Assembly: GCA_021324045.1 (NCBI GenBank)
Contig: JAJPJV010000006.1
Span: 1-59,638, forward strand
Origin: Actinomycetota bacterium
GTDB lineage: Bacteria > Actinomycetota > Acidimicrobiia > Acidimicrobiales > RAAP-2
DNA: 59,638 nucleotides
Reading direction: 5' to 3'
In this document: piece by piece, positions 1 through 59,638 of the stretch
Layout: the number at the start of each line of letters is the position of its first letter
Numbering within the stretch: position 1 is the stretch's first letter
Notes under the pieces: model-generated
Told to the model about the DNA's origin: nothing
The model's input: the letters and a program-made list of their open reading frames with translations, nothing else
Databases searched by the model: none
Program-made: the position numbers and the translations under genes

Positions 1-97
1 CCTCGCGCAGTTTGCCCTCGCGGTTGTCTTCATCATCACTGCGAAGCTCATCGACTGGCGGAATCGGTGGTCACCGGGGTGCGTGCCTATCCGCTGA
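1..97 (+). CDS. C-terminal fragment of a membrane protein (5' truncated by window edge)
   Basis: An open frame enters from the left edge (codons in phase with base 2) and stops with TGA at 95-97. It encodes about 31 residues: a hydrophobic stretch (VVFIITAKLI) followed by an Arg-rich tail. This looks like the last transmembrane helix and short cytoplasmic tail of a transporter or other integral membrane protein, but the piece is too short to name a family. It converges on the XRE-cupin gene that ends at 135. Confidence 0.5.
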   Translation, partial: LAQFALAVVFIITAKLIDWRNRWSPGCVPIR

Positions 98-134
98 GCC
101 TCTAAGCCTGTTCTGCCGGATGTCGCGCAGGTGA

Positions 135-839
135 TCAGGTACTCTTGAGATCCGAGGGTTGCTCGTCGTGCGGTGGTCTGCCGTACGCGGTGACCGAGAG
201 GAACCGGACCGGCAGACGACTGAGCCGGACCGGCCCGTGGGCAACTTCCCCGTCGAACTGGAGCGCGTCGCCAGGTTCCATGTCGTACTTGGCGCCCGCG
301 TAACCGTAGGTCATCTGGCCTTCGAGCATGTAGAGCAGCTCGGTTCCGGGGTGCTGGTACAGCGGAAAAACTTCTTCTTGGCTCGTCAACGTGACCACCA
401 TCGCTTCCATGCGCTTCGCTGGCCCTCGCATCGACCCGAGCAGCTGGTAACGGTGCCCGCTGCGGGTTCCGGGTCGGCTCAGCTCAGGTCCGGTTCCCGC
501 GCGGGTAAAGAGCGCATCACGCTCTTCGTCCAACCCTTGAAAAAGGGAGGTCACCGGGATCTCGAGCGCTTCGGCGAGGCGAGAGATCGTGGCCAGACTC
601 GGCGAGACCTGTGCGTTCTCGATCTTTGAAATCATGGCCCTCGACAATCCCACTCGATCAGCGAGCTGGCTGGCTGACAGACCCAGTTCTCGGCACCGAC
701 TCCGGACTCTCCATCCGATGAGCGGACCGAGTTGGGTGGCCGCAGCGCCTGGACTCTCGAACCCCTGGGCACTCTGGCGGGCTGCTTCCCTGGCGCGACC
801 GGTGGCTGGAATTTCGCTCCTCGGTGATCGAGTGGTCAT
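135..839 (-). CDS. XRE-family transcriptional regulator with C-terminal cupin domain
   Basis: The 234-residue protein has a Cro/C1-type helix-turn-helix at about residues 44-100 (ELGLSASQLADRVGLSRAMI) and a small beta-barrel cupin at about 150-220. The cupin keeps the HPGTE segment (H163, E167) and a later histidine in GEVAHG. This HTH-cupin architecture is widespread in bacteria, and the cupin usually senses a small ligand. The ATG at 839 overlaps the stop of the upstream Hsp20 gene (ATGA), so the two are translationally coupled and very likely cotranscribed. The first 38 residues are a low-complexity extension, so a later start is possible. The ligand and targets cannot be read from the sequence. 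Confidence 0.85.
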   Translation of the reverse strand: MTTRSPRSEIPATGRAREAARQSAQGFESPGAAATQLGPLIGWRVRSRCRELGLSASQLADRVGLSRAMISKIENAQVSPSLATISRLAEALEIPVTSLFQGLDEERDALFTRAGTGPELSRPGTRSGHRYQLLGSMRGPAKRMEAMVVTLTSQEEVFPLYQHPGTELLYMLEGQMTYGYAGAKYDMEPGDALQFDGEVAHGPVRLSRLPVRFLSVTAYGRPPHDEQPSDLKST

Positions 840-1318
840 GCCGCCGAGGAAACCGGGGTTCCCGCCTCATCGCCTACCCAACTAGCTGCGCTGTCCGCAT
901 CGATGCCCGTCTCAGCGTCCAGCGCGACCACTCGACGATGCGGGTGTGCCACCGGCGCTCGGATGCAAAGAACTCCGTGCTCCACGCGAGCACGGACGCG
1001 GGAAGGATCCCAACGACCCCCGAGGAGCAATTGTTGGGTGAACTCCCCGTGAGCTCGGCCCGTTTCGATCACATCGATCCCGGCACCATGAGCGAGCTCA
1101 CGGCGGACCGAGACGCGAAGGACACGGTTCTCGAGCGCGACCTCGATCTGGGAGGGGTCGACGCCCGGTACGTCGAACTCGATGACCAGCTCGTCGCCTG
1201 CCTTGTAGACGTCGTAGGCGAGCACCGTGGATGCCTCGGGACGGGGTCGAACGGAAAGCTCGCAGAGATCATCGAGCCTGATCGGACGATAGTCGTGCAG
1301 GGGGTCGACTCGATCCAC
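836..1318 (-). CDS. Hsp20/alpha-crystallin family small heat-shock protein
   Basis: The 160-residue protein has an alpha-crystallin domain at about residues 33-125: 'YDVYKAGDELVIEFDVPGVD' then 'VALENRVLRVSVRRE' and 'GVLCIRAPV', the pattern of Hsp20 ATP-independent holdases. The GTG start at 1318 has a strong Shine-Dalgarno, AGGAGG, about five bases upstream. It is the first gene of a two-gene operon with the XRE-cupin regulator. No CIRCE element is present here, unlike at groEL in this window, so control is probably by another repressor. The upstream region holds two GGTGTACA repeats (separate entry). Confidence 0.88.
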   Translation of the reverse strand: MDRVDPLHDYRPIRLDDLCELSVRPRPEASTVLAYDVYKAGDELVIEFDVPGVDPSQIEVALENRVLRVSVRRELAHGAGIDVIETGRAHGEFTQQLLLGGRWDPSRVRARVEHGVLCIRAPVAHPHRRVVALDAETGIDADSAASWVGDEAGTPVSSAA

Positions 1319-1339
1319 CAGGGCCTCCTTCCGAACGTC

Positions 1340-1380
1340 TGTACACCAATAGTAAACTCATTTTCCTACTAGTGTACACC
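1340..1380. promoter_or_regulatory. Candidate operator: two direct TGTACACC repeats 33 bp apart upstream of hsp20
   Basis: TGTACACC occurs at 1340-1347 and again at 1373-1380, so on the gene strand it reads GGTGTACA twice. The 33-bp spacing is about three helical turns, which places both copies on one face of the DNA. An A+T-rich stretch with weak inverted symmetry (AGTA...TACT) lies between them. The position, 22-62 bp upstream of the Hsp20 GTG, fits promoter/operator DNA. The encoded XRE-cupin protein is a natural candidate autoregulator. A second dyad, ATGCCT-GCAG-AGGCAT, lies at 1399-1414. Confidence 0.4.
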
Positions 1381-1571
1381 GTTCGACAGTGGCAGCCAAT
1401 GCCTGCAGAGGCATGTGTGCCTGCCGAGGGTCGAGTGGAGCGTGGTCTGAGAGGAGCAAGTCGCCGGAACAGAGGCGGCGCACAGGAAGCCGGCGCGGCA
1501 ACCCCGGGGACGAGCACAGACAAGCACGGGGTGGCGCAAAAGGCGCCGCGGATCTCTGCGAGATCGCCTGG

Positions 1572-3161
1572 CTAGAACACCGCTCGTTCGACGGCGAGGA
1601 CCTCGGGGCTCGCCTGGGCCGTGCAACGGTCATTGGCTGCCATCGCCCCACTCGCTCCTTCGAGGAGCGGCGCATCCTCGCCCGAGATCTCCTCGAGCGT
1701 TCTCCCGGCCGGCTCGGGAAGCAAGAACGTGAGGCAGAGCCCCAATAGCGAAGCAGCGGCAGCGACGCCGAGCATGCCCCGGAGCCCGAGACTCTGCTCG
1801 AGCCGAGGGACAAGGAACGCACCGATAAAGGCCCCGAATTTCCCGACTCCTGCAGCAATGCCGTGCCCAGTCGTCCGCCGGTCAACGGGGAACAGTTCTG
1901 AGGGAAGCACAAACGTTGTCGTGTTCGGCCCGAACTCGATGAAGAAGTAACTGATCCCAAAGCCGATCAAAAAGAGCGGGACGATGGTCGTCATGCCCTT
2001 GATCGCACCGAGCACCGCGAAGGCGACGGTCATCACCGTGAAGCCGATGAGCTGAAGGCGGCGATGGCCGATCTTGTCCATCCGCATCGCGGCAAGGAAG
2101 TAGCCCGGCACCGCAAACGCGACGAAGAGCAGAAGGCTCCACGCCAGGTTTGCCTCGAGCGTGGCATGAGCGTCGACTCCCTTGAGGATTGCCGGGAGCG
2201 ACAGCGTGTTCCCGTAGTAGGCGTAGTCGAACAAGAACCACGTTCCGGCAGTGCCGAGCAACAACCGCACCATTCGCCGGTTGGTCAGCACCCTCGATGC
2301 GGCTCTCCGCTCGATGCCACGACGAGGGCTCTCAGGGTGGTGGCCACCGGCGGCGGCATCGCCCGTTGCATTCACCACGCCTTCAGAGAAGGCAGCCATC
2401 TCCTCGACGGCCTGCTTGGCGTTCCCATTCATGCGGATCTGGAACCGCGGTGACTCGGGCATCTTCGCACGGAGATAGACGACCGCCCCAGCGGGGACTG
2501 CGCCGAGCGCCAGCAGCAGGCGCCAGACAACCTCATGGCTGAGGCCGGAGGGCAGCAGGGTGAGCCCGACGAGCGGACCCACGATGAGGCCGAGCGCCTG
2601 CATCGAAAAGACCAGCCCGACGTAGCGCCCGCGATCTTGGCGATTCGAATACTCGCTCATCAACACGGCAGAGACTGGGTAATCGCCACCGATCCCAAGG
2701 CCAAGCACGAATCGAGCGACGATCAACCAGGTCACGTTCGGGCTCAAAGCCGATGCCAGCGCGCCGACGATCATGACGGCGGCAACCAGCGCGTAGATGT
2801 GCTTTCTTCCCAGTTTGTCCGCGAGGCGCCCGAAGACGAAAGCCCCGATGAAGGCACCGAGGACCGCTGCACCGGTCACCCAGCTTGTCGTTGTCGTGCC
2901 GAGGTGCCACTGGCTCTTCACCAGTGCAGCCACCGTCGAGATGACGAAGAGGTCGTAGGCATCGGTGAAAAAGCCCATGCCGGAGATGAGCACGGCTCGA
3001 CGGTGGTAGCGGCTGCGCGGTGCCTCGTTCAGGAGGTGAATGACCGATGCTCCGCTCGAATCAGCGGGGGTCGGCGCTCCGAACTTCACGGCGCCATTCG
3101 CCGATCCGACCGGAGCGACGCCCAGGGAACGTTGCGACCAACCGCTTCCCTGGCTCCTCAA
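1572..3161 (-). CDS. MFS transporter, phosphate:H+ symporter-like (PHS family)
   Basis: A twelve-helix major facilitator. The first membrane segment carries 'GMGFFTDAYDLF', the signature of phosphate/H+ symporters (Pho84-like) and related organic-acid carriers. The MFS loop motif 'GRLADKLGRK' follows helix 2, and a charged central loop separates the two halves. The frame stays open upstream to 3752 but that part overlaps phoU. I place the start at a TTG (3159-3161) preceded by GGGAGG five bases away, giving 529 residues; a GTG further in is an alternative. It is divergent from phoU, which supports phosphate as substrate. The family alone does not exclude sugars or acids. Confidence 0.8.
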   Translation of the reverse strand: MRSQGSGWSQRSLGVAPVGSANGAVKFGAPTPADSSGASVIHLLNEAPRSRYHRRAVLISGMGFFTDAYDLFVISTVAALVKSQWHLGTTTTSWVTGAAVLGAFIGAFVFGRLADKLGRKHIYALVAAVMIVGALASALSPNVTWLIVARFVLGLGIGGDYPVSAVLMSEYSNRQDRGRYVGLVFSMQALGLIVGPLVGLTLLPSGLSHEVVWRLLLALGAVPAGAVVYLRAKMPESPRFQIRMNGNAKQAVEEMAAFSEGVVNATGDAAAGGHHPESPRRGIERRAASRVLTNRRMVRLLLGTAGTWFLFDYAYYGNTLSLPAILKGVDAHATLEANLAWSLLLFVAFAVPGYFLAAMRMDKIGHRRLQLIGFTVMTVAFAVLGAIKGMTTIVPLFLIGFGISYFFIEFGPNTTTFVLPSELFPVDRRTTGHGIAAGVGKFGAFIGAFLVPRLEQSLGLRGMLGVAAAASLLGLCLTFLLPEPAGRTLEEISGEDAPLLEGASGAMAANDRCTAQASPEVLAVERAVF

Positions 3162-3231
3162 GGATGCCTCCCTTCCACCCGAGGAAATCCTTGTGGGCCC
3201 AGGTGACGCGGAGGCAACTCCTAGGTAACCG

Positions 3232-3254
3232 GAACGTGAACTCTTCGAGAACTC
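3232..3254. promoter_or_regulatory. Candidate Pho-box-like repeat between the MFS gene and phoU
   Basis: The segment holds GAAC units at 3238 and 3249, 11 bp apart, each followed by TCTT (GAACTCTTCGA then GAACTCTTGGA), with another GAAC at 3232. On the opposite strand this reads GTTC... repeated every 11 bp, resembling the GTTCA-type direct repeats bound by actinobacterial PhoP. It lies between two divergent genes of apparent phosphate function. The resemblance is partial and no scoring was possible. Confidence 0.35.
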
Positions 3255-3284
3255 TTGGAGACGATCCGGGTACTCTTCTGCCCT

Positions 3285-3914
3285 GTGGAGGCAGGGGGTC
3301 CGGTATCTGAGGTGGACCGCCGAGTCGCCGTTCTGTTCGACCTGGTCTCTGAAGCGTTGGCAAAGGCGACCGATGCCCTTCTCGCCTCTGATCCCACGAT
3401 CGGCCGAGAAGTTGCCGATGCCGACCCCGCCATCGACCGGCTGACCAACGAAGTCGAACGAGCGGTTTGGAGCCAGATCACCGCCGGAACGCAGGGTGAT
3501 CAACTCCGGCAACTCGTGGGCGTTCTCCTCATGCTTCCCGAGCTCGAACGAAGTGCAGACTTGGCCGAACACATCGCTCGGCGCGCGATCGAGCACATCG
3601 GGAGCGACATGACCCCACTGTGTCGGGGAATCATTCAACGAATGACCGAAGTCGCCCTCGAGATGTGGCGCACCGTTGCCAACGCCTATGCCGACCGATC
3701 CGTCGAAGGAATCGCACTGAAGCAAGTCGACGAAGAGATCGACACCCTTCATGAACGTCTAACCCGTGAGATCGCCAGTGGAACGATGTCGACCGCGGTT
3801 GCGGCACAGGTTACGCTTCTCGCCAGGTTCTACGAGCGCCTAGGAGACCACGCCGTCAATCTGGCAAAACGAGTAGCAGCATTCCGGGTCAACGCCCCCG
3901 AGACCGCCTCTTGA
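3285..3914 (+). CDS. phoU: PhoU-family phosphate signalling protein
   Basis: The protein has two PhoU three-helix repeats. The second contains 'ERLGDHAVNLAKRV', the family metal-binding motif E-R-x-G-D-H, and the first a matching 'ELERSADLAEHIAR'. PhoU proteins restrain the PhoR-PhoB/P relay and modulate Pi transport. The frame could begin at a TTG at 3255, a GTG at 3285 or a GTG at 3312. I prefer 3285: it gives 209 residues, near the usual 210-220, leaves the Pho-box-like repeat upstream, and could be leaderless behind TACTCT at 3271. It is divergent from the phosphate-type MFS gene. Its 3' end overlaps the convergent stress-protein gene by 26 bp. Confidence 0.88.
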   Translation: MEAGGPVSEVDRRVAVLFDLVSEALAKATDALLASDPTIGREVADADPAIDRLTNEVERAVWSQITAGTQGDQLRQLVGVLLMLPELERSADLAEHIARRAIEHIGSDMTPLCRGIIQRMTEVALEMWRTVANAYADRSVEGIALKQVDEEIDTLHERLTREIASGTMSTAVAAQVTLLARFYERLGDHAVNLAKRVAAFRVNAPETAS

Positions 3915-4347
3915 GCGTCTGGGGTCGGACGACCACGACAGGGCAATGTGCGTAGTGCACGCATTGCTGGCTCACCGATCCGACCAAGAGCTCCTTGAAC
4001 CCACCGAGGCCTCGTGAACCGACGACGAGGAGATCGGCTCCCTTGCTTGCATCGATGAGCCTCCGTGCCGCGGGAGGATCCTCGATGCGGCCTACGACCT
4101 CGATTGTCGGCTCAAGCTGTCGCGCCTCGCGTACGCCCTGTTCTAGGATCGACTCGTCCTCGGTTTCAGCGCCCTCGATCATCTCGGAGGCCACCTTGCG
4201 CAGGAAACGCGCATGCACGACCTCGAGGAGCGCCTCCGACAAGCGAGCCTGGGTCGCAGCCCACCGAAGAGCCGCGGCTGAGGCGCTGGAGCCGTCGATT
4301 CCCACCACGATCCGGCGCTCGCCAGCTTGGGAACCCGCAGCGCTCAT
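3889..4347 (-). CDS. Universal stress protein (UspA domain)
   Basis: A single-domain UspA protein of 152 residues. It opens with 'RRIVVGIDGSSASAAALRWA' and ends with 'VGSRGLGGFKELLVGSVSQQ', the ATP-binding G-x2-G-x9-G-(S/T) loop. It is therefore probably of the ATP-binding subclass. USPs of this kind accumulate during starvation, hypoxia or stress. The gene converges on phoU, overlapping its last 26 bases. It has its own ATG (4345-4347) and apparently stands as a single-gene unit. Confidence 0.9.
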   Translation of the reverse strand: MSAAGSQAGERRIVVGIDGSSASAAALRWAATQARLSEALLEVVHARFLRKVASEMIEGAETEDESILEQGVREARQLEPTIEVVGRIEDPPAARRLIDASKGADLLVVGSRGLGGFKELLVGSVSQQCVHYAHCPVVVVRPQTLKRRSRGR

Positions 4348-4532
4348 CAGGGCCTCCGATCGGATCCGTGCTGCAGGGAGAGCTCTCGGGAGTCATCGCC
4401 CCATGACAGCTCGCTCCGACCAGCACGCGCGTCCACGGTAATGCGGGACTTGGCTCTCTCAGGAATACCTCAGAGGGTATCGCTGGTTGGAGAGGATGAC
4501 CGATCTCACCGAGACCGAGGACGTGAAACGAG

Positions 4533-5255
4533 ATGCAGGGTCCTGCAAAGCCAGAGAAGCCGGCGAACACGCTCCCTGCGGCCCGATCGGTGCTGGCTGT
4601 CTGCGCTCACCCTGACGATGAAACCTTCGGTCTGGGTGCCACGCTGCATGCCTTCGCTGCTCGAGGAACCAGCGTCTCACTGTTGTGCTTCACCCATGGC
4701 GAGGCTTCGACCCTCGGAGCATCCGAAGGGCCCCTCGGTGAGATCCGGCGGCGCGAGCTTGACGCTGCCGCGGCTGAGCTTGGAATCCATCGCGTCGAGC
4801 TCTTCGATTATGCAGACGGCACGCTGAACGCTGTACCACTTGATCGACTGTCAGGAGATGTTGCCCACCTCGCCCACATCGTCAATGCTGATCTCCTTGT
4901 GGTCTTCGACAAGGGCGGCATAACCGGCCATCCCGATCACTGCCGGGCGACAGAAGCTGCGCTCGCGAGCGATCGAGACCTACCGGTTCTCGCATGGTGC
5001 GTGCCGCGAGCAGCGGCCGAGCGTCTGTACGCAGAGTTCGGAGTGCAATTCACCGGCCGTGATGACGCAGAGATCGACTTCGTGCTGCCCGTCGACCGAA
5101 AAGTACAATGGCGCGCCATCGCCCAGCATGCGAGCCAATCCACGCACAATCCTGTGCTCGAACGGCGCCTCGAGCTCCACGGCGATCGCGAGGTCCTTCG
5201 GTGGCTCCGGGCACCAAATGCGCCCCGGGAACTCCGGGGATCCGCTCGCGCCTGA
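4533..5255 (+). CDS. PIG-L/LmbE-family zinc-dependent N-deacetylase
   Basis: The 240-residue protein has the two metal-site motifs of the family: AHPDDE at residues 25-30 and GHPDH at 132-136. Members deacetylate N-acetylglucosamine on small-molecule carriers, for example MshB and Mca in mycothiol metabolism or BshB in bacillithiol metabolism. The sequence does not tell which substrate applies here, and no mycothiol partner gene is nearby. The ATG at 4533 has only a weak GAGGA upstream. It stands alone, followed after 141 bp by the FAH-family gene. Confidence 0.88.
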   Translation: MQGPAKPEKPANTLPAARSVLAVCAHPDDETFGLGATLHAFAARGTSVSLLCFTHGEASTLGASEGPLGEIRRRELDAAAAELGIHRVELFDYADGTLNAVPLDRLSGDVAHLAHIVNADLLVVFDKGGITGHPDHCRATEAALASDRDLPVLAWCVPRAAAERLYAEFGVQFTGRDDAEIDFVLPVDRKVQWRAIAQHASQSTHNPVLERRLELHGDREVLRWLRAPNAPRELRGSARA

Positions 5256-5361
5256 TCGCACTGCGCGAACCGGCAGTCGTGCATCGTTGCCCCAAGGACT
5301 GCGCCCCACATCATGTTTCTGTCGCTATGGGGAGTTCACCGACAACGTGATGCCAATCCGA

Positions 5362-5377
5362 CACTGAGCACTCAGTG
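5362..5377. promoter_or_regulatory. Perfect 16-bp dyad upstream of the FAH-family gene
   Basis: CACTGAG-CA-CTCAGTG is a perfect inverted repeat with 7-bp arms and a 2-bp centre, ending 19 bp before the ATG at 5397. Its size and position are typical of a GntR- or TetR-type operator. No candidate repressor gene is adjacent. Confidence 0.45.
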
Positions 5378-5396
5378 CATCTGCCAGGATGCACGC

Positions 5397-6257
5397 ATGA
5401 GGCTCGCAACCATTCGCCTGACACAAGAAGGCCGGACGGCAGCGGCGCGCATCGACGGCGAAGATGTGGTCTTGTTGCCCTTCAACGACGTCGGAGAGCT
5501 CCTGTCGTCTGGTGAGGGATGGCAGGAGCGAGCGCTCACTGAGGGACGTCGCGAGCAGCTCAGCAACGTCCGTCTCGCTCCCGTCGTGCCTCGGCCTTCC
5601 AAAGTGCTCTGCGTCGGCCTGAACTATCTCCGTCACGTTCGAGAGCACGGAGGAGACGTCCCTTCTTATCCCTCCCTGTTCGCGAAATTCTTCGACGCCC
5701 TCACAGGACCATATGACGAAATCGTCCTTCCCGCGGCCTCCGAGTGCGTGGATTGGGAAGCTGAACTGGTCGTCGTCGTCGGTCGATCGACGCGCTGTGC
5801 CACGCTCGATGAGGCAGAGGCCGCGATCGCGGGCTTCACGGTCGGCAACGACGTCAGCATGCGCGATTGGCAGGGCCGGACAAGCCAGTGGCTCCAGGGG
5901 AAGACTTGGGAGGCATCCTCTCCGGTTGGGCCGGCCCTTGTGACCGTCGACGAGCTCGGCGGGGCACGACCGGATCTGGCCATCTCCTGTGTGGTCGACG
6001 GAGAGACCATGCAGGAGGCGCGAACCACCGACCTGCTGTTCGACCCGGTCGAGGTGGTCGCCTACGTGAGCACGATCGTCACCCTCCGGCCGGGCGACCT
6101 CATCTTCACCGGGACACCGGATGGGGTAGGCATGGCGAGAACACCGCCCATCTTCCTCCACGATGGTCAGGTCGTGGTCACTCGCATCGAGAAGATCGGC
6201 CAACTTGTCAATCGCTTTCTCGCCCGACGTCCGACAGGCCAACGGTCGGACCCGTAG
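5397..6257 (+). CDS. Fumarylacetoacetate hydrolase (FAH) family protein
   Basis: The 286-residue protein has the FAH fold. The divalent-metal site is visible as E121, E123 and D152 (in DWEAEL and GNDVSMRDWQ), and the C-terminal motif 'GDLIFTGTPDGVG' is intact. The N-terminal 70 residues are the usual accessory domain. Family members include 2-hydroxyhepta-2,4-diene-1,7-dioate isomerases, acylpyruvases and oxaloacetate decarboxylases, and sequence alone does not separate them. I chose the ATG at 5397 because upstream codons are not FAH-like and an AGGA lies eight bases before it. The gene is monocistronic, with a perfect dyad just upstream. Confidence 0.88.
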   Translation: MRLATIRLTQEGRTAAARIDGEDVVLLPFNDVGELLSSGEGWQERALTEGRREQLSNVRLAPVVPRPSKVLCVGLNYLRHVREHGGDVPSYPSLFAKFFDALTGPYDEIVLPAASECVDWEAELVVVVGRSTRCATLDEAEAAIAGFTVGNDVSMRDWQGRTSQWLQGKTWEASSPVGPALVTVDELGGARPDLAISCVVDGETMQEARTTDLLFDPVEVVAYVSTIVTLRPGDLIFTGTPDGVGMARTPPIFLHDGQVVVTRIEKIGQLVNRFLARRPTGQRSDP

Positions 6258-6449
6258 CAGCCGGGTTTCGATCCAGCGGCGATTCCTCCAGCCCCCTCGG
6301 AGCTGGATCCTTCCCACCAGGGCGCGGCGCTTCTGCCACCTGGCAGCCGTAACATAAGAAGACGATCGAATCGGAGACCACGCTTGTGTCGTCCGGCTCG
6401 AAAGCGCTGCGAGGTGGGTAGAGCCTTCTCCAGGGAAGGGAGGATCACG

Positions 6450-6731
6450 ATGACTTCGCATGGAGCGCCTGAGACCTCTGGCATCGGCCGCGAGTCGGCG
6501 GTCCCCACCGTCCGGGTCCTGCGCAACGACGAGGAGCTAAGGGAAGCGGTTCAGCGTGCGCGGGAATTCGAGCGCAGGGGGCTCGAGGAGTTTCGGCACC
6601 GCCTCGGAAGCTACGACCGCTTCCTTGACGAACCGCGTACCGACGGAGAGGAGCGGTCCTGGCATCCCTCGACGAACCGGATCGCCGAGGTGGTTGCCAT
6701 TGACTCCTCAATCGAGGTCGGGGAGTCCTGA
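6450..6731 (+). CDS. Small hypothetical protein (93 aa)
   Basis: The ATG at 6450 is preceded by GGGAGG seven bases away, a strong ribosome site, so I regard this as a real gene. The protein is hydrophilic and charged, with a helical central region (ELREAVQRAREFERRGLEEF) and no membrane segment or cysteine. I do not recognise a family. The next gene lies in the same frame 63 bp downstream and may be translated from the same mRNA. Confidence 0.6.
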   Translation: MTSHGAPETSGIGRESAVPTVRVLRNDEELREAVQRAREFERRGLEEFRHRLGSYDRFLDEPRTDGEERSWHPSTNRIAEVVAIDSSIEVGES

Positions 6732-6794
6732 ACGTCGGTTCCAGGCACAACGAGCAGAGCCCACCGTCGGCGACGTGCGCTTCGCCGTCGCCGA

Positions 6795-7496
6795 TTGCTG
6801 CGTACCACCGCGGTCGTTCTGTGCGTTGCAGGGCTCCTCGCCTACTTCTTCTCCGAACGCGCTCCATCGATCCCGTCGGCCACGATCCGGCACCATGCGA
6901 AGACCCGGGCGCGGTCGCTGCCACCTCGCCCGACGACAACCCTGCCACCGACGACTACAACCGACCCCGGCACCCTCCCCCAGACGGCGGTCCTCCCCGC
7001 TGCCAGCTCCCCGCAGCTGACCGAGGAGATGGCAGCGCTGTGGAGCGGGATCGTCAGCGGAACGGTCACCCCAGCGCTCCCTGCCTTCTTCCCGAGCTCG
7101 GCATACGCGCAGCTCAAGACCATTGCGAATCCACTCAGCGACTATTCGGACCGCCTGATCGCTGAGTACGCGCTGGACATCGAGGCCGCGCACGCCCTTC
7201 TCGGCCCCGATCCCTCGGCGGCCGTGCTCGTCGGAGTCCAGGTCCCGGAGCAATATGCACATTGGGTGCCACCAGGAACCTGTGACAACAGCGTGGGCTA
7301 TTACGAGGTCCCCAACTCCCGCGTCGTCTACCAAGTCAACGGCCAGACCCGATCCTTCGGCATCGCGTCGATGATCTCCTGGAGAGGCAACTGGTATGTC
7401 GTTCACCTGGGAGCTGTCCTGCGGTCGACCACCGGAGGCGTCGTCGACGACCCTGAGGTCGGCACCGGGACCCCTCAACCCTCCACGACTTGCTGA
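6795..7496 (+). CDS. Secreted or membrane-anchored protein of unknown function
   Basis: The 233-residue protein begins with a short hydrophobic helix (TAVVLCVAGLLAYFF) preceded by arginines, a signal-anchor or signal peptide. A Pro/Thr-rich linker at about residues 40-70 (RPTTTLPPTTTT) follows, then a globular domain with aromatic-rich ends (SWRGNWYVVHLGAVL), somewhat like NTF2- or DUF-type extracellular modules. The start is uncertain: the only candidate codon in frame after the preceding stop is the TTG at 6795, without a clear ribosome site. It converges on the DoxX gene. I cannot assign a function. Confidence 0.6.
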   Translation: MLRTTAVVLCVAGLLAYFFSERAPSIPSATIRHHAKTRARSLPPRPTTTLPPTTTTDPGTLPQTAVLPAASSPQLTEEMAALWSGIVSGTVTPALPAFFPSSAYAQLKTIANPLSDYSDRLIAEYALDIEAAHALLGPDPSAAVLVGVQVPEQYAHWVPPGTCDNSVGYYEVPNSRVVYQVNGQTRSFGIASMISWRGNWYVVHLGAVLRSTTGGVVDDPEVGTGTPQPSTTC

Positions 7497-7551
7497 GAGG
7501 CAGTTGGCGACCCACAACGGCAAGGCCCAGGAGGGGCGGACGTGACGCGAA

Positions 7552-8139
7552 TCAGCTCGCCGCCTGCTCTTCCGCCGAGGTAGCAGACGCATCCGGATCG
7601 ACCGATGCGGCCTCGGGCTGCGCTGCGGCCTGCGCCTTGGATTCTGGGCGATAGGAGGTCGCAAGCAACACCGTCGATGCCGCCACACCCGTCGCGGCCG
7701 CCAGCAAGGCACCCTTGATCCCCGAACCGCCCCGACGACCAAGCAGACGATCGACCGAGAATGGCCCGCTCCCGAGCCCCGCCAAGGCAGTTGCCGCCGC
7801 GGCAACCACCGCGACGTACTCCCAACCACCCTTGAAGACGAAGAATCCCTTGCCTTTGTGGTCAGTGCGAGCTGCAGTGGTCATCAGCCCCACGACCGCG
7901 GCGCTCGGGAGTGGGCTCAGCGCGCCAAGCGTGATCAGTGATCCCGACCCGATCTCGGTCGCAGCGGCGACTCGGGCGTGGAGCCAGCCGGGACGAAGCC
8001 CGAGGCCGTTGAACCATCTCGTCGTACCCTCGAGACCGCCAGGGCCGAAGACTTTGTTGTAGCCATGGGCGATGAGCATCGGCCCGATCGTGAGCCGCAG
8101 CACCAACGAGGCAAAGTCTCTTTCTCGCACAGAACTCAT
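7552..8139 (-). CDS. DoxX family membrane protein
   Basis: The 195-residue protein has about four membrane helices and the DoxX opening 'LVLRLTIGPMLIAHGYNKVFG'. A final Ala/Glu-rich cytoplasmic tail of about 40 residues follows. DoxX-family proteins are quinone-linked or redox-associated membrane subunits; in mycobacteria one forms a complex with SodA and SseA. No such partners are seen here. The ATG overlaps the stop of the LOG-like gene upstream by four bases (ATGA), so the two are coupled. Confidence 0.8.
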   Translation of the reverse strand: MSSVRERDFASLVLRLTIGPMLIAHGYNKVFGPGGLEGTTRWFNGLGLRPGWLHARVAAATEIGSGSLITLGALSPLPSAAVVGLMTTAARTDHKGKGFFVFKGGWEYVAVVAAAATALAGLGSGPFSVDRLLGRRGGSGIKGALLAAATGVAASTVLLATSYRPESKAQAAAQPEAASVDPDASATSAEEQAAS

Positions 8140-8645
8140 AGTGTCCCCGAGGATTCCGGCGTCGCAAGCTCGGTCGCCCGTCGCACGGCTTCTTCGGGGC
8201 TGGTCGCGGTCACGATGCCCGGCTCGCCACCGCCATCCGGACGCCTCAGCTCCCAGGTGCCCAGGCCGACGACCGGCCGCCCGAGCTTCAGTGCCAGCGC
8301 CACCTCCGAGAGCGTTCCGTACTCGCCCCCGACGGCAATCACGACGTCAGCGGAGCGAACGACCAGCCAGTTCCGAAGCTCCCCCAGGCCCGTCGCGACC
8401 GCGATGCGCACCCAGCGGTTCGCCGACAAGCGGTCATCGCCGGGCAAGATCCCCACCGTCATCCCGCCGGCTTCGACCGCACCTCTACAGGCGGCCGCCA
8501 TGACCCCGCCAAGACCGCCACAGACCACGATGCCACCGATCTCGGCAACCTGGCGGCCGATCGCTTCTGCGAGCACCTCCGCCGACGGGTCCGGGGATCC
8601 TGCCCCCACGACGCCGAAGTAAAGACCCCTCCGTACCGGCGGCAT
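8136..8645 (-). CDS. LOG-like/TIGR00725 family Rossmann protein
   Basis: The 169-residue protein carries 'CGGLGGVMAAACRGA' (residues 42-56) and 'GGEYGTLSEVALA', the paired glycine motifs of the LOG/'lysine decarboxylase-like' Rossmann family. This subgroup (TIGR00725) is close to molybdenum-cofactor carrier proteins, while other LOG proteins hydrolyse nucleoside monophosphates. It lacks the PGGxGTxxE motif in exact form (here GGEYGTLSE), which argues against a straightforward cytokinin-type phosphoribohydrolase. It is the first gene of a two-gene unit with DoxX. Confidence 0.75.
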   Translation of the reverse strand: MPPVRRGLYFGVVGAGSPDPSAEVLAEAIGRQVAEIGGIVVCGGLGGVMAAACRGAVEAGGMTVGILPGDDRLSANRWVRIAVATGLGELRNWLVVRSADVVIAVGGEYGTLSEVALALKLGRPVVGLGTWELRRPDGGGEPGIVTATSPEEAVRRATELATPESSGTL

Positions 8646-8762
8646 GCCCCAATGACCCTACCGGGCGGTCCGCCACACCGCACGTACCGAGCCCCGATAG
8701 CCTTCCCACGGGTGGCCAGGTCGTACCGAGAGCAAGAAGCAAGGGGGCCCTCGGCCGCCACC

Positions 8763-10415
8763 ATGGATCGTCGCCAATTCCTCAGGGCTCTCGGGGCAGG
8801 CATCGGGACCATCGGGTTGGCGAGCTCGAAGCGTTCAACCACCCCCGGGCGCGCCACGTCATCGGTCCGGCAGCATCGTGGGACACCTGAGCAAGCGGTG
8901 GTCCAAAAGAAACTGCCGAGCGGCGTCACGATTCCTCAGGCCCGATGGCTCGTAGCGGAGAACGCGAAGCCAGGGACTGGGAGATGGATCGTCACCGGTT
9001 CCCAGACGCTGCACTCGATCGAAGGGTACGCGAGCCGGGTCAGCGGGGTTGTCGGCGACGAGGTCATCCTCTTCGTGAACACCTCCGCACCCGCCTTTCA
9101 CGTTGAGGTCTACCGGATGGGCTACTACCAAGGGCTCGGCGGTCGCCTGATCGACCAGACCGACACCATCGCAGGGCAACGCCAGCGGGCGCCGTCATTC
9201 ACGCCGGGGATCAATATGGTCGAGTGCCAGTGGGAACCCAGCCTGAGCCTCACGGTCGGAGAGCATTGGCCACCAGGGGTGTACCTGTTCAAATTGGTCG
9301 GATCGGGCGGGGAGCAGCAGTACATCCCTTTCACGGTTCGTGATGACACGAGCCATGCCGCGTACGTGATCCAAAACAGCGTGACCACCTGGCAGGCGTA
9401 CAACCGCTGGGGTGGCTACAGCCTCTACCTCCAGCTGACTGCTTCAGGCGGCGGCGACTATGCCAACCGTTCTCGCGTCGTCTCCTTCGACCGCCCTTAC
9501 TCCATGGGAACCGTACCTTGGGCGCAAGGCGCAGCGGACTTCTTCGGGAACGAATTTCCGTTGCTGTTCCATTTGGAGAGCCTGGGCGCGGACCTCACGT
9601 ACTCCACTGACATCGATCTGCACACTCGACCGGAGCTACTCAAGAACCATCGTTGTTTCTTCAGTCTGGGCCATGATGAGTACTGGTCCATGCAGATGCG
9701 CGAGGGTGCACGCGAGGCCCTGGAGAGCGGCACGAACCTTGCCTTCCTCGGCGCGAACGCCTGTTACCGTCAGATCCGCCTCGACGCGTCCCCTGTCGGT
9801 CCAAACCGCCGCCAAGTTTGCTACAAGGATGCCGCAGAAGACCCTCTTTCTGAAAAAGAGCCGATGCTCACGACGGTGAACTGGATCCAGCCACCCTTGA
9901 ACCGTCCAGAAAGCACGCTCATCGGCAGCATGTACCAGTCCGTCGGTGCGAATGATCCTCTCGTGGTCACCGACGCGTCCGCCTGGCTCTGGGATGGCTG
10001 CGGCTTGTCGGACGGTCAGGCACTTCCCGGAGTTGTCCAGGGGGAGTACGACCGCTATGTTCCTTCTCTCCCGAGCCCGCGCAACGTCGATGTCTTCGCG
10101 CACTCGCCGATCGCGGGCCAGGGCAACTGGTCCGACATCACGTACTACACGGTGCAAGGAGGCGGTGGCGTGCTCGCAAGCGGAATGGCCTCGTTCATCT
10201 TCAAGCTTTCGAACACGACCGCCTTCCCCACGATCATCGTGCCCGCGGCGATTCCTGGAATCACCCCGATCCTCCTGCGCGCCATGGAGAACGTCTACGG
10301 TCTCTTCGGCAATGGACCAGCTTCTGCGAGCCAGCCTTCCGGAGGAAACTGGTCGAGCATCTATCAGGGAGCATCTGCATCACTCAGAACCGCTGTAGGG
10401 AGCCCGTCAGCCTGA
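8763..10415 (+). CDS. Tat-exported protein with N,N-dimethylformamidase-like (DMFA2) domain
   Basis: With the ATG at 8763 the protein is 550 residues and begins with a twin-arginine signal (DRRQFLRALGAGIGTIGLA), so it is probably exported folded. The body matches the large-subunit-like domain of N,N-dimethylformamidase: 'TTWQAYNRWGGYSLY', 'FDRPY' and 'FFSLGHDEYWSMQMR' are typical of the DMFA2_C family. In actinobacteria most such proteins are secreted and of unknown substrate, so actual DMF hydrolysis should not be assumed. The frame extends upstream to 8652, but that stretch is not protein-like. It is divergent from the LOG/DoxX pair. Confidence 0.78.
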   Translation: MDRRQFLRALGAGIGTIGLASSKRSTTPGRATSSVRQHRGTPEQAVVQKKLPSGVTIPQARWLVAENAKPGTGRWIVTGSQTLHSIEGYASRVSGVVGDEVILFVNTSAPAFHVEVYRMGYYQGLGGRLIDQTDTIAGQRQRAPSFTPGINMVECQWEPSLSLTVGEHWPPGVYLFKLVGSGGEQQYIPFTVRDDTSHAAYVIQNSVTTWQAYNRWGGYSLYLQLTASGGGDYANRSRVVSFDRPYSMGTVPWAQGAADFFGNEFPLLFHLESLGADLTYSTDIDLHTRPELLKNHRCFFSLGHDEYWSMQMREGAREALESGTNLAFLGANACYRQIRLDASPVGPNRRQVCYKDAAEDPLSEKEPMLTTVNWIQPPLNRPESTLIGSMYQSVGANDPLVVTDASAWLWDGCGLSDGQALPGVVQGEYDRYVPSLPSPRNVDVFAHSPIAGQGNWSDITYYTVQGGGGVLASGMASFIFKLSNTTAFPTIIVPAAIPGITPILLRAMENVYGLFGNGPASASQPSGGNWSSIYQGASASLRTAVGSPSA

Positions 10416-10496
10416 GGAGACGGAACTGGCGCCCAAACACCGGACACCGACTTCGCCGCTGTTAACCCTCACGAGCCAACAAGCGAGCCATCACCG

Positions 10497-11591
10497 TTGT
10501 CACGCCAATCTTCCCGAGGACGTCACGCCAAGCATCGAACGGCAGGGAAACCTTCGCATCAGCGGAGGTGGATCTGGTCGCTCGGAGTCGTTGCACTTGC
10601 TGGAGCCGTCTTGGCCATCGTCTTGACCTCATCTTCCCCCCAAGCAGCGCCTCCGGCAGCTGTTCCCGTGACAACAACTCCAGCACAGCCCGTGTGCCCC
10701 CTCACAGGTGCACCACCCCCCTCGGGCGGAGCAGTCCCGCAACTGCCCGCACTCGCGGTCAAGGTAGACAACTATCCGGCTGGCCGGCCACAAGCAGGCC
10801 TCGACCACGCCGACATCGTGTTCGAGGAGCCCGTCGAAGGCATGATCACCCGATACGTGGCTGTCTTCCAGTGCCAACAGGCGTCCCTGATCGGACCAAT
10901 CCGTTCCGCCCGCAATATCGACATCGGCATCCTGGGAGAGTTCGGTGATCCACTGCTCGTCAGCGTTGGCGGAATCAATCCGGTCATCTCCAACATCGAG
11001 AATTCGCCGATCCAAGAGATCGATCTGCGAGACCATGGATCCGTCGTCCAAACGGTTGCCGGTCGACAGGCACCGTACGCCACGTTTGCGTCGACCTCGG
11101 CGTTGTGGGAACTCGACCCGAAGGACACCGGCCCGCCGAACCCGGTGTTTCGCTATGCAACGACGGCACCCACTGGGATGCCCGCGAGCTCCATCACGAT
11201 CCCCTTCTCCCAGGATTCCGACGTGACCTGGCGATATGACAGCGCGCTCGGCACATATCTCCGCTACTACGGGACAACGCCAGATGTGCTACTCGATGGC
11301 GTACAGAATTCGGCCTCGAACATCGTGGTGCAATTCGTGCACATTTTCTACGGACCGTGGTACGAAAACGACGTCGGGGGGCTCGAGGTCCAGGCAACCC
11401 TCTATCCTGACGCTTCGGGTAAAGCCGAGGTGTTCCGCAACGGTGTCGAAATCTCGGGAACATGGCACCGGTCGACCCTGGCTAGTCCGACACAGTTCCT
11501 GAGCTCGACCGGGGCTGAGATCCCCCTGCAGCCGGGTCGCACCTGGGTCGAGCTCGTTCCCGATACCGTCACGGTCAGCGTCGGTCCCTGA
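10497..11591 (+). CDS. DUF3048 domain protein, membrane-anchored
   Basis: The 364-residue protein starts with a basic tail (to about residue 24), one hydrophobic helix at about 25-45 (GVVALAGAVLAIVLTSS) and a Pro/Ala linker. The DUF3048 pair of domains follows, recognisable by 'LAVKVDNYPAGRPQAGLDHADIVFEEPVEG' and 'IGPIRSARNIDI' (both abbreviated family signatures), as in Bacillus YerB. The function of the family is unknown; its members face the outside of the cell. The start is a TTG with a poor ribosome site and could be elsewhere. It converges on recA across a strong hairpin. Confidence 0.82.
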   Translation: MSRQSSRGRHAKHRTAGKPSHQRRWIWSLGVVALAGAVLAIVLTSSSPQAAPPAAVPVTTTPAQPVCPLTGAPPPSGGAVPQLPALAVKVDNYPAGRPQAGLDHADIVFEEPVEGMITRYVAVFQCQQASLIGPIRSARNIDIGILGEFGDPLLVSVGGINPVISNIENSPIQEIDLRDHGSVVQTVAGRQAPYATFASTSALWELDPKDTGPPNPVFRYATTAPTGMPASSITIPFSQDSDVTWRYDSALGTYLRYYGTTPDVLLDGVQNSASNIVVQFVHIFYGPWYENDVGGLEVQATLYPDASGKAEVFRNGVEISGTWHRSTLASPTQFLSSTGAEIPLQPGRTWVELVPDTVTVSVGP

Positions 11592-11627
11592 GGGTTCGCC
11601 GTTCATCCAAAGCAATGGCTTCGTCCC

Positions 11628-11660
11628 GCCCGGGATCGTCAGCTCCTGATGATTCCGGGC
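11628..11660. terminator. Bidirectional hairpin terminator between DUF3048 gene and recA
   Basis: A 15-bp stem (11628-11642 with 11646-11660) closes a CTC loop. Thirteen pairs are Watson-Crick and two are G-T. It lies between two convergent genes. There is no T-run on either side, so it would be an I-shaped or U-less terminator. Confidence 0.7.
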
Positions 11661-11673
11661 TGTTCGGTGAAAT

Positions 11674-12726
11674 TCAGTTCTTGAGCGTGATCGGCAGGTC
11701 GTCAGGGTCGACCGAGGCATCGTCACCGGTCTCGCCGGATGCCGGGGTGAGGCATTCACGTACCCGTTCGTCGATCTCAGCCATGAGCTGGGGGTTCTCG
11801 GCGAGGAACTGCTTGACATTCTCCCTTCCCTGGCCCAGCTGCTCACCCTCATAGGTGAACCAGGCTCCAGACTTCTTCACGAAGCCAAGATCGACTGCCA
11901 CATCCAGAAGCGAACCTTCGCGACTGATGCCCTTGCCGTACATGATGTCGAACTCGGCCTGCTTGAACGGTGGCGCGCACTTGTTCTTGACAACCTTTAC
12001 CCTCGTGCGACTCCCGATCACGTCTGCTCCGTCTTTGATGTTCTCCACCCGGCGGATCTCCAGACGGACAGATGAATAGAACTTCAGCGCCCTGCCGCCT
12101 GGGGTGACCTCGGGCGATCCGTACACCACACCAACCTTCTCGCGAAGCTGGTTGATGAAGATGGCAATCGTCTTGGACTTGGACAACGACGCCGTGAGCT
12201 TGCGAAGCGCCTGAGACATGAGCCGCGCTTGCAGGCCAACGTGAGCATCGCCCATGTCCCCTTCGATCTCGGCCCGGGGGGTGAGGGCGGCGACCGAGTC
12301 GATCACGAGCACGTCCAGCGCTCCCGAGCGAATGAGCATGTCGGCAATCTCGAGCGCCTGCTCGCCGGTATCAGGCTGCGAGATCAGTAGGGCGTCGATG
12401 TTCACGCCGATGGCCTTGGCATAAACCGGATCCATCGCATGCTCGGCATCGATATAGGCACAGATGCCACCATTGCGCTGAGCCTCAGCAACGACATGCA
12501 TCGCGAGCGAAGACTTTCCCGAGGATTCCGGGCCGTAGACCTCGACGATGCGCCCCCGAGGAAGTCCCCCGATGCCCAAGGCGAGATCGAGCGACAGCGC
12601 CCCCGTGGGGATCGCTTCGACCATCATGTGGACGTTCTCGCCCATCCGCATGATGGAGCCCTTCCCGAATTGCTTCTCGATCTGGCCCAGAGCGACATCG
12701 AGTGCCTTCTCACGGTCCTCTGCCAT
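11674..12726 (-). CDS. recA: Recombinase RecA
   Basis: A full-length RecA (350 residues from the ATG at 12726). The P-loop GPESSGKSS is at residues 65-73. '[22 protein letters not shown]' follows, containing the Walker B and L1 region, and '[20 protein letters not shown]' spans L2. The C-terminal tail is acidic, as in other RecAs. RecA forms the ssDNA filament for strand exchange and triggers LexA autocleavage. The upstream ATG at 12759 is possible, but AAGGAG sits before the one I chose. A consensus SOS box is about 165 bp upstream. No recX follows, because the gene downstream is convergent. Confidence 0.97.
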
Positions 12727-12890
12727 CTCGTCTCTCGCTCCTTGCATCATGATCCGCACTTAGGGTGTTCCTGAACCGCTGGCCTTCTCCAGAAGGAGAA
12801 ATTGCTCGCCCTCGACCCTACGAGAGGGGTGTGTCAATCAATGGGGTTGGCTCCGCAGGGCTCTGGCTGTGCATCACGAACACTCTACTA

Positions 12891-12906
12891 ACGAACATGC
12901 GTTCGT
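12891..12906. promoter_or_regulatory. SOS (LexA) box upstream of recA
   Basis: ACGAACATGCGTTCGT is a perfect 16-bp palindrome matching the actinobacterial/Gram-positive LexA site CGAAC-N4-GTTCG. It lies 165-180 bp upstream of the recA start and 90-105 bp downstream of the thpR stop. That is rather far for a site overlapping the core promoter, so recA probably has a long 5' leader or an SOS-controlled distal promoter. Confidence 0.85.
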
Positions 12907-12995
12907 AGGCGGATGCAGCCGGCTGTCCGCTGGCCACGGGGCAGCCGAGAGTTCACCGGCCACGACACGAGCACGTTCCCGAGCGCACGCCCGGT

Positions 12996-13511
12996 TTAGG
13001 AACCCAATGGGATTACTGCGAGGCTCTCGTACCGTGACCCCGTGGGCTCCAACGTCGAGCGAACCAGATGGACCTCCTCGACGTGCCATTTCACCTGCAC
13101 GGCCTGGCCGACCAGCTCACGAGGAATGCGCCGTCGAGACGCGCGTGCCAGCGTCACGTGGCCGAAGAACGGCCGATCGGCGTCCAATGCTCCGGGAAGC
13201 GGGGCAGATCGCACCGCCGCAGCCAGCGACTCGAGACCTTGCCCGCTCACCGGAACGCAGAGCACGGAACGGCCCAAGACGACAGTGGTCGGGCCGAGGG
13301 CAGCGTCGAAGGCTTCCAGCGGGGCGATCGCATGCTCGATCGCCATGAGGATGGAACCAAGGGCCCCCTCGGCCACCGTGCCCAAGAACGCCAGCGTCAG
13401 GTGCCACTGGCCCAGCCGGGTGTAGCGAATCCCTTCGATCGGAGGACGGGGAAGTTCTTCGAGCACAGCCGTCACGGTCGGAGGCGGCCAGAGGGCGACG
13501 AAAGCCCGCAT
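12996..13511 (-). CDS. thpR: RNA 2',3'-cyclic phosphodiesterase (2H family, ThpR/LigT)
   Basis: The protein has the two H-x-T-L catalytic motifs of the 2H phosphoesterases: HLTL at residues 37-40 and HVTL at 118-121. Enzymes of this group hydrolyse 2',3'-cyclic phosphate ends of RNA and can ligate tRNA halves in vitro. The frame is open upstream to 13568, but the family normally begins 'MRAFVAL', so I use the ATG at 13511 (171 residues, usual size). It is on the recA strand but separated from it by the SOS-box region, and divergent from the macro-domain gene. Confidence 0.9.
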   Translation of the reverse strand: MRAFVALWPPPTVTAVLEELPRPPIEGIRYTRLGQWHLTLAFLGTVAEGALGSILMAIEHAIAPLEAFDAALGPTTVVLGRSVLCVPVSGQGLESLAAAVRSAPLPGALDADRPFFGHVTLARASRRRIPRELVGQAVQVKWHVEEVHLVRSTLEPTGSRYESLAVIPLGS

Positions 13512-13600
13512 GCCCACAGTGTGGTCGCCCGGCGTCCGAACGGGACAACGCGACCAAGGGCGGAGCATCGAACCGGCCAGTGATTCGATAGGGTCGGCGC

Positions 13601-14149
13601 ATGGCGACCAACGGCGAGAGCAAACGCCGTTCCGACAGACGGCTCACTGCGGTGCAGGGGGACATCACCAAGCAGCAGGTTGATGCCGTTGTGAACGCCG
13701 CGAACTCCCGGCTCGCCGGTGGCGGTGGCGTGGACGGTGCCATCCACCGCGCAGCCGGCGCTGCACAGTTGCGAGCGGCCTGCGCAAAGATCGGTCGATG
13801 CGATCCCGGAGATGCGGTCGCAACGAGCGGCTTCGCCCTCCCCGCCCGATGGATCATCCACACCGTCGGGCCCGTTTGGCGAGGCGGAAACGCCGGAGAG
13901 GACGCTGTGCTCGCGTCGTGCTACCGACGTTGCCTGGAGGTTGCCGACGAACTCGGCGCGAAATCGATCGCATTCCCGGCGATCTCCACCGGCGCCTACG
14001 GCTTTCCGCCCGACCGAGCGGCGCGCATCGCCGTCACGACCCTGCGCAACACCCCCACTCAAGTAACCGATGTTCGGCTCGTCGCTTTTGACCGCGACAC
14101 CTTCGAGCTCTACAAGTCCTTGCTCGGTGATCCTGCTGACGAGGGATAA
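13601..14149 (+). CDS. Macro-domain protein, probable O-acetyl-ADP-ribose deacetylase
   Basis: A single macro domain (182 residues). NAAN is at 32-35, GGGGVDGAIHRAAG at 40-53 and AISTGAYGFP at 127-136, the ADP-ribose pocket of the MacroD/YmdB class. Such enzymes remove O-acetyl-ADP-ribose and mono-ADP-ribose from acidic side chains. The ATG at 13601 has 89 bp between it and the divergent thpR start. Two RNA/ADP-ribose processing enzymes back to back is suggestive (2',3'-cyclic ends and ADP-ribose are linked in tRNA repair), but that link is inference. Confidence 0.9.
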   Translation: MATNGESKRRSDRRLTAVQGDITKQQVDAVVNAANSRLAGGGGVDGAIHRAAGAAQLRAACAKIGRCDPGDAVATSGFALPARWIIHTVGPVWRGGNAGEDAVLASCYRRCLEVADELGAKSIAFPAISTGAYGFPPDRAARIAVTTLRNTPTQVTDVRLVAFDRDTFELYKSLLGDPADEG

Positions 14150-14306
14150 GGGCACTCGTTACACCCAGCGGATACAACGCTTGCCGAGCGACTCCGTCAG
14201 CACAGTCCTCCATCGTGCCGAAGTGGCCTGCCGTTCTCCGGCGGGAGCCGAGGGCACCGGGCTTTCACCGGGCGACCGTCCGGCTCCACCGCACGTGAGG
14301 TGCGCC

Positions 14307-14747
14307 ATGACCGAGAATGACCATCCATTGAACTCGACGAACGCCACGGAGGACATCGAACCGCGACTCCGAAGGGTTGAGCGGGTGATCGAGGCCCTCT
14401 CGAGAGAGGTTCACACCAGAAGGCTCGTCGTCAGCGACCCAGGAGCCCATGCTCGCATCGTCGCTGAAGCACTACCCAGTGGGGCAGAGCTTCGAGCGGA
14501 ACTTCTCCGTCCGAGCGCCGTCGGATCGACCAGTGTCGTCGTCTTCGCGATGAGCGACGACTCCGTAGAAGCCATCAGCTCATCGTCAGGTCTCGGTCCG
14601 TTCCTCGGCATCCAGCTGTGGTGCGACGGGAACTCGGTGATCGAGCTCGAAGCCTGGATGGAGGCTGACGGACGATGGCACCCGCAGGTGCGCCTTCCCC
14701 AGGCGCATCATCGCTCGGACCAGTCGCCACGACCCGATCCAGAATGA
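14307..14747 (+). CDS. Hypothetical protein (146 aa)
   Basis: The ATG at 14307 has GTGAGGTG four bases upstream, a convincing ribosome site. The protein is acidic, with a helical N-terminal third (IEPRLRRVERVIEALSREV) and a mixed alpha/beta body ending in a Trp-rich strand (EAWMEADGRWHPQVRLP). No transmembrane segment, cysteine cluster or known motif is visible. I do not recognise the family. Its stop lies inside the left arm of a perfect hairpin that separates it from the convergent small membrane gene. Confidence 0.6.
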   Translation: MTENDHPLNSTNATEDIEPRLRRVERVIEALSREVHTRRLVVSDPGAHARIVAEALPSGAELRAELLRPSAVGSTSVVVFAMSDDSVEAISSSSGLGPFLGIQLWCDGNSVIELEAWMEADGRWHPQVRLPQAHHRSDQSPRPDPE

Positions 14748-14764
14748 CCGTCTTGTCGGTCATT
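14743..14764. terminator. Hairpin at convergent gene ends
   Basis: AATGACCG-TCTTGT-CGGTCATT is a perfect 8-bp stem with a 6-base loop. The left arm includes the TGA of the gene ending at 14747. It sits between that gene and the convergent 56-codon gene ending at 14816, so it can serve both directions. It has no long T-run. Confidence 0.6.
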
Positions 14765-14815
14765 GCTCGACGGCGTTCAAAACAGCACCTAGACGCACGC
14801 AGATGGGCTCCGGGG

Positions 14816-14986
14816 TCATCCAAGGTGCATAGCCACCATTGTTGCGAACCAGAGCTTGCTCGCGACAACCGCCAATGCGCAGAAGGCCACAGACAGGGCT
14901 GCAACGATGAGCATGCGATCCCACTCGTTCGCCCGCCGCCCTGAGCATCGATCCCGGTGGGCTGGCCCCGACGGGTGAGGGTTCAT
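14816..14986 (-). CDS. Small single-span membrane protein (56 aa)
   Basis: A frame of 57 codons (ATG 14984-14986, TGA 14816-14818) that is easy to miss because of its size. Residues 1-24 are hydrophilic (ending ANEWDR). Residues 25-45 form one clear membrane helix (MLIVAALSVAFCALAVVASK), and a short tail LWFATMVAMHLG follows. The longer frame that overlaps it on the same strand has no such order. The Shine-Dalgarno is weak. It is divergent from a small XRE regulator gene, with a cluster of dyads between them. I cannot name a family; small membrane regulators and toxins can look like this. Confidence 0.5.
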   Translation of the reverse strand: MNPHPSGPAHRDRCSGRRANEWDRMLIVAALSVAFCALAVVASKLWFATMVAMHLG

Positions 14987-15013
14987 GGAACCAACGGTAC
15001 TGAAGCCAGGGCG

Positions 15014-15049
15014 CTGATGCTACTCATCAGTCTGTAGACCAATCAGTAG
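15014..15049. promoter_or_regulatory. Cluster of dyads between the small membrane gene and the XRE gene
   Basis: CTGATG-CTACT-CATCAG (15014-15030) is followed at once by GTCTGTAGAC (15030-15039, arms GTCT/AGAC), and CTACT at 15020 is echoed by AGTAG at 15045-15049. The region lies 16-48 bp upstream of the XRE start codon and 28-64 bp from the divergent start, as expected for an autoregulated divergent operator. Confidence 0.45.
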
Positions 15050-15064
15050 CGATCAGCCACGGTG

Positions 15065-15364
15065 ATGGAGGTGGAAGGCGACCTCCAACGCCGGTTGGGT
15101 GAGAACCTCCGGTTGTTGCGGAGGGCGCGTGGCCTCAGTCAGGAGGCCTTCGCGGATTTCTTGGGCATCCATCGCACCTATATGGGCGGGCTCGAACGCG
15201 GTGAACGCAACGTCACCTTGCGAACAGTCGAGCGGCTGGCAGAGCGGCTCGCGGTTGATCCGCTGTCGCTCTTCGCCAGGGTGGGCGCGACCTCGAAACC
15301 CCATGTTTTGGCGAACGGCGCCCAGGCGTCGCCCCACCGCAGCGCCGCCCGCGGGCCTTCGTGA
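15065..15364 (+). CDS. Small XRE-family HTH regulator
   Basis: The 99-residue protein is almost entirely one helix-turn-helix domain (about residues 8-70): 'LRRARGLSQEAFADFLGIHR' then 'LERGERNVTLRTVERLA'. The sequence IHRTYMGGLERGERN is the style seen in controller proteins of restriction-modification systems, but no methylase or endonuclease is near. A short basic tail follows the domain. Start: ATG at 15065 (GTG at 15062 also possible), with poor Shine-Dalgarno. It faces the 56-residue membrane protein across several dyads and may regulate it. Confidence 0.82.
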   Translation: MEVEGDLQRRLGENLRLLRRARGLSQEAFADFLGIHRTYMGGLERGERNVTLRTVERLAERLAVDPLSLFARVGATSKPHVLANGAQASPHRSAARGPS

Positions 15365-15451
15365 CGCGGGGATCGTCCGGCGGGACGCACAAATCGCCTC
15401 AGCACGCGATCGAAGGTATGGCGAGGGGCCCCACGGTCCCGAACGCCGCGC

Positions 15452-16747
15452 TCAGTGCCCGATCGGCAATTCCCGGGAGACGGTGCGGCGCAGAAGATCG
15501 AGGGCGGAGATCGCACCATACTGACGCACCCGGTCCCGATCGCCCGGCACCCGAAGCTCCTGGGCCGTCACGGAGCCGTTGGGGAGAACGATCCCCACGA
15601 ACAGGGTTCCGGGGGTAACCCCCTCCTGCTCGTCGGGACCGGCGACACCGGTCACGCTCAGCCCGACATCGGAACCGAGCACCCGACAAGCCCCGTCGGC
15701 CATCTGGCGCGCTGCCGCCGCGGTGACGACAGGACCCCGGTCGACCTTCAAGACGGCGTATTTGACCTCCGCGTCATACGACACGACGCAGCCGCGAAAC
15801 CACCGACTCGCGCCCGGGACATTGACCAGCCGCGCGGAAATCAACCCACCGGTCATCGACTCCGCCAATCCGATCGTGAGGTGCCGTTCTGCGAGGAGAG
15901 CACCCACTGCGTGCTCCATCGATTCATCGTCCGTGCCGAAGATCACGTCGCCCAGGCGTTCGAAGAGGATCTTGCGAACGGTGCGCTCTTCGGCATCGAG
16001 GAGCACTTGGAGGTCGGCAGGCGAGGAGGCCCGAGCAGTCAGGCGGACCTTGATGCCCTCGATCCCGCTCGCGAGAAACGCGATCGTCACTTTCCCACGG
16101 TCCGCCAAGGGCCCCGTAGCCTGCGCATCGAGATCACGGACCCGGTCGTCCAGTGCTTCGGCCAGTGCCGACTCGCTCGCCCCCCAGGTCCGTAGCGTTC
16201 GGCTGCCGATCACCGCTCGCTGGCCTGCGCGCTCCAGCCGCGCCTCGATGTCCGGCAGGATCCCACGGGTGAACATATCCGCCATCTCATGGGGGACGCC
16301 CGGGACCGCATAGATCACCTGACTGCCAACCGGGCAGATGAGCCCGGGGGCAGTTCCGTTCGTTTGCTCGATGACCGTCGCTCCGACGGGCACGTCTGCC
16401 TGGCGAAGATTGTTCGCCGGCATGGCGCGACCGCGGGCCAAGAACAGCTCCTCGATGCGTCGCACGAGCGCCTCCTGGCGGACCAGGGGGACGCCCATCA
16501 CCTCGGCAATCGCCTCCCGAGTGATGTCGTCCTGGGTCGGCCCGAGACCGCCGGTCACGATGACCCCGTCACTACGGGCCAGCGCGGTGCGCAGCGCAAG
16601 AACGATCCGATCCTTGTTGTCACCAACAGCCTGGTGAAAGTGCGAATCGACGCCAGCCGCGGCCAGCTGCTCCCCGAGCCAGGCCGAATTCGTGTCGGCA
16701 ATCTGGCCGAGGAGGAGCTCGGTTCCAACCGCAACGATCTCTATCCT
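15452..16747 (-). CDS. cinA: CinA: competence/damage-inducible protein, nicotinamide-nucleotide amidase domain
   Basis: The 431-residue protein has both CinA parts: an N-terminal MoaB/MogA-like domain (MRIEIVAVGTELLLGQIADT; GGLGPTQDD at about 67-75) and a C-terminal PncC-type amidase domain (AESMTGGLISARL, then GVAGPDEQEG). The C-terminal part deamidates nicotinamide mononucleotide in characterised homologues, and the N-terminal part is an ADP-ribose/NMN pyrophosphatase in some. I take the ATG at 16747, since upstream residues are not conserved-looking. It lies 19 bp after pgsA on the same strand, the usual actinobacterial pgsA-cinA order. Confidence 0.95.
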   Translation of the reverse strand, partial: RIEIVAVGTELLLGQIADTNSAWLGEQLAAAGVDSHFHQAVGDNKDRIVLALRTALARSDGVIVTGGLGPTQDDITREAIAEVMGVPLVRQEALVRRIEELFLARGRAMPANNLRQADVPVGATVIEQTNGTAPGLICPVGSQVIYAVPGVPHEMADMFTRGILPDIEARLERAGQRAVIGSRTLRTWGASESALAEALDDRVRDLDAQATGPLADRGKVTIAFLASGIEGIKVRLTARASSPADLQVLLDAEERTVRKILFERLGDVIFGTDDESMEHAVGALLAERHLTIGLAESMTGGLISARLVNVPGASRWFRGCVVSYDAEVKYAVLKVDRGPVVTAAAARQMADGACRVLGSDVGLSVTGVAGPDEQEGVTPGTLFVGIVLPNGSVTAQELRVPGDRDRVRQYGAISALDLLRRTVSRELPIGH

Positions 16748-16766
16748 CATCAGCGCCTCAGCGCGT

Positions 16767-17342
16767 TCACCCGGAGCGGTGGCTTCCAACCACCTGCTGT
16801 GCGCGCCGTGCGTCCCACGCGTACTGGAGGCCCGTGACGAGGGTGAGCCCGCAAGCGATCCACACGGCTACGAGCTGGAGGGTTCGATGCGGAGCCAGTG
16901 GGGGGACGAGACAAGTGGCGATCGCCAGGTCCTGGACGAGTGTCTTTACCTTCGCGGACGACCGAGCAGGCACCGAGATGCCGCGATGACCGACCCAGGA
17001 CCGATAGCCGCTCATGAGGAGCTCCCGGAAGGCGATCAGCACGACCGGTGCCCATGGGAGCCGGTGCTGGTATGCAAGCGTGACGAGCGCACTGACGATC
17101 ACGGCCTTGTCGGCTAATGGATCGAGAAACGCCCCTGAACGGGTGGTGCCCTGACGGCGAGCCAACCACCCGTCGACGCCATCCGAGCCTGCAACCAGGA
17201 CGCCGACCGTCACTGTGACCCAGGTCGCCCCCTGCGTCACGATCAATGCGACGAAAAGGGGGGTCGCTAGCAGTCGCGTCACGGTGAGCGCGTTCGCGGG
17301 TGTCGCGAGCGCTGACGGGCCGAAGCCCGACACGGTTGCCAT
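16767..17342 (-). CDS. pgsA: CDP-alcohol phosphatidyltransferase, probable PgsA
   Basis: The 191-residue membrane protein has the CDP-alcohol phosphotransferase motif D-x2-D-G-x2-A-R-x8-G-x3-D-x3-D at residues 54-78 (SDGVDGWLARRQGTTRSGAF and LDPLADK). 'ANALTVTRLLATPLF' upstream is the usual first helix. The family makes phosphatidylglycerol-phosphate or a related phospholipid from CDP-diacylglycerol. The ATG at 17342 has GAGG before it. It is located between tRNA-Ser and cinA, an arrangement that supports pgsA over other family members. Confidence 0.9.
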   Translation of the reverse strand: MATVSGFGPSALATPANALTVTRLLATPLFVALIVTQGATWVTVTVGVLVAGSDGVDGWLARRQGTTRSGAFLDPLADKAVIVSALVTLAYQHRLPWAPVVLIAFRELLMSGYRSWVGHRGISVPARSSAKVKTLVQDLAIATCLVPPLAPHRTLQLVAVWIACGLTLVTGLQYAWDARRAQQVVGSHRSG

Positions 17343-17401
17343 GGTCCCTCGTTGCGCCTCTGCTCCGAATCGTCCAGAGAAGCCGGCAAAGGCCGGTCGG
17401 G

Positions 17402-17490
17402 CGGAGAGGGAGGGATTTGAACCCTCGGACCGGGTTTCCCCAGTCAACTCATTAGCAGTGAGTCCGATTCGGCCGCTCTCGCACCTCTCC
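17402..17490 (-). tRNA. tRNA-Ser (anticodon GCU)
   Basis: An 89-nt cloverleaf. The acceptor stem GGAGAGG/CCTCTCC closes the molecule. The anticodon arm ACTCA-CTGCTAA-TGAGT shows GCT, and there is a long variable arm and a T-arm GAGGG-TTCAAAT-CCCTC. The discriminator is G. CCA is not encoded; the next bases are CCC. The long variable arm confirms the serine class. It is followed by a small CCGGC/GCCGG hairpin (17383-17396) before pgsA. The upstream coding frame on the same strand runs 47 nt into its 5' half. Confidence 0.97.
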
Positions 17491-17821
17491 GTTGGATCAG
17501 GCTAACAGGAGCTGCGACCCGAGGAAGGCTCCGCGACGAGCCGTCGGCCGCCCGGGAGTCCACCGACAGACGCATTCCGGTCACCGTCGCAACCACGCCC
17601 ATCTCGGTCCCCAGGGTCTCGACGGCTTCCTCGACAACCTCTTGGACAAGGCAAAGCTCCTCCCCGATCTGGTGGCTCGTCCTCCCTGCCGCAGCCAGGA
17701 CCAGGATGCGGAACTGCTGGATGGTCAACTGCCGGATGTGCTCGCCTTCGAAACCCCTCTCGCTGGCCCCTGCACCCTCGACGCTCGTCAACCTCGTCAC
17801 CGTTGCCTCGTGCCTTCGCAT
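17444..17821 (-). CDS. Small HTH protein, LuxR C-terminal-like, overlapping tRNA-Ser
   Basis: From the ATG at 17821 the protein has 125 residues. Residues 34-75 read 'QLTIQQFRILVLAAAGRTSH', then 'QIGEELCLVQEVVEEAVETL', which has the spacing of a LuxR/GerE helix-turn-helix (LT..E..IL.L.A.G....I...L.L....V). The glutamate of the usual 'LTxRE' is replaced, and the recognition helix is unusually acidic. No receiver or sensor domain precedes it. The frame has no stop until inside tRNA-Ser, so its last ~16 residues are encoded by tRNA sequence. Either that is genuine or the true stop was lost. Start uncertain. Confidence 0.5.
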   Translation of the reverse strand: MRRHEATVTRLTSVEGAGASERGFEGEHIRQLTIQQFRILVLAAAGRTSHQIGEELCLVQEVVEEAVETLGTEMGVVATVTGMRLSVDSRAADGSSRSLPRVAAPVSLIQRRGARAAESDSLLMS

Positions 17822-18049
17822 GCTTGAGGAACGGTCCTGACGCCCCGATCTTGCGGTCTGTGAGCCCCGGATCATCCCTCCTGCCGCGCCGGTCGGCCCC
17901 CTCCGGGGCACGCGGTGGCAACCGCCGACCCGGGATTGCGCTCTGCGTGGGAGGTCACCCAGTGGGACGGTCGTCACTCGATCCCGAGGCCCAGCGCCCG
18001 CTCGGCCTGCCCGTTGGAATCGCCGGCGGACCGGTTGCTTGCGCTCGGT

Positions 18050-19276
18050 TCAGTTCTGGCTGACGGGCGTCCCCACGCCGAGGTAGAGGTTGTTCGGCGC
18101 GATGTACGCCTGCTGGGCGTTGTAGGTGAAGATGCCGATCGACACGTTGGCGATGACATTGCCGATGATCGTGGTACCAGCCAGCCCTCCAGGGAAGATG
18201 GAGGCGATGAAGATCCCAGTCGTCGCGGGGTCCTTCGCCGGGAAGTCGAAGTCACCGGTCAGGTTGTCGTTGGCCAGCCAGTTCTCTTCGATGATGTTCC
18301 CTCCGAAGTAACCGCCGGCATGGTCATGGATGACGACGCCCGCGAGGCCATTGTTCCAAGCGATGTTGGCCTCGATCGTGTTGTCATAAACCGCACTGCC
18401 AGGGCCGCCGGCCATCAGGATCCCGCCACCTTGCCCGAGCACCCCGTTGTTCAAAACGGTGTTGTGCCGGACCACGTTGTTGAAGACCCCGGCCTCGCCC
18501 GTCGGCACGCCCGAAGAGTTGGCCGCGAGCGGCGAGTGGCCGGCCAAGGTGATCCCGCAGTCGCTCTCGTTGTTGGCGACGTAATTGTTGGTGATCACGT
18601 TGTTCCGGTTCGGACCGAACTCGTCCGTGAGCAGGATGCCGCCTGCATTGCCGACCACCACGTTGTAGGCCACGGTCGAGTTCATGACCGAGACGAGGTG
18701 GATGCCCTCACCGCAGTCACCCGGGGCTTCAGGAGTGAACGCACACTCTCCAGGACCTCCCTTGGGGTTGAAACCACGGTCGTTGTTGATGACGACGTTG
18801 TACTGCAAGCTGACGTTCGTCACCGGCTGGCCCGAGGTGACGGGTGACCCGTTGGGCGCAGCGGGAGAGGTTCCGACGAGGATGCCTTCGTACGTCGCGT
18901 TCTCGATCGTGAACCCGGTCACCGAACTGCCAGACCCAGCATTGGTGATCTGGATTCCGACCCCGTTGATGGAGGTGGCCGCATCGATCACCGGGTCCCC
19001 CACCCCGACGAGGTTGACGGTCTTGTCGACGATCACCCCGCCGTAGTACGTGCCGCTCTCCACCTCGATCGTGTCACCGTTGTTCGCCGAGTTCAGCGCT
19101 CCGAGGAGGGTGCAGGGACTCGCCTGGGTGCACGAAGGACCGCTCCCGGCGGTCGGCGAAGCAGAAACCCAAAGGATTTGTCCCTGGGCGCCAGCGATCC
19201 CGCCGGCCAGGGGGAGCATGGCAACAGCCGTCCCACTCGCAACTGCGATGGCGAAGGCCAACACTCGTCGTCTCAC
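18050..19276 (-). CDS. Secreted right-handed beta-helix protein (NosD/PbH1 repeats)
   Basis: The 408-residue protein has a clean Sec signal peptide (VRRRVLAFAIAVASGTAVAM, cleavage near AGAQG). It is then built of repeated 'N-x-V-x-x-N' turns such as NNVITNNYVANNE and NNVVRHNTVLNN, which are PbH1 coils of a parallel beta-helix. The first coil region, 'CTLLGALNSANNGDTIEVESG', is typical of the N-terminal cap in such proteins. I chose the GTG at 19276 because AAGGAG lies nine bases before it and it begins the signal peptide exactly. Substrate unknown; these folds bind or cleave polysaccharides. The upstream GTG at 19324 is less likely. Confidence 0.82.
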   Translation of the reverse strand: MRRRVLAFAIAVASGTAVAMLPLAGGIAGAQGQILWVSASPTAGSGPSCTQASPCTLLGALNSANNGDTIEVESGTYYGGVIVDKTVNLVGVGDPVIDAATSINGVGIQITNAGSGSSVTGFTIENATYEGILVGTSPAAPNGSPVTSGQPVTNVSLQYNVVINNDRGFNPKGGPGECAFTPEAPGDCGEGIHLVSVMNSTVAYNVVVGNAGGILLTDEFGPNRNNVITNNYVANNESDCGITLAGHSPLAANSSGVPTGEAGVFNNVVRHNTVLNNGVLGQGGGILMAGGPGSAVYDNTIEANIAWNNGLAGVVIHDHAGGYFGGNIIEENWLANDNLTGDFDFPAKDPATTGIFIASIFPGGLAGTTIIGNVIANVSIGIFTYNAQQAYIAPNNLYLGVGTPVSQN

Positions 19277-19490
19277 CCGTTGCCTCTCCTTCTTCGAGCC
19301 CTTACTGCTCTGCGACACCGGCACCTCGTAGTCCTACGACCCGGGACGGCGCCAATGCATCTGACACCTGCCGGCGGCGCCCACTGCTACGCACCGAACC
19401 ATAGGCACGATCGCGTCCCCGGTCAACCCAAACGCCTCGGCGCGCGGACCACCGAGGTTGACGAGAACGTATCCGGTGCGAACCAAGCAA

Positions 19491-20336
19491 TCACAGCTTG
19501 GCGATGATCTCCTCCGCGAAGCGGCGGAATCCATCGGCCGCCTCTCTGGGGCTCGTAAAGGGTGTGACGAGCAGGCGCGTCGCTCCAGCCTCCTCATAAC
19601 GACGCACATCTTCGATCGAGTTCACGCGCGCGCTGACGGTGACCTGGAAGGGTCCGTTCCGCCCAGCCTCGCGACGCATCTTGTGGATCCGCTCGAGATT
19701 GTGCGGCAGGGTCTCGGGAGACTGCTGCATGGGGATCCAACCGTCCCCCAAAAGGGCCGCGCGGCGCATCGCTGCCGGTGAATCGCCGCCGATCAGCATG
19801 GGGGGCCATGGCTGCTGCACAGGTTTCGGAAGGAAGCCGACCGGCTGGAAGCGGAAGAACTCGCCGTCGTGCTCGATGACCTCCTCGGTAAAGAGGCGCT
19901 GGATGATCCGGATCGTCTCGTCGACCCTGCGGCCTCGCGTCTCGAAGGGAAGCTGCATGGCCTGCCACTCCTGGGACAACCAGCTCGCGCCGATGCCGAA
20001 CTCGATGCGCCCACCGGAGACCACGTCGACCGTGGTCAGCGCCCGAGCCGTGATGAAGGGGTGCCGAAGGCCGATGTTGTAGACGTTGGTACCGAAGCGG
20101 AGCGTCGTCGTCTGGGCGGCCATCGTCGCGATCTGGACCCAAGGGTCGTAGGCGGGAGTCGAAGCCGAGATCGGAGGCTCGCCCGCGTGCGGTGAGTTGG
20201 GCTCACCGGTCATCTTGACCGGCATGATCAAGTGCTCCGGTACCCACACCGACTCGAAACCGGACTGCTCTGCGAGCCTGGCGATCTCCCCCCACCGCCT
20301 GGGGCCAACCATTGCTGTCGTCCCGAAGGCCACCAT
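19491..20336 (-). CDS. LLM-class F420-dependent oxidoreductase
   Basis: A 281-residue luciferase-like monooxygenase-fold protein. 'RLAEQSGFESVWVPEHLI' opens the barrel, 'DVVSGGRIEFGIGASWL' is the central signature, and 'GGDSPAAMRRAALLGDGWIP' is the nucleotide-contact loop. It most resembles the TIGR03619 group of F420-dependent enzymes, which is enlarged in actinobacteria. Substrate unknown. The ATG at 20336 has GGAGAA six bases upstream, and the frame's longer 5' end is discarded. It is divergent from a TetR gene that may regulate it. Confidence 0.88.
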   Translation of the reverse strand: MVAFGTTAMVGPRRWGEIARLAEQSGFESVWVPEHLIMPVKMTGEPNSPHAGEPPISASTPAYDPWVQIATMAAQTTTLRFGTNVYNIGLRHPFITARALTTVDVVSGGRIEFGIGASWLSQEWQAMQLPFETRGRRVDETIRIIQRLFTEEVIEHDGEFFRFQPVGFLPKPVQQPWPPMLIGGDSPAAMRRAALLGDGWIPMQQSPETLPHNLERIHKMRREAGRNGPFQVTVSARVNSIEDVRRYEEAGATRLLVTPFTSPREAADGFRRFAEEIIAKL

Positions 20337-20395
20337 GGCCCGTTCTCCCCATCCCGTCGCTGCCTTCGGCCGGCTCACAGGTCACCCGACCGGTT

Positions 20396-20416
20396 TGTGC
20401 GACGCTATTCGCGACA
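20396..20416. promoter_or_regulatory. Imperfect dyad in the LLM/TetR divergent region
   Basis: TGTGCGA (20396-20402) and TCGCGACA (20409-20416) form an imperfect inverted repeat around a 6-bp centre, one base inserted in the right arm. It lies 60 bp from the LLM start and 115 bp from the TetR start, a plausible operator for that regulator. Confidence 0.25.
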
Positions 20417-20530
20417 GCCAAGTGCCAGCAAATAGCCGGGTGCAGGCTGCCACCGAGGAGACTTGTCCCGACGAGCCGCTTGCAGCCACAACCGCGTCAC
20501 CTCCGAACGCTGACCAACACAGGAGCAACG

Positions 20531-21247
20531 ATGCCTGCGACGTCGAACCGAACGAGGCCCGATCTTGGCGCTGGCGAGATCCGGCGAACCCGGCCCCAGG
20601 GCAGCACCAAGGGAAGGCGGCGCCGCTACGACAGCCCCATTCGGCGGGAACAGGTCGCGCGTACCCGCCAGGCGATCCTCTCGGCAGGATCCGCCATCGC
20701 TCACGAGCTCCCGAGCTGGAACTGGCGTGAGCTCACCTTTCGTGCCGTCGCTGAACGGGCAGGGGTGAGCGAACGGACCGTTTATCGCCACTTCCCGTCG
20801 GAGAGGGAACTCCATGACGCGGTGATGGGCCAGCTCGAGCGAGAAGCCGGGGTCTGCTACGAAAACATCACCATCGACCAGGTGTCAGCGGTCGCGACCC
20901 GGGTCTTCGCAGCCCGAGGGGCGTTCGCGGTCGCCCCGTCAGCCGTGAACGACCCGGCGTTCGCGGCGGAAGACCAGCGACGAAAGGATGCCCTGCTCGG
21001 CGCTGTGGAAGCGGTGACCCCCGAATGGACCCCAGAAGAACGCGAGCTGGCGGCTGCGATCCTCGACGTGCTCTGGAGCATGCCTGCCTACGAGCGGCTG
21101 GTCACTGCCTGGCGGCTCGATGCCCGTCAGGCGATCCGGGCCATCGACTGGGCGATCCGGAGCGTCGTGGCGGGGATCGAAGGCGATCGCCGTCCGGAGC
21201 CAGCCCAGGGACACGATCCGATTGGGGAAGGAACCGATGGCGCCTGA
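20531..21247 (+). CDS. TetR-family transcriptional regulator
   Basis: The 238-residue protein has a Lys/Arg-rich N-terminal arm (about 1-40). A TetR helix-turn-helix follows (QVARTRQAILSAG, then LTFRAVAERAGVSERTVYRHF, abbreviated) and a helical ligand domain. The ATG at 20531 is preceded by AGGAG five bases away, which fixes the start. Its divergent neighbour is the LLM oxidoreductase, a frequent target of local TetR control. The ligand domain gives no clue to the effector. Confidence 0.9.
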   Translation: MPATSNRTRPDLGAGEIRRTRPQGSTKGRRRRYDSPIRREQVARTRQAILSAGSAIAHELPSWNWRELTFRAVAERAGVSERTVYRHFPSERELHDAVMGQLEREAGVCYENITIDQVSAVATRVFAARGAFAVAPSAVNDPAFAAEDQRRKDALLGAVEAVTPEWTPEERELAAAILDVLWSMPAYERLVTAWRLDARQAIRAIDWAIRSVVAGIEGDRRPEPAQGHDPIGEGTDGA

Positions 21248-21270
21248 CCGCTGAACGTGCCCCGACGACG

Positions 21271-21283
21271 ACCGGCCACCGGT
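21271..21283. terminator. Small hairpin between convergent TetR and cysNC genes
   Basis: ACCGG-CCA-CCGGT, a 5-bp stem with a 3-base loop, lies 24 bp after the TetR stop and 26 bp after the cysNC stop. It is short for a terminator and has no T-run. Confidence 0.3.
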
Positions 21284-21308
21284 ACGGCGCGCCTTCGGAC
21301 CCCCGGAC

Positions 21309-23210
21309 CTACCCGAGGCGTCCTCGCTCCTGCAGCGCCGCGATCACGCGATCCGCCGCCTCCTCGGGAGACAAACGCGTGGTGTCCAGACGCAGCTCCG
21401 GAGACTCGGGTGGCTCGTAAGGGGAGTCAATCCCGGTGAAGTTCGGGAGCTCACCCCGACGAGCCTTGGCGTAGAGACCCTTGTGATCCCGCGCCTCGGC
21501 CACCGCCAGCGGAGTGTCCACGTAGACCTCGAGGAACTCCCCCTCCGCGACACGTTCCCTGGCCATGGCACGTTCCGTACGGAAGGGTGAGATGAACGAC
21601 ACCAAGACGATCAGCCCGGCATCCACCATCAGGGCAGCAACCTCGGCGACGCGGCGGATGTTCTCGACCCGGTCGGCGTCGGTGAAGCCCAGGTCGCGGT
21701 TCAAACCATGGCGAACGTTGTCGCCGTCGAGCAGATAGGTGTGCCTTCCCATTTCGTGGAGCTTGCGCTCCACGATGTTGGCGATCGTCGACTTGCCGGC
21801 ACCAGAGAGCCCGGTGAACCAGACGACGGTGGGCTCCTGGCCCTTGAGGCGCGCATGCGCGGCTTTGTTGACCTCGATCGCCTGCCAGTGGATGTTGTGG
21901 GCCCGCCGGAGAGCGAAGTGCAGCAGCCCGGCGCCGACGGTCTCGTTGGAGAGCCGATCGATGACGATGAACCCCCCCATGTCACGGTTCACCCGGTAGG
22001 GATCGAAGGGGATCGGCCGGTCCACGCTGACGTTGCAAACCCCGATCTCGTTCAAGGTCAGGGTCTTGGCCGCCGCGTGCTCGAGGGTGTCGACATTGAT
22101 CCGGTACTTGGGCGGTCCGATGACCAGGCCGACGGTCAGGGTGCCGATCTTCATCAGGTAGGGCCGCCCCGGCAGCATCTCGGTGTCGGCCATCCAGATG
22201 ACGTGCGCTTCGAACTGGTCTGCGAGCGCCGGCGCCGAGTCGGCGGCGGCAATCACATCGCCCCGACTCACGTCGATCTCCTCCGCGAGGGTCAGGGTCA
22301 CCGACTGGCCCGCTGAGGCTTCTGGGAGATCCCCGTCGAAGGTGACAATGCGGCTCACCACCGAGGTCCGGCCAGAGGGGAGGATGCGCACCGGGTCGCC
22401 GGGATGGATGACGCCCGAGACGATCAGCCCCGAGAACCCTCGAAACTCGGGATCCGGACGATTGACCCACTGGACCGGCATCCGAAAGGGCTTCGCCTGG
22501 CGCTCGTCGTCGACCGGCACCGTCTCGAGGTGCTCGATGAGGGTCGGGCCCTCGTACCAGGGCGTGTTCGGGCTCGGAGCAGTGATGTTGTCGCCCCGCA
22601 GCGCCGAAAGCGGGATGCAGACGACGTCGTCGACGCCAACCTCAGCAGCAAACCGCCGGTACTGCGACTCGATCTCTTCGAAGACCTCCCGGGAGTAGCC
22701 GACGAGGTCGAGCTTGTTGACGGCGAGGACGAGGTGACGGATACCCAGCAGCGCCACGAGGTAGGTATGCCGCCGCGTCTGCGTGAGGACGCCTTTGCGA
22801 GCATCGACCAGGACCACTGCCAGCTGGGCAGTGGAGGCTCCCGTGACCATGTTGCGGGTGTACTGCTCGTGACCGGGCGTGTCAGCGACGATGAAGGTGC
22901 GTCGGGGCGTGGAGAAGAAGCGGTATGCGACGTCGATGGTGATGCCCTGCTCGCGTTCGGCTTGCAGGCCGTCGACGAGCAGGGCGAAGTCGAGCTCCCC
23001 GCCCTGAGTGCCCAGCGTCTTGGAATCGGCTTCGAGCGCCGCGAGCTGGTCCTCGAACACCAGCTTGGACTCGTAGAGGAACCTACCGATCAGCGTGGAC
23101 TTCCCGTCGTCGACGCTGCCACAGGTGATGAAGCGCAGAAGGGTCTTCCTCTCGTGGGCAGCCAGATAGGCCTCGATGTCGCTGTCGATCGAACCATCGT
23201 CCGCTGGCAT
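21309..23210 (-). CDS. cysNC: CysNC: sulfate adenylyltransferase GTPase subunit fused to APS kinase
   Basis: A 633-residue fusion. The N-terminal part is an EF-Tu-like GTPase: G1 loop [13 protein letters not shown] at 31-43, then [12 protein letters not shown] and NKLDLVGYS. It is CysN, which drives ATP sulfurylase with CysD. The C-terminal ~190 residues are APS kinase CysC, with P-loop [13 protein letters not shown] and '[20 protein letters not shown]', making PAPS from APS. The ATG at 23210 overlaps the cysD stop (TGATG). The fused form is common in actinobacteria. Having an intact kinase means PAPS is produced, for sulfation or assimilation. Confidence 0.95.
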
Positions 23211-24124
23211 CAGAAGTACCCCTCTTGCTTCTTCTTCTCCATGGAAGCACTCTGGTCGTGATCGATGATCCGGCCCTGTCGCTCCGACGTGGTGGTGCGC
23301 AGCATCTCCGCGATGACCTCGGGCAATGTCGAGGCCGTCGAGGGGACTGCAGCGGTCAGCGGATAGCAACCCAGCGTCCGGAAGCGCACGCTGCGCCACT
23401 CGGGCTGCTCGCCGGGCAGGAGGCGCATCCGATCGTCGTCGACCATGATCAGCATGCCGTTGCGCTCGACCACCGGACGAGGAGCAGCGAGGTACAGCGG
23501 GACGATCGGGATGCCTTCGCGCTGGATGTACAGCCAGACGTCCAGCTCGGTCCAGTTCGACAGCGGGAAGACGCGGATCGTCTCGCCGGGGCGACGGCGG
23601 ACATTGTACAAGCTCCACAGTTCAGGCCGCTGCGCCTTGGGATCCCAGCGGTGCTGGGGCGAGCGGATCGAGAACACCCGCTCCTTGGCGCGTGACTTCT
23701 CCTCGTCCCGGCGTGCGCCACCGAAAGCGGCGTCGAAGCCATAGTGCTCCAGCGCTTGCTTGAGGCCTTCGGTCTTCCACAGATCCGTGTGGACCTGCGA
23801 ACCATGATCGAACGGGTTGATCCCGAGGCGCACGCATTCTGGGTTCTGCCAGACCTTGAGCTCCATACCGGCCTCGGCTGCCATGCGGTCCCGGAACTCG
23901 TACATGGCTCTGAACTTCCAGGTGGTGTCGACGTGGAGCAAGGGGAACGGTGGGCGTGCGGGATAGAACGCCTTCCGGGCCAAGTGCACCATCACGCCGG
24001 AATCCTTTCCCACCGAATAGAGCATCACGGGGCGCTCGCTTTCCGCCGTGGCCTCACGGATGATGTGGATGCTCTCAGACTCGAGCCGATCGAGGTGGGT
24101 GAGCGTCTGGGTCGGGGTCCTCAT
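23210..24124 (-). CDS. cysD: CysD: sulfate adenylyltransferase small subunit
   Basis: A 304-residue PP-loop ATP pyrophosphatase. The loop [18 protein letters not shown] is near residue 37, followed by '[16 protein letters not shown]' and '[20 protein letters not shown]', all standard CysD segments. With CysN it makes adenosine 5'-phosphosulfate from sulfate and ATP. It overlaps cysQ upstream by four bases and cysNC downstream by one, so cysQ-cysD-cysNC is a single translationally coupled unit. Confidence 0.96.
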
Positions 24125-24903
24125 CGTCGGTCTTCCTTCGTGATCGCCGCCACCGCGGCAAAGACCCGCTCGGCGGCATCGGGTCGGCAGATCAGCAGGT
24201 CAGGTACTGAGGGGTCCGGCTGGTTGTACACGAGGGGGGAACCGTCGAGCCTCGAGGCGTGGAGGCCGGCAGCGACGGCAACCGCCACGGGCGCCGCGGA
24301 GTCCCACTCGCGCTGGCCACCGGAGTGCGCGTAGACGTCAGCGGTCCCCCTCACCACCGCCATGGCCTTCGCACCGGCCGAGCCCATGGGAACCAGCTCG
24401 GCATCCAGTGCAGCGGCGAGCGCCCGAGCGTAGGGGGTTGGCCGGGTTCGGCTGACGACCAGCCGGAGCCGTCCGGGGGAGGACGCTGCGGTCAGCGGCG
24501 GCTCGGCTGTCGACAGCGTCATCCCAGCGGCCGGAAGCGCCACCGCACCCACCTCGGCGCGCCCGTCGATCACCAGCGCCACGTGCACCGCCCAATCATC
24601 GCGATCGGGCTCCCCGAACTCGCGCGTCCCATCCAGTGGGTCGACGATCCAGACCCGGTGGGCCGAGAGCCGGACAGGGTCGTCGACCCCCTCCTCTGAC
24701 AGCACCGGATCCCCCGGATGCCGTTGACCGAGGGCGGTCACGATGAGCTCGTGCGACTGGCGGTCTCCCGCCGTGCGCAGTGCGTCGCCCTCCAACCCTG
24801 ACCCCCGCAGGACTAGCAGGAGACGGCCGGCTTCGGCTGCAATCGCCGCGGCATCGAGGTGATCCTGGCGCGACGCGCCACCAACCCCGCTCGGCGCGCC
24901 CAA
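24121..24903 (-). CDS. cysQ: CysQ-like 3'(2'),5'-bisphosphate nucleotidase (inositol monophosphatase fold)
   Basis: A 260-residue inositol-monophosphatase-family phosphatase. 'VLSEEG' supplies the first metal glutamates, '[12 protein letters not shown]' is the Asp-rich metal motif, and '[18 protein letters not shown]' holds the last aspartate. CysQ hydrolyses PAP, the by-product of PAPS-dependent sulfation and reduction. Its place as the first gene of the sulfate-activation operon supports that over an inositol role. The stop overlaps the cysD start. Confidence 0.9.
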
Positions 24904-24953
24904 CGAGGCGCCGAACGCGCCGGACGCGGCGCCCGCGAACGGTGGCAGGCCAC

Positions 24954-26012
24954 TCAGTGGCGCGCCATCCCGGTCATCTGGTCAGGCATGCTCGAGCGCT
25001 CCATCATTCCGTTCGCAACCTCCCCATCCCAAGAGAACCGAGCGATGGCCTGCTGGAGGACGGGGAACGGGCCTGACATTCCCATGTCGGTCGCGACCAT
25101 GATATGGAAGGTCGAGATCATCGACTCTCCCCGGATGGTGGTGGTCCCCTGGTCGGTCTCGAGGACGACCGAGACGTCCTCACCGCTGGGTTCCATCGTG
25201 CGGAGCCACGGAGCTTCGACGACCCGAGCGGGGAGCAACGCTCCGTCGCCTTCGAAGACGTAGCCCTCGTTGTAGGTCTGTTTCCCGTCGTCGCGTGGGG
25301 GGTAGACGATGTAGCCAAAGCCCCGCCCGCTCGGGAACAGCGCGGACTGCCACGCGTGGCCCCGAAAGCGTGGAAGCCGACGGATCCCCTGCCGCCGGAC
25401 ACGGAGGGCGCCGCCACGGATCTCCCGGACGTCGTCACCGACCTCGACGGTTCCGACCGCCCATGAGAGCTGCTCGTAACGCGGACCACCCATGAGGTCT
25501 CCCTCCTCCTGGGTGGCCAAGACCGCGGCGGCTTCGGGCAACAAGGTTCCGTTCTCCCACGGTGGCGCCGCTGACTTGATGTCGAGGTCGAGGCGTACCG
25601 GCACCGTGGAAGGGTCGTCGGAACGGCTTCGGGCGATCTGTTCGCGAACCGTGTGCGCGACGGCGAGACCCTCGAGACGGAGCCGCCAATGGCGGAAGGG
25701 CTCCACCAGCTCGAAGCGGAGTGGGCCGGCACCAAGCACCCTGGGTCGCCCATCTGTGCCGAGGGGCTGGTGCACCTTCCCTGCTTCGAAGATGGTGAAG
25801 ACCCGGCCATCCGCATAGGCGATGTTCACCTGGACATCGTGGGTCTCCCACTGGTCGGCGACCGCCTCGACACCGATCCGCGGCATCCCGACCTCGACAC
25901 CGTTGTCCCAGACCCAGGCGTTGACCGACTCCCGCATCTCGGGGTTCTCGGGTCGGGTCGCAAGGACGTACTCCCGATCCTCCGGGAGTCCCCCGCTGAG
26001 ATCGATTGCCAT
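24954..26012 (-). CDS. Conserved protein, AttH/DUF7064-DUF7065-like
   Basis: A 352-residue soluble protein of two beta-rich halves: 'NAWVWDNGVEVGMPRIGVEA' begins the first, and 'RGHAWQSALFPSGRGFGYIV' lies in the second. This layout matches actinobacterial and proteobacterial proteins now labelled DUF7065 + DUF7064, which resemble the AttH/carotenoid-hydratase lipocalin-like fold and often sit in steroid or lipid degradation clusters. The exact reaction is unknown. I use the ATG at 26012 (GGGGGAG upstream). It is divergent from a sulfotransferase across a 20-bp palindrome and 50 bp upstream of cysQ on the same strand, so it may share its promoter with the PAPS operon. Confidence 0.65.
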   Translation of the reverse strand: MAIDLSGGLPEDREYVLATRPENPEMRESVNAWVWDNGVEVGMPRIGVEAVADQWETHDVQVNIAYADGRVFTIFEAGKVHQPLGTDGRPRVLGAGPLRFELVEPFRHWRLRLEGLAVAHTVREQIARSRSDDPSTVPVRLDLDIKSAAPPWENGTLLPEAAAVLATQEEGDLMGGPRYEQLSWAVGTVEVGDDVREIRGGALRVRRQGIRRLPRFRGHAWQSALFPSGRGFGYIVYPPRDDGKQTYNEGYVFEGDGALLPARVVEAPWLRTMEPSGEDVSVVLETDQGTTTIRGESMISTFHIMVATDMGMSGPFPVLQQAIARFSWDGEVANGMMERSSMPDQMTGMARH

Positions 26013-26070
26013 GCTCGTTCGCTCCCCCTGCATCTATTGGTGGCAGTATTCTGACACCTTTATCACGGTG

Positions 26071-26090
26071 GGTCAACCGGCCGCTTGACC
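26071..26090. promoter_or_regulatory. 20-bp near-perfect palindrome in divergent promoter region
   Basis: GGTCAA-C-CGGCCG-C-TTGACC: nine of ten base pairs are symmetric, with only the C/C position breaking it. It is centred 68 bp from the DUF7064-like start and 120 bp from the sulfotransferase start. An overlapping weaker dyad (TGACACC ... GGTGGGTCA) lies just to its left. It is very likely an operator serving both genes; TetR-type sites have this size. Confidence 0.6.
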
Positions 26091-26200
26091 AGTACCACAA
26101 TTGCTGTCATCATCCTGTCTCGAATACTGGGGTCGCACCATGGCCTCCATGGCTGGGTGACCAGCCCCGCAGCCCGAGCGCTCGTCAGGGGGTGGACATC

Positions 26201-27376
26201 ATGAACGCAGGGATGGTCGGCGGCGCAACGGTCGCCGCACGCATCGACCAGCTGACCGCCAGGGCCCGTGCGCACACGGGTCTCGAGGACTTCGGCGTCG
26301 ACACCTGGCGGGAAGGCCTCGAGGTCCTTGTGCGCTCAGCCGAGTCGGAAGGACGGTTCACCAGCAGTGGTGAGAACGCCTTCTATGACGCGCTCCTCCG
26401 CCACCTGGTGAACCGGCTGTGCATCGAGGACTGGTTCGCCCGTTGTCCCGAGATCGACGACCAGGACGTCGCCGTCGAGCTCCTCGGCGTGGGCTTTCCA
26501 CGGACAGGGTCGACCGCGTTGTCTCATCTGCTCGCCCAGGACCGCAGCGTCCGGTCGCTGCGAATCTGGGAAGAGGTGTCTCCGTGCCCGCCACCTGGCA
26601 TCTCACCCGAGGAGGACCGCGCTCGCATGGACGCTGCAGAGCGGATGGTTGCCATCCAAGCGCACGTGGCCCCCCGGCTGCGGTCGATGCTGCCCCAATC
26701 GGCGACGGGACCGATGGAGGACCATGATCTCATGGCGCTGGAGTTCAAGGCACAGTCCTTTTTGGTGTCGGCGCACCTGCCTTCGTACGCCGCATGGTTT
26801 CTCGACTGTGACATGGAGCCGACCTATCGCTACGAGCGCCGGGTGTTCAAGCTGCTCCAGTGGCGGTGCCCGCCCACCCGATGGCAGCTGAAGAGCCCCA
26901 CCCACACCCTGTTCCTCCAGGCCTACGAGAAGGTCTTCCCCGAGACCCGGTTCGTGATGACCCATCGCGACGTCTCGAAGGTCATCCCGTCGGTGAGCGA
27001 CCTCTACTACACGATGCTCCAAGCCGGGAACGTCGGGATCGACCCCTACGAGGTTGGCCGGCTCAACGTCGAGCAGTGGGGCGTCGCCTTGGACCGTCTC
27101 CTCGCCTTCCGTGACGCAGGGCACGAGGATCGCTTCTTCGACATCGGGTTCTCGGCGTTCCAGGCTGACCCCATCGCCGAAATTCGTCGGCTGTACGAGT
27201 GGTTGGGCCGAGACCTCACCGTAGAGACCGAGCAGCGAATGCAGGCGTGGCGCGAGGACAACCCGCGCGACCGGTACGGCACCCACGAATACGCCGCCGC
27301 CGACTTCGGGATCACGGCGCAAGCACTGAACGAACGCTTCAGCCCCTACCGCGAACGGTTCCGATCGCTACTCTGA
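26201..27376 (+). CDS. PAPS-dependent sulfotransferase family protein
   Basis: A 391-residue sulfotransferase. The 5'-phosphosulfate-binding loop GFPRTGSTALSHLL is at residues 98-111, and 'FVMTHRDVSKVIPS' is the 3'-phosphate-binding segment. This is the actinobacterial 'sulfotransferase_3' type, larger than the human cytosolic enzymes, with substrates that include sterols and lipids. The ATG at 26201 has AGGGGGTGG upstream. The neighbouring cysQ-cysD-cysNC operon would provide PAPS and clear PAP, so I infer a local sulfation function. Confidence 0.85.
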   Translation: MNAGMVGGATVAARIDQLTARARAHTGLEDFGVDTWREGLEVLVRSAESEGRFTSSGENAFYDALLRHLVNRLCIEDWFARCPEIDDQDVAVELLGVGFPRTGSTALSHLLAQDRSVRSLRIWEEVSPCPPPGISPEEDRARMDAAERMVAIQAHVAPRLRSMLPQSATGPMEDHDLMALEFKAQSFLVSAHLPSYAAWFLDCDMEPTYRYERRVFKLLQWRCPPTRWQLKSPTHTLFLQAYEKVFPETRFVMTHRDVSKVIPSVSDLYYTMLQAGNVGIDPYEVGRLNVEQWGVALDRLLAFRDAGHEDRFFDIGFSAFQADPIAEIRRLYEWLGRDLTVETEQRMQAWREDNPRDRYGTHEYAAADFGITAQALNERFSPYRERFRSLL

Positions 27377-27701
27377 TGATCACCTGAGGGATCCGCCACG
27401 GAACCGGAGGCCACCCGACCGGTGAACAGAGCGAACCACCACTGGCCAGGTTGCTCGGCCGAAGCGCTGACGCGCCGAGTCCGACGATGAAGGACCACAG
27501 TGGTGCACCAGCCGCCTGACCGCTCAACGCTGGCGCGTCAGTTCGGACCAGTGCAGCCGGTGACGCCGCCGCCTGGTGCCCGCCGGGTCACCGACGTCAC
27601 AGCCGTGCCGTCATCCTGAGTGTTCAGGTGGGTCCATGTTCACCAGCATCCGCGGAAGAGCGCCACGTTCTCGGGGGCGAGGGCATGAAGGTCGTGCCTA
27701 G
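27377..27701. other. Gene-free stretch with interleaved inverted repeats
   Basis: No coding region is supported here. Two inverted repeats interleave: CACCACTG (27437-27444) with CAGTGGTG (27498-27505), and CTGACGCGCC (27467-27476) with GGCGCGTCAG (27532-27541). The order left-1, left-2, right-1, right-2 is that of a pseudoknot. The right end runs into the decayed P450 gene. It could be degraded coding sequence, a structured RNA or chance. Confidence 0.4.
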
Positions 27702-28250
27702 CGCCGAGGAGAACCGCCGAGCGCGCAGCACCTCGAACACCTCTCGACAGCCGTCGAGGAGCTCCTTCGCTATGTCTCCTCCGTCATGCACTTCCGCAGG
27801 ACGGTCAGCGAGGACCTCGTCCTCGGTGACCAACAGGTGCGCGCCGGCGACAAGGGGGTCGTGTGGTTCGGTGCCGCCCACCGCGACCTGCAAGTCGTCC
27901 CGTCACCGCATCGCCTCGACCTCCTCCGCAAGCCGAACCCCCATCTTGCGTTCGGGTTTGGGCCGCACTTCTGCCTCGGCGCGCAGCTGGCACATCTTGA
28001 GACCACCGTCATGCTGGCCGAACTGTTGCGGACATGGCCCGTCCTGGAGCTCGATGGCCCACCGGTTCGCGTCGTCTCCAACTTCGTCAACGGGATCAAG
28101 GGACTGCCCGTCAAGCTGCGCTCGGCGAACTCCGTCTCGCGCTCGATGCCAACGCGAGGCAAGCGGCTTGGCAGTTCCGCAGCGGCCAGCGGAGCCTGCG
28201 TGAGCACCAGGCCGTCGCCGGGCTGGGGTTCATGCCGAGGGCCTCGATAG
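27702..28250 (+). pseudogene. Cytochrome P450 C-terminal remnant
   Basis: The frame encodes the C-terminal third of a bacterial P450: the K-helix with E-x-x-R (AVEELLRYVSSVMHFRR) and the haem-cysteine loop FGFGPHFCLGAQLAHLE, ending GIKGLPVKL. An intact gene would be about 400 codons, and here nothing recognisable precedes a TAG at 27699. The frame also overruns the normal P450 end by about 35 Arg/Ser-rich codons before stopping at 28250. It is therefore truncated at the 5' end and altered at the 3' end. Any product would lack the oxygen-binding I-helix. Confidence 0.75.
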
Positions 28251-28262
28251 ATTGTGGCACCA

Positions 28263-29039
28263 ATGGACAAAGTCGCCGTCTGCGTGAAGCACGTCCCCGA
28301 TGGGCGCATGCGCATCGATCCTGACTCGAAACGAATGGACCGGAGCGGCCCAGGCGAGCTCAACGCGTTCGATCTCAATGCGCTGGAAGAAGCGCTGCGG
28401 ATCAAGGATGCAGCCGGTGCCACCGAGGTGATTGCCGTTTCCATGGGCCCGCCGCAAGCTGACGACTCACTGCGGACGGCGCTGGCCATGGGGGCTGACC
28501 GCGCGGTGCTGGTGAGCGATCCGGACGCAGCCGGTTCGGACATGCTGGCAACAAGCAGAGTGCTGGCCGGTGTGCTCGATCGCGAGCGGCCGCAGCTCAC
28601 CATCTTCGGCCAGCAGGCCAGTGACGGCACCGGTGCCGTGCTGTGGTCGGCCGTCGCCGAACTGCTGCAGCTTCCCGTGGTGTCACAGGTGACCGAGCTC
28701 ACCGTTCTCGAGGGAGCGCTGCGAGTCAAGCGTCAGACGGAGCGTGGCGACGACGTGATCGAGATGCCGCTCCCGGCGGTCGTCGCGGTCACCGACGCCA
28801 TCAACGAGCCCCGGTACGTCTCGTTGCGGGGTCAGATGGCGGCCAAGCGAAAGCCCTTGGAAACCTTGACCCTCGGGGAGCTCGGGATCGACCCCTCTTC
28901 GGTCGGCGTCACCGGGTCGATGACCACAGTCCTGAACCTGGCGACCCCCCCGTCGCGTGGATCCTCGATCCGGATCGACGACGAGGGGCACGCCGCAGAG
29001 GAGATCCTCTCCTTCCTTGCCCAGCGGGAACTGCTGTGA
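28263..29039 (+). CDS. etfB: Electron transfer flavoprotein beta subunit
   Basis: A 258-residue EtfB opening with 'DKVAVCVKHVPDGRMRIDP'. It has the adenine-nucleotide half 'GADRAVLVSDPDAAG' and the recognition-loop region 'EMPLPAVVAVTDAINEPRY'. EtfB carries AMP and docks acyl-CoA dehydrogenases. The GTG nine bases earlier is possible, but the ATG at 28263 gives the family N-terminus. Its stop overlaps the etfA GTG (GTGA). It is the first gene of a three-gene electron-transfer unit. Confidence 0.95.
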   Translation: MDKVAVCVKHVPDGRMRIDPDSKRMDRSGPGELNAFDLNALEEALRIKDAAGATEVIAVSMGPPQADDSLRTALAMGADRAVLVSDPDAAGSDMLATSRVLAGVLDRERPQLTIFGQQASDGTGAVLWSAVAELLQLPVVSQVTELTVLEGALRVKRQTERGDDVIEMPLPAVVAVTDAINEPRYVSLRGQMAAKRKPLETLTLGELGIDPSSVGVTGSMTTVLNLATPPSRGSSIRIDDEGHAAEEILSFLAQRELL

Positions 29040-30007
29040 GCACGCTGGTGTTCTTGGAGCACGACGGCACCCAGATCGACGCCGCTTGTCTCGGGGTGCT
29101 CACCAAGGCCACATCGCTTGGTGACGGAGCGGTTGGTGCCGTGCTCGTTGGCGGGACTGGGACGGCAGCCCTGGCTCCTCAGGCCGCCGCCTGTGGCGCG
29201 ACCACCGTCTTCGTTGCCGAGGACGAAGTCTTTGCCGCACCCAGGTCCCAGCCGCGTGTCGACGTGCTCGAAGAGGTCGCCAAGACGGGAGGCTACGACA
29301 CCATCTGGTTCTCCAACTCGGTGCTCGCCGCAGACGTCGCTGCCGGCCTCTCAGCCCGCATGGCCGCCGGGTTGAACTGGGACCTCGTCGACATCGAGCG
29401 CCGCGATGGCCAGCTCGTGGGGAAGCGCCTGGCCCTCGGTGACTCGGTGCTCGTCGAAGTGTCGTGGCGCTCTGCATGCCAGATCGCGCTGTTCCGGACC
29501 GGGTCCTTCGAGGCCCAGTCCACCGGCGCCGCTGAGCCAGAGATCCGCACCGTCAACACGACACCGCGGCCCTATTCGCTCGCCGCTTCGATTGTCGAGC
29601 ACGTCCCGAAGACCGACGAGGGACCAGCGCTCGAGGACGCCGAGGTGATTGTTACCGGCGGCATGGGGCTTGGGGGCCCGGAGCACTTCGCGCTCGCCGA
29701 ACGTCTCGCCGAGATCCTCGGGGGTGTGGTCGGCGCGACGCGTGCGGTGGTGTACGCGGGATGGTGCCCGAGCTCGATGCAGATCGGTCAGACGGGCAAG
29801 ACGGTCTCCCCCAAGCTCTACATCGCCCTCGGTGTTTCCGGGGCCGTTCAGCACCGAGTCGGCATGCAGCGCTCGAAGACGATCGTGGCCATCAACAAGG
29901 ACCCCAATGCCCCCATCTTCGAGTTCTGCGACCTTGCGGTCGTCGGCGACGTCCACACCATCGTGCCCGCCCTGATCGATCTCATCGGACAACGGAAGGG
30001 CACATGA
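29036..30007 (+). CDS. etfA: Electron transfer flavoprotein alpha subunit
   Basis: A 323-residue EtfA. The C-terminal FAD domain is complete: 'VTGGMGLGGPEHF', 'GWCPSSMQIGQTGKTVSPKL' and 'FCDLAVVGDVHTIVPALID'. The start is the GTG overlapping the etfB stop, giving 'STLVFLEHDG', the usual EtfA opening. The stop overlaps the next ATG by four bases. EtfAB takes electrons from flavin dehydrogenases and passes them to the quinone oxidoreductase encoded next. Confidence 0.95.
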   Translation: MSTLVFLEHDGTQIDAACLGVLTKATSLGDGAVGAVLVGGTGTAALAPQAAACGATTVFVAEDEVFAAPRSQPRVDVLEEVAKTGGYDTIWFSNSVLAADVAAGLSARMAAGLNWDLVDIERRDGQLVGKRLALGDSVLVEVSWRSACQIALFRTGSFEAQSTGAAEPEIRTVNTTPRPYSLAASIVEHVPKTDEGPALEDAEVIVTGGMGLGGPEHFALAERLAEILGGVVGATRAVVYAGWCPSSMQIGQTGKTVSPKLYIALGVSGAVQHRVGMQRSKTIVAINKDPNAPIFEFCDLAVVGDVHTIVPALIDLIGQRKGT

Positions 30008-31701
30008 CCCTGCGGCCTGCTGATTTCCCGCCACCTTTCGACGTCAACGAATTCGTCGTCGAGCCGACCTCCAAGGCGGAGGACCGCATCGAGGTTGGCG
30101 TCCTGATCGTCGGCGCGGGTCCCGCCGGGCTCTCCTGCGCCATCCGCCTGTGCCAGCTGCTCAACGAGGATCCGAAGACGGCGGAAGCGTTGGGGGACGT
30201 CCCCGTTGCGATCGTCGAGAAAGGCAAGCAGCCGGGATCACACCTGCTCTCCGGGGTCATCATCAATCCCCGATCCTTCCGGCACCTCTTCGGGAACAGC
30301 TTCCGTATCGAAGACGTGCCCGGCTTCGGTCCCGTCCGGCGCGAGTCCGTCTACGTGCTCACCCGCAGGGCAGCTCTCCCGATCCCGCCGCCGCCGCCGA
30401 TGCGCAACCATGGCAATTTCCTCTTTTCGCTTTCCCAGTTCGGCCGATGGATGGCGGAACGGGCGGAAGAAGGGGGCGCCATGGTGCTCCCGGCAACCGC
30501 GGCCACGAAGCTGCTGGTCTCCGGTGGCAGCGTGGTCGGCGTGCGAACGGGGGACAAAGGACGCGGTCCCGACGGAAACCCGATGCGCAACTTCGAACCC
30601 GGCCCCGACATCACCGCCAAGGTCACGGTTCTGGCCGAGGGAACCCAAGGACACCTCACCGGGATCGCGCTGGAGCATTTCGGGCTCCGGGGAACTGAGC
30701 CGCAGGTCTCCGAGCTCGGGGTCAAAGAGGTATGGCGCGTCTCGCGTCCGCTCGACCGCGTCATCCACACCATGGGATGGCCGCTGCGGAGCGCAGCGAA
30801 ATACCGCGAGTTCGGCGGGTCGTTCATCTACCCGATGGGTGACGACATGGTGACCATTGGCATGGTCGTCGGCCTGGACTACCGCGATATCGAGCTGTCG
30901 GTCCACGATCTCCTTCAAGAGCTCAAGACCCATCCAAAGATCCGACCCTTGTTCGAAGGTGGCGAACGGGTCGAATGGGGCGCCAAGACCATCCCTGGCG
31001 GAGGCTTTCACTCACTACCCAAGCGCTTCCATGCTCCGGGCCTTCTGCTGTGCGGTGACGCTGCCGGCATGGTGAACGTTCCCACGCTCAAAGGGGTGCA
31101 CTACGCGATGGAGGCTGGACGGCTCGCCGCAGAAGCGGCCTTCGGCTCCCTCAAGGCTGACCACCCTGGTGGAAGAGACCCCCTCGCCGCTTACGACGAA
31201 GCCATTCGCTCCAGCTTCATCTGGAGCGACCTGCGCCGGAGCAGAGACATGCGTGGCGTGTTCGCACGTGGCTTCTTCCTCGGAGGGGTGCTCTCGAGCG
31301 TGATGACGTTGACGAGGGGTCACGTGAGCATCGGGCGGGTGGCCGCGCAGCGCGACGACGCCCAACCCCTCATCCGGACCGACCGTGGCAAGCGGTACCC
31401 GGCGCCAGACGGGAAGCTCACCTTCGACAAGCTCTCCTCGGTGTTCGCGTCGGGCAACAAGACCCGCGATGACCAGCCGAATCACATCCGGATCCAGCAG
31501 CGGGTTCCGCTCGAGCTTGCCGAGATGTGGGCACACCTGTGCCCCGCCCGCGTCTACGAGGTCGGTGCGCCAGACGACGATGGCTACGTCGCGGTCCAGA
31601 TCGCCTCGTCGAATTGCGTGCAATGCGGTGCCATCTCGGCGAAGGGTGGCCGGTTGACACCACCGGAGGGAGGCTCGGGACCCGAGTACACCCAGAGCTG
31701 A
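30004..31701 (+). CDS. Electron transfer flavoprotein:quinone oxidoreductase (ETF-QO) with incomplete Fe-S motif
   Basis: A 565-residue protein with the FAD motif 'VLIVGAGPAGLSCAIRL', 'EKGKQPGSHLLSGVIINPR' and the membrane-associated quinone region. Actinobacterial partners would reduce menaquinone. The C-terminal 4Fe-4S ferredoxin-like domain is altered: CPARVYE keeps C513, and NCVQCGAI keeps C538 and C541, but the fourth ligand is I544 where the family has Cys. The following segment is about four residues short. So the cluster is probably absent, 3Fe-4S, or ligated otherwise. It is coupled to etfA. Confidence 0.92.
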   Translation: MTLRPADFPPPFDVNEFVVEPTSKAEDRIEVGVLIVGAGPAGLSCAIRLCQLLNEDPKTAEALGDVPVAIVEKGKQPGSHLLSGVIINPRSFRHLFGNSFRIEDVPGFGPVRRESVYVLTRRAALPIPPPPPMRNHGNFLFSLSQFGRWMAERAEEGGAMVLPATAATKLLVSGGSVVGVRTGDKGRGPDGNPMRNFEPGPDITAKVTVLAEGTQGHLTGIALEHFGLRGTEPQVSELGVKEVWRVSRPLDRVIHTMGWPLRSAAKYREFGGSFIYPMGDDMVTIGMVVGLDYRDIELSVHDLLQELKTHPKIRPLFEGGERVEWGAKTIPGGGFHSLPKRFHAPGLLLCGDAAGMVNVPTLKGVHYAMEAGRLAAEAAFGSLKADHPGGRDPLAAYDEAIRSSFIWSDLRRSRDMRGVFARGFFLGGVLSSVMTLTRGHVSIGRVAAQRDDAQPLIRTDRGKRYPAPDGKLTFDKLSSVFASGNKTRDDQPNHIRIQQRVPLELAEMWAHLCPARVYEVGAPDDDGYVAVQIASSNCVQCGAISAKGGRLTPPEGGSGPEYTQS

Positions 31702-31713
31702 CCGACCACGAGA

Positions 31714-31728
31714 CCGAGCATCGCTCGG
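31714..31728. terminator. Hairpin between convergent ETF-QO and hypothetical gene
   Basis: CCGAGC-ATC-GCTCGG is a perfect 6-bp stem with a 3-base loop, 13 bp after the ETF-QO stop and 20 bp after the stop of the opposing gene. It has no T-run. Confidence 0.5.
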
Positions 31729-31747
31729 CCGCCCAGCAGGCTGAGCC

Positions 31748-32182
31748 TCAAAGGCCCGCCGTCATGTCGAGGTCCGGAGGCGGCTCGTCGGGCACCTTCC
31801 AGCGCAGGAACCCTTTGTCGTACTTTTCGTGATAGCCGTTGGCATTCTCGACCATCGCAGCGAACGCACGCTCGAAGCCTTCCCAGTCCTCGGACTCGAT
31901 ACAGCTCCGGACCGCAGCAACCTCCTGGGACACGAACTTCTCGATGTCCTCGGCGTACTTGGGACGCAGGATGGCACCCTTCTCCATGAGATTGACGGCT
32001 TCGGACAGCTGGAACCGCGCCAGGGCCCGGTTGCGCGCTTTGCCCGCGTAGTAGCACTTCCAGATCCGGGCGCCGACCAGGGGCATGATTTCTGCCATCC
32101 CGGGCAGAAGATGGCCCAGATCGCTGAGCTCGATCGAGCCACCTTTGATCTTGATCTCATGGTCATGCTCGGGAATCGACAT
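31748..32182 (-). CDS. Conserved hypothetical protein (144 aa)
   Basis: From the ATG at 32182 the protein is 144 residues, helical and rich in conserved-looking polar residues: 'LGHLLPGMAEIMPLVGARIW', 'KCYYAGKARNRALARFQLSE', 'ENANGYHEKYDKGFLRWKVP'. I think similar uncharacterised proteins occur beside aromatic or sterol degradation genes, but I cannot name a family. Several His, Tyr and Lys residues could form a binding site. The frame continues upstream of 32182 only as Arg-rich non-coding-like sequence. The ribosome site is weak. Confidence 0.65.
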   Translation of the reverse strand: MSIPEHDHEIKIKGGSIELSDLGHLLPGMAEIMPLVGARIWKCYYAGKARNRALARFQLSEAVNLMEKGAILRPKYAEDIEKFVSQEVAAVRSCIESEDWEGFERAFAAMVENANGYHEKYDKGFLRWKVPDEPPPDLDMTAGL

Positions 32183-32236
32183 GCCGTGCACTCTAGTGCC
32201 CCGACGATCCTCGCTTTCGAACCGCACACGCCAGCC

Positions 32237-32251
32237 GCCGGCGAAGCCGGC
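32237..32251. repeat. GCCGGC hairpin upstream of the 144-residue gene
   Basis: GCCGGC-GAA-GCCGGC forms a perfect 6-bp stem with a 3-base loop, 55 bp upstream of the start at 32182 and 203 bp downstream of the Nudix stop at 32454 on the same strand. The 271-bp interval between those genes otherwise shows nothing I can interpret. It may be a terminator for the Nudix gene. Confidence 0.3.
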
Positions 32252-32453
32252 CGATGACCTCAGCCTCGCGCCGGCCAGCCGGGTACCAGGCTCGGGTCGC
32301 TCTACCCCGAGGCCGTCGAGGGGGATGGTCTGCGGGCACCTGGCCCCGGCTGAACCGCGCGGCTTGGGTGTGCGCCATGGCGGAGAATGGCGCACCTTGT
32401 TAGTACCCGCCATGGATCGAGCCAAACGCCGCCTCGAACCCCGTGCATCGACG

Positions 32454-32873
32454 TCACGATGCGCGGCATCCAGCCGCTGAGAGACCCAGGCCGCGCAGGA
32501 GCTCGCGGTCTCGCTCGTAGGTGAGCAGGCGCTCCGCGGTGCCAGGATCGACCCACCGCAGCTCGTCAACCTCGTCGTTCGGCGCGAAGCTCCCTTCGAG
32601 GACATCCATCGCCCAGTAGGCGACCACCTTGGACCGGCCTTTGCAATCCTCGTACTCCGCGACGCCGACGAAGTCGCGAACCCGGCAATGGAGCCCCGTC
32701 TCCTCGAACACCTCCCGCAGGGCACAAGCGATCAGGGACTCCTCAGGCTCGACCTTGCCCTTGGGAAACGACCAGTCCTGGCGCCGAGGCCGGTGAACGA
32801 CAGCCACCACTGCAGATCCGTCGGCCCCCGTAGCGGTCACGATGCCTCCGGCGGCAACGACGAGGTCTGCCAT
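32454..32873 (-). CDS. Nudix hydrolase, MutT-like
   Basis: A single 139-residue Nudix domain. The box reads GKVEPEESLIACALREVFEE followed by TG, with all catalytic residues of G-x5-E-x7-R-E-V-x-E-E-x-G. 'RRQDWSFPKGKVE' is typical of diadenosine-polyphosphate or MutT1-like hydrolases. Mycobacterial MutT1 has a similar N-terminal domain plus a histidine phosphatase domain that is absent here. It is 67 bp from the divergent CYTH-CHAD gene. Confidence 0.88.
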   Translation of the reverse strand: MADLVVAAGGIVTATGADGSAVVAVVHRPRRQDWSFPKGKVEPEESLIACALREVFEETGLHCRVRDFVGVAEYEDCKGRSKVVAYWAMDVLEGSFAPNDEVDELRWVDPGTAERLLTYERDRELLRGLGLSAAGCRAS

Positions 32874-32940
32874 GCGCTGCCCACCCTACCGAGGGAAGCG
32901 AGCCCTCCGGAGGCATTTCCCGCAGCGATAGCCTCAGTCG

Positions 32941-34665
32941 ATGAGGTCTGTCGCTCTTGGAGACGACCAACCCACCCGGGCAGACGGCGCTCCTGGGGCA
33001 AATGGGGACAGGACCGTCCCGTCTCCTCCAGCAGCAGTGACCGAGGTGGAATGGCAGTTCGACGCGCTCGACGTTCGGCCGGTCGAACGCTGGCTGCACG
33101 AGCTCCCCAGCCGTGCCGGCCAGATTGCCCCCGAGCTCGGTGCCGTCACTGTCGAGGCCCTCCCCGAAGTCGACCAGCAAGATCACTACCTCGACACGGC
33201 AGATTGGCGCATCGGACGCGCGGGGTACGCGCTCCGGACCCGAGCGGACGGAAACGCCGAGCACGCGACCTTGAAGGCCCTCGACCCCGGCGGCGCCAAG
33301 AACGAACCCCGGCGCCGCCGCGAATTCAGTGAAGCGATCGCCGGCTCGGGTCTCGAGTGGTTGGCACATGGCGGTCCGGTCGGCGCGAGGGTCTCCGCGA
33401 TCATCGGTCGCCACCCCCTCGTACCGGTGCTCGAGGTCCGCACGCATCGTCGACCATTCGAGCTCCGCTTCGACGGGGACCCGGCGGCAGAGCTCGCTCT
33501 CGACGACACCACGATCGCCCTCGGATCGGATCAGCCACCGGCTCGCCTTCGCCGCGTCGAGGTCGAGGTGCGCGCGCCCTGGGAGCATCACCTGCGGCCC
33601 CTGGTCGAAGACTTGCGTCGGACCTGCGTGCTCTGGCCAGCAAAGCTCTCGAAGTACGAAGCGGGGCTGTTGGCCAAGGGGGAGCCGATCCGCCACGACG
33701 TCGACCTCGGGCCCACCGCCATCACGCCGGACTCGACGATCGGCGAGCTGGCCAACGCAGTGATCCGCCGCCATCTCGGCGCGTTGTTGGCCAAGGAGCC
33801 CGGGGCGCGCCTCGGGGAGGACCCCGAAGAGCTCCATGACATGCGGGTCGCCACCCGACGGCTCAGAGCCGCCTTCGCACTCTTCAGCGACCTGCTTCCT
33901 GCACAGTTCGCGGTGCTTCGGGGAGAACTCGCCTGGCTGGCAGATGCCCTCGGCACCGTCCGGGACCTCGACGTCCAGATTGCCGAGCTTGAGTCCGCCC
34001 GCCATTGGGTCGATGGGCTCGCCGGCATCGCCAAAGAAGGCGCTCCGGTCGACCATCTGATCCGGTTGCTCGAAGCCGAACGGGACCGTGCGCGCCAGAC
34101 GTTGCTGCGCACGCTTGACTCGGACCGCTACGAACGACTGACGACCGGCCTCTCGGCGCTGGCGCAAAGCGGCGCAGCACGACGTTTCGACAGAGCGCAC
34201 GCCCCGAGTCTGGCCGTGCTTCCCGACTTGGTCACCGCTCGGCACCGCTCAGCCGTCAAGGCCGCCAGGCTGGCGCGCCGCAGTGGGGCTCCGAGCGACT
34301 TCCACCGCCTCCGCATCCGCTGCAAGCGTCTTCGCTATGCCCTCGAGCCTGCCGTGGACCTCTACGGGCTGCCCGCGCAGCAGTTCGTGCGCAAGCTGGC
34401 GAGCTTGCAGGACCAGCTCGGGCACCTCCAGGACGCCACCGTCGCGATCGCACGGCTGTTCACCCTCGCCTCGGAAGGCCACGACCACCTTCCGCCGGAA
34501 ACGATCTTCACGATGGGTGCCCTTGCCGAGCGCTACCAGCTCCGGGCTGACCAGGCACTGCAGCGGCTCCCTCGTAGAACCAAGGTCCTCCAAGGCGCGC
34601 GATGGCGGGTCCTCGCGGATCTGATGGGCCGACAGCGCCCCGGGTCGTCGGGCGTTGCCGGCTGA
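32941..34665 (+). CDS. CYTH-CHAD domain protein (polyphosphate-associated)
   Basis: A 574-residue protein. An N-terminal CYTH (triphosphate tunnel) domain spans about 35-235, with 'DHYLDTADWRIGRAGYALRT' and 'ATLKAL'. A C-terminal CHAD domain spans about 265-560, where repeated histidines and basic helices 'LHDMRVATRRLRAAFALF' and 'FHRLRIRCKRLRYALEPAVD' are visible. CHAD binds inorganic polyphosphate, and CYTH domains hydrolyse triphosphates. The normally invariant ExExK at the CYTH start reads EVEWQ, so its last lysine is glutamine. Other tunnel residues are present. It is divergent from the Nudix gene. The window also has phosphate genes, but distant. Confidence 0.88.
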   Translation: MRSVALGDDQPTRADGAPGANGDRTVPSPPAAVTEVEWQFDALDVRPVERWLHELPSRAGQIAPELGAVTVEALPEVDQQDHYLDTADWRIGRAGYALRTRADGNAEHATLKALDPGGAKNEPRRRREFSEAIAGSGLEWLAHGGPVGARVSAIIGRHPLVPVLEVRTHRRPFELRFDGDPAAELALDDTTIALGSDQPPARLRRVEVEVRAPWEHHLRPLVEDLRRTCVLWPAKLSKYEAGLLAKGEPIRHDVDLGPTAITPDSTIGELANAVIRRHLGALLAKEPGARLGEDPEELHDMRVATRRLRAAFALFSDLLPAQFAVLRGELAWLADALGTVRDLDVQIAELESARHWVDGLAGIAKEGAPVDHLIRLLEAERDRARQTLLRTLDSDRYERLTTGLSALAQSGAARRFDRAHAPSLAVLPDLVTARHRSAVKAARLARRSGAPSDFHRLRIRCKRLRYALEPAVDLYGLPAQQFVRKLASLQDQLGHLQDATVAIARLFTLASEGHDHLPPETIFTMGALAERYQLRADQALQRLPRRTKVLQGARWRVLADLMGRQRPGSSGVAG

Positions 34666-34692
34666 GCTGCAGCGACGAAGCCAGCGCCTCCA

Positions 34693-35478
34693 ATGCCTCG
34701 GGCCCTGTTCGTCGCCCTCGTCCACCTGAGCGCCGCAAAGGGGTGCCTGCTCGCGCTCGCCGGCCTGGGGGCGGGCCTCTTCAACGGCGTCGCCGGAGGG
34801 GGCACGCTCATCTCGTTCCCGGCACTGCTGGCGGCCGGGTATCCGGCGCTCGTCGCGAACATGACCTCCTCGGTCGGCATCTTCACCAGCTACGTGGGTA
34901 GCGTCGCCGGCTTCAGGACCGAGCTCGCCGGGCAACGTGCACGCTTGCGCATGCTCTCGCCCGTCGCCGCCGTGGGCGGCCTCGGCGGTGCCGCGCTCCT
35001 GCTCTCGACGCCGTCGCAGTCCTTCGACCGCATGGCACCCTGGCTCGTCCTCGGCGCGACGCTCCTCTTCGCTGCCGGACCCACGGTGGGCCGGCTCCTC
35101 ACCCGCTCGTCACGCGTCACGCGGACGCACCCTGTGGGTGTTCTCCTCGGCATCGGCGCTGCCTCCATCTATGGCGGTTACTTCGGGGCGGCAATGGGTG
35201 TCGTGATACTCGCGGTGCTGGGCTTGGGACTTCCCGACACGCTCCTGCGTTCGAGCGGGCTACGGGCGATGCTTTCGGTCCTCGTCAATGCGGTCGCGGC
35301 AGCCGCCTTCCTCGTCCATGGTTCACTCGCCTGGGCGGCCATCGGCTTGCTCACCTTCGGAAGCCTGCTCGGCGGCTACCTCGGCGCCCGTCTCGCGAGG
35401 CGGCTCCCGAGCCCGTGGTTCCGCACCCTCATCGTCTGCACCGGCCTTGCGACGGGAATCCGGCTCCTCGTCGGCTGA
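34693..35478 (+). CDS. TSUP (TauE/SafE) family permease
   Basis: A 261-residue membrane protein with about eight helices. The first repeat opens 'LGAGLFNGVAGGGTLISFPA' and the second 'GIGAASIYGGYFGAAMGVVI', the twin TSUP halves with their Gly-rich reentrant motifs. The family exports sulfite, sulfoacetate or related organosulfur anions. The ATG at 34693 lies 28 bp after the CYTH-CHAD stop, so cotranscription is likely. Substrate unknown. Confidence 0.85.
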   Translation: MPRALFVALVHLSAAKGCLLALAGLGAGLFNGVAGGGTLISFPALLAAGYPALVANMTSSVGIFTSYVGSVAGFRTELAGQRARLRMLSPVAAVGGLGGAALLLSTPSQSFDRMAPWLVLGATLLFAAGPTVGRLLTRSSRVTRTHPVGVLLGIGAASIYGGYFGAAMGVVILAVLGLGLPDTLLRSSGLRAMLSVLVNAVAAAAFLVHGSLAWAAIGLLTFGSLLGGYLGARLARRLPSPWFRTLIVCTGLATGIRLLVG

Positions 35479-35534
35479 GCTCGCCGGAACGCCGGGGCCG
35501 ATGTCAACGGGCGGTGCTGGAGACCTCGGAACGC

Positions 35535-37229
35535 TCAGAACGGTTGCCCGAGCGGGTAGCGACCGACGACGGCTCGCTGCAGAGCGCGTTCGAGGGCAGC
35601 CCGGGCGCTCCTGGCCTCTTCGATCGAGACAGGGACGACCTCGACCTCGTCCCCCGGCCGGCATTGGCCGATCTCCCCGAGATCCGCGCTGATCACCGTG
35701 GCGGCCACCGGGTAGCCACCCATGGTCGCGTGATCGTTCAGCAGCGCGATCGGCCCTCGGCCCGGAGGAACCTGGATGGCACCGGTCACCATCGCCTGCG
35801 ACTCCAGCTCGCGCACCAACCGTCGGCGGAACCACCCCGGCACCGGGCCCGCTGCAAGCTCGAGCCCCACCCCCACCCGGTTGCTCGCCGCGCCCACGAT
35901 TCCATGCGCGGGCTCCTCGCCACGGGCTGAGAACCACTCATGATGGGGGCCGAGCACCACCCGCACCCTTCGACGACCTCCGTGTGCGTGTTGGCCGGGC
36001 GCCCCGGTCAACACATGACTGGCGAGGGGGACTTTGGGGACGCCGACACAAAGCTCGTCACCGACCCGTAACGCCCCTGGACCGATGGCGGTGAGCACGT
36101 CGCTCGACCGGCTCCCCATCACCGGGGGAAGGTCGAACCCACCGGCGACGGCGAGGTACGCGCGTAGGCCGGACCGAACCTGGCCGATCCTCAGGCGTTG
36201 CCCGGGGAGAACCGGAACGACCCTGCCGGGCGCAACCGATGTTGCGTCGATCCAGACCTCCGGCCCCCCTCCGACGACCGCGACATATGCCGGGGCGCGA
36301 CAGGCCAAGCACGGGCCGCGTGCGGTCACCTCCAGGGTCGCGGCACCCACTGGATTGCCGACCAGCGCATTGGCGAGACGAAAGGAGACTGGATCGGCTG
36401 GACCCGATCGCGGGACACCCAGGTGGGCGAAGCCGATCCGGCCCCGATCCTGCACCGTCGTGAAGATCCCGGGATCCTCGACGACGAACGTCGGCATCTT
36501 GTCGGTCGCGCGCCACGGAGCACGAACCTTCCTCGGCGGCGCGGGGACGTCTCGCGCTCCCGAGCGTTCCCTGCGTGGCTCCACTGGGTCGAAGCGCACG
36601 CGATCGCCGGGCTTCAACAACGCGTAGGGCGCGGTCGCCGGATCGAACATCGTGAGCTCGCTCCGGCCGACGAGGTGCCAGCCACCCGGCGTTGCTTGCG
36701 GATAAACGGCGGCGTGGCCGCCGGCGATCGCAACCGCTCCCGCAGGCACCCGTGGGCGGGGTTCGCTTCGGCGGGGCACCTTGCACAACGCCGGAGGCAG
36801 CCCGGCCAGATATGCGAAGCCCGGGGAGAACCCGACGACCGCCACCTCGAGCGTCACGTTGGTGAGCATCTCGACAACTTGGGCACGACGCAGCCCCGTG
36901 ATGCGAACGACCTCTTCGAGGTCCTCCCCGTCGAAGACCACAGGGATCCGCACCGTCCGCGACCCGCTGGGCCGGCGATGCCTCGGCTCGAGGCCCTGAA
37001 GCTCGTCGACGATCGCCTCGGCAGACGCGACGAGCGGGTCGAAGCTCACGACGACCGAACGAAGTCCGGGCACGACGTCCTCGACTCCGGGCCACGATTG
37101 CTCGCGAATGGCCTCCGCAGTGCCAGCGGCAATCGTCGGGCTCTCGAGGGCGAGCACGAATGCGGCGTCACCGAATGGGCGCACCACTCCTGGCAGTGGA
37201 CCTGCCTGGAGCGAAGGGGAACGGTTCAC
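35535..37229 (-). CDS. pxpBC: PxpBC fusion: 5-oxoprolinase subunits B and C (KipI-KipA)
   Basis: A 564-residue fusion. The first ~225 residues are PxpB/KipI ('VVGFSPGFAYLAGLPPALCK' and 'IAGGHAAVYPQATPGGWHLV'). The remainder, from about 255, is PxpC/KipA ('VQDRGRIGFAHLGVPRSGPA' and 'GPIALLNDHATMGGYPVAAT'). With PxpA these form the ATP-dependent 5-oxoprolinase that recycles pyroglutamate. They are usually separate genes; the fused form is known in actinobacteria and some eukaryotes. The GTG at 37229 overlaps the pxpA stop (GTGA). Confidence 0.92.
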   Translation of the reverse strand: MNRSPSLQAGPLPGVVRPFGDAAFVLALESPTIAAGTAEAIREQSWPGVEDVVPGLRSVVVSFDPLVASAEAIVDELQGLEPRHRRPSGSRTVRIPVVFDGEDLEEVVRITGLRRAQVVEMLTNVTLEVAVVGFSPGFAYLAGLPPALCKVPRRSEPRPRVPAGAVAIAGGHAAVYPQATPGGWHLVGRSELTMFDPATAPYALLKPGDRVRFDPVEPRRERSGARDVPAPPRKVRAPWRATDKMPTFVVEDPGIFTTVQDRGRIGFAHLGVPRSGPADPVSFRLANALVGNPVGAATLEVTARGPCLACRAPAYVAVVGGGPEVWIDATSVAPGRVVPVLPGQRLRIGQVRSGLRAYLAVAGGFDLPPVMGSRSSDVLTAIGPGALRVGDELCVGVPKVPLASHVLTGAPGQHAHGGRRRVRVVLGPHHEWFSARGEEPAHGIVGAASNRVGVGLELAAGPVPGWFRRRLVRELESQAMVTGAIQVPPGRGPIALLNDHATMGGYPVAATVISADLGEIGQCRPGDEVEVVPVSIEEARSARAALERALQRAVVGRYPLGQPF

Positions 37230-38005
37230 TCCTCTTCGGCGAACGCGACGACGTCGATGCCAGCGTGCTCGAGGGCGGCTCGCACTGCTCGCGCGGCCCG
37301 GGCCACGTCGGGGGTGTCGCCGTGCAGGCACAGGGTGTCTGCACGACATTCGATCTCGCTCCCGTCGACGGTGACCACCTTGCCATCCCGGGCGATGGAC
37401 CTCGCTTGCTCGGCTACTTCCGCCGGGTCGCTGAGCACGGCATCCGCCAGATGCCGGTCGACGAGGCGTCCATCGGCTCGGTAACGACGATCACAGAACG
37501 CCTCTTGCGCGACGCGAGCACCGAGTTCCTGTGCATAACGCGTCGCCGGTGAGCCGGCCGGAAGCACCAGCCACAAGCCCTGGTCGTAGTCCGAAACTGC
37601 TTCGACGACTGCTTCGGCACACTCGAGGTCGTGCGCCATTCGATGGTAAAGGGCACCGTGAAGCTTGACCGAGCGAACGCGGGTGCCTCGAGCCCTGGCG
37701 AACGCATCGAGCGCGCCGACCTGATAAAGGACGTCACGCCGGACCTCTTGTGCTGACGCCGCCATGTCACGCCTGCCGAACCCGACAAGGTCCGGGTACG
37801 ACGGATGGGCGCCGATGCGCACGCCTCGGGCAAGGGCGGCGGCGACCGCTTCGTCCATGACTGTCGGCGTACCGGCGTGAAACCCGCAGGCAATGTGCGC
37901 CGTCGTGACGACCTCGAAGAGCGCAAGGTCGTGGTGACGTTGCCACGGACCGAACGACTCGCCGACGTCGGCGTTCAGGTCGATCCGCGGGCGCATCGAA
38001 ATCAT
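37226..38005 (-). CDS. pxpA: PxpA: 5-oxoprolinase subunit A (LamB/YcsF family)
   Basis: A 259-residue LamB/YcsF protein: 'RIDLNADVGESFGPW' at the start, 'TAHIACGFHAGTPTVM', 'RIGAHPSYPDLVGFGRR' and 'SVKLHGALYH' carry the family aspartates and histidines. It is the hydrolytic subunit acting with PxpB and PxpC. The ATG at 38005 has GGTGGGGGG upstream and overlaps the lhr stop (TAATG). It is sandwiched between lhr and pxpBC in one run of overlapping genes. Confidence 0.94.
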   Translation of the reverse strand: MISMRPRIDLNADVGESFGPWQRHHDLALFEVVTTAHIACGFHAGTPTVMDEAVAAALARGVRIGAHPSYPDLVGFGRRDMAASAQEVRRDVLYQVGALDAFARARGTRVRSVKLHGALYHRMAHDLECAEAVVEAVSDYDQGLWLVLPAGSPATRYAQELGARVAQEAFCDRRYRADGRLVDRHLADAVLSDPAEVAEQARSIARDGKVVTVDGSEIECRADTLCLHGDTPDVARAARAVRAALEHAGIDVVAFAEEE

Positions 38006-41000
38006 TATCCCCCCACCAGCAATCCATCACGGTACGCGACACTCCGGTGCCGAATCGCGGGAATTCTCGGGCCGACCAACACCGTGCCAGTGAGGTTCAG
38101 CGGATCGCTCGCTGCCACGTGGACCTCCTCGTCACTGGGTGGACGCTTCCGCACCGAGGTGAGAAGGGCGACCGCTTCGGGCAAGCCATACTGCTCGCCG
38201 GACAAGCCGGCAACGAATCGACCGCCGAGCGCCGTCCCCCTCGCTTCGAGTCGGCGAAGTCCTCGAAGGACCTCTCGCCAGGGCAGGCGGAACGATTCTC
38301 GATTCCAAAGCTCCCAACTGACCACTCCCCAGCGGACGAGCAGCTGCCAAGCGACCCGGTCCGCGACATGGTCCGGTGCTCCGGGTCCTGACGCGGGCCC
38401 ACTCTGCTCAGGCCCAAGGGGCAGGAGCGCCCAACGCCCCTCGCCGACCCCTGAGCCGATCGGCGCACGATGCCGCCCCAGGGTCGTCCTTCGATGCTGG
38501 CCAGCGCGCCTGCGGCGCCCCGCCAGCAAGGAACGCACTGCTGCGAACGCGTCAGCCGTCACGAGGCCACGGGTCACGAGGTCCCAGAGGCCCTCGTCCA
38601 CCTCGGTCGGCAATCGCCCGGTCAGGCTCGGGAGCTCGGAGCGGAACCGCGCCCCGCTTGCACGCAGGACCTCGAGAACTTCAGCTGCCGGCCCAGCTGC
38701 CGGAGCACTGGGAACCGCTTCGTTTCGAACAGCGGCCAGCAGCAGCCCGAGCGACTCCCGGGGCACGATGGCCAGCGGCGTCGCCGGCGAGGGCGTCGAC
38801 GACCCCCGCCGAGCGAGCGCAAGGTCACCGTCTCCTCCCCTCGCAGGATCGACACGTTCGCCTCGAGGCGTCAGCCGACACCACGCCACCTCCCCCGCCA
38901 AGCACAGCTCGTCGAGCCAGCGGGGCTCATAGCACTTGAGGCGAGCCGGCAACACATGGGATTCCCATTCCGAAGCAGGAACCTCGATCCCCGCCAGCTG
39001 ATCGATGATCGCCATCAGACCGGACCGACCCTCGAGCTGCGAGCCTGGAGCGGCGTGCTGCCAGCGCGTCAGGAACTGGACGAACTGGGCGAGGGTTGCG
39101 GGCTCGCTTCGGTGCCGGCGCCGATCGCGGCTGGCGGCATGCAGCCGGACCAAAAGGTGGCGCGCGCACCAGCGACCGTCGGGGAGGGCGATCGCGAAAC
39201 CCTGCGAAACGAGCCTTGCGAGAGCGGTGCGCGCCCGTCCGGGTGGAAGCGGGGCACCGCGCAGCGGACCACCGTTCAGCGCCGCCTCGCTCACGAGGTC
39301 CGATTCCCGCACCGGACCGAGTCGTTCCAGGTGCCCGGCGATGCAGTCGGCGGCAGCGGAATCGTCGGTTGCGAAGGCTGCGGCGACACCGAGCCGCTCG
39401 GTCGCCACCCAAGAGCCTTCCACGACACCGGAGCGCCCGTCGCGACGCAGCTCTTCGAACAACGCTTCCCATTCAGGAACCGGCCGACAGGCAACTAATG
39501 AGAGCAGAAGCTCGTGGAGCTCGTCCGCGTCCCGTGGATTCGGCCGCACCTGGTCGAGCACCTCGTTCACGGCCCCACGCTCCAGTGGCGCAAGCTCGGC
39601 AACGGCAACAGGAAGCCCTGATGACCCATCGGATCCGGCGGCACCCCGGCGCAGTTTCACCGATCGGGAACGGCGCTCCTCGAGTGGAGCCCCGTCGAGA
39701 AACGTGTAGGGCCTTGCCGACAAGATGCCGTGGGCAAACGGAGAGGGGTGGGAGGACTCCACGAGGTGGACCCGAATCCGCCCGTTCTCCACGCCCTCGA
39801 GGAACTGAACCAACCCGGCAGTGTCCAGCGCCTCTTTTAGGCAGTCCCGGATGGTCTGTTCCACAAGGACGTGATCCGGGACCTCGATCGGGCCCGCCGG
39901 GGCGTTCTCCCGGCACGCCACCAATGACGGCCATGTCGCTGCAAGGACGTCGTCAGCCTCCAGACGCTGAAGATGGATGGGACGCCGATGGCCTCCGCGC
40001 GAACGCGGGACGATCAGGGCTCGACTGCAGTTCCAACGCCATCGTGAGGCGAACATTGGATGTGCGAGCACTGCCTGGACCAGCACCTCGTGCACTGACT
40101 TGCTGGAGAGCATCCTCAGGACCGCTCCCAGGCCGAAGCTGTGCTGGGGGCCGAGGGCGAGGGTGACGGTGTCGTCGTCTGCAGCTGCCTGGAGCTCGAA
40201 GTCGAAGTTGACGCAAAAGCGCTTGCGCAGTGCCAGCGCCAGCGCTCGGTTCACGGCGCCACCGAATGGCGCGTGGATGACGAGCTGGGAGCCTTCGGTC
40301 TCGTCGAAGAAGCGCTCGACGACGACATCGTGGTGGGTCGGCATCACACCGAGCGCGGCCCGCCCTTCAGCCAGATACGTGACGAGCTGGTCGGCTGCTT
40401 CGCCCGTGACCCCCGCAAATTCTCCCACCACCGTGCGAGCGGCGTCGACGCCAGCGTCGAGCAGCGCCCGCTCCACTGCCGCCCGCAATCCGCTCACCGC
40501 TTCGGAGAGCTCAGGGGTGCGAGCCGGTGCCTCGCCCAACCAGAACGGGACCGTCGGCGGGGCATTCCCCGCGTCATCGACGCGAACCGTGCCAACCTCC
40601 ACCCGTTTGACTCGCCACGAATGCGTGCCGAGAAGGAACACGTCACCGATGCTCGCTTCGACTGCGAAGTCCTCGTGGACAGATCCGACGGTGGTTCCCT
40701 CGGGGTCGAGCACGACCCGGTACTCCGCGGTCTCGGGAATCGCACCGCCGTTCGTGAGCGCGGCGAGACGTGCGCCGCGGCGCGGCCGCAAACGCCCATT
40801 GACGCCGTCCCGGTGCAGATGCATCCCTCGCCGTCCCCTCCCCGTCGGGATCCCAGACGACACCAGGTCAACCACTGCATCGAAGTCCTCCCTCCGAAGG
40901 TCCGCAAACGAAGCAGCGCGACGGACCAGGGAGAACAGCGCCGCTTCCTCCCACTCTCCGGCAGCAGCGACCTCTGCAACGATCTGCTGCGCCAACACGT

Positions 41001-42360
41001 CGAGGGGGCAGCTCACGGGTCGAACCGCATCGAGCTCGCCCCGGCGGAGCGCGGCGAGCAAGGCCGTGCATTCGACGAGCTCGTCGCGCGTCAGCGGGTA
41101 GAGACGACCGACCGGTGTCCCGTCCCGCCGGTGGTTCGCCCGGCCGACGCGCTGAAGGAACGTCCCGATCGCCCGCGGGGACCCGATCTGGCACACCAGG
41201 TCGACGGGGCCTACGTCGATCCCGAGTTCGAGCGACGCAGTGGCAACCAGGGCGCGCAGCGAGCCGTCCCGGAGCCGGGCCTCAACCCAGCGACGGCGCT
41301 CCGCCGAGAGGCTTCCGTGGTGGGCTGCGACGACGGGCCCGGGATCCCCAGGACATCGGGACGGTGGTGGACGAGTCCCGCGATCGACGTCCTCCGACAC
41401 CGCTTGGCCACCTTCGACCTGACCGGCCCCGAGGTCCGCGAGCCGTTCGCTCAAGAGGTGCGCCACCCGTTCCGACAGCTTCCGTGTGTTCACGAACACC
41501 AACGTGGTGCGGTGGCTGCGGACCTGGTCGGCGATGAGATCCATGACCTGGAGGAACTGCTCGTGCGGCATCACGGCCTCGAGTTCGGCATCGGGCAGAG
41601 CGATCGCCACGTCCATCTCACGGCGGTGCCCGCAGTCCACCACCGCCGGCAGTGGACGGTCGGGCCCCGAACCGGCCAGCAGCCGGGCGACGACTTCCAG
41701 CGGGCGTTGCGTCGCCGACAAGCCGATCCGCTGCAGCCGGCCTCCTTCGGACTCGACGACGTGGGCCAAGCGCTCAAGGCTGAGCCCGAGATGGGCACCC
41801 CGCTTGTCCCGGGCCAAGGCGTGCACCTCGTCGACGATCACCGTACGGACACCGCCCAGCATCGCCCGGGAAGACTCGGCGGTCAGCAGCAAATAGAGCG
41901 ATTCCGGTGTGGTGACGAGCAGGTCCGGCGGGGATTTGCGCATCGCGACTCGCTGTGCCGAGCGCGTGTCCGATGTCCGAACAGCGACGGACAGCTCGGG
42001 CAGCCGACAACCGATCCGCGCACCCTCACGACGGATTCCGGCCAGTGGCAGCTGCAGGTTGTGGTGGATGTCCGCGGCCAGGGCCCTGAGGGGGGAGATG
42101 TAGAGCACCAAGGGGCGGCGGGGCTCGCAACCGATTTCACCCGCTCTCCGCAGCGCCGCGTCGATCGCGACCAGGAATCCGGTCAGCGTCTTGCCGGTGC
42201 CGGTCGGCGAGGCAACGAGGACGTCGCCCCCGGTGGCGATCAACGGCCAGGATGCTGCCTGTGGTGCAGTGGGGCCGTCGGGAAACTGGTTCGCGAACCA
42301 CGAGCCGATCGCCGGATGAAAACGATCGAGCACCGCCAAGGGCCCGCTGTGGTTCGTCAC
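38005..42360 (-). CDS. lhr: Lhr-family ATP-dependent helicase (long form)
   Basis: A 1451-residue helicase from the GTG at 42360. Walker A is in 'VASPTGTGKTLTGFLVAIDA', motif II is DEVH (VIVDEVHALARDKRGAHLGL), and motif VI is QRVGRANHRRDG, followed by the Lhr winged-helix/beta-barrel region. A ~600-residue C-terminal domain, as in mycobacterial Lhr, completes the protein. Lhr translocates 3'-5' on ssDNA and unwinds RNA:DNA hybrids, and in mycobacteria it is DNA-damage induced. The start overlaps the patatin stop (GTGA) and the stop overlaps the pxpA start. No SOS box is seen close by. Confidence 0.93.
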   Translation of the reverse strand: MTNHSGPLAVLDRFHPAIGSWFANQFPDGPTAPQAASWPLIATGGDVLVASPTGTGKTLTGFLVAIDAALRRAGEIGCEPRRPLVLYISPLRALAADIHHNLQLPLAGIRREGARIGCRLPELSVAVRTSDTRSAQRVAMRKSPPDLLVTTPESLYLLLTAESSRAMLGGVRTVIVDEVHALARDKRGAHLGLSLERLAHVVESEGGRLQRIGLSATQRPLEVVARLLAGSGPDRPLPAVVDCGHRREMDVAIALPDAELEAVMPHEQFLQVMDLIADQVRSHRTTLVFVNTRKLSERVAHLLSERLADLGAGQVEGGQAVSEDVDRGTRPPPSRCPGDPGPVVAAHHGSLSAERRRWVEARLRDGSLRALVATASLELGIDVGPVDLVCQIGSPRAIGTFLQRVGRANHRRDGTPVGRLYPLTRDELVECTALLAALRRGELDAVRPVSCPLDVLAQQIVAEVAAAGEWEEAALFSLVRRAASFADLRREDFDAVVDLVSSGIPTGRGRRGMHLHRDGVNGRLRPRRGARLAALTNGGAIPETAEYRVVLDPEGTTVGSVHEDFAVEASIGDVFLLGTHSWRVKRVEVGTVRVDDAGNAPPTVPFWLGEAPARTPELSEAVSGLRAAVERALLDAGVDAARTVVGEFAGVTGEAADQLVTYLAEGRAALGVMPTHHDVVVERFFDETEGSQLVIHAPFGGAVNRALALALRKRFCVNFDFELQAAADDDTVTLALGPQHSFGLGAVLRMLSSKSVHEVLVQAVLAHPMFASRWRWNCSRALIVPRSRGGHRRPIHLQRLEADDVLAATWPSLVACRENAPAGPIEVPDHVLVEQTIRDCLKEALDTAGLVQFLEGVENGRIRVHLVESSHPSPFAHGILSARPYTFLDGAPLEERRSRSVKLRRGAAGSDGSSGLPVAVAELAPLERGAVNEVLDQVRPNPRDADELHELLLSLVACRPVPEWEALFEELRRDGRSGVVEGSWVATERLGVAAAFATDDSAAADCIAGHLERLGPVRESDLVSEAALNGGPLRGAPLPPGRARTALARLVSQGFAIALPDGRWCARHLLVRLHAASRDRRRHRSEPATLAQFVQFLTRWQHAAPGSQLEGRSGLMAIIDQLAGIEVPASEWESHVLPARLKCYEPRWLDELCLAGEVAWCRLTPRGERVDPARGGDGDLALARRGSSTPSPATPLAIVPRESLGLLLAAVRNEAVPSAPAAGPAAEVLEVLRASGARFRSELPSLTGRLPTEVDEGLWDLVTRGLVTADAFAAVRSLLAGRRRRAGQHRRTTLGRHRAPIGSGVGEGRWALLPLGPEQSGPASGPGAPDHVADRVAWQLLVRWGVVSWELWNRESFRLPWREVLRGLRRLEARGTALGGRFVAGLSGEQYGLPEAVALLTSVRKRPPSDEEVHVAASDPLNLTGTVLVGPRIPAIRHRSVAYRDGLLVGG

Positions 42361-43235
42361 AGCGCAATCCCGCCAGCGGCCTGTGCGGAGTCGGGCTGCG
42401 CGCCGTCGAGCACGGCCCGGACCACGGCGCGACCGCGCTCCACCATGGCATGGGTCGCCCCGAAGTCCCGGTAATCGAATGGCGGTCGAGCCCCTCCGCT
42501 CAGGATCGTGACCTCGACGTTGGGGGGAACCGTTTCGAGGTCTCGTGCGAAACGCGCATGGATGGTCAGGAAGAACGCGTTGACCACCGACTCGAGCGGG
42601 CGCTTGGCGGGCCGCGGTCGATAGCGTGCCGGACCGCACAGCAAGACGAAGATCCGCTCCGCACCCCCGGCGATCGCTCGACTGATGGGGACATTGTTGA
42701 CCACACCGCCGTCGACGAATTGCTCACCGCCGATCTCCACGGGTGGGAAGATCCCCGGGATCGCCGCGGATGCGAGGATCGCGTCGACCGCCGGCCCCTG
42801 GTCGAACCATCGCTCCGAGCCGTCCGACAACGACGTGGCCACCACTTCGAGTGGGATCTCCGCATCCTCGAGGCGCTCGAAGCGCAGCCCGTCCTCGATC
42901 ACCTTGCGCAGGCCAGTATTGGGGTGCATCGACTCGCGCTGGGCAAGGAGCGTCCAAGGACCGTGCACCCGGCTTCGGGGGAACACGTCATCGGACCGCA
43001 GGTTCCGCCACACGGCCTCCAGCCTCGCCATCCCTTCCGGTGTCGGGTCACCGCAGAAGGCAGCACCGTTGACGGCACCAACGGAGGCGCCGTAGAGGCG
43101 GTCAGGGACGATGCCACGGCTCACCAGCTCCGCCAGCATTCCCACCTGCACTGCGCCCCGCGTCCCTCCGCCTGCGAGGACGAAGGCGGTCCTGGGGGCC
43201 TTCTGCGATCGCCGGCCGTCACGGGCGCGGCGCAT
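42357..43235 (-). CDS. Patatin-like phospholipase
   Basis: A 292-residue patatin domain. The oxyanion loop GGGTRGAVQVG (22-32), nucleophile elbow GASVG (S51) and DGG of the catalytic dyad (near residue 164, in FVDGGVVNNVP) are all intact. Such enzymes hydrolyse acyl esters of membrane lipids. I chose the ATG at 43235 because GAGGTG sits six bases before it; a GTG at 43244 is the alternative. It begins the overlapped unit patatin-lhr-pxpA-pxpBC. Confidence 0.88.
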   Translation of the reverse strand: MRRARDGRRSQKAPRTAFVLAGGGTRGAVQVGMLAELVSRGIVPDRLYGASVGAVNGAAFCGDPTPEGMARLEAVWRNLRSDDVFPRSRVHGPWTLLAQRESMHPNTGLRKVIEDGLRFERLEDAEIPLEVVATSLSDGSERWFDQGPAVDAILASAAIPGIFPPVEIGGEQFVDGGVVNNVPISRAIAGGAERIFVLLCGPARYRPRPAKRPLESVVNAFFLTIHARFARDLETVPPNVEVTILSGGARPPFDYRDFGATHAMVERGRAVVRAVLDGAQPDSAQAAGGIAL

Positions 43236-43409
43236 CGTGACCACCTCTGGCTTCCGGTCGGCTCACCTCGTGTGCTCCGTGCTCACCTTGCGACGCCTTC
43301 GACGACGACCACCTCTCGAGGACCCTGGCTCGGCCGGCGGCTCTTTGCAACATCGACCCTGGCATCGAGGCGCCTCCCAGAACCGCGCGATCGGTGCCAT
43401 GCGCCGGGC

Positions 43410-43646
43410 CTATCGTTGCGCACCTGCAGGCGGCCCAGCGTCATCCGCCGGCGGAGATTCCTCCCTTCGCGTCGCCGAGAGCTGGCGTAAACGTCGCTCC
43501 TGCCACGCTTTTCTCTTCGGCCGGTCCGTCCGCACGCCCCAGCGGATGGCCACTGCCGCCAGGACCCCGAAGGCCAGCACGAAAATGGCGAACCCCACCC
43601 CGAAGGCCACGTCCGAAGCAGCCACGACCCGGGAGAACGCCTGCAC
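43410..43646 (-). CDS. Small single-span membrane protein (78 aa)
   Basis: The 78-residue protein has one strong membrane helix at about residues 12-36 (DVAFGVGFAIFVLAFGVLAA). A basic cytoplasmic stretch (RTDRPKRKAWQERRLRQL) and a Pro/Ala-rich tail follow. It starts at a GTG at 43646 with no obvious ribosome site. I see no family assignment. It lies between the patatin operon and the IS110 relic, and about 270 bp upstream of it (43647-43920) shows no supported gene. Confidence 0.5.
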   Translation of the reverse strand: MQAFSRVVAASDVAFGVGFAIFVLAFGVLAAVAIRWGVRTDRPKRKAWQERRLRQLSATRREESPPADDAGPPAGAQR

Positions 43647-43920
43647 GCTCTGACAGGGTAGGTGCCAACGGCGACGTCGGTGACGCTCCGCTCGTTGTCA
43701 AGCGGCGTTCTCCTCGAGGCGGGCGTCGCGGCGTCTGATGCGGCAGCGAGGAACGTCTCATCGCGACGCGCACGCTCGGTGTCGAAGTCGAGCGAGCGTT
43801 CGAGGCGAGAGACGTGGATGGGCCCGGTGCCAAGGGTCTTTGTGCCGGTGACGAGGCTGAGGCCGGCCTCCTTTTGAGCGACGCGGAGCTGCTCGCCAGC
43901 GGGGATCGTCTCCTGGGCGG

Positions 43921-44690
43921 AGGTAGTGAAAGACCTCGCGGGCGCAGGCCGCGAACGATGTCGCGGTCGGACGTTCCCTCGGCGCGTCGGCGAACAGCGT
44001 CGGTCGTGGTCCTCTCGTCGCAGGTGGGGCGCGCCATGACGATGCACCACAGGGCGTGGTTCGCCTGGCGGTTGCCGGAGCGATTGAGCCGTGGCAGACG
44101 ACCTTTGCCTGAGGAGGGCTCCACCGGCGAGACCCCACAGAGGGCAGCAACGGCCGCCTCGTTGTGCAGGCCATCAGGGTTCTCGCCCGCGGCGAGCGAG
44201 ATGGCGGCAACGTCGACACCGAGCCCTTCACGCCGCGAAGCGCCGGGTTGGCCTTCGCGGTCCGCTCGTCGAGGGGCTCTTCGAGCTCTCCGATCTCCTT
44301 GCTCAGTGCCCCGTCGCGACGAGCCAGCGTCCACAGGGCCATGCGGGTCGCCGCGACCGGCTCGGAGCCGCCCGCCCCGAGATGAACGCGCGCGCAGCGA
44401 GCGACTCGCTCGGCGGTCGACAGTGGCCCGAGAACCGCTCGCCGCTCGTCCGAGGCCGTGACGATGAGACGCGCCGAGGTGAACGCGACGCGCAGCACCC
44501 GGATCGACTCGACGCCGCCGCCCTTGGTCTTCGGCGCTACGGTCGCTTCGCCACTGAGCACGGCATGCGCGGCTGGCTCACTCAGTGTCCACGGTGTCGG
44601 ACTTGCCCCGCCAGCGTCGGGCCTGGCGGTGCGGCCGGTTCACCTCGACGACCTCGACGCCCCCGCCCAAGGCTCCGATCAGGTCACCTC
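43921..44690 (-). mobile_element. Decayed IS110-family transposase
   Basis: Pieces of an IS110 (DEDD + Transposase_20) transposase appear in order on the minus strand but in different frames. 'VEVVEVNRPHRQARRWRGKS' and DTVDTE come first. A frameshift leads to 'HAVLSGEATVAPKTKGGGVE' and SIRVLRVAF. Another leads to 'AVAALCGVSPVEPSSGKGRL' and 'LNRSGNRQANHALWCIVMAR', and a last one to REVFHYLR. The N-terminal DEDD motif is missing. Three frame changes and the lost 5' end make it non-functional. IS110 elements have no long terminal inverted repeats, so the exact ends cannot be set. Confidence 0.85.
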
Positions 44691-44813
44691 CGTCCGACCG
44701 GGTGGTCGCGCGTCCCGGGAGGTGGAACTCGACCGACAGATCAGCGACAGGGCACGAAGCCAGTCACACGCTTCGGGTCAGGCCAAGCGCCCCGTTCCCA
44801 GGACTTGACCATC

Positions 44814-45719
44814 ATGAGCGTCACAACCCCTCGTCAGACTCGAGACGTGGTACGACGAGATCTCCTCCTCGCCCTGCGCGGTGACAGATCCAAGCGTTCG
44901 GTGGTCGACCCAGGGCTTGCCGGCGGCCTTCGCGCCTGGCTCGAAGACGGCGTCTGCGCGCTCGGCGCCTGCATCCCCGACGGTGGCCGCCCGATCGTGA
45001 TCGACAAACGATCATTGGCGATGTGCGCTCACGACCCCGGCGACCCCGATCGCGGCGGGCACGGCTCCCCGACGCCGACCGTCGCGATGGCCTGCGGAGC
45101 GCTGATCGAGACGCTGTTCCGCCAGCTGATCACCACAGGGAGGATCCAGGAGCCGTTCGCCGAGGCCCGCGCAGCCCTGGCATGTCAAAGACGCTACCGG
45201 CGCATCTCGGCCTTCATCGACAGCCTCGGCGATCGACAGCGACGGGATCTGGCCACGGAGGTCGAGCGCCAGGCAGGCATCCTGGTCCGCCTTTGGCCCC
45301 CGATCCCGCCTCGGTGGTTCCCTCGCACCCAGGAGCGCCTCTGCGTGCCTCTGTGTGGTGGGAGGGTCCTGTTGGTCGGGATCGTCGACCTCATGGTGGG
45401 CGTCCCGATGTCGGACCGGGCATCGGTCGGTCTCGTCGAGGTCAAGTCCGGCGAGCGGCACCATAGCCACCGGACGGATTTGTCGTTCTACGCGTTGCTC
45501 GAAACCATCCGGAGCGGAGCCCCGCCGTCGCGTCTCGCGACCTTTTACGCTCGCACGGGCGAGATGGATTCTGAAGACGTCACCGAATGCAGCCTGACGA
45601 GCATGGTCGAGCGAGTGATCCAGGCCGCGCTCGGGCTGGCGCGTGCTGGACATCGCCGTGTTCGTGGGCCGGGAATGGAACCACCCGAGCGACGCGCGCT
45701 GGTGGGCTCGTCGACATGA
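44814..45719 (+). CDS. Putative PD-(D/E)XK nuclease-fold protein (gene A of a coupled pair)
   Basis: A 301-residue protein of unknown family. A PD-(D/E)XK catalytic pattern is readable: D192 in LLVGIVDLMVG, then E209-x-K211 in VGLVEVKSG, followed by a helix DLSFYALLE (222-230) like the Q/Y-box region of RecB/Cas4-type nucleases. Upstream are two helical segments with conserved-looking polar residues (GALIETLFRQ; FIDSLGDRQRRDL). It starts at the ATG at 44814, 124 bp beyond the IS110 relic. Its stop overlaps the next ATG (ATGA). I assign the fold by motif only. Confidence 0.6.
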   Translation: MSVTTPRQTRDVVRRDLLLALRGDRSKRSVVDPGLAGGLRAWLEDGVCALGACIPDGGRPIVIDKRSLAMCAHDPGDPDRGGHGSPTPTVAMACGALIETLFRQLITTGRIQEPFAEARAALACQRRYRRISAFIDSLGDRQRRDLATEVERQAGILVRLWPPIPPRWFPRTQERLCVPLCGGRVLLVGIVDLMVGVPMSDRASVGLVEVKSGERHHSHRTDLSFYALLETIRSGAPPSRLATFYARTGEMDSEDVTECSLTSMVERVIQAALGLARAGHRRVRGPGMEPPERRALVGSST

Positions 45720-46723
45720 CGGCGATCTCTTCGATCCCCTCGATGGCCTTCCCGAAGGCTCGCGCGATCACCGATGCCCTCCTGGCCCCACCGCAAACCA
45801 CGATCAACCTGCGGGATCCGCAGAGCCTCCGAGCCGAGGTCGCAGCACGGCTGCAGCCCGAGCTCGCTCGGAGCCCAGCGTGTGGCGAGCTGAGAGTCGA
45901 TTCCCGCCTCCTGCACCTGGCCTGTTCCGGAAGGTCACCAACCGATCTTCTCGGTCCGTTCGAATGGTCGCCAGACGCGGCTCGACGACCGATCGGTCTG
46001 GAGGTGGTACGCGCCTGGGTGGCAGGCACGTCGAGCCTCTCTGCTGCGACCGCGGATGTGATCGAGCGGATCGCCAGCCGGCGACGGTCGCACGCCCGCG
46101 AGGCGAAGGATGCTGATGCAACGTTGTCCTTCTGGCTGCGCTCGCTTCCCGCCGGAGCGCGCGGGGTCGTCCAAGCTGAAGCACTCCGTTGGGCCACCCA
46201 CCTGATCACCGCACTCGATTGGCCCGCCATCACTCAGAGGCCCGTGACGATCGGATACAGCGAGGTGGTCACCGAGCCTCGGAGCAACGTCGTCATTGCC
46301 GGCCGCGCGGACCTTCGCGTCCAGCTCGACCGGGGGACAACGGAGGGCCGAGGCGACCTTTCAGCTGCCGCGTTCTTCGTGATGGGTGGCGGCCACCCCA
46401 CGAGCAGCAGCCCCCTCGAACTCGGTCTCGTCGCCGTGGCCTCTGCCCTGGCACGTCGAGACCCCGTCCCGACGCGAGTGGTGGGGTGGTGGCCCGAGTG
46501 CGGGCGTGCGCTGGTCGTGGGAATCGACGACGAACTCGTGAGCTCGACGATCGGCGCAGTGGCGTCAGCACTCAGCCGAGCACCGAGCTTGGCGTTCACG
46601 CGTCCCTACCACAGGACGCGCCCCAGCGCCCGCACGATCCACCGCACGCGCGAGACGGGCGCCACCGGTGCCAACCCGAGACCCGACGAACGAAGGCGAC
46701 CTGCGACGCTGCGCCGACCCTGA
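45716..46723 (+). CDS. Paralogue of gene A lacking the E-x-K motif (gene B of the pair)
   Basis: A 335-residue protein that lines up with gene A by eye over about 150 residues. FWLRSLPAGAR (139-149) matches FIDSLGDRQRR, IAGRADLRVQ (194-203) matches LVGIVDLMVG, and ELGLVAVASALARRDPVPTR (235-254) matches DLSFYALLETIRSGAPPSR. The lysine-glutamate step is replaced by FFVMGGG (220-226), so the active site is probably dead. D199 is kept. An Arg/Pro-rich tail follows residue 290. Translation is coupled to gene A. The pair precedes tRNA-Ser(UGA) by 200 bp of no recognised content. Confidence 0.6.
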   Translation: MTAISSIPSMAFPKARAITDALLAPPQTTINLRDPQSLRAEVAARLQPELARSPACGELRVDSRLLHLACSGRSPTDLLGPFEWSPDAARRPIGLEVVRAWVAGTSSLSAATADVIERIASRRRSHAREAKDADATLSFWLRSLPAGARGVVQAEALRWATHLITALDWPAITQRPVTIGYSEVVTEPRSNVVIAGRADLRVQLDRGTTEGRGDLSAAAFFVMGGGHPTSSSPLELGLVAVASALARRDPVPTRVVGWWPECGRALVVGIDDELVSSTIGAVASALSRAPSLAFTRPYHRTRPSARTIHRTRETGATGANPRPDERRRPATLRRP

Positions 46724-46923
46724 ACACGAACGGGCCACCGCGTCGCCGCCACGCATGGACCCGTCCACCACAGGGGTTGCATCACTGGGTCCGAACGTGG
46801 CGACTGGTGGCACAACGACGCGACGGGACAGCCCAGCGGCGCCAAGAACCGGAGCGCTCGGCGGCCATTTGGACGTGAACGACCCCGACTTGCGTTCCGG
46901 CCGGCCTGCAGCCACGCCGGTAG

Positions 46924-47008
46924 CGGAGGGAGTGGGATTCGAACCCACGGGGACCGGGGTCCCACGGCTTTTCAAGAGCCGCGCAATCGTCCGCTCTGCC
47001 ATCCCTCC
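46924..47008 (-). tRNA. tRNA-Ser (anticodon UGA)
   Basis: An 85-nt cloverleaf. Acceptor arms GGAGGGA and TCCCTCC close it. The anticodon arm CGGCT-CTTGAAA-AGCCG contains TGA. A long GC-rich variable arm (GGGACCCCGGTCCC) and T-arm GTGGG-TTCGAAT-CCCAC complete the serine-type structure. The discriminator is G and CCA is not encoded. It is 36 bp from the pheA stop, on the same strand. Confidence 0.97.
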
Positions 47009-47044
47009 ATGATGAGCTTGCCCACCCCCGAGCTCATGCCGGCA

Positions 47045-47974
47045 TCACTCGATCTCACCACGCAGATCGGCGATCCAGCGTTCGGCGGCTCTCCATGCGT
47101 CGTCAGCGCGTCGACGACGATCTTGCGCATGATTTCCGGCAGCCGGGTACGAACCCAAGAACTTCACCCCGGCAAGCTCGGTGTGCAGTACCTTGAGACA
47201 ATCGGCGGTGATCTCCTCGGCGATGTGCCCTTCGAATTCGATGACGAAGCAATAGTCGCCCAGACTGCGCTTCGTTGGCCTGGATTCCAACTTGGTGAGG
47301 TTGATGTTGCGGGCCGCGAACTCACTGAGCATGCCGTGCAGACTCCCCGGTCGGTCTGCTCGCTGGAAGCAGACGATCGTCGTCCGGTCGTGCCCGGTCG
47401 GGGCTGGAACCCCTGAAGCGGCCACTGCCACGAAGCGCGTCTGGTTCTCGGGGTGGTCCTCGACGTCCTCGGCCAGAACGGCAAGGTCGTAGACCCGGGC
47501 AGCAAGGCGCGGTGCGACGGCTCCCGAGCTCCGGTCAGCAGTTTCGGCAACCTGGCGTGCTGCTTCGGCTGTCGAGGCGGCCGCCACGAGCTCCACCCCC
47601 GGCAGGTTCCGGGCAAGGTACTTGCGGCACTGGGCAATCGCGTGCGGGAACGACACCACCCGGCGGATGTCCGACAGCTTGGCCCCATGACGCCCCAGAA
47701 GGGTCAGATGGATATCGAGCAGCACCTCACGCTGGATCTTCAGGCTGTAGTCGAAGATGAGACCGTCGAGCGTCACCGCCACCGACCCTTCGATCCCGTT
47801 CTCGATCGGTACGAACCCGAGGTCGACCTCTCCTCGGTCCACGGCATCGAAGACGTCGGTGATGGTGGGGAACGGCACCAGCGCGGCCGCCGCATAGTCG
47901 GCCTGGGTGAGCAGGGCCTCCTCGGTAAACGTCCCTGTGGGCCCGAAGAAGGCCACGCTGGTGGGGTCCGTCAC
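47045..47974 (-). CDS. pheA: Prephenate dehydratase with ACT domain
   Basis: A 309-residue monofunctional PheA. The dehydratase domain has 'VAFFGPTGTFTEEALLTQAD' and FVPIENGIEGSV, plus the T-R-F motif in NQTRFVAVA. The ACT domain follows, with the Phe-binding GALSKLE-type motif 'RPGSLHGMLSEFAARNINLT' and KLESRP. It converts prephenate to phenylpyruvate and should be feedback-inhibited by Phe. The start is a GTG with no ribosome site but TATCCT nine bases upstream, so a leaderless mRNA is plausible. It is head-to-head with larB. Confidence 0.94.
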   Translation of the reverse strand: MTDPTSVAFFGPTGTFTEEALLTQADYAAAALVPFPTITDVFDAVDRGEVDLGFVPIENGIEGSVAVTLDGLIFDYSLKIQREVLLDIHLTLLGRHGAKLSDIRRVVSFPHAIAQCRKYLARNLPGVELVAAASTAEAARQVAETADRSSGAVAPRLAARVYDLAVLAEDVEDHPENQTRFVAVAASGVPAPTGHDRTTIVCFQRADRPGSLHGMLSEFAARNINLTKLESRPTKRSLGDYCFVIEFEGHIAEEITADCLKVLHTELAGVKFLGSYPAAGNHAQDRRRRADDAWRAAERWIADLRGEIE

Positions 47975-47988
47975 ACCGGGGCAGGATA

Positions 47989-48759
47989 GTGACCAAGATG
48001 GATCGACCAGCGCTTCAACAGCTTCTCGCCCAGGTGCGCTCCGGAGCCTGCTCTGTTGAAGACGCCGTGCACCAGCTCGGTCGGTTGCCCTTCGTCGATC
48101 TGGGCTTTGCCAAGATTGACCATCACCGAGTGCTTCGTCAGGGCCTTCCGGAGGCCGTGTACGCGCCGGGGAAGACCCCCGAGCACTGCGCGGCGATCGT
48201 GGCCGAGCTCCTGTCGGAACCTGGTGGCCCGGTCCTCCTGACCCGCGCCGAGGATCGCCAGCTCGATGCAGCCGTCGCATCGGCAGAGAAGATGGGGGCG
48301 AGCGACGTCGTGGTGACGCTGACCGGCGACCGCTTCACTGCCGCATGGCGCCAGCGTCCCGAGCGCCCCGGGCACGTGGCCATCGTGACTGCCGGCACCG
48401 CAGACCTCCCGACCGCAGAGGAGTGTCGCGCCGTCCTCGTGGCACTGGGGTTCCGCCCAACCTTGATCACCGACTGCGGGGTTGCCGGACTGCACCGGTT
48501 CCTCTCGGTGGCCGACCGCGTACGCGAAGCCGACGTGGTCGTTGTCGTGGCCGGGATGGAAGGTGCCCTCGCGAGCCTTGTCGGCGGCGTGGTCGCAGCA
48601 CCGGTGGTGGCCGTTCCCACCAGTGCCGGGTACGGCACAAGCCTGGACGGCGTGACGGCACTGCTGGCGATGCTGTCCTCGTGTGCGCCGGGCATCACTG
48701 TCGTGGGCATCGACAACGGCTTCGGGGCAGCGTACGCGGTTGCGCGGATGCTCCGATGA
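47989..48759 (+). CDS. larB: LarB: pyridinium-3,5-biscarboxylic acid mononucleotide synthase
   Basis: A 256-residue LarB: an N-terminal helical part (about 1-110) and a C-terminal PurE-like domain with 'HVAIVTAGTADLPTAEECRA', GVAGLHRF, VVVVVAGMEGAL and 'VPTSAGYGTSLDGVTALLAM'. It carboxylates and hydrolyses nicotinic acid adenine dinucleotide, the first step to the nickel-pincer cofactor. GTG at 47989 or ATG at 47998 may be the start. The distance to the divergent pheA start is only 14-23 bp. It is coupled to larC (ATGA). Confidence 0.95.
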   Translation: MTKMDRPALQQLLAQVRSGACSVEDAVHQLGRLPFVDLGFAKIDHHRVLRQGLPEAVYAPGKTPEHCAAIVAELLSEPGGPVLLTRAEDRQLDAAVASAEKMGASDVVVTLTGDRFTAAWRQRPERPGHVAIVTAGTADLPTAEECRAVLVALGFRPTLITDCGVAGLHRFLSVADRVREADVVVVVAGMEGALASLVGGVVAAPVVAVPTSAGYGTSLDGVTALLAMLSSCAPGITVVGIDNGFGAAYAVARMLR

Positions 48760-50078
48760 CCCCGCCCAGACACAGCACCCCTCCCGGGACCGACCGAGCA
48801 GTGGGCCTCAGACGACCGGATCCCCCCCAAGGAGACCCCGGCGCCAAGGGGCGCACGACGGCATGGTTGCACTGCTTCGCGGGCATCGCCGGGGACATGG
48901 TGCTGGGCGCGTTGCTCGACGCCGGTGCGGATCTCGACGAGGTTCTGGGCCTGTTGCGCCGGATCCCCATCAGCGGGTGGGACCTGCGGGTCGATCCGGT
49001 GCTGCGCGGTGGGGTCGCCTGCACCAGGGCTGTCGTCTCGGCGTCCGATGATGTAGTCGTCCGCACGCACGCCCACATCATCGGGCTCGTCTCCGAGGCG
49101 CGCCTCCCTGAACGCGTCAGGAGTCGGGCCCTTGCCGTCTTCGACGCGCTGGCAACCGTCGAGGGAACGCTCCACCGCCGACCTCCAGGGCAGGTCCACT
49201 TCCACGAGGTCGGTGGCCACGATGCGGTGATCGACGTCGTGGGTACGGCCGCTGCCCTCGAGATCCTCGGAGTGGACGATCTCGTCGCCTCCCCGATCGC
49301 CACCGGCACCGGGATGGTCAGAACAGCCCACGGCCTGCTGCCCAATCCCGCTCCCGCGGTCCTGCGACTGCTCCGGGGCATCCCGACCTACGGGCGCGAG
49401 ACCTCGGTCGAGCTCACCACCCCGACGGGTGCGGCCATCGTCGCCTCCTTGTGCCGAGCCTTCGGGCCGATGCCGCCGATGACCATCGCTTGCGTCGGCT
49501 TCGGGGCGGGCGCCCGCGAGCTCGACGATCTGCCCAACTGCACCCAGGTGGTGATCGGCGCGGCCGAGCCCGGGCCACCCAACGACGGGGGTCAGCCCAT
49601 CGTGGTCCTCGAAACCAACGTCGACGACGCCACCGGCGAACAGCTCGCCTACGCGCTCAACCGGTTGCTCGACGCCGGGGCGCACGACGCCTGGGTGACC
49701 GCGAACGTCATGAAGAAGGGCCGGCCCGGTCACACGGTCCACGTCCTCGCCGACCCCGCGCTCGTCGGGCCCCTGCGCGAGACATTGCGCCAGACGACCC
49801 GAACCCTTGGCGTCCGTGCCGTGCGCGCGGAGCGGTGGCCGGTCGCTCGGACCGTCTCGGAGGTCGAGGTTGCCGGGGTCACCGTGCGCATGAAAGTGGC
49901 CGATGGTCGCGCCAAGCCGGAGTTCGATGATCTCCTTGCCGTCGCGCGGCGGTCGGGGCTCCCCATCGACGAGGCGGCATCACGGGCACAGGAGGCCTGG
50001 CGGCGCGACCACGGCGGCGACGCCCCCACCTCCAGCAGGAGCTGGGCGACGCCCGGGGACGACCCCGAACCCGCCTGA
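48756..50078 (+). CDS. larC: LarC: nickel insertion protein for the nickel-pincer cofactor
   Basis: A 440-residue LarC in one frame (some species split it by frameshift). 'WLHCFAGIAGDMVLGALLDA' opens the conserved domain, and FHEVGGHDAVIDVVG, LETNVDDATGEQLAYAL and MKKGRPGHTVHVLA follow. It inserts nickel into the pincer precursor in a CTP-dependent reaction. A Pro-rich N-terminal leader of about 34 residues precedes the domain, so a downstream start is possible. The C-terminal tail is poorly conserved. It overlaps larB. Confidence 0.94.
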   Translation: MTPPRHSTPPGTDRAVGLRRPDPPQGDPGAKGRTTAWLHCFAGIAGDMVLGALLDAGADLDEVLGLLRRIPISGWDLRVDPVLRGGVACTRAVVSASDDVVVRTHAHIIGLVSEARLPERVRSRALAVFDALATVEGTLHRRPPGQVHFHEVGGHDAVIDVVGTAAALEILGVDDLVASPIATGTGMVRTAHGLLPNPAPAVLRLLRGIPTYGRETSVELTTPTGAAIVASLCRAFGPMPPMTIACVGFGAGARELDDLPNCTQVVIGAAEPGPPNDGGQPIVVLETNVDDATGEQLAYALNRLLDAGAHDAWVTANVMKKGRPGHTVHVLADPALVGPLRETLRQTTRTLGVRAVRAERWPVARTVSEVEVAGVTVRMKVADGRAKPEFDDLLAVARRSGLPIDEAASRAQEAWRRDHGGDAPTSSRSWATPGDDPEPA

Positions 50079-50140
50079 GCCCGATCCGCGCTGCCTGTGC
50101 TGGGGTCCGGCACCGCCATCCAGCCGTAGGCTGGGTGGCA

Positions 50141-50980
50141 ATGCCGGAACTGCCCGAGATGCAGGCGCTTGGCGAGCGCCTCCAGCGCGCACTCGGCACC
50201 AAGGTGCTCGTCGAGTTCGCCTTGCTCGGCTTCTCGGCACTCAAGACGGTCCTCCCTCCCCCAAAGGACCTCGTCGGCCAGGCCCTCCAGGAGGTCCGTC
50301 GGCGCGGCAAGTTCCTCGTCTTGGAGTGGACGAGTGGCGCGGCGCTGCTCGTGCACCTCTCGCAAGCCGGGCGACTCGACCTCGAGCGTCCCTCCAAGGC
50401 CACGAAACCACGAGGGAGCTTGGCGCGACTGGTCTTCGACGATGGCACCGGCGTGCTCGTCCGCGAGCACGGCACACAGCGCAAGGCCGGCTTGTGGGTG
50501 CTGGCACCCGGTGACGAAGGTCCGTTGGCGACGTTGGGGCCCGAACCCTTCGACGAGGCCTTCGAAGCCGTCGTCATGGGCAGCGAGAGCCCCCGGCAGC
50601 TGCACACGATCCTTCGCGACCAGCGCGTGGTCGCCGGGATCGGTCGCGGCTACGCGGACGACGCGCTCAACAGGGCCGGCCTCTCCCCGTTTGCCTCGCT
50701 GCGATCCCTCGATGCCTGCCAGCGTCGCCGCCTTCTCCGATCGGTCCGCTCGGTCCTCGCCGAGGCCTTGGAACGCGAACGGACGAGGGAAGGCGGGCTT
50801 TCCGAACCAAGGCTCGGCGCGCGCTTCGCGGTGCACAACCGGGGAGGATCACCGTGCCCGGCATGCGGTCGAACCCTCGAGCGAGTCTCCTTCGACTCCC
50901 GCGAGGTCGTCTACTGCCCCGCCTGCCAGACCAAAGGCCGCGTGCTCGCGGACCGGCGGCTCTCGAGGCTCCTTCGCTGA
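50141..50980 (+). CDS. Fpg/Nei family DNA glycosylase
   Basis: A 279-residue Fpg-type base-excision glycosylase. It begins MPELPEM, so P2 (catalytic after Met loss), E3 and K57 (RRRGKFLVLEW) are in place. The C-terminal zinc finger has C239-x2-C242 and C259-x2-C262 with the finger Arg five residues before C259. About 17 residues follow the last Cys, more than usual. The M-R-F void-filling triad region (VHLSQAGRL) departs from the common HLGM form, so MutM versus Nei-like specificity is open. I take the ATG at 50141 over the GTG at 50135. Confidence 0.9.
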   Translation: MPELPEMQALGERLQRALGTKVLVEFALLGFSALKTVLPPPKDLVGQALQEVRRRGKFLVLEWTSGAALLVHLSQAGRLDLERPSKATKPRGSLARLVFDDGTGVLVREHGTQRKAGLWVLAPGDEGPLATLGPEPFDEAFEAVVMGSESPRQLHTILRDQRVVAGIGRGYADDALNRAGLSPFASLRSLDACQRRRLLRSVRSVLAEALERERTREGGLSEPRLGARFAVHNRGGSPCPACGRTLERVSFDSREVVYCPACQTKGRVLADRRLSRLLR

Positions 50981-50989
50981 GCGCGAGGC

Positions 50990-51457
50990 TCAGGCATCAG
51001 GGCTGTGGCGATACACGTTGGTCCGGCGTTCCACGAACCCGAGCGACCGGTAGAGGCGGTTCGCTTCGACTCGGTCCGGCCGAGAGGTGAGATCCACCGT
51101 TCGGGCACCTGCGTGCTCCGCCCATTCGAGGGCACGGCGGACCAGCGCCGTGCCGGCCCCGCGACCACGGGCCTCCTCTGAGACGACGACGTCTTCGATC
51201 CACGCACGCACCCCCGTAGGAACCCGGAAGATCGCCAGCGTCAACGACCCCACGATGCGGCGCTGCGCGTCCCGGGCCACGAACAGTGTCGTGGCCGGCG
51301 AATCGACGATCGTCTCGAGCTCGTACGCGGTCGGCACCGGTGCAGAGGAGGACAGCTGCGGCACGAGGGCCGCCATGGCCGCGTGCACCTCGGGATCGAC
51401 GACGATGACCTCCTCGACGGTGATGGCCTCGGATTGGCTCGAAGGGCGCGCGCTCAA
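50990..51457 (-). CDS. GNAT-family N-acetyltransferase
   Basis: A 155-residue GNAT domain. The acetyl-CoA motif is EEARGRGAGTALVRRALEWA (abbreviated) preceded by AWIEDVVVSEEA, and LYRSLGFVERRTNVYR closes the fold, as in RimI-like enzymes. Substrate unknown. The start I favour is a TTG at 51457 that overlaps the Nudix stop (TTGA), behind GGGGAG. The frame extends further but into Arg-rich non-protein-like sequence. It is coupled to the Nudix gene and convergent with fpg. Confidence 0.82.
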   Translation of the reverse strand: MSARPSSQSEAITVEEVIVVDPEVHAAMAALVPQLSSSAPVPTAYELETIVDSPATTLFVARDAQRRIVGSLTLAIFRVPTGVRAWIEDVVVSEEARGRGAGTALVRRALEWAEHAGARTVDLTSRPDRVEANRLYRSLGFVERRTNVYRHSPDA

Positions 51458-52221
51458 GGCTCGACCGCTCCCCGCCCTCGCCCTGCGGCATCGGCCGCTC
51501 CGGGGCCGATGCCGTCCGAGGAGGCCTCCTCGTCCGCGCCACCGCGCCACATTGGCTGGCGCACGCGGTCGTAGAGCACATCACGGTGCTCGCCACGCAG
51601 TGCTGCGAAAACGGTCTCGCCCCAGCGTTCGACCCCGACGATCGGGGAAGGAAGGCGGTCCTCGGCAAACCACCCGACCGCGCGGCACTCGAGTGGGTGC
51701 GGGGTGATCGACCCGCCAACCGCCCGGCAGTAGAAGACCAGCGAGTACAACGCCATTCGGGTGAACCCGAGGCGCAGGCCGTCGAGCACGGCGATCAAGC
51801 GAACCGGCTCGACTTCGATCCCGGTCTCTTCCTTGACCTCCTTCACGGCCACCTCTGCGGCTGAGTACCCGACGTCGCACCAGCCCGTCGGATAGAGCCA
51901 CACCCCGGAGTCGGCACGCTGGATCAGTAGCAGCTCACCGGCATCGTTGCCCACGGCTGCGCCCACGGCGACCTTGGGGGTGACGTAGCCGGCGACGCCG
52001 TTGCCGACCTGGCCGAGCCATTCCTGCACCAAGCCGTCGGCATCCTCGATCCCCTCGGGGCCCCGATCGGCCACGCTCCGGATCTCCGCTGCGATCCGCA
52101 GGATCTCCTCGAAGCGCTCCCGCTCGTAGAGGCTTTCGGTGAATCCCAGCCCCGTGCGAGCAGTCGCCGACAGGCTCTCGCTCCAGCGGAGCAGGACGCG
52201 CACCGGCACCTCGGACTGCAC
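51454..52221 (-). CDS. Nudix hydrolase with N-terminal helical domain
   Basis: A 255-residue protein. A helical N-terminal domain (about 1-70; LRWSESLSATARTGLGFTES) resembles the Nudix_N accessory domain of COG1051 ADP-ribose/nucleotide-sugar pyrophosphatases. The Nudix domain follows, with box 'GYSAAEVAVKEVKEETG'. In the box the usual R-E is K-E (VKEVKEETG), a conservative change. A Gly/Ala-rich tail follows residue 225. The start is the GTG at 52221. It is the first of two coupled genes with the GNAT. Confidence 0.82.
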   Translation of the reverse strand: MQSEVPVRVLLRWSESLSATARTGLGFTESLYERERFEEILRIAAEIRSVADRGPEGIEDADGLVQEWLGQVGNGVAGYVTPKVAVGAAVGNDAGELLLIQRADSGVWLYPTGWCDVGYSAAEVAVKEVKEETGIEVEPVRLIAVLDGLRLGFTRMALYSLVFYCRAVGGSITPHPLECRAVGWFAEDRLPSPIVGVERWGETVFAALRGEHRDVLYDRVRQPMWRGGADEEASSDGIGPGAADAAGRGRGAVEP

Positions 52222-52321
52222 GGCATCGACGCTAGTCCCTCGGCGTCGGATCCCGGCCCCCGCGGCTCCGCCCTCCCGGACCCGCAACCCCGGTGGGGCT
52301 CCGCATGGGTCACAATGGGCC

Positions 52322-52513
52322 GTGCCCGTGAACGAAGACTGCCGGCATTACGTGATGCAGACGACATCGCAGAACGACAAGCTCGAGCGATGCAAGCTCG
52401 GCGCCAACCGAGCCCTCCCCTTCGAATGCCCCGATGGGTGCGTCTTCTACGAGGCGCGCCGGGTGTCTTCGGCCGGGTGGCACGTCCCGCGCACAGAGCG
52501 CCCCGAGCGCTGA
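52322..52513 (+). CDS. Small four-cysteine protein (63 aa), unknown
   Basis: The 63-residue protein has Cys at 7, 24, 36 and 40 (EDCRHY, LERCKLG, FECPDGC), a spacing that suggests a zinc or Fe-S site. It is hydrophilic with a charged tail. Start GTG at 52322 or 52328; the ribosome site is poor. It is divergent from the Nudix gene, about 100 bp apart. The Cys spacing and codon structure convince me it is coding, but I cannot name it. Confidence 0.6.
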   Translation: MPVNEDCRHYVMQTTSQNDKLERCKLGANRALPFECPDGCVFYEARRVSSAGWHVPRTERPER

Positions 52514-52565
52514 GCGGAGCCTGACCCACACCCAGGCGGCCGCCGCGCGCTGGGGGAGGAGTCCA

Positions 52566-52805
52566 TCAACTCTCGAGCACGTCTCCGAGCAGGGACACCT
52601 CGATGCCTTGCGAACGCAACCAGGAGAGCCCCGCTTCGATCGCATCGGACCTCCCGTCGAGCTCGCAGATGATCCAGCCGCGGTGCTCCTCCACGTCGGC
52701 CCGCCGGATGTTGGGCTCCACGTCGAAGGTCCGCACCAGCCGTGCGAGCACCGGCGTGCGGACCAGGTCCTCTGGGAAGGTGAGCTTCACCCGGACCTTG
52801 GTCAC
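52566..52805 (-). CDS. NIL-domain protein
   Basis: A 79-residue stand-alone NIL domain: 'VRVKLTFPEDLVRTPVLARL', 'DVEPNIRRADVEEHRGWIIC' and SDAIEAGLSWLRSQGIEVSLL are the family pattern (beta-alpha-beta-beta-alpha-beta, like ACT). NIL domains occur at the end of methionine-ABC ATPases and in homocysteine-forming proteins. The GTG at 52805 overlaps the larE stop (GTGA), so it is the last gene of a coupled hemQ-larE-NIL unit. A metabolite-binding or sulfur-transfer helper role is inference. Confidence 0.8.
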   Translation of the reverse strand: MTKVRVKLTFPEDLVRTPVLARLVRTFDVEPNIRRADVEEHRGWIICELDGRSDAIEAGLSWLRSQGIEVSLLGDVLES

Positions 52806-53614
52806 CGATCGGCTGCCTGGGGAATCAGCGCATTGAGGCTGCCGGAACGAAAGCCCTCCAGGTCGAGGCAGACGTAGCCGTAGCCGGCACGCTTCAGTGC
52901 GCCGACCACCTCACGACGGAGCGCGACCGCACGCGCGAGCTCGTGTTCCTCGACCTCCACCCGCGCAACACTGCCATGGTGGCGCACCCGTGTCTGGCGG
53001 AACCCCAGACGCCGGAGCGCGGCCTCCGCCGTCGCCACCGACCGCAGCGCACCCAGGGTCACCGGGGTCCCGTAGGGGATGCGCGAGGACAGACACGCCG
53101 CCGCGGGCTTGTCCCAGGTCCGCAAACCCAACCGTCGTGACCACTCCCGGACGTCGGCCTTCGAGAACCCCGCGGAGACCAGCGGGAAGACCGCTCCCTC
53201 CTCGAGCGCCACGCGCTGGCCCGGCCGATAGTCACCGAGATCGTCGAGGTTGACGCCAAGGGCAATCGCCGCCCCCTCGGCCTCGGCGAACGGACCCAGT
53301 GCACCCATGAGCGCGCGCTTGCAGCGGGCGCATCGATCAGCACCGTTGGCGCGATAGCGAGGATCCTCCATCTCCGCACTGGGGACCCCGAGCCAGCGCA
53401 GCCCCCACTCCGCAGCCAGCTGCCGACAGTCGTCAGCTTCCTCGGGGGCCAGCGACGGCGAGAAGGCGGTCACGGAGAGGACGCGATCGGCTCCGAGGCA
53501 GTCGGTCGCCACCTTTGCGAGGAAGGCCGAGTCGGCGCCTCCGCTGAAGGCCACGACCACCCGGCCGAGGCGCTCCAGCTCGGTGTGGAGGGTGGACAGC
53601 GAGGCCGGGCTCAA
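52802..53614 (-). CDS. larE: LarE: ATP-dependent sulfur transferase for the nickel-pincer cofactor
   Basis: A 270-residue PP-loop protein. The N-terminal loop VVAFSGGADSAFLAKVA, ADRCARCKRALM and PAAACLSSRIPYG are standard LarE. The Cys of ACLSSR is at the place of the sacrificial cysteine whose sulfur goes into the cofactor in Lactiplantibacillus. It is therefore probably the single-Cys sacrificial type, though the two extra Cys of CARC deserve attention. The TTG at 53614 overlaps the hemQ stop (TTGA). It is separated from larBC by 3 kb, with no larA in the window. Confidence 0.92.
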   Translation of the reverse strand: MSPASLSTLHTELERLGRVVVAFSGGADSAFLAKVATDCLGADRVLSVTAFSPSLAPEEADDCRQLAAEWGLRWLGVPSAEMEDPRYRANGADRCARCKRALMGALGPFAEAEGAAIALGVNLDDLGDYRPGQRVALEEGAVFPLVSAGFSKADVREWSRRLGLRTWDKPAAACLSSRIPYGTPVTLGALRSVATAEAALRRLGFRQTRVRHHGSVARVEVEEHELARAVALRREVVGALKRAGYGYVCLDLEGFRSGSLNALIPQAADR

Positions 53615-54309
53615 CGGGCGGCCCCGCGCTCGAGTACCTCGTCGAGCGCTCCGACGATGCCCGTGTAAAAGGGCCCGAACTCCGCGAAACGAGCCGAGGC
53701 TTCGTCGAAACGCATGCGATACACGCACTCTTTGAGATCCTCGGGCCTGGTGGCGAACAGCGTCACCCCCCATTCCCAGTCGTCGAGGCCGGTTGAGCCC
53801 GTGACGAGCTGGAGCACCCGCCCCCGAAACGATCGCCCCACTCCGCCATGGCTGCGCATCAGCGACTCGCGGGCGCCATAGGGAAGGCGGTACCAGTTGT
53901 CGGTTCCCGAGCGCCGCTTGGACATCGGGTAGAAGCAGAACGCCCGTTTGCCCTCAGGGGGAAGCGACGGGTACAGGCGCGCGTGTTTGAGCTCCTCAGG
54001 AACGCCGGAGGCATACTCGGAGACCTCCGTCAGCGACACATAGGACCAGGTCGGGTCGAGCCCCGCCCGGACGACCTCGGTCTGGAAGCGGCGAAGCTCC
54101 CACAGGTCGGGCCCCAGCACCATGAAGCCCACGTCCGCCTTGTGCCCGAGCAGCGCGACCGTGACGACCGTCAGGCCGGCCTTCCGGGCTGCGTGCTCGG
54201 CCTGTTCGAGCGCGGGCACGTCAACCGTCGCGCGTGATCGGCAGAACAGGTGCAGGACCCCCAAGCCGATGGCAGGGGAGAGCGGTTCGTGGCCGTCGGT
54301 GGAGGGCAC
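53611..54309 (-). CDS. hemQ: Chlorite dismutase-fold coproheme decarboxylase (HemQ/ChdC)
   Basis: A 232-residue protein from the GTG at 54309. 'FCFYPMSKRRSGTDNWYRLP' and SLMRSHGGVGRSF hold the family Tyr/Lys and the axial histidine (HG). 'GSTGLDDWEWGVTLFATRPE' and 'VYRMRFDEASARFAEFGPFY' complete the fold. In actinobacteria this enzyme makes haem b from coproheme and not perchlorate-linked chlorite reduction. It heads a coupled unit with larE and the NIL protein, an unusual grouping. Confidence 0.9.
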   Translation of the reverse strand: MPSTDGHEPLSPAIGLGVLHLFCRSRATVDVPALEQAEHAARKAGLTVVTVALLGHKADVGFMVLGPDLWELRRFQTEVVRAGLDPTWSYVSLTEVSEYASGVPEELKHARLYPSLPPEGKRAFCFYPMSKRRSGTDNWYRLPYGARESLMRSHGGVGRSFRGRVLQLVTGSTGLDDWEWGVTLFATRPEDLKECVYRMRFDEASARFAEFGPFYTGIVGALDEVLERGAAR

Positions 54310-54386
54310 CGTGGTCAGTCTAGAGATGCGCTCCGTTCGAGGAGATTCCCGCCTGGCGCAAAGAGCCTCCCCGGCCCGGACGCGCC

Positions 54387-54413
54387 AGGGACCGGAGCCA
54401 CGCTCCGGTCCCT
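54387..54413 (-). terminator. Strong hairpin downstream of groEL
   Basis: AGGGACCGGAGC-CAC-GCTCCGGTCCCT is a perfect 12-bp stem with a 3-base loop, 63 bp after the groEL stop and 78 bp before the hemQ start. It has no T-run. Its strength and place make it the likely groEL terminator. Confidence 0.75.
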
Positions 54414-54475
54414 GCACGCAGACAACCTCGAACCGGCTCCCAGCGTGCTGCGTCGCTGCGAGCCGATGCTAAGGA

Positions 54476-56164
<1,689 letters not shown>

Positions 56165-56176
56165 CTATCAAGTTCG

Positions 56177-56203
56177 TTAGCACTCTCATTCATCGAGTGC
56201 TAA
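56177..56203. promoter_or_regulatory. CIRCE element (HrcA operator) upstream of groEL
   Basis: TTAGCACTC (56177-56185), a 9-bp spacer, and GAGTGCTAA (56195-56203): a perfect match to the CIRCE consensus. It lies 73-99 bp upstream of the groEL start codon on the minus strand and predicts HrcA repression with heat induction. Confidence 0.95.
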
Positions 56204-56323
56204 CAGCAAATCACGTCGAGCACGGCGGCGCAACCGTATGGCAGCGCTGACGCGCGGTTCACGCCCTGCCGGTCCTCTGACTCGGCAGCCGGGGTCGATG
56301 GTGGGACGACGCGGGCGCCGCTT

Positions 56324-56350
56324 TCGTCGGTCCCTGTTGGGGACCGACGA
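56324..56350 (-). terminator. Perfect hairpin at the end of the thrC-moaD unit
   Basis: TCGTCGGTCCC-TGTTG-GGGACCGACGA has 11-bp perfect arms and a 5-base loop, beginning nine bases after the moaD stop. No T-run follows on either strand. It sits between moaD and the groEL promoter. Confidence 0.75.
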
Positions 56351-56358
56351 CGATGCCC

Positions 56359-56634
56359 TCAGCCCCCGGCGACCGCGGGCACGATCGAAACGACCTGACC
56401 CGGCCGGATCGGGGTGTCGAGACCCTCGAGGAACCGGACGTCCTCGTCAGCGACGAAGACGTTCACGAAGCGCCGCAGTGCGCCGTCTTCGTCGAGCAGG
56501 CGCTCAGCCATCCCCGGGTGCGCCTCGTCAAGGGCCTTGATGATCCCGCCCACGGTCTCGCCGTCGACTTCGACCTCGCCAACGCCTCCGGTCAAGCTCC
56601 GCAGCTGCGTCGGCACCCGAACGGTCACCCTCAC
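56359..56634 (-). CDS. MoaD/ThiS-like ubiquitin-fold sulfur carrier
   Basis: A 91-residue beta-grasp protein ending AVAGG, the Gly-Gly tail that is adenylated and thiocarboxylated in MoaD, ThiS and CysO. 'RFVNVFVADEDVRFLEGLDT' and 'RPGQVVSIVPAVAGG' match the family end. The GTG at 56634 overlaps the thrC stop (GTGA). No activating E1-like enzyme or molybdopterin or thiamin gene is nearby. Coupling to a PLP enzyme recalls mycobacterial CysO-CysM, so a sulfur-transfer role with the threonine-synthase-like protein is plausible but unproven. Confidence 0.88.
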   Translation of the reverse strand: MRVTVRVPTQLRSLTGGVGEVEVDGETVGGIIKALDEAHPGMAERLLDEDGALRRFVNVFVADEDVRFLEGLDTPIRPGQVVSIVPAVAGG

Positions 56635-57899
56635 TCCACATGCTCCTCTCCGGGGATCAAGCTCCCCGCCTCGTCGATCACCGAGCGCTCGAAGGATTGC
56701 AGCGTCGGATCGATGGTGGCCGACGGCCCGCACGCACCGGCCAATGCCTCCACGGTTTTGAGGCCGTGACCGGTGACGAGGACGACGACGCGCTCGTCGG
56801 AACGGATCACGCCTCGGGCGGCGAGGGCAGCGAGTGCCGCAATCGTCACGCCTCCCGCGGTCTCGGTGAAGATGCCCTCGGTCCTCGCCAGGAGCTTGAT
56901 CCCCTCGAGGATCTCCTCGTCGCTCACCGCCGCGAAGGCGCCTCCGCTCTGGCGGACCGCTTGCAACGCGTACCACCCGTCCGCGGGGTTCCCGATCGCC
57001 AGGGACTTGGCGATGGTGGAAGGCCGGACGGGGCGGATGGCATCGGTGCCCTCGGCGAATGCCGTCGCGACCGGCGCGCACCCCGCGGCCTGGGCCCCCG
57101 AGACCCGGACCCGAGGAACCTCGGGCAAGAGCCCGACCAGGCCGAGCTCCTCGAACCCCTTTGCGACCTTGGTCAACTGGCTGCCGGAGGCCACGGGCAC
57201 CACGACGTGGTCCGGCGCGCTCCATCCGAGTTGCTCGGCGATCTCGAACGCCAAGGTCTTCGAGCCTTCTGCGTAATAGGTGCGAATGTTGACGTTGACG
57301 AACGCCCACAACGGATGTTCGCTCGCCAGTTCAGCACAGAGGCGATTGACGTCGTCGTAGCTCCCGCGCACAGCGACGACCACGCCCCCGTACACCGCCG
57401 TCATGGTCACCTTGGCCTGTTCGAGGTCCTCGGGGATCAGCACCACCGACGCCATCCCCGCGCGTGCCGCGTGGGCCGCGACCGCGTTGGCGAGGTTGCC
57501 CGTCGACGCACAGGCTGCGACCTTGAACCCCAGCTGCCGTGCCTTGGTCAGTGCGACGGAGACGACCCGGTCCTTGAACGACCCGGTGGGGTTCACCGTG
57601 TCGTTCTTGATGTAGAGCTCCCCGAGCCCCAGCTCCGCCGCAAGCCGATCGGCTCGGGTGAGCGGCGTGAACCCGGCACCGAGGTCCACGGGCACGACGT
57701 CGTCGACGGGGAGCAAGTCGTGGTAACGCCAGATCGACCGCGGCCCTCTCGCAATGGCCTCGCGGCTCACCGACGCCGCGATCCGTTCGTAGTCGTAGAC
57801 GACCTCAAGCGGGCCGAAACAGAAGTCGCAGACATGAAGGGCCTGCGCTGGGTAGGAACGCCCGCACTCCCGGCAGCGCAGGCCACTCACATGCTCCAT
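56631..57899 (-). CDS. thrC: Threonine synthase (PLP, with N-terminal zinc ribbon)
   Basis: A 422-residue PLP enzyme of fold type II. The N-terminal zinc ribbon has C9-x2-C12 and C24-x2-C27. The Schiff-base lysine is K109 in NPTGSFKDR, and 'ACASTGNLANAVAAHAARAG' is the phosphate-binding region. 'VPVASGSQLTKVAKGFEELG' and VTGHGLKTVEALAG follow as in threonine synthases. It should make threonine from O-phosphohomoserine. The ATG at 57899 has AAGGA five bases upstream. It overlaps the MoaD-like gene, which leaves open a sulfur-linked role. Confidence 0.88.
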   Translation of the reverse strand: MEHVSGLRCRECGRSYPAQALHVCDFCFGPLEVVYDYERIAASVSREAIARGPRSIWRYHDLLPVDDVVPVDLGAGFTPLTRADRLAAELGLGELYIKNDTVNPTGSFKDRVVSVALTKARQLGFKVAACASTGNLANAVAAHAARAGMASVVLIPEDLEQAKVTMTAVYGGVVVAVRGSYDDVNRLCAELASEHPLWAFVNVNIRTYYAEGSKTLAFEIAEQLGWSAPDHVVVPVASGSQLTKVAKGFEELGLVGLLPEVPRVRVSGAQAAGCAPVATAFAEGTDAIRPVRPSTIAKSLAIGNPADGWYALQAVRQSGGAFAAVSDEEILEGIKLLARTEGIFTETAGGVTIAALAALAARGVIRSDERVVVLVTGHGLKTVEALAGACGPSATIDPTLQSFERSVIDEAGSLIPGEEHVE

Positions 57900-58229
57900 G
57901 AAGATCCTTTCATCGGTCGGGCATTGGCACCTGGTGCCGGCACCCCCGAAGCGAGCGCTCCCCGCTCCAACGGGTCGGCACTGGTTGCCGCGGCGTCTCA
58001 GGGCCCGTCCCTCGGCCGCTCTGGATGAAGCACCATTATCGTAGGGCGAAGGACCAGGTCCCCGTCAACGTCATCGCCGGGCACTGGGCCGGGCCGCTCA
58101 CCGTCCACCACGGACAGCGAGCGCGGAGCCGAGGACGAAGAACCCGAATCGTGGACCTGGAAGGACGATGCCCACCGATCCGGGTACGCACCCGGGACCT
58201 CCGGCTACCGGAGGGGAGCCGAGGATGTC

Positions 58230-59036
58230 ATGATGCCCCTCGTGCCGCCGACGATCCGCACGTTTCACCACGACGAGTTCGCCCTCGACAGGCTCCTGGA
58301 AGCCAAGGGTGGGCGGACCGTCTCGGTCTGCATCCCGGCGCGCAACGAGGCGGCCACGGTCGGCGCGGTGGTACAGGCCGTCATCGGCTCGGCGGAAGGG
58401 GGACGTGCCACGGGCCTCGCCGACGAGGTGGTGGTCGTCGACGATGGCTCGACCGATGCCACCGGGGAGTGCGCGCGAAACGCAGGCGCTCGAGTCCTGA
58501 GGGTCACCCCCGGCGGGGACAAGGGCCGCGCGATGGCGACTGCGTTGGCCGGTGCCAACGGTGACCTCATCGTCTTCCTCGACGCTGATGTGGAGAACAC
58601 GACCGAGCGGTTCGTCCGGGGTCTTCTCGGCCCGTTGCTCCTCGATTCGCAGATCGCCCTCGTCAAGGGCTGCTACGACCGGCCCCTCAACGGCGAGCCG
58701 ACGGGCGGCGGCCGCGTCACGGAGCTCGTGGCCAAACCGCTCATCGAGCTGCTGTTCCCCGAGCTCTCCGGCGTCCACCAACCCCTCGCGGGAGAGACCG
58801 CTGCACCACGCTGGGTGTTCGAGAAGCTCGACTTCGCCGACGGGTACGGCGTCGAGCTCGGCCTCCTCGTCGACGCAGCCCGCCGCTTCGGTCCCGACGC
58901 GATCGTGCAGGTGGACCTCGGCGTGCGCGTCCACCGGAACCGGCCGCTGCCGGAGCTTCGCCGGCATGCCACCGACGTCCTTCGCGCTGCCTTCGCCCGA
59001 ACCGGCCCATCCTTCGCCGACCCTCGAGGCCGCTGA
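58230..59036 (+). CDS. gpgS: Glucosyl-3-phosphoglycerate synthase (GpgS)
   Basis: A 268-residue GT81-type glycosyltransferase. 'VSVCIPARNEAATVGAVVQA' and LADEVVVVDDGSTDAT bind the nucleotide-sugar, VFLDADVENTT holds the metal aspartates, and 'GGGRVTELVAKPLIELLFPE' with LAGETAA is the GpgS signature near the acceptor. It makes glucosyl-3-phosphoglycerate for glucosylglycerate, a compatible solute and methylglucose-lipopolysaccharide precursor. Start: ATG at 58230 or 58233. It is followed at 58 bp by otsA. Confidence 0.92.
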   Translation: MMPLVPPTIRTFHHDEFALDRLLEAKGGRTVSVCIPARNEAATVGAVVQAVIGSAEGGRATGLADEVVVVDDGSTDATGECARNAGARVLRVTPGGDKGRAMATALAGANGDLIVFLDADVENTTERFVRGLLGPLLLDSQIALVKGCYDRPLNGEPTGGGRVTELVAKPLIELLFPELSGVHQPLAGETAAPRWVFEKLDFADGYGVELGLLVDAARRFGPDAIVQVDLGVRVHRNRPLPELRRHATDVLRAAFARTGPSFADPRGR

Positions 59037-59094
59037 TTCCGAGTAGGGCCGGAGACGCAGGCGTCGAGCGCCGCGGCCCGGTAGCGTGCAGCGG

Positions 59095-59638
59095 ATGGCG
59101 GAGCTGGTCGTCGCCTCCAACCGGGGACCACTGTCGTTCCGGCTCGATAACGGAGAGCCCGTGGCGGCGGGCACCGGCGGTGGTCTGGCCGGAACACTGC
59201 GCCCCCTTCTCGCCGGAACCGGAGCGATCTGGGTCGCGGCCTCGATGACCGAAGCCGACCGGCTCGCGGTCCAGCGCGGCCTCATGGTGGGAGACGGCAT
59301 CCGAATCGTCCCGGTTGCGCTCGACCACGAGTGCTACCGCATGGCCTACGACGTGGTCGCCAACTCGACCCTGTGGTTCGCCTATCACCACCTCTTCGAC
59401 CTTCCGCGTCGCCCGCGCTTCGACCGGCACTGGCACGAAGCCTGGCGCGCGTACCGCCAGCTCAATGCCGCGTTCGCCGAGACCGTGGCAAAAGTTGCCC
59501 CTCGGGGCGCAGCGGTCCTGGTCCAGGACTACCACCTCTCCTTGACGGGCCGGATGCTTGCACAGCGGCGGCCCGACCTTCGCACCGTGCACTTCCTGCA
59601 CGTCCCGTTCCCACCGCCCGAATACGCCCGCGTCCTGC
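59095..59638 (+). CDS. otsA: Trehalose-6-phosphate synthase, N-terminal part (cut by window edge)
   Basis: The first 181 codons of a GT20 enzyme. 'ELVVASNRGPLSFRLDNGEP' and AGTGGGLAGTLRPLL are the donor-side opening of OtsA, 'LWFAYHHLFDLPRRPRFDRH' follows, and VLVQDYHLSLTGRMLA contains the DYH motif. FLHVPFPPPEYARVL is the next conserved block before the edge. It should make trehalose-6-phosphate from UDP- or GDP-glucose. A related glucosylglycerol-phosphate synthase is possible. It lies downstream of gpgS, consistent with a compatible-solute locus. Confidence 0.88.
   Translation, partial: MAELVVASNRGPLSFRLDNGEPVAAGTGGGLAGTLRPLLAGTGAIWVAASMTEADRLAVQRGLMVGDGIRIVPVALDHECYRMAYDVVANSTLWFAYHHLFDLPRRPRFDRHWHEAWRAYRQLNAAFAETVAKVAPRGAAVLVQDYHLSLTGRMLAQRRPDLRTVHFLHVPFPPPEYARVL

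Follow-up and report, generated by a model that had tools for sequence, protein, structure and literature searches.

In Streptomyces, the carrier gene metO is reportedly located downstream of metM, and thiocarboxylated MetO together with MetM is said to turn O-phosphohomoserine into homocysteine (attributed to Hasebe et al. 2024, Appl Environ Microbiol 90:e01247-24). The passages of PMC12172450 considered here refer to MetM as a novel homocysteine synthase in Streptomyces (citing Hasebe 2024) and describe a SAM riboswitch for metM of S. albulus, a gene that keeps the bacterium from becoming auxotrophic for methionine. According to the same passages, metM homologues occur in cyanobacteria, where a carrier gene resembles S. 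albulus metO, and the homologue of Microcystis is 51.6% identical to S. albulus MetM. A related principle is found in the CysO–CysM–Mec system of Mycobacterium tuberculosis, for which the relevant part of PMC3227635 describes that MoeZR loads sulfur onto both CysO and MoaD.

Here, we analyzed a threonine synthase homologue and its adjoining carrier gene in the window, i.e. the whole stretch of 59,638 nucleotides under study, which corresponds to contig C49 of the host genome. Very likely, the two genes form a SAM-switched MetM–MetO pair, in which a homocysteine synthase is served by a sulfur carrier of its own. The homocysteine route itself is not new, but matches MetM–MetO of Streptomyces, described recently. 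As far as the Streptomyces system is described, both systems share a threonine synthase homologue with an adjoining carrier, an upstream SAM riboswitch and the formation of homocysteine from O-phosphohomoserine, which is proposed here. As features of the present system, the aptamer of the window abuts the start codon, none of the other homocysteine routes searched for was found, and a gene for a NIL-domain protein lies 3.8 kb downstream of metM. The original prediction had guessed that homocysteine might be made from O-phosphohomoserine and a protein thiocarboxylate. At the level of sequence, support for this guess is provided by the SAM riboswitch directly upstream of the enzyme gene, by the absence of the other searched routes from a genome that does have thrB, metH, an E1 and a second thrC, by the phylum-wide replacement of MetX, MetA and HcyBio, and by a Nitrospirota-type gene cassette with E1, JAMM protease and CysM.

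Organization of the locus and its riboswitch leader

The metM-like gene (56631..57899, minus strand) codes for a fold-type-II PLP enzyme of 422 aa, a threonine synthase homologue and putative homocysteine synthase with an N-terminal CxxC...CxxC motif. The metO-like gene (56359..56634, minus strand) codes for a sulfur carrier of the ThiS/MoaD fold with 91 aa; its GTG start shares a GTGA overlap with the metM stop, and the protein ends in ...VSIVPAVAGG*, thus carrying a Gly-Gly end. A ThiS/MoaD-like Gly-Gly carrier overlapping a thrC-like gene had been claimed before, and open reading frames, coordinates and overlap were all verified. In the order of transcription, the window contains the aptamer, metM, metO, groEL (54476..56104, minus strand; no pathway role is proposed), a HemQ-like protein of the chlorite-dismutase fold, a LarE-like sulfur transferase and the NIL-domain protein (52566..52805, minus strand). 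None of these neighbours of the carrier gene is a moa or thi gene.

The enzyme reached 300.5 bits against the thrC profile TIGR00260 (cut-off 167.1) and 305.6 bits against NF006050 (cut-off 303). Since MetM passes the cut-off of TIGR00260, this profile gives no separation of MetM and ThrC. The carrier scored 55.7 bits against PF02597 (ThiS, cut-off 22.5), and its NCBIfam label is SAMP1, a small modifier. As current profiles label the two proteins threonine synthase and SAMP1, such organisms may be mistaken for methionine auxotrophs by pathway tools.

The leader of metM contains a SAM riboswitch aptamer (S box, RF00162; 57907..58031, minus strand), detected by a covariance model with 57.9 bits (gathering score 44.4, E 7.8e-11). 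The assignment depends on the covariance model; the folding energy of the leader is unremarkable (z -0.6). Only seven bases separate the aptamer from the metM ATG, and the ribosome-binding site starts right at the end of its last helix. RF00162 was found ahead of the enzyme gene in 18 of 30 phylum loci scanned, the window locus counted, and went undetected in the other 12. It was also present in 2 of 7 additional loci, which had shorter flanks, and in 9 of the 16 loci scanned out of 80 named loci (see below), while all 4 scanned loci with a carrier but without the enzyme had none. A gap of at most 11 bases between aptamer and start codon was observed in the window and in 7 of 28 other riboswitch loci (L097, L098, L104, L107, L110, L150 and L044); in L044 the two overlap by four bases. 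The gap is 14 bases in L049 and L115, and about 50 bases or more in most of the remaining measured loci. Where the last helix is set so close that it reaches or borders the purine-rich ribosome-binding site, SAM binding would mask this site. A SAM riboswitch fits methionine synthesis, not threonine synthesis.

Two minor observations concern these leaders. The riboswitch was absent from the original prediction, and L049 and L115 have an identical leader and are probably one record.

Pathway genes of the host and proposed route

The host genome has a size of 2.75 Mb on 52 contigs and is 96% complete, so that single gene absences could be gaps. Within this genome, searches for MetX, MetA and HcyBio (DUF39, PF01837) gave no match, and no intact gene of PF01053 was found, the only traces being two fragments below the cut-off (best E 1.4e-5). 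A DUF39 route in the host was dropped for want of PF01837. MetM–MetO is probably the sole homocysteine route of the host organism. In Wolinella, HcyS reportedly works with MetY, a PLP enzyme of the PF01053 kind that uses acetylhomoserine and carrier-bound sulfur; carrier-bound sulfur would lead to homocysteine in both cases, whereas the host is without an intact PF01053 gene.

The genome encodes homoserine kinase (thrB; 187 bits, over the cut-off) and cobalamin-dependent methionine synthase (metH), and a second thrC with the usual ThrC motifs lies on contig C7, adjoining a homoserine-dehydrogenase-like (hom-like) ORF. The original prediction had seen no E1 at the locus and pointed to the rest of the genome for the activating enzyme. 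Indeed, both genomic PF00899 matches are located on other contigs (C14 and C10) and none on C49, and the one on C14 is an E1 of the MoeB/ThiF type. Directly upstream of it, in the same frame, is a rhodanese-like ORF, assigned by reading its translation.

Five ThiS-family matches were counted genome-wide: the window carrier, the CysO of a Mec–CysO–CysM cluster on C40, one match each on C9 and C14, and a sulfite reductase fusion. The C9 match adjoins a thiO-like ORF and the C14 match a moaA-like ORF (names read from translations). With these neighbours found beside other ThiS-family matches, a role of the window carrier in molybdopterin or thiamin synthesis was dropped.

From these genes the following route can be proposed. 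Homoserine would be phosphorylated by ThrB, whose gene is present. The Gly-Gly end of MetO would then be adenylated by a MoeB/MoeZ-type E1 encoded elsewhere in the genome, and the addition of sulfur would yield the thiocarboxylate; this step is drawn from the genes found and from MoeZR and CysO of Mycobacterium. MetM is predicted to bind O-phosphohomoserine on PLP and to expel the phosphate, upon which the thiocarboxylate would attack C-gamma, in contrast to threonine synthase, where water attacks C-beta. The resulting adduct of carrier and homocysteine might be freed by the JAMM protease (Mec type) that the CysO–CysM cluster encodes, and homocysteine would be methylated by MetH, for which the gene is present. 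When SAM is plentiful, the detected aptamer would fold and its last helix would cover the ribosome-binding site of metM. Threonine would come from the other thrC, the one adjoining the hom-like gene.

Distribution of MetM and its separation from threonine synthase

In a set of 149 genomes of the phylum, the host included, relatives of the enzyme split into two sets with a gap from 423 to 263 bits. The upper set, called MetM, comprises 54 genomes from 19 family groups. At 1e-40, 50 of these genomes show at least one more match and hence an additional threonine synthase homologue, and 4 show none. The gap in bit scores and the separate thrC of the host mark its MetM as distinct from its ThrC.

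MetX, MetA and HcyBio were all missing in 38 of the 54 genomes with the enzyme compared to 10 of the 95 genomes without it (Fisher p 7e-14, a value that overstates independence given the kinship among the 149 genomes). Enzyme and PF01053 were cut at 1e-40, MetX at 1e-20, and MetA and HcyBio at 0.001; MetX was cut by E-value because all MetX matches, including those of controls, stay below the TIGR01392 cut-off of 500 bits. Counted by family, 14 of the 19 groups have at least one MetM genome without MetX, MetA and HcyBio, and in 12 all MetM members are without them. This association, strong but not independent, suggests that MetM replaces the usual ways of activating homoserine across the phylum. 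Counting against such a replacement, 13 of the 54 MetM genomes have MetX and 3 have MetA (16 together), and genomes with the enzyme do not lack PF01053 more often (10 of 54) than those without it (30 of 95).

The ten MetM genomes that lack PF01053 at 1e-40 were considered separately. Nine of them have an adjacent carrier, and all ten are without MetX, MetA and HcyBio. MetH was detected in five (G000, G010, G036, G097 and G117); the MetH domain was not found in the other five, in a search for MetH alone. A thrB match over the cut-off exists in seven, whereas the match is under the cut-off in G010 (148 bits) and weak in G064 and G029. Genome incompleteness as the whole cause of the missing genes was rejected in view of these ten genomes, one of which (G117) is a single contig.

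MetM and ThrC share the fold-type-II PLP fold, the NPTxSFKDR lysine motif and, as proposed, the substrate O-phosphohomoserine. In all 11 MetM rows compared we found R206, Y209, K244, C274, L136 and GGV (349-351), with N, R, S, A, T and S-A-A at the matching positions of the host ThrC; the comparison covers these 11 rows, a single ThrC row and two PDB alignments. The position of C274 is occupied by Ala in two solved threonine synthases. Measured by the canonical ThrC residues, MetM differs at six positions and one motif. The ThrC Arg that is replaced by Y209 presumably helps to hold the substrate phosphate, and the Arg three residues before Y209 may take over this role. In threonine synthase chemistry the nucleophile goes to C-beta, and an attack at C-gamma needs a rewired active site, which counts against the proposed reaction. 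The residues fixed in MetM are candidates for this change, in which sulfur at C-gamma would take the place of water at C-beta.

The established chemistry would be followed if the thiocarboxylate were added at C-beta, leading to beta-methylcysteine (3-mercapto-2-aminobutyrate) for some other purpose. The SAM riboswitch and the replacement of MetX, MetA and HcyBio would then be left unexplained, and the published MetM is a homocysteine synthase according to the cited passages of PMC12172450. We therefore regard addition at C-beta as extremely improbable.

A second alternative is that the enzyme acts as another ordinary threonine synthase, or synthase/deaminase, which is SAM-regulated by chance, while the carrier serves a different pathway. 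The scores above the NCBIfam threonine synthase cut-offs are in line with this, as is the Microcystis homologue. According to the cited passages of PMC12172450 this protein, encoded beside a carrier gene, acted in vitro as a threonine synthase and as a deaminase, and its formation of threonine from O-phosphohomoserine belongs to the main evidence against the MetM reading. When sulfide was supplied, in an assay that as described there was without carrier, one unidentified peak only was obtained, and in these passages the authors conclude that the homologue falls short of full MetM function in cells. Moreover, in L068 and L069 (one family) the enzyme gene adjoins an ilvD-like gene and has no carrier of its own, and in the 4 of 54 MetM genomes without a second match the enzyme could be the threonine synthase. 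In the host, however, a canonical thrC lies beside the hom-like gene, and a further match exists in the other 50 genomes. The residues unlike ThrC are shared by all 11 rows compared, the riboswitch fits methionine and not threonine, and a second threonine synthase would leave the host without any of the homocysteine routes searched for. These points make a second threonine synthase unlikely.

Carriers, gene cassettes and NIL-domain proteins

The original prediction had proposed a co-occurrence survey, and the pairing of enzyme and carrier proved to be far beyond chance. By coordinates, a carrier adjoins the enzyme in 38 of the 54 MetM genomes (15 family-level groups), a count that would miss carriers beyond E 0.001 through divergence. 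Additionally, 80 named loci were inspected, which are the best of at least 588 matching stretches and not a random sample; their flanks end at 4 kb, so that absent neighbours prove little, and some duplicate genomes of the phylum set (L049/L115, G100:C34/L155). Among these best 80, a carrier match lies downstream of or overlaps the enzyme end in 75. This is a hand count; the automatic flag gave 64 of 81, with some carriers located in long open frames or one gene further away. Within flanks of up to 4 kb, L123, L125, L136, L156 and L175 have no carrier match, and the match in L124 is partial, at the contig end. The named loci span Acidimicrobiia, other Actinomycetota, Chloroflexota, Nitrospirota, Nitrospinota, Aquificota, Cyanobacteria, Omnitrophota and one contig named Acidobacteria. 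The closest matches to the window enzyme among them are Acidimicrobiaceae contigs with 81-83% identity.

In the cited part of Price et al. 2018 (PMC5764234), no known homocysteine pathway was recognisable in Acidimicrobium ferrooxidans, Aquifex aeolicus and Pyrolobus fumarii. Among the named loci, Acidithrix ferrooxidans (L110, Acidimicrobiaceae) has the enzyme with carrier and riboswitch, two Aquificaceae contigs (L129, L152) have the enzyme with carrier, and contigs labelled Aquifex aeolicus (L125) and Hydrogenobacter (L136) have the enzyme with no carrier nearby. Found in such relatives, MetM–MetO is a candidate to fill the published gap in Acidimicrobium- and Aquifex-type bacteria, and the gap thereby becomes testable gene by gene.

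An E1 is part of the cluster in 12 of the 80 named loci. In 9 of the 80 (L122, L127, L132, L140, L141, L142, L145, L151 and L159) we observed a Nitrospirota-type cassette with the order CysM, E1, MetM, MetO, NIL, E1, Mec. The genes were named by the best match to proteins of the host genome, and in L132, the one cassette subjected to Pfam, NIL, ThiF and Prok-JAB were verified. The combination of E1, JAMM protease and two PLP enzymes fits the needs of a protein-thiocarboxylate pathway.

GroEL is a frequent neighbour downstream of metO (a match in 24 of 81 loci). A plasmid collection contained a single enzyme relative at 1e-60, from Nonomuraea and unannotated, in a locus with carrier and GroEL match.

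In principle, the carrier could be a regulatory or protein-tagging subunit of the ubiquitin-like kind, with sulfide or another thiol as the sulfur donor. Its NCBIfam name SAMP1, a small modifier, is compatible with such a role, and 16 of the 54 MetM genomes have no adjacent carrier, which also counts against a dedicated donor. In these 16 genomes, stretches around other carriers show CysM, E1 and/or Mec in 16 of 18 cases, and MetM may borrow the carriers linked to these genes. Carrier genes of distant phyla are clustered with those for E1, JAMM and CysM, and carriers separate by partner enzyme; both points fit the role of a donor, so that a regulatory or tagging subunit appears very unlikely, and a carrier acting solely as enzyme regulator is not needed by the evidence.

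The separation of the carriers was seen both in their neighbourhoods and in a tree. For 20 second carriers of MetM genomes, 19 of 20 stretches are CysO-like beside CysM, with Mec in 15 of 20. The tree comprised 79 hand-picked carriers: 38 from 40 MetM loci, 20 second carriers and 13 further ones of the CysM type, the latter taken from the 18 stretches of MetM genomes without an adjacent carrier, and 8 from loci without MetM. All 33 CysM-linked carriers fell into one group (support 91/96, just below the star mark of the tool), and the 38 MetM-linked carriers and the 8 without MetM lay outside of it. The tree is rough, with 91 columns and an unsettled bootstrap, and the MetM-linked carriers need 2 changes instead of 1. 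In pairwise comparison, the MetM-linked carriers L065, L206 and L207 match the host CysO slightly better than the host MetO. The position of the window carrier outside the 33-row CysM-linked group assigns it to the MetO kind rather than CysO, and its neighbours are metM and groEL. As far as described in the cited part of PMC3227635, the CysO–CysM–Mec system of M. tuberculosis is alike in its ThiS-fold Gly-Gly carrier, in a PLP partner that uses a phosphorylated amino acid and in activation by an E1. The differences are that the window carrier groups apart and that its PLP enzyme is of the threonine synthase type; the host has a Mec–CysO–CysM cluster of its own as well.

The NIL-domain protein of the window (79 aa) matches PF09383 only (65 bits). 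According to the cited part of PMC5764234, the route of DUF39 (HcyBio), NIL-ferredoxin and COG2122 is likewise accompanied by a NIL-domain protein, although neither the host nor any of the 54 MetM genomes has HcyBio. A longer NIL protein (ORFs of 135-144 aa), presumably NIL-ferredoxin, adjoins HcyBio in L075-L077. We tentatively consider, at somewhat less than even confidence, that the NIL protein is a dedicated third component of the MetM–MetO route, possibly a subunit which binds homocysteine or methionine and has a regulating or assisting role in sulfur insertion, and that NIL proteins would in this way mark two otherwise unrelated homocysteine routes. The portions of open-licence papers covered here contained no link of NIL proteins to MetM–MetO.

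In Acidimicrobiia-like loci the order is metM, metO, groEL, hemQ, larE, NIL, with variations (window, G016, G077 and G010). NIL was seen in none of the other MetM stretches compared for synteny, so this arrangement does not hold throughout the phylum. In one family, two genomes (G099, G129) have the carrier without MetM; groEL, hemQ and larE are kept there, NIL was not found, and both have MetX and PF01053. NIL homologues occur in 24 of the 80 named loci (best 80 of at least 588), and in 22 of these loci the distance to the enzyme is about 1 kb or less. They lie directly beside MetM–MetO in loci of Chloroflexota and of the Nitrospirota type. The NIL gene is placed between MetM and MetO in six loci (L117, L121, L124, L137, L162 and L165), after MetO in the Nitrospirota-type loci and after MetM in L175. 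In L134 (Omnitrophota), NIL is fused to the C-terminus of MetO and cut by the contig end.

MetO-like carriers without MetM, and MetM without its own carrier

A carrier resembling MetO, the ThiS-fold Gly-Gly protein, is kept in eight genomes of the same order (G031, G066, G088, G099, G110, G119, G129 and G139; stretches L015, L020, L021, L024, L026, L029, L040 and L255). None of the eight gave a match to MetM, the threonine-synthase-like PLP enzyme, at 1e-40. Other homocysteine-route enzymes, MetX together with PF01053, were present in 8/8. The eight carriers form one group, which lies outside the group of the second carrier, CysO, and groEL adjoins the carrier gene in most of these genomes.

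MetM was also found without a carrier of its own, in family f14. In L068 and L069 an ilvD-like gene adjoins this MetM, and no match to the SAM riboswitch (RF00162) was obtained at these two MetM loci. In L070, of the same family, the MetM neighbour differs from this ilvD-like gene.

Domain fusions and sulfur-related neighbours

The NIL-domain protein of the window is adjoined by a LarE-like sulfur transferase (52802-53773, minus strand; TIGR00268, 291 bits). On an Omnitrophota contig, MetO carries a fused C-terminal NIL domain (L134, 3041-3472), the fusion being cut by the contig end. The window's own genome encodes a sulfite reductase (PF01077, PF03460) with a C-terminal ThiS-fold carrier domain ending in SGGGC (C14:81544-81813; L005, 1492-3252, minus strand). 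A cysH-like ORF, named by reading of the ORF, adjoins it. Judged from its domains, this fusion is a carrier tethered to a predicted sulfide-making enzyme.

Carrier tails and database names

CysO of the same genome (L001, 1429-1773) ends in AVAGGATS. Residues beyond Gly-Gly are present in many carriers linked to the PLP enzyme CysM (L217-L251). Such carriers should therefore have to lose these residues before they can function, and the JAMM protease Mec, encoded next to them, may be what removes the extra tail. NCBIfam profiles name MetM of the window pair (56359-57899) threonine synthase, and they label MetO and CysO alike (the latter at L215, 11797-12138) as the ubiquitin-like modifier SAMP1. 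Software that predicts pathways may be led astray by such labels.
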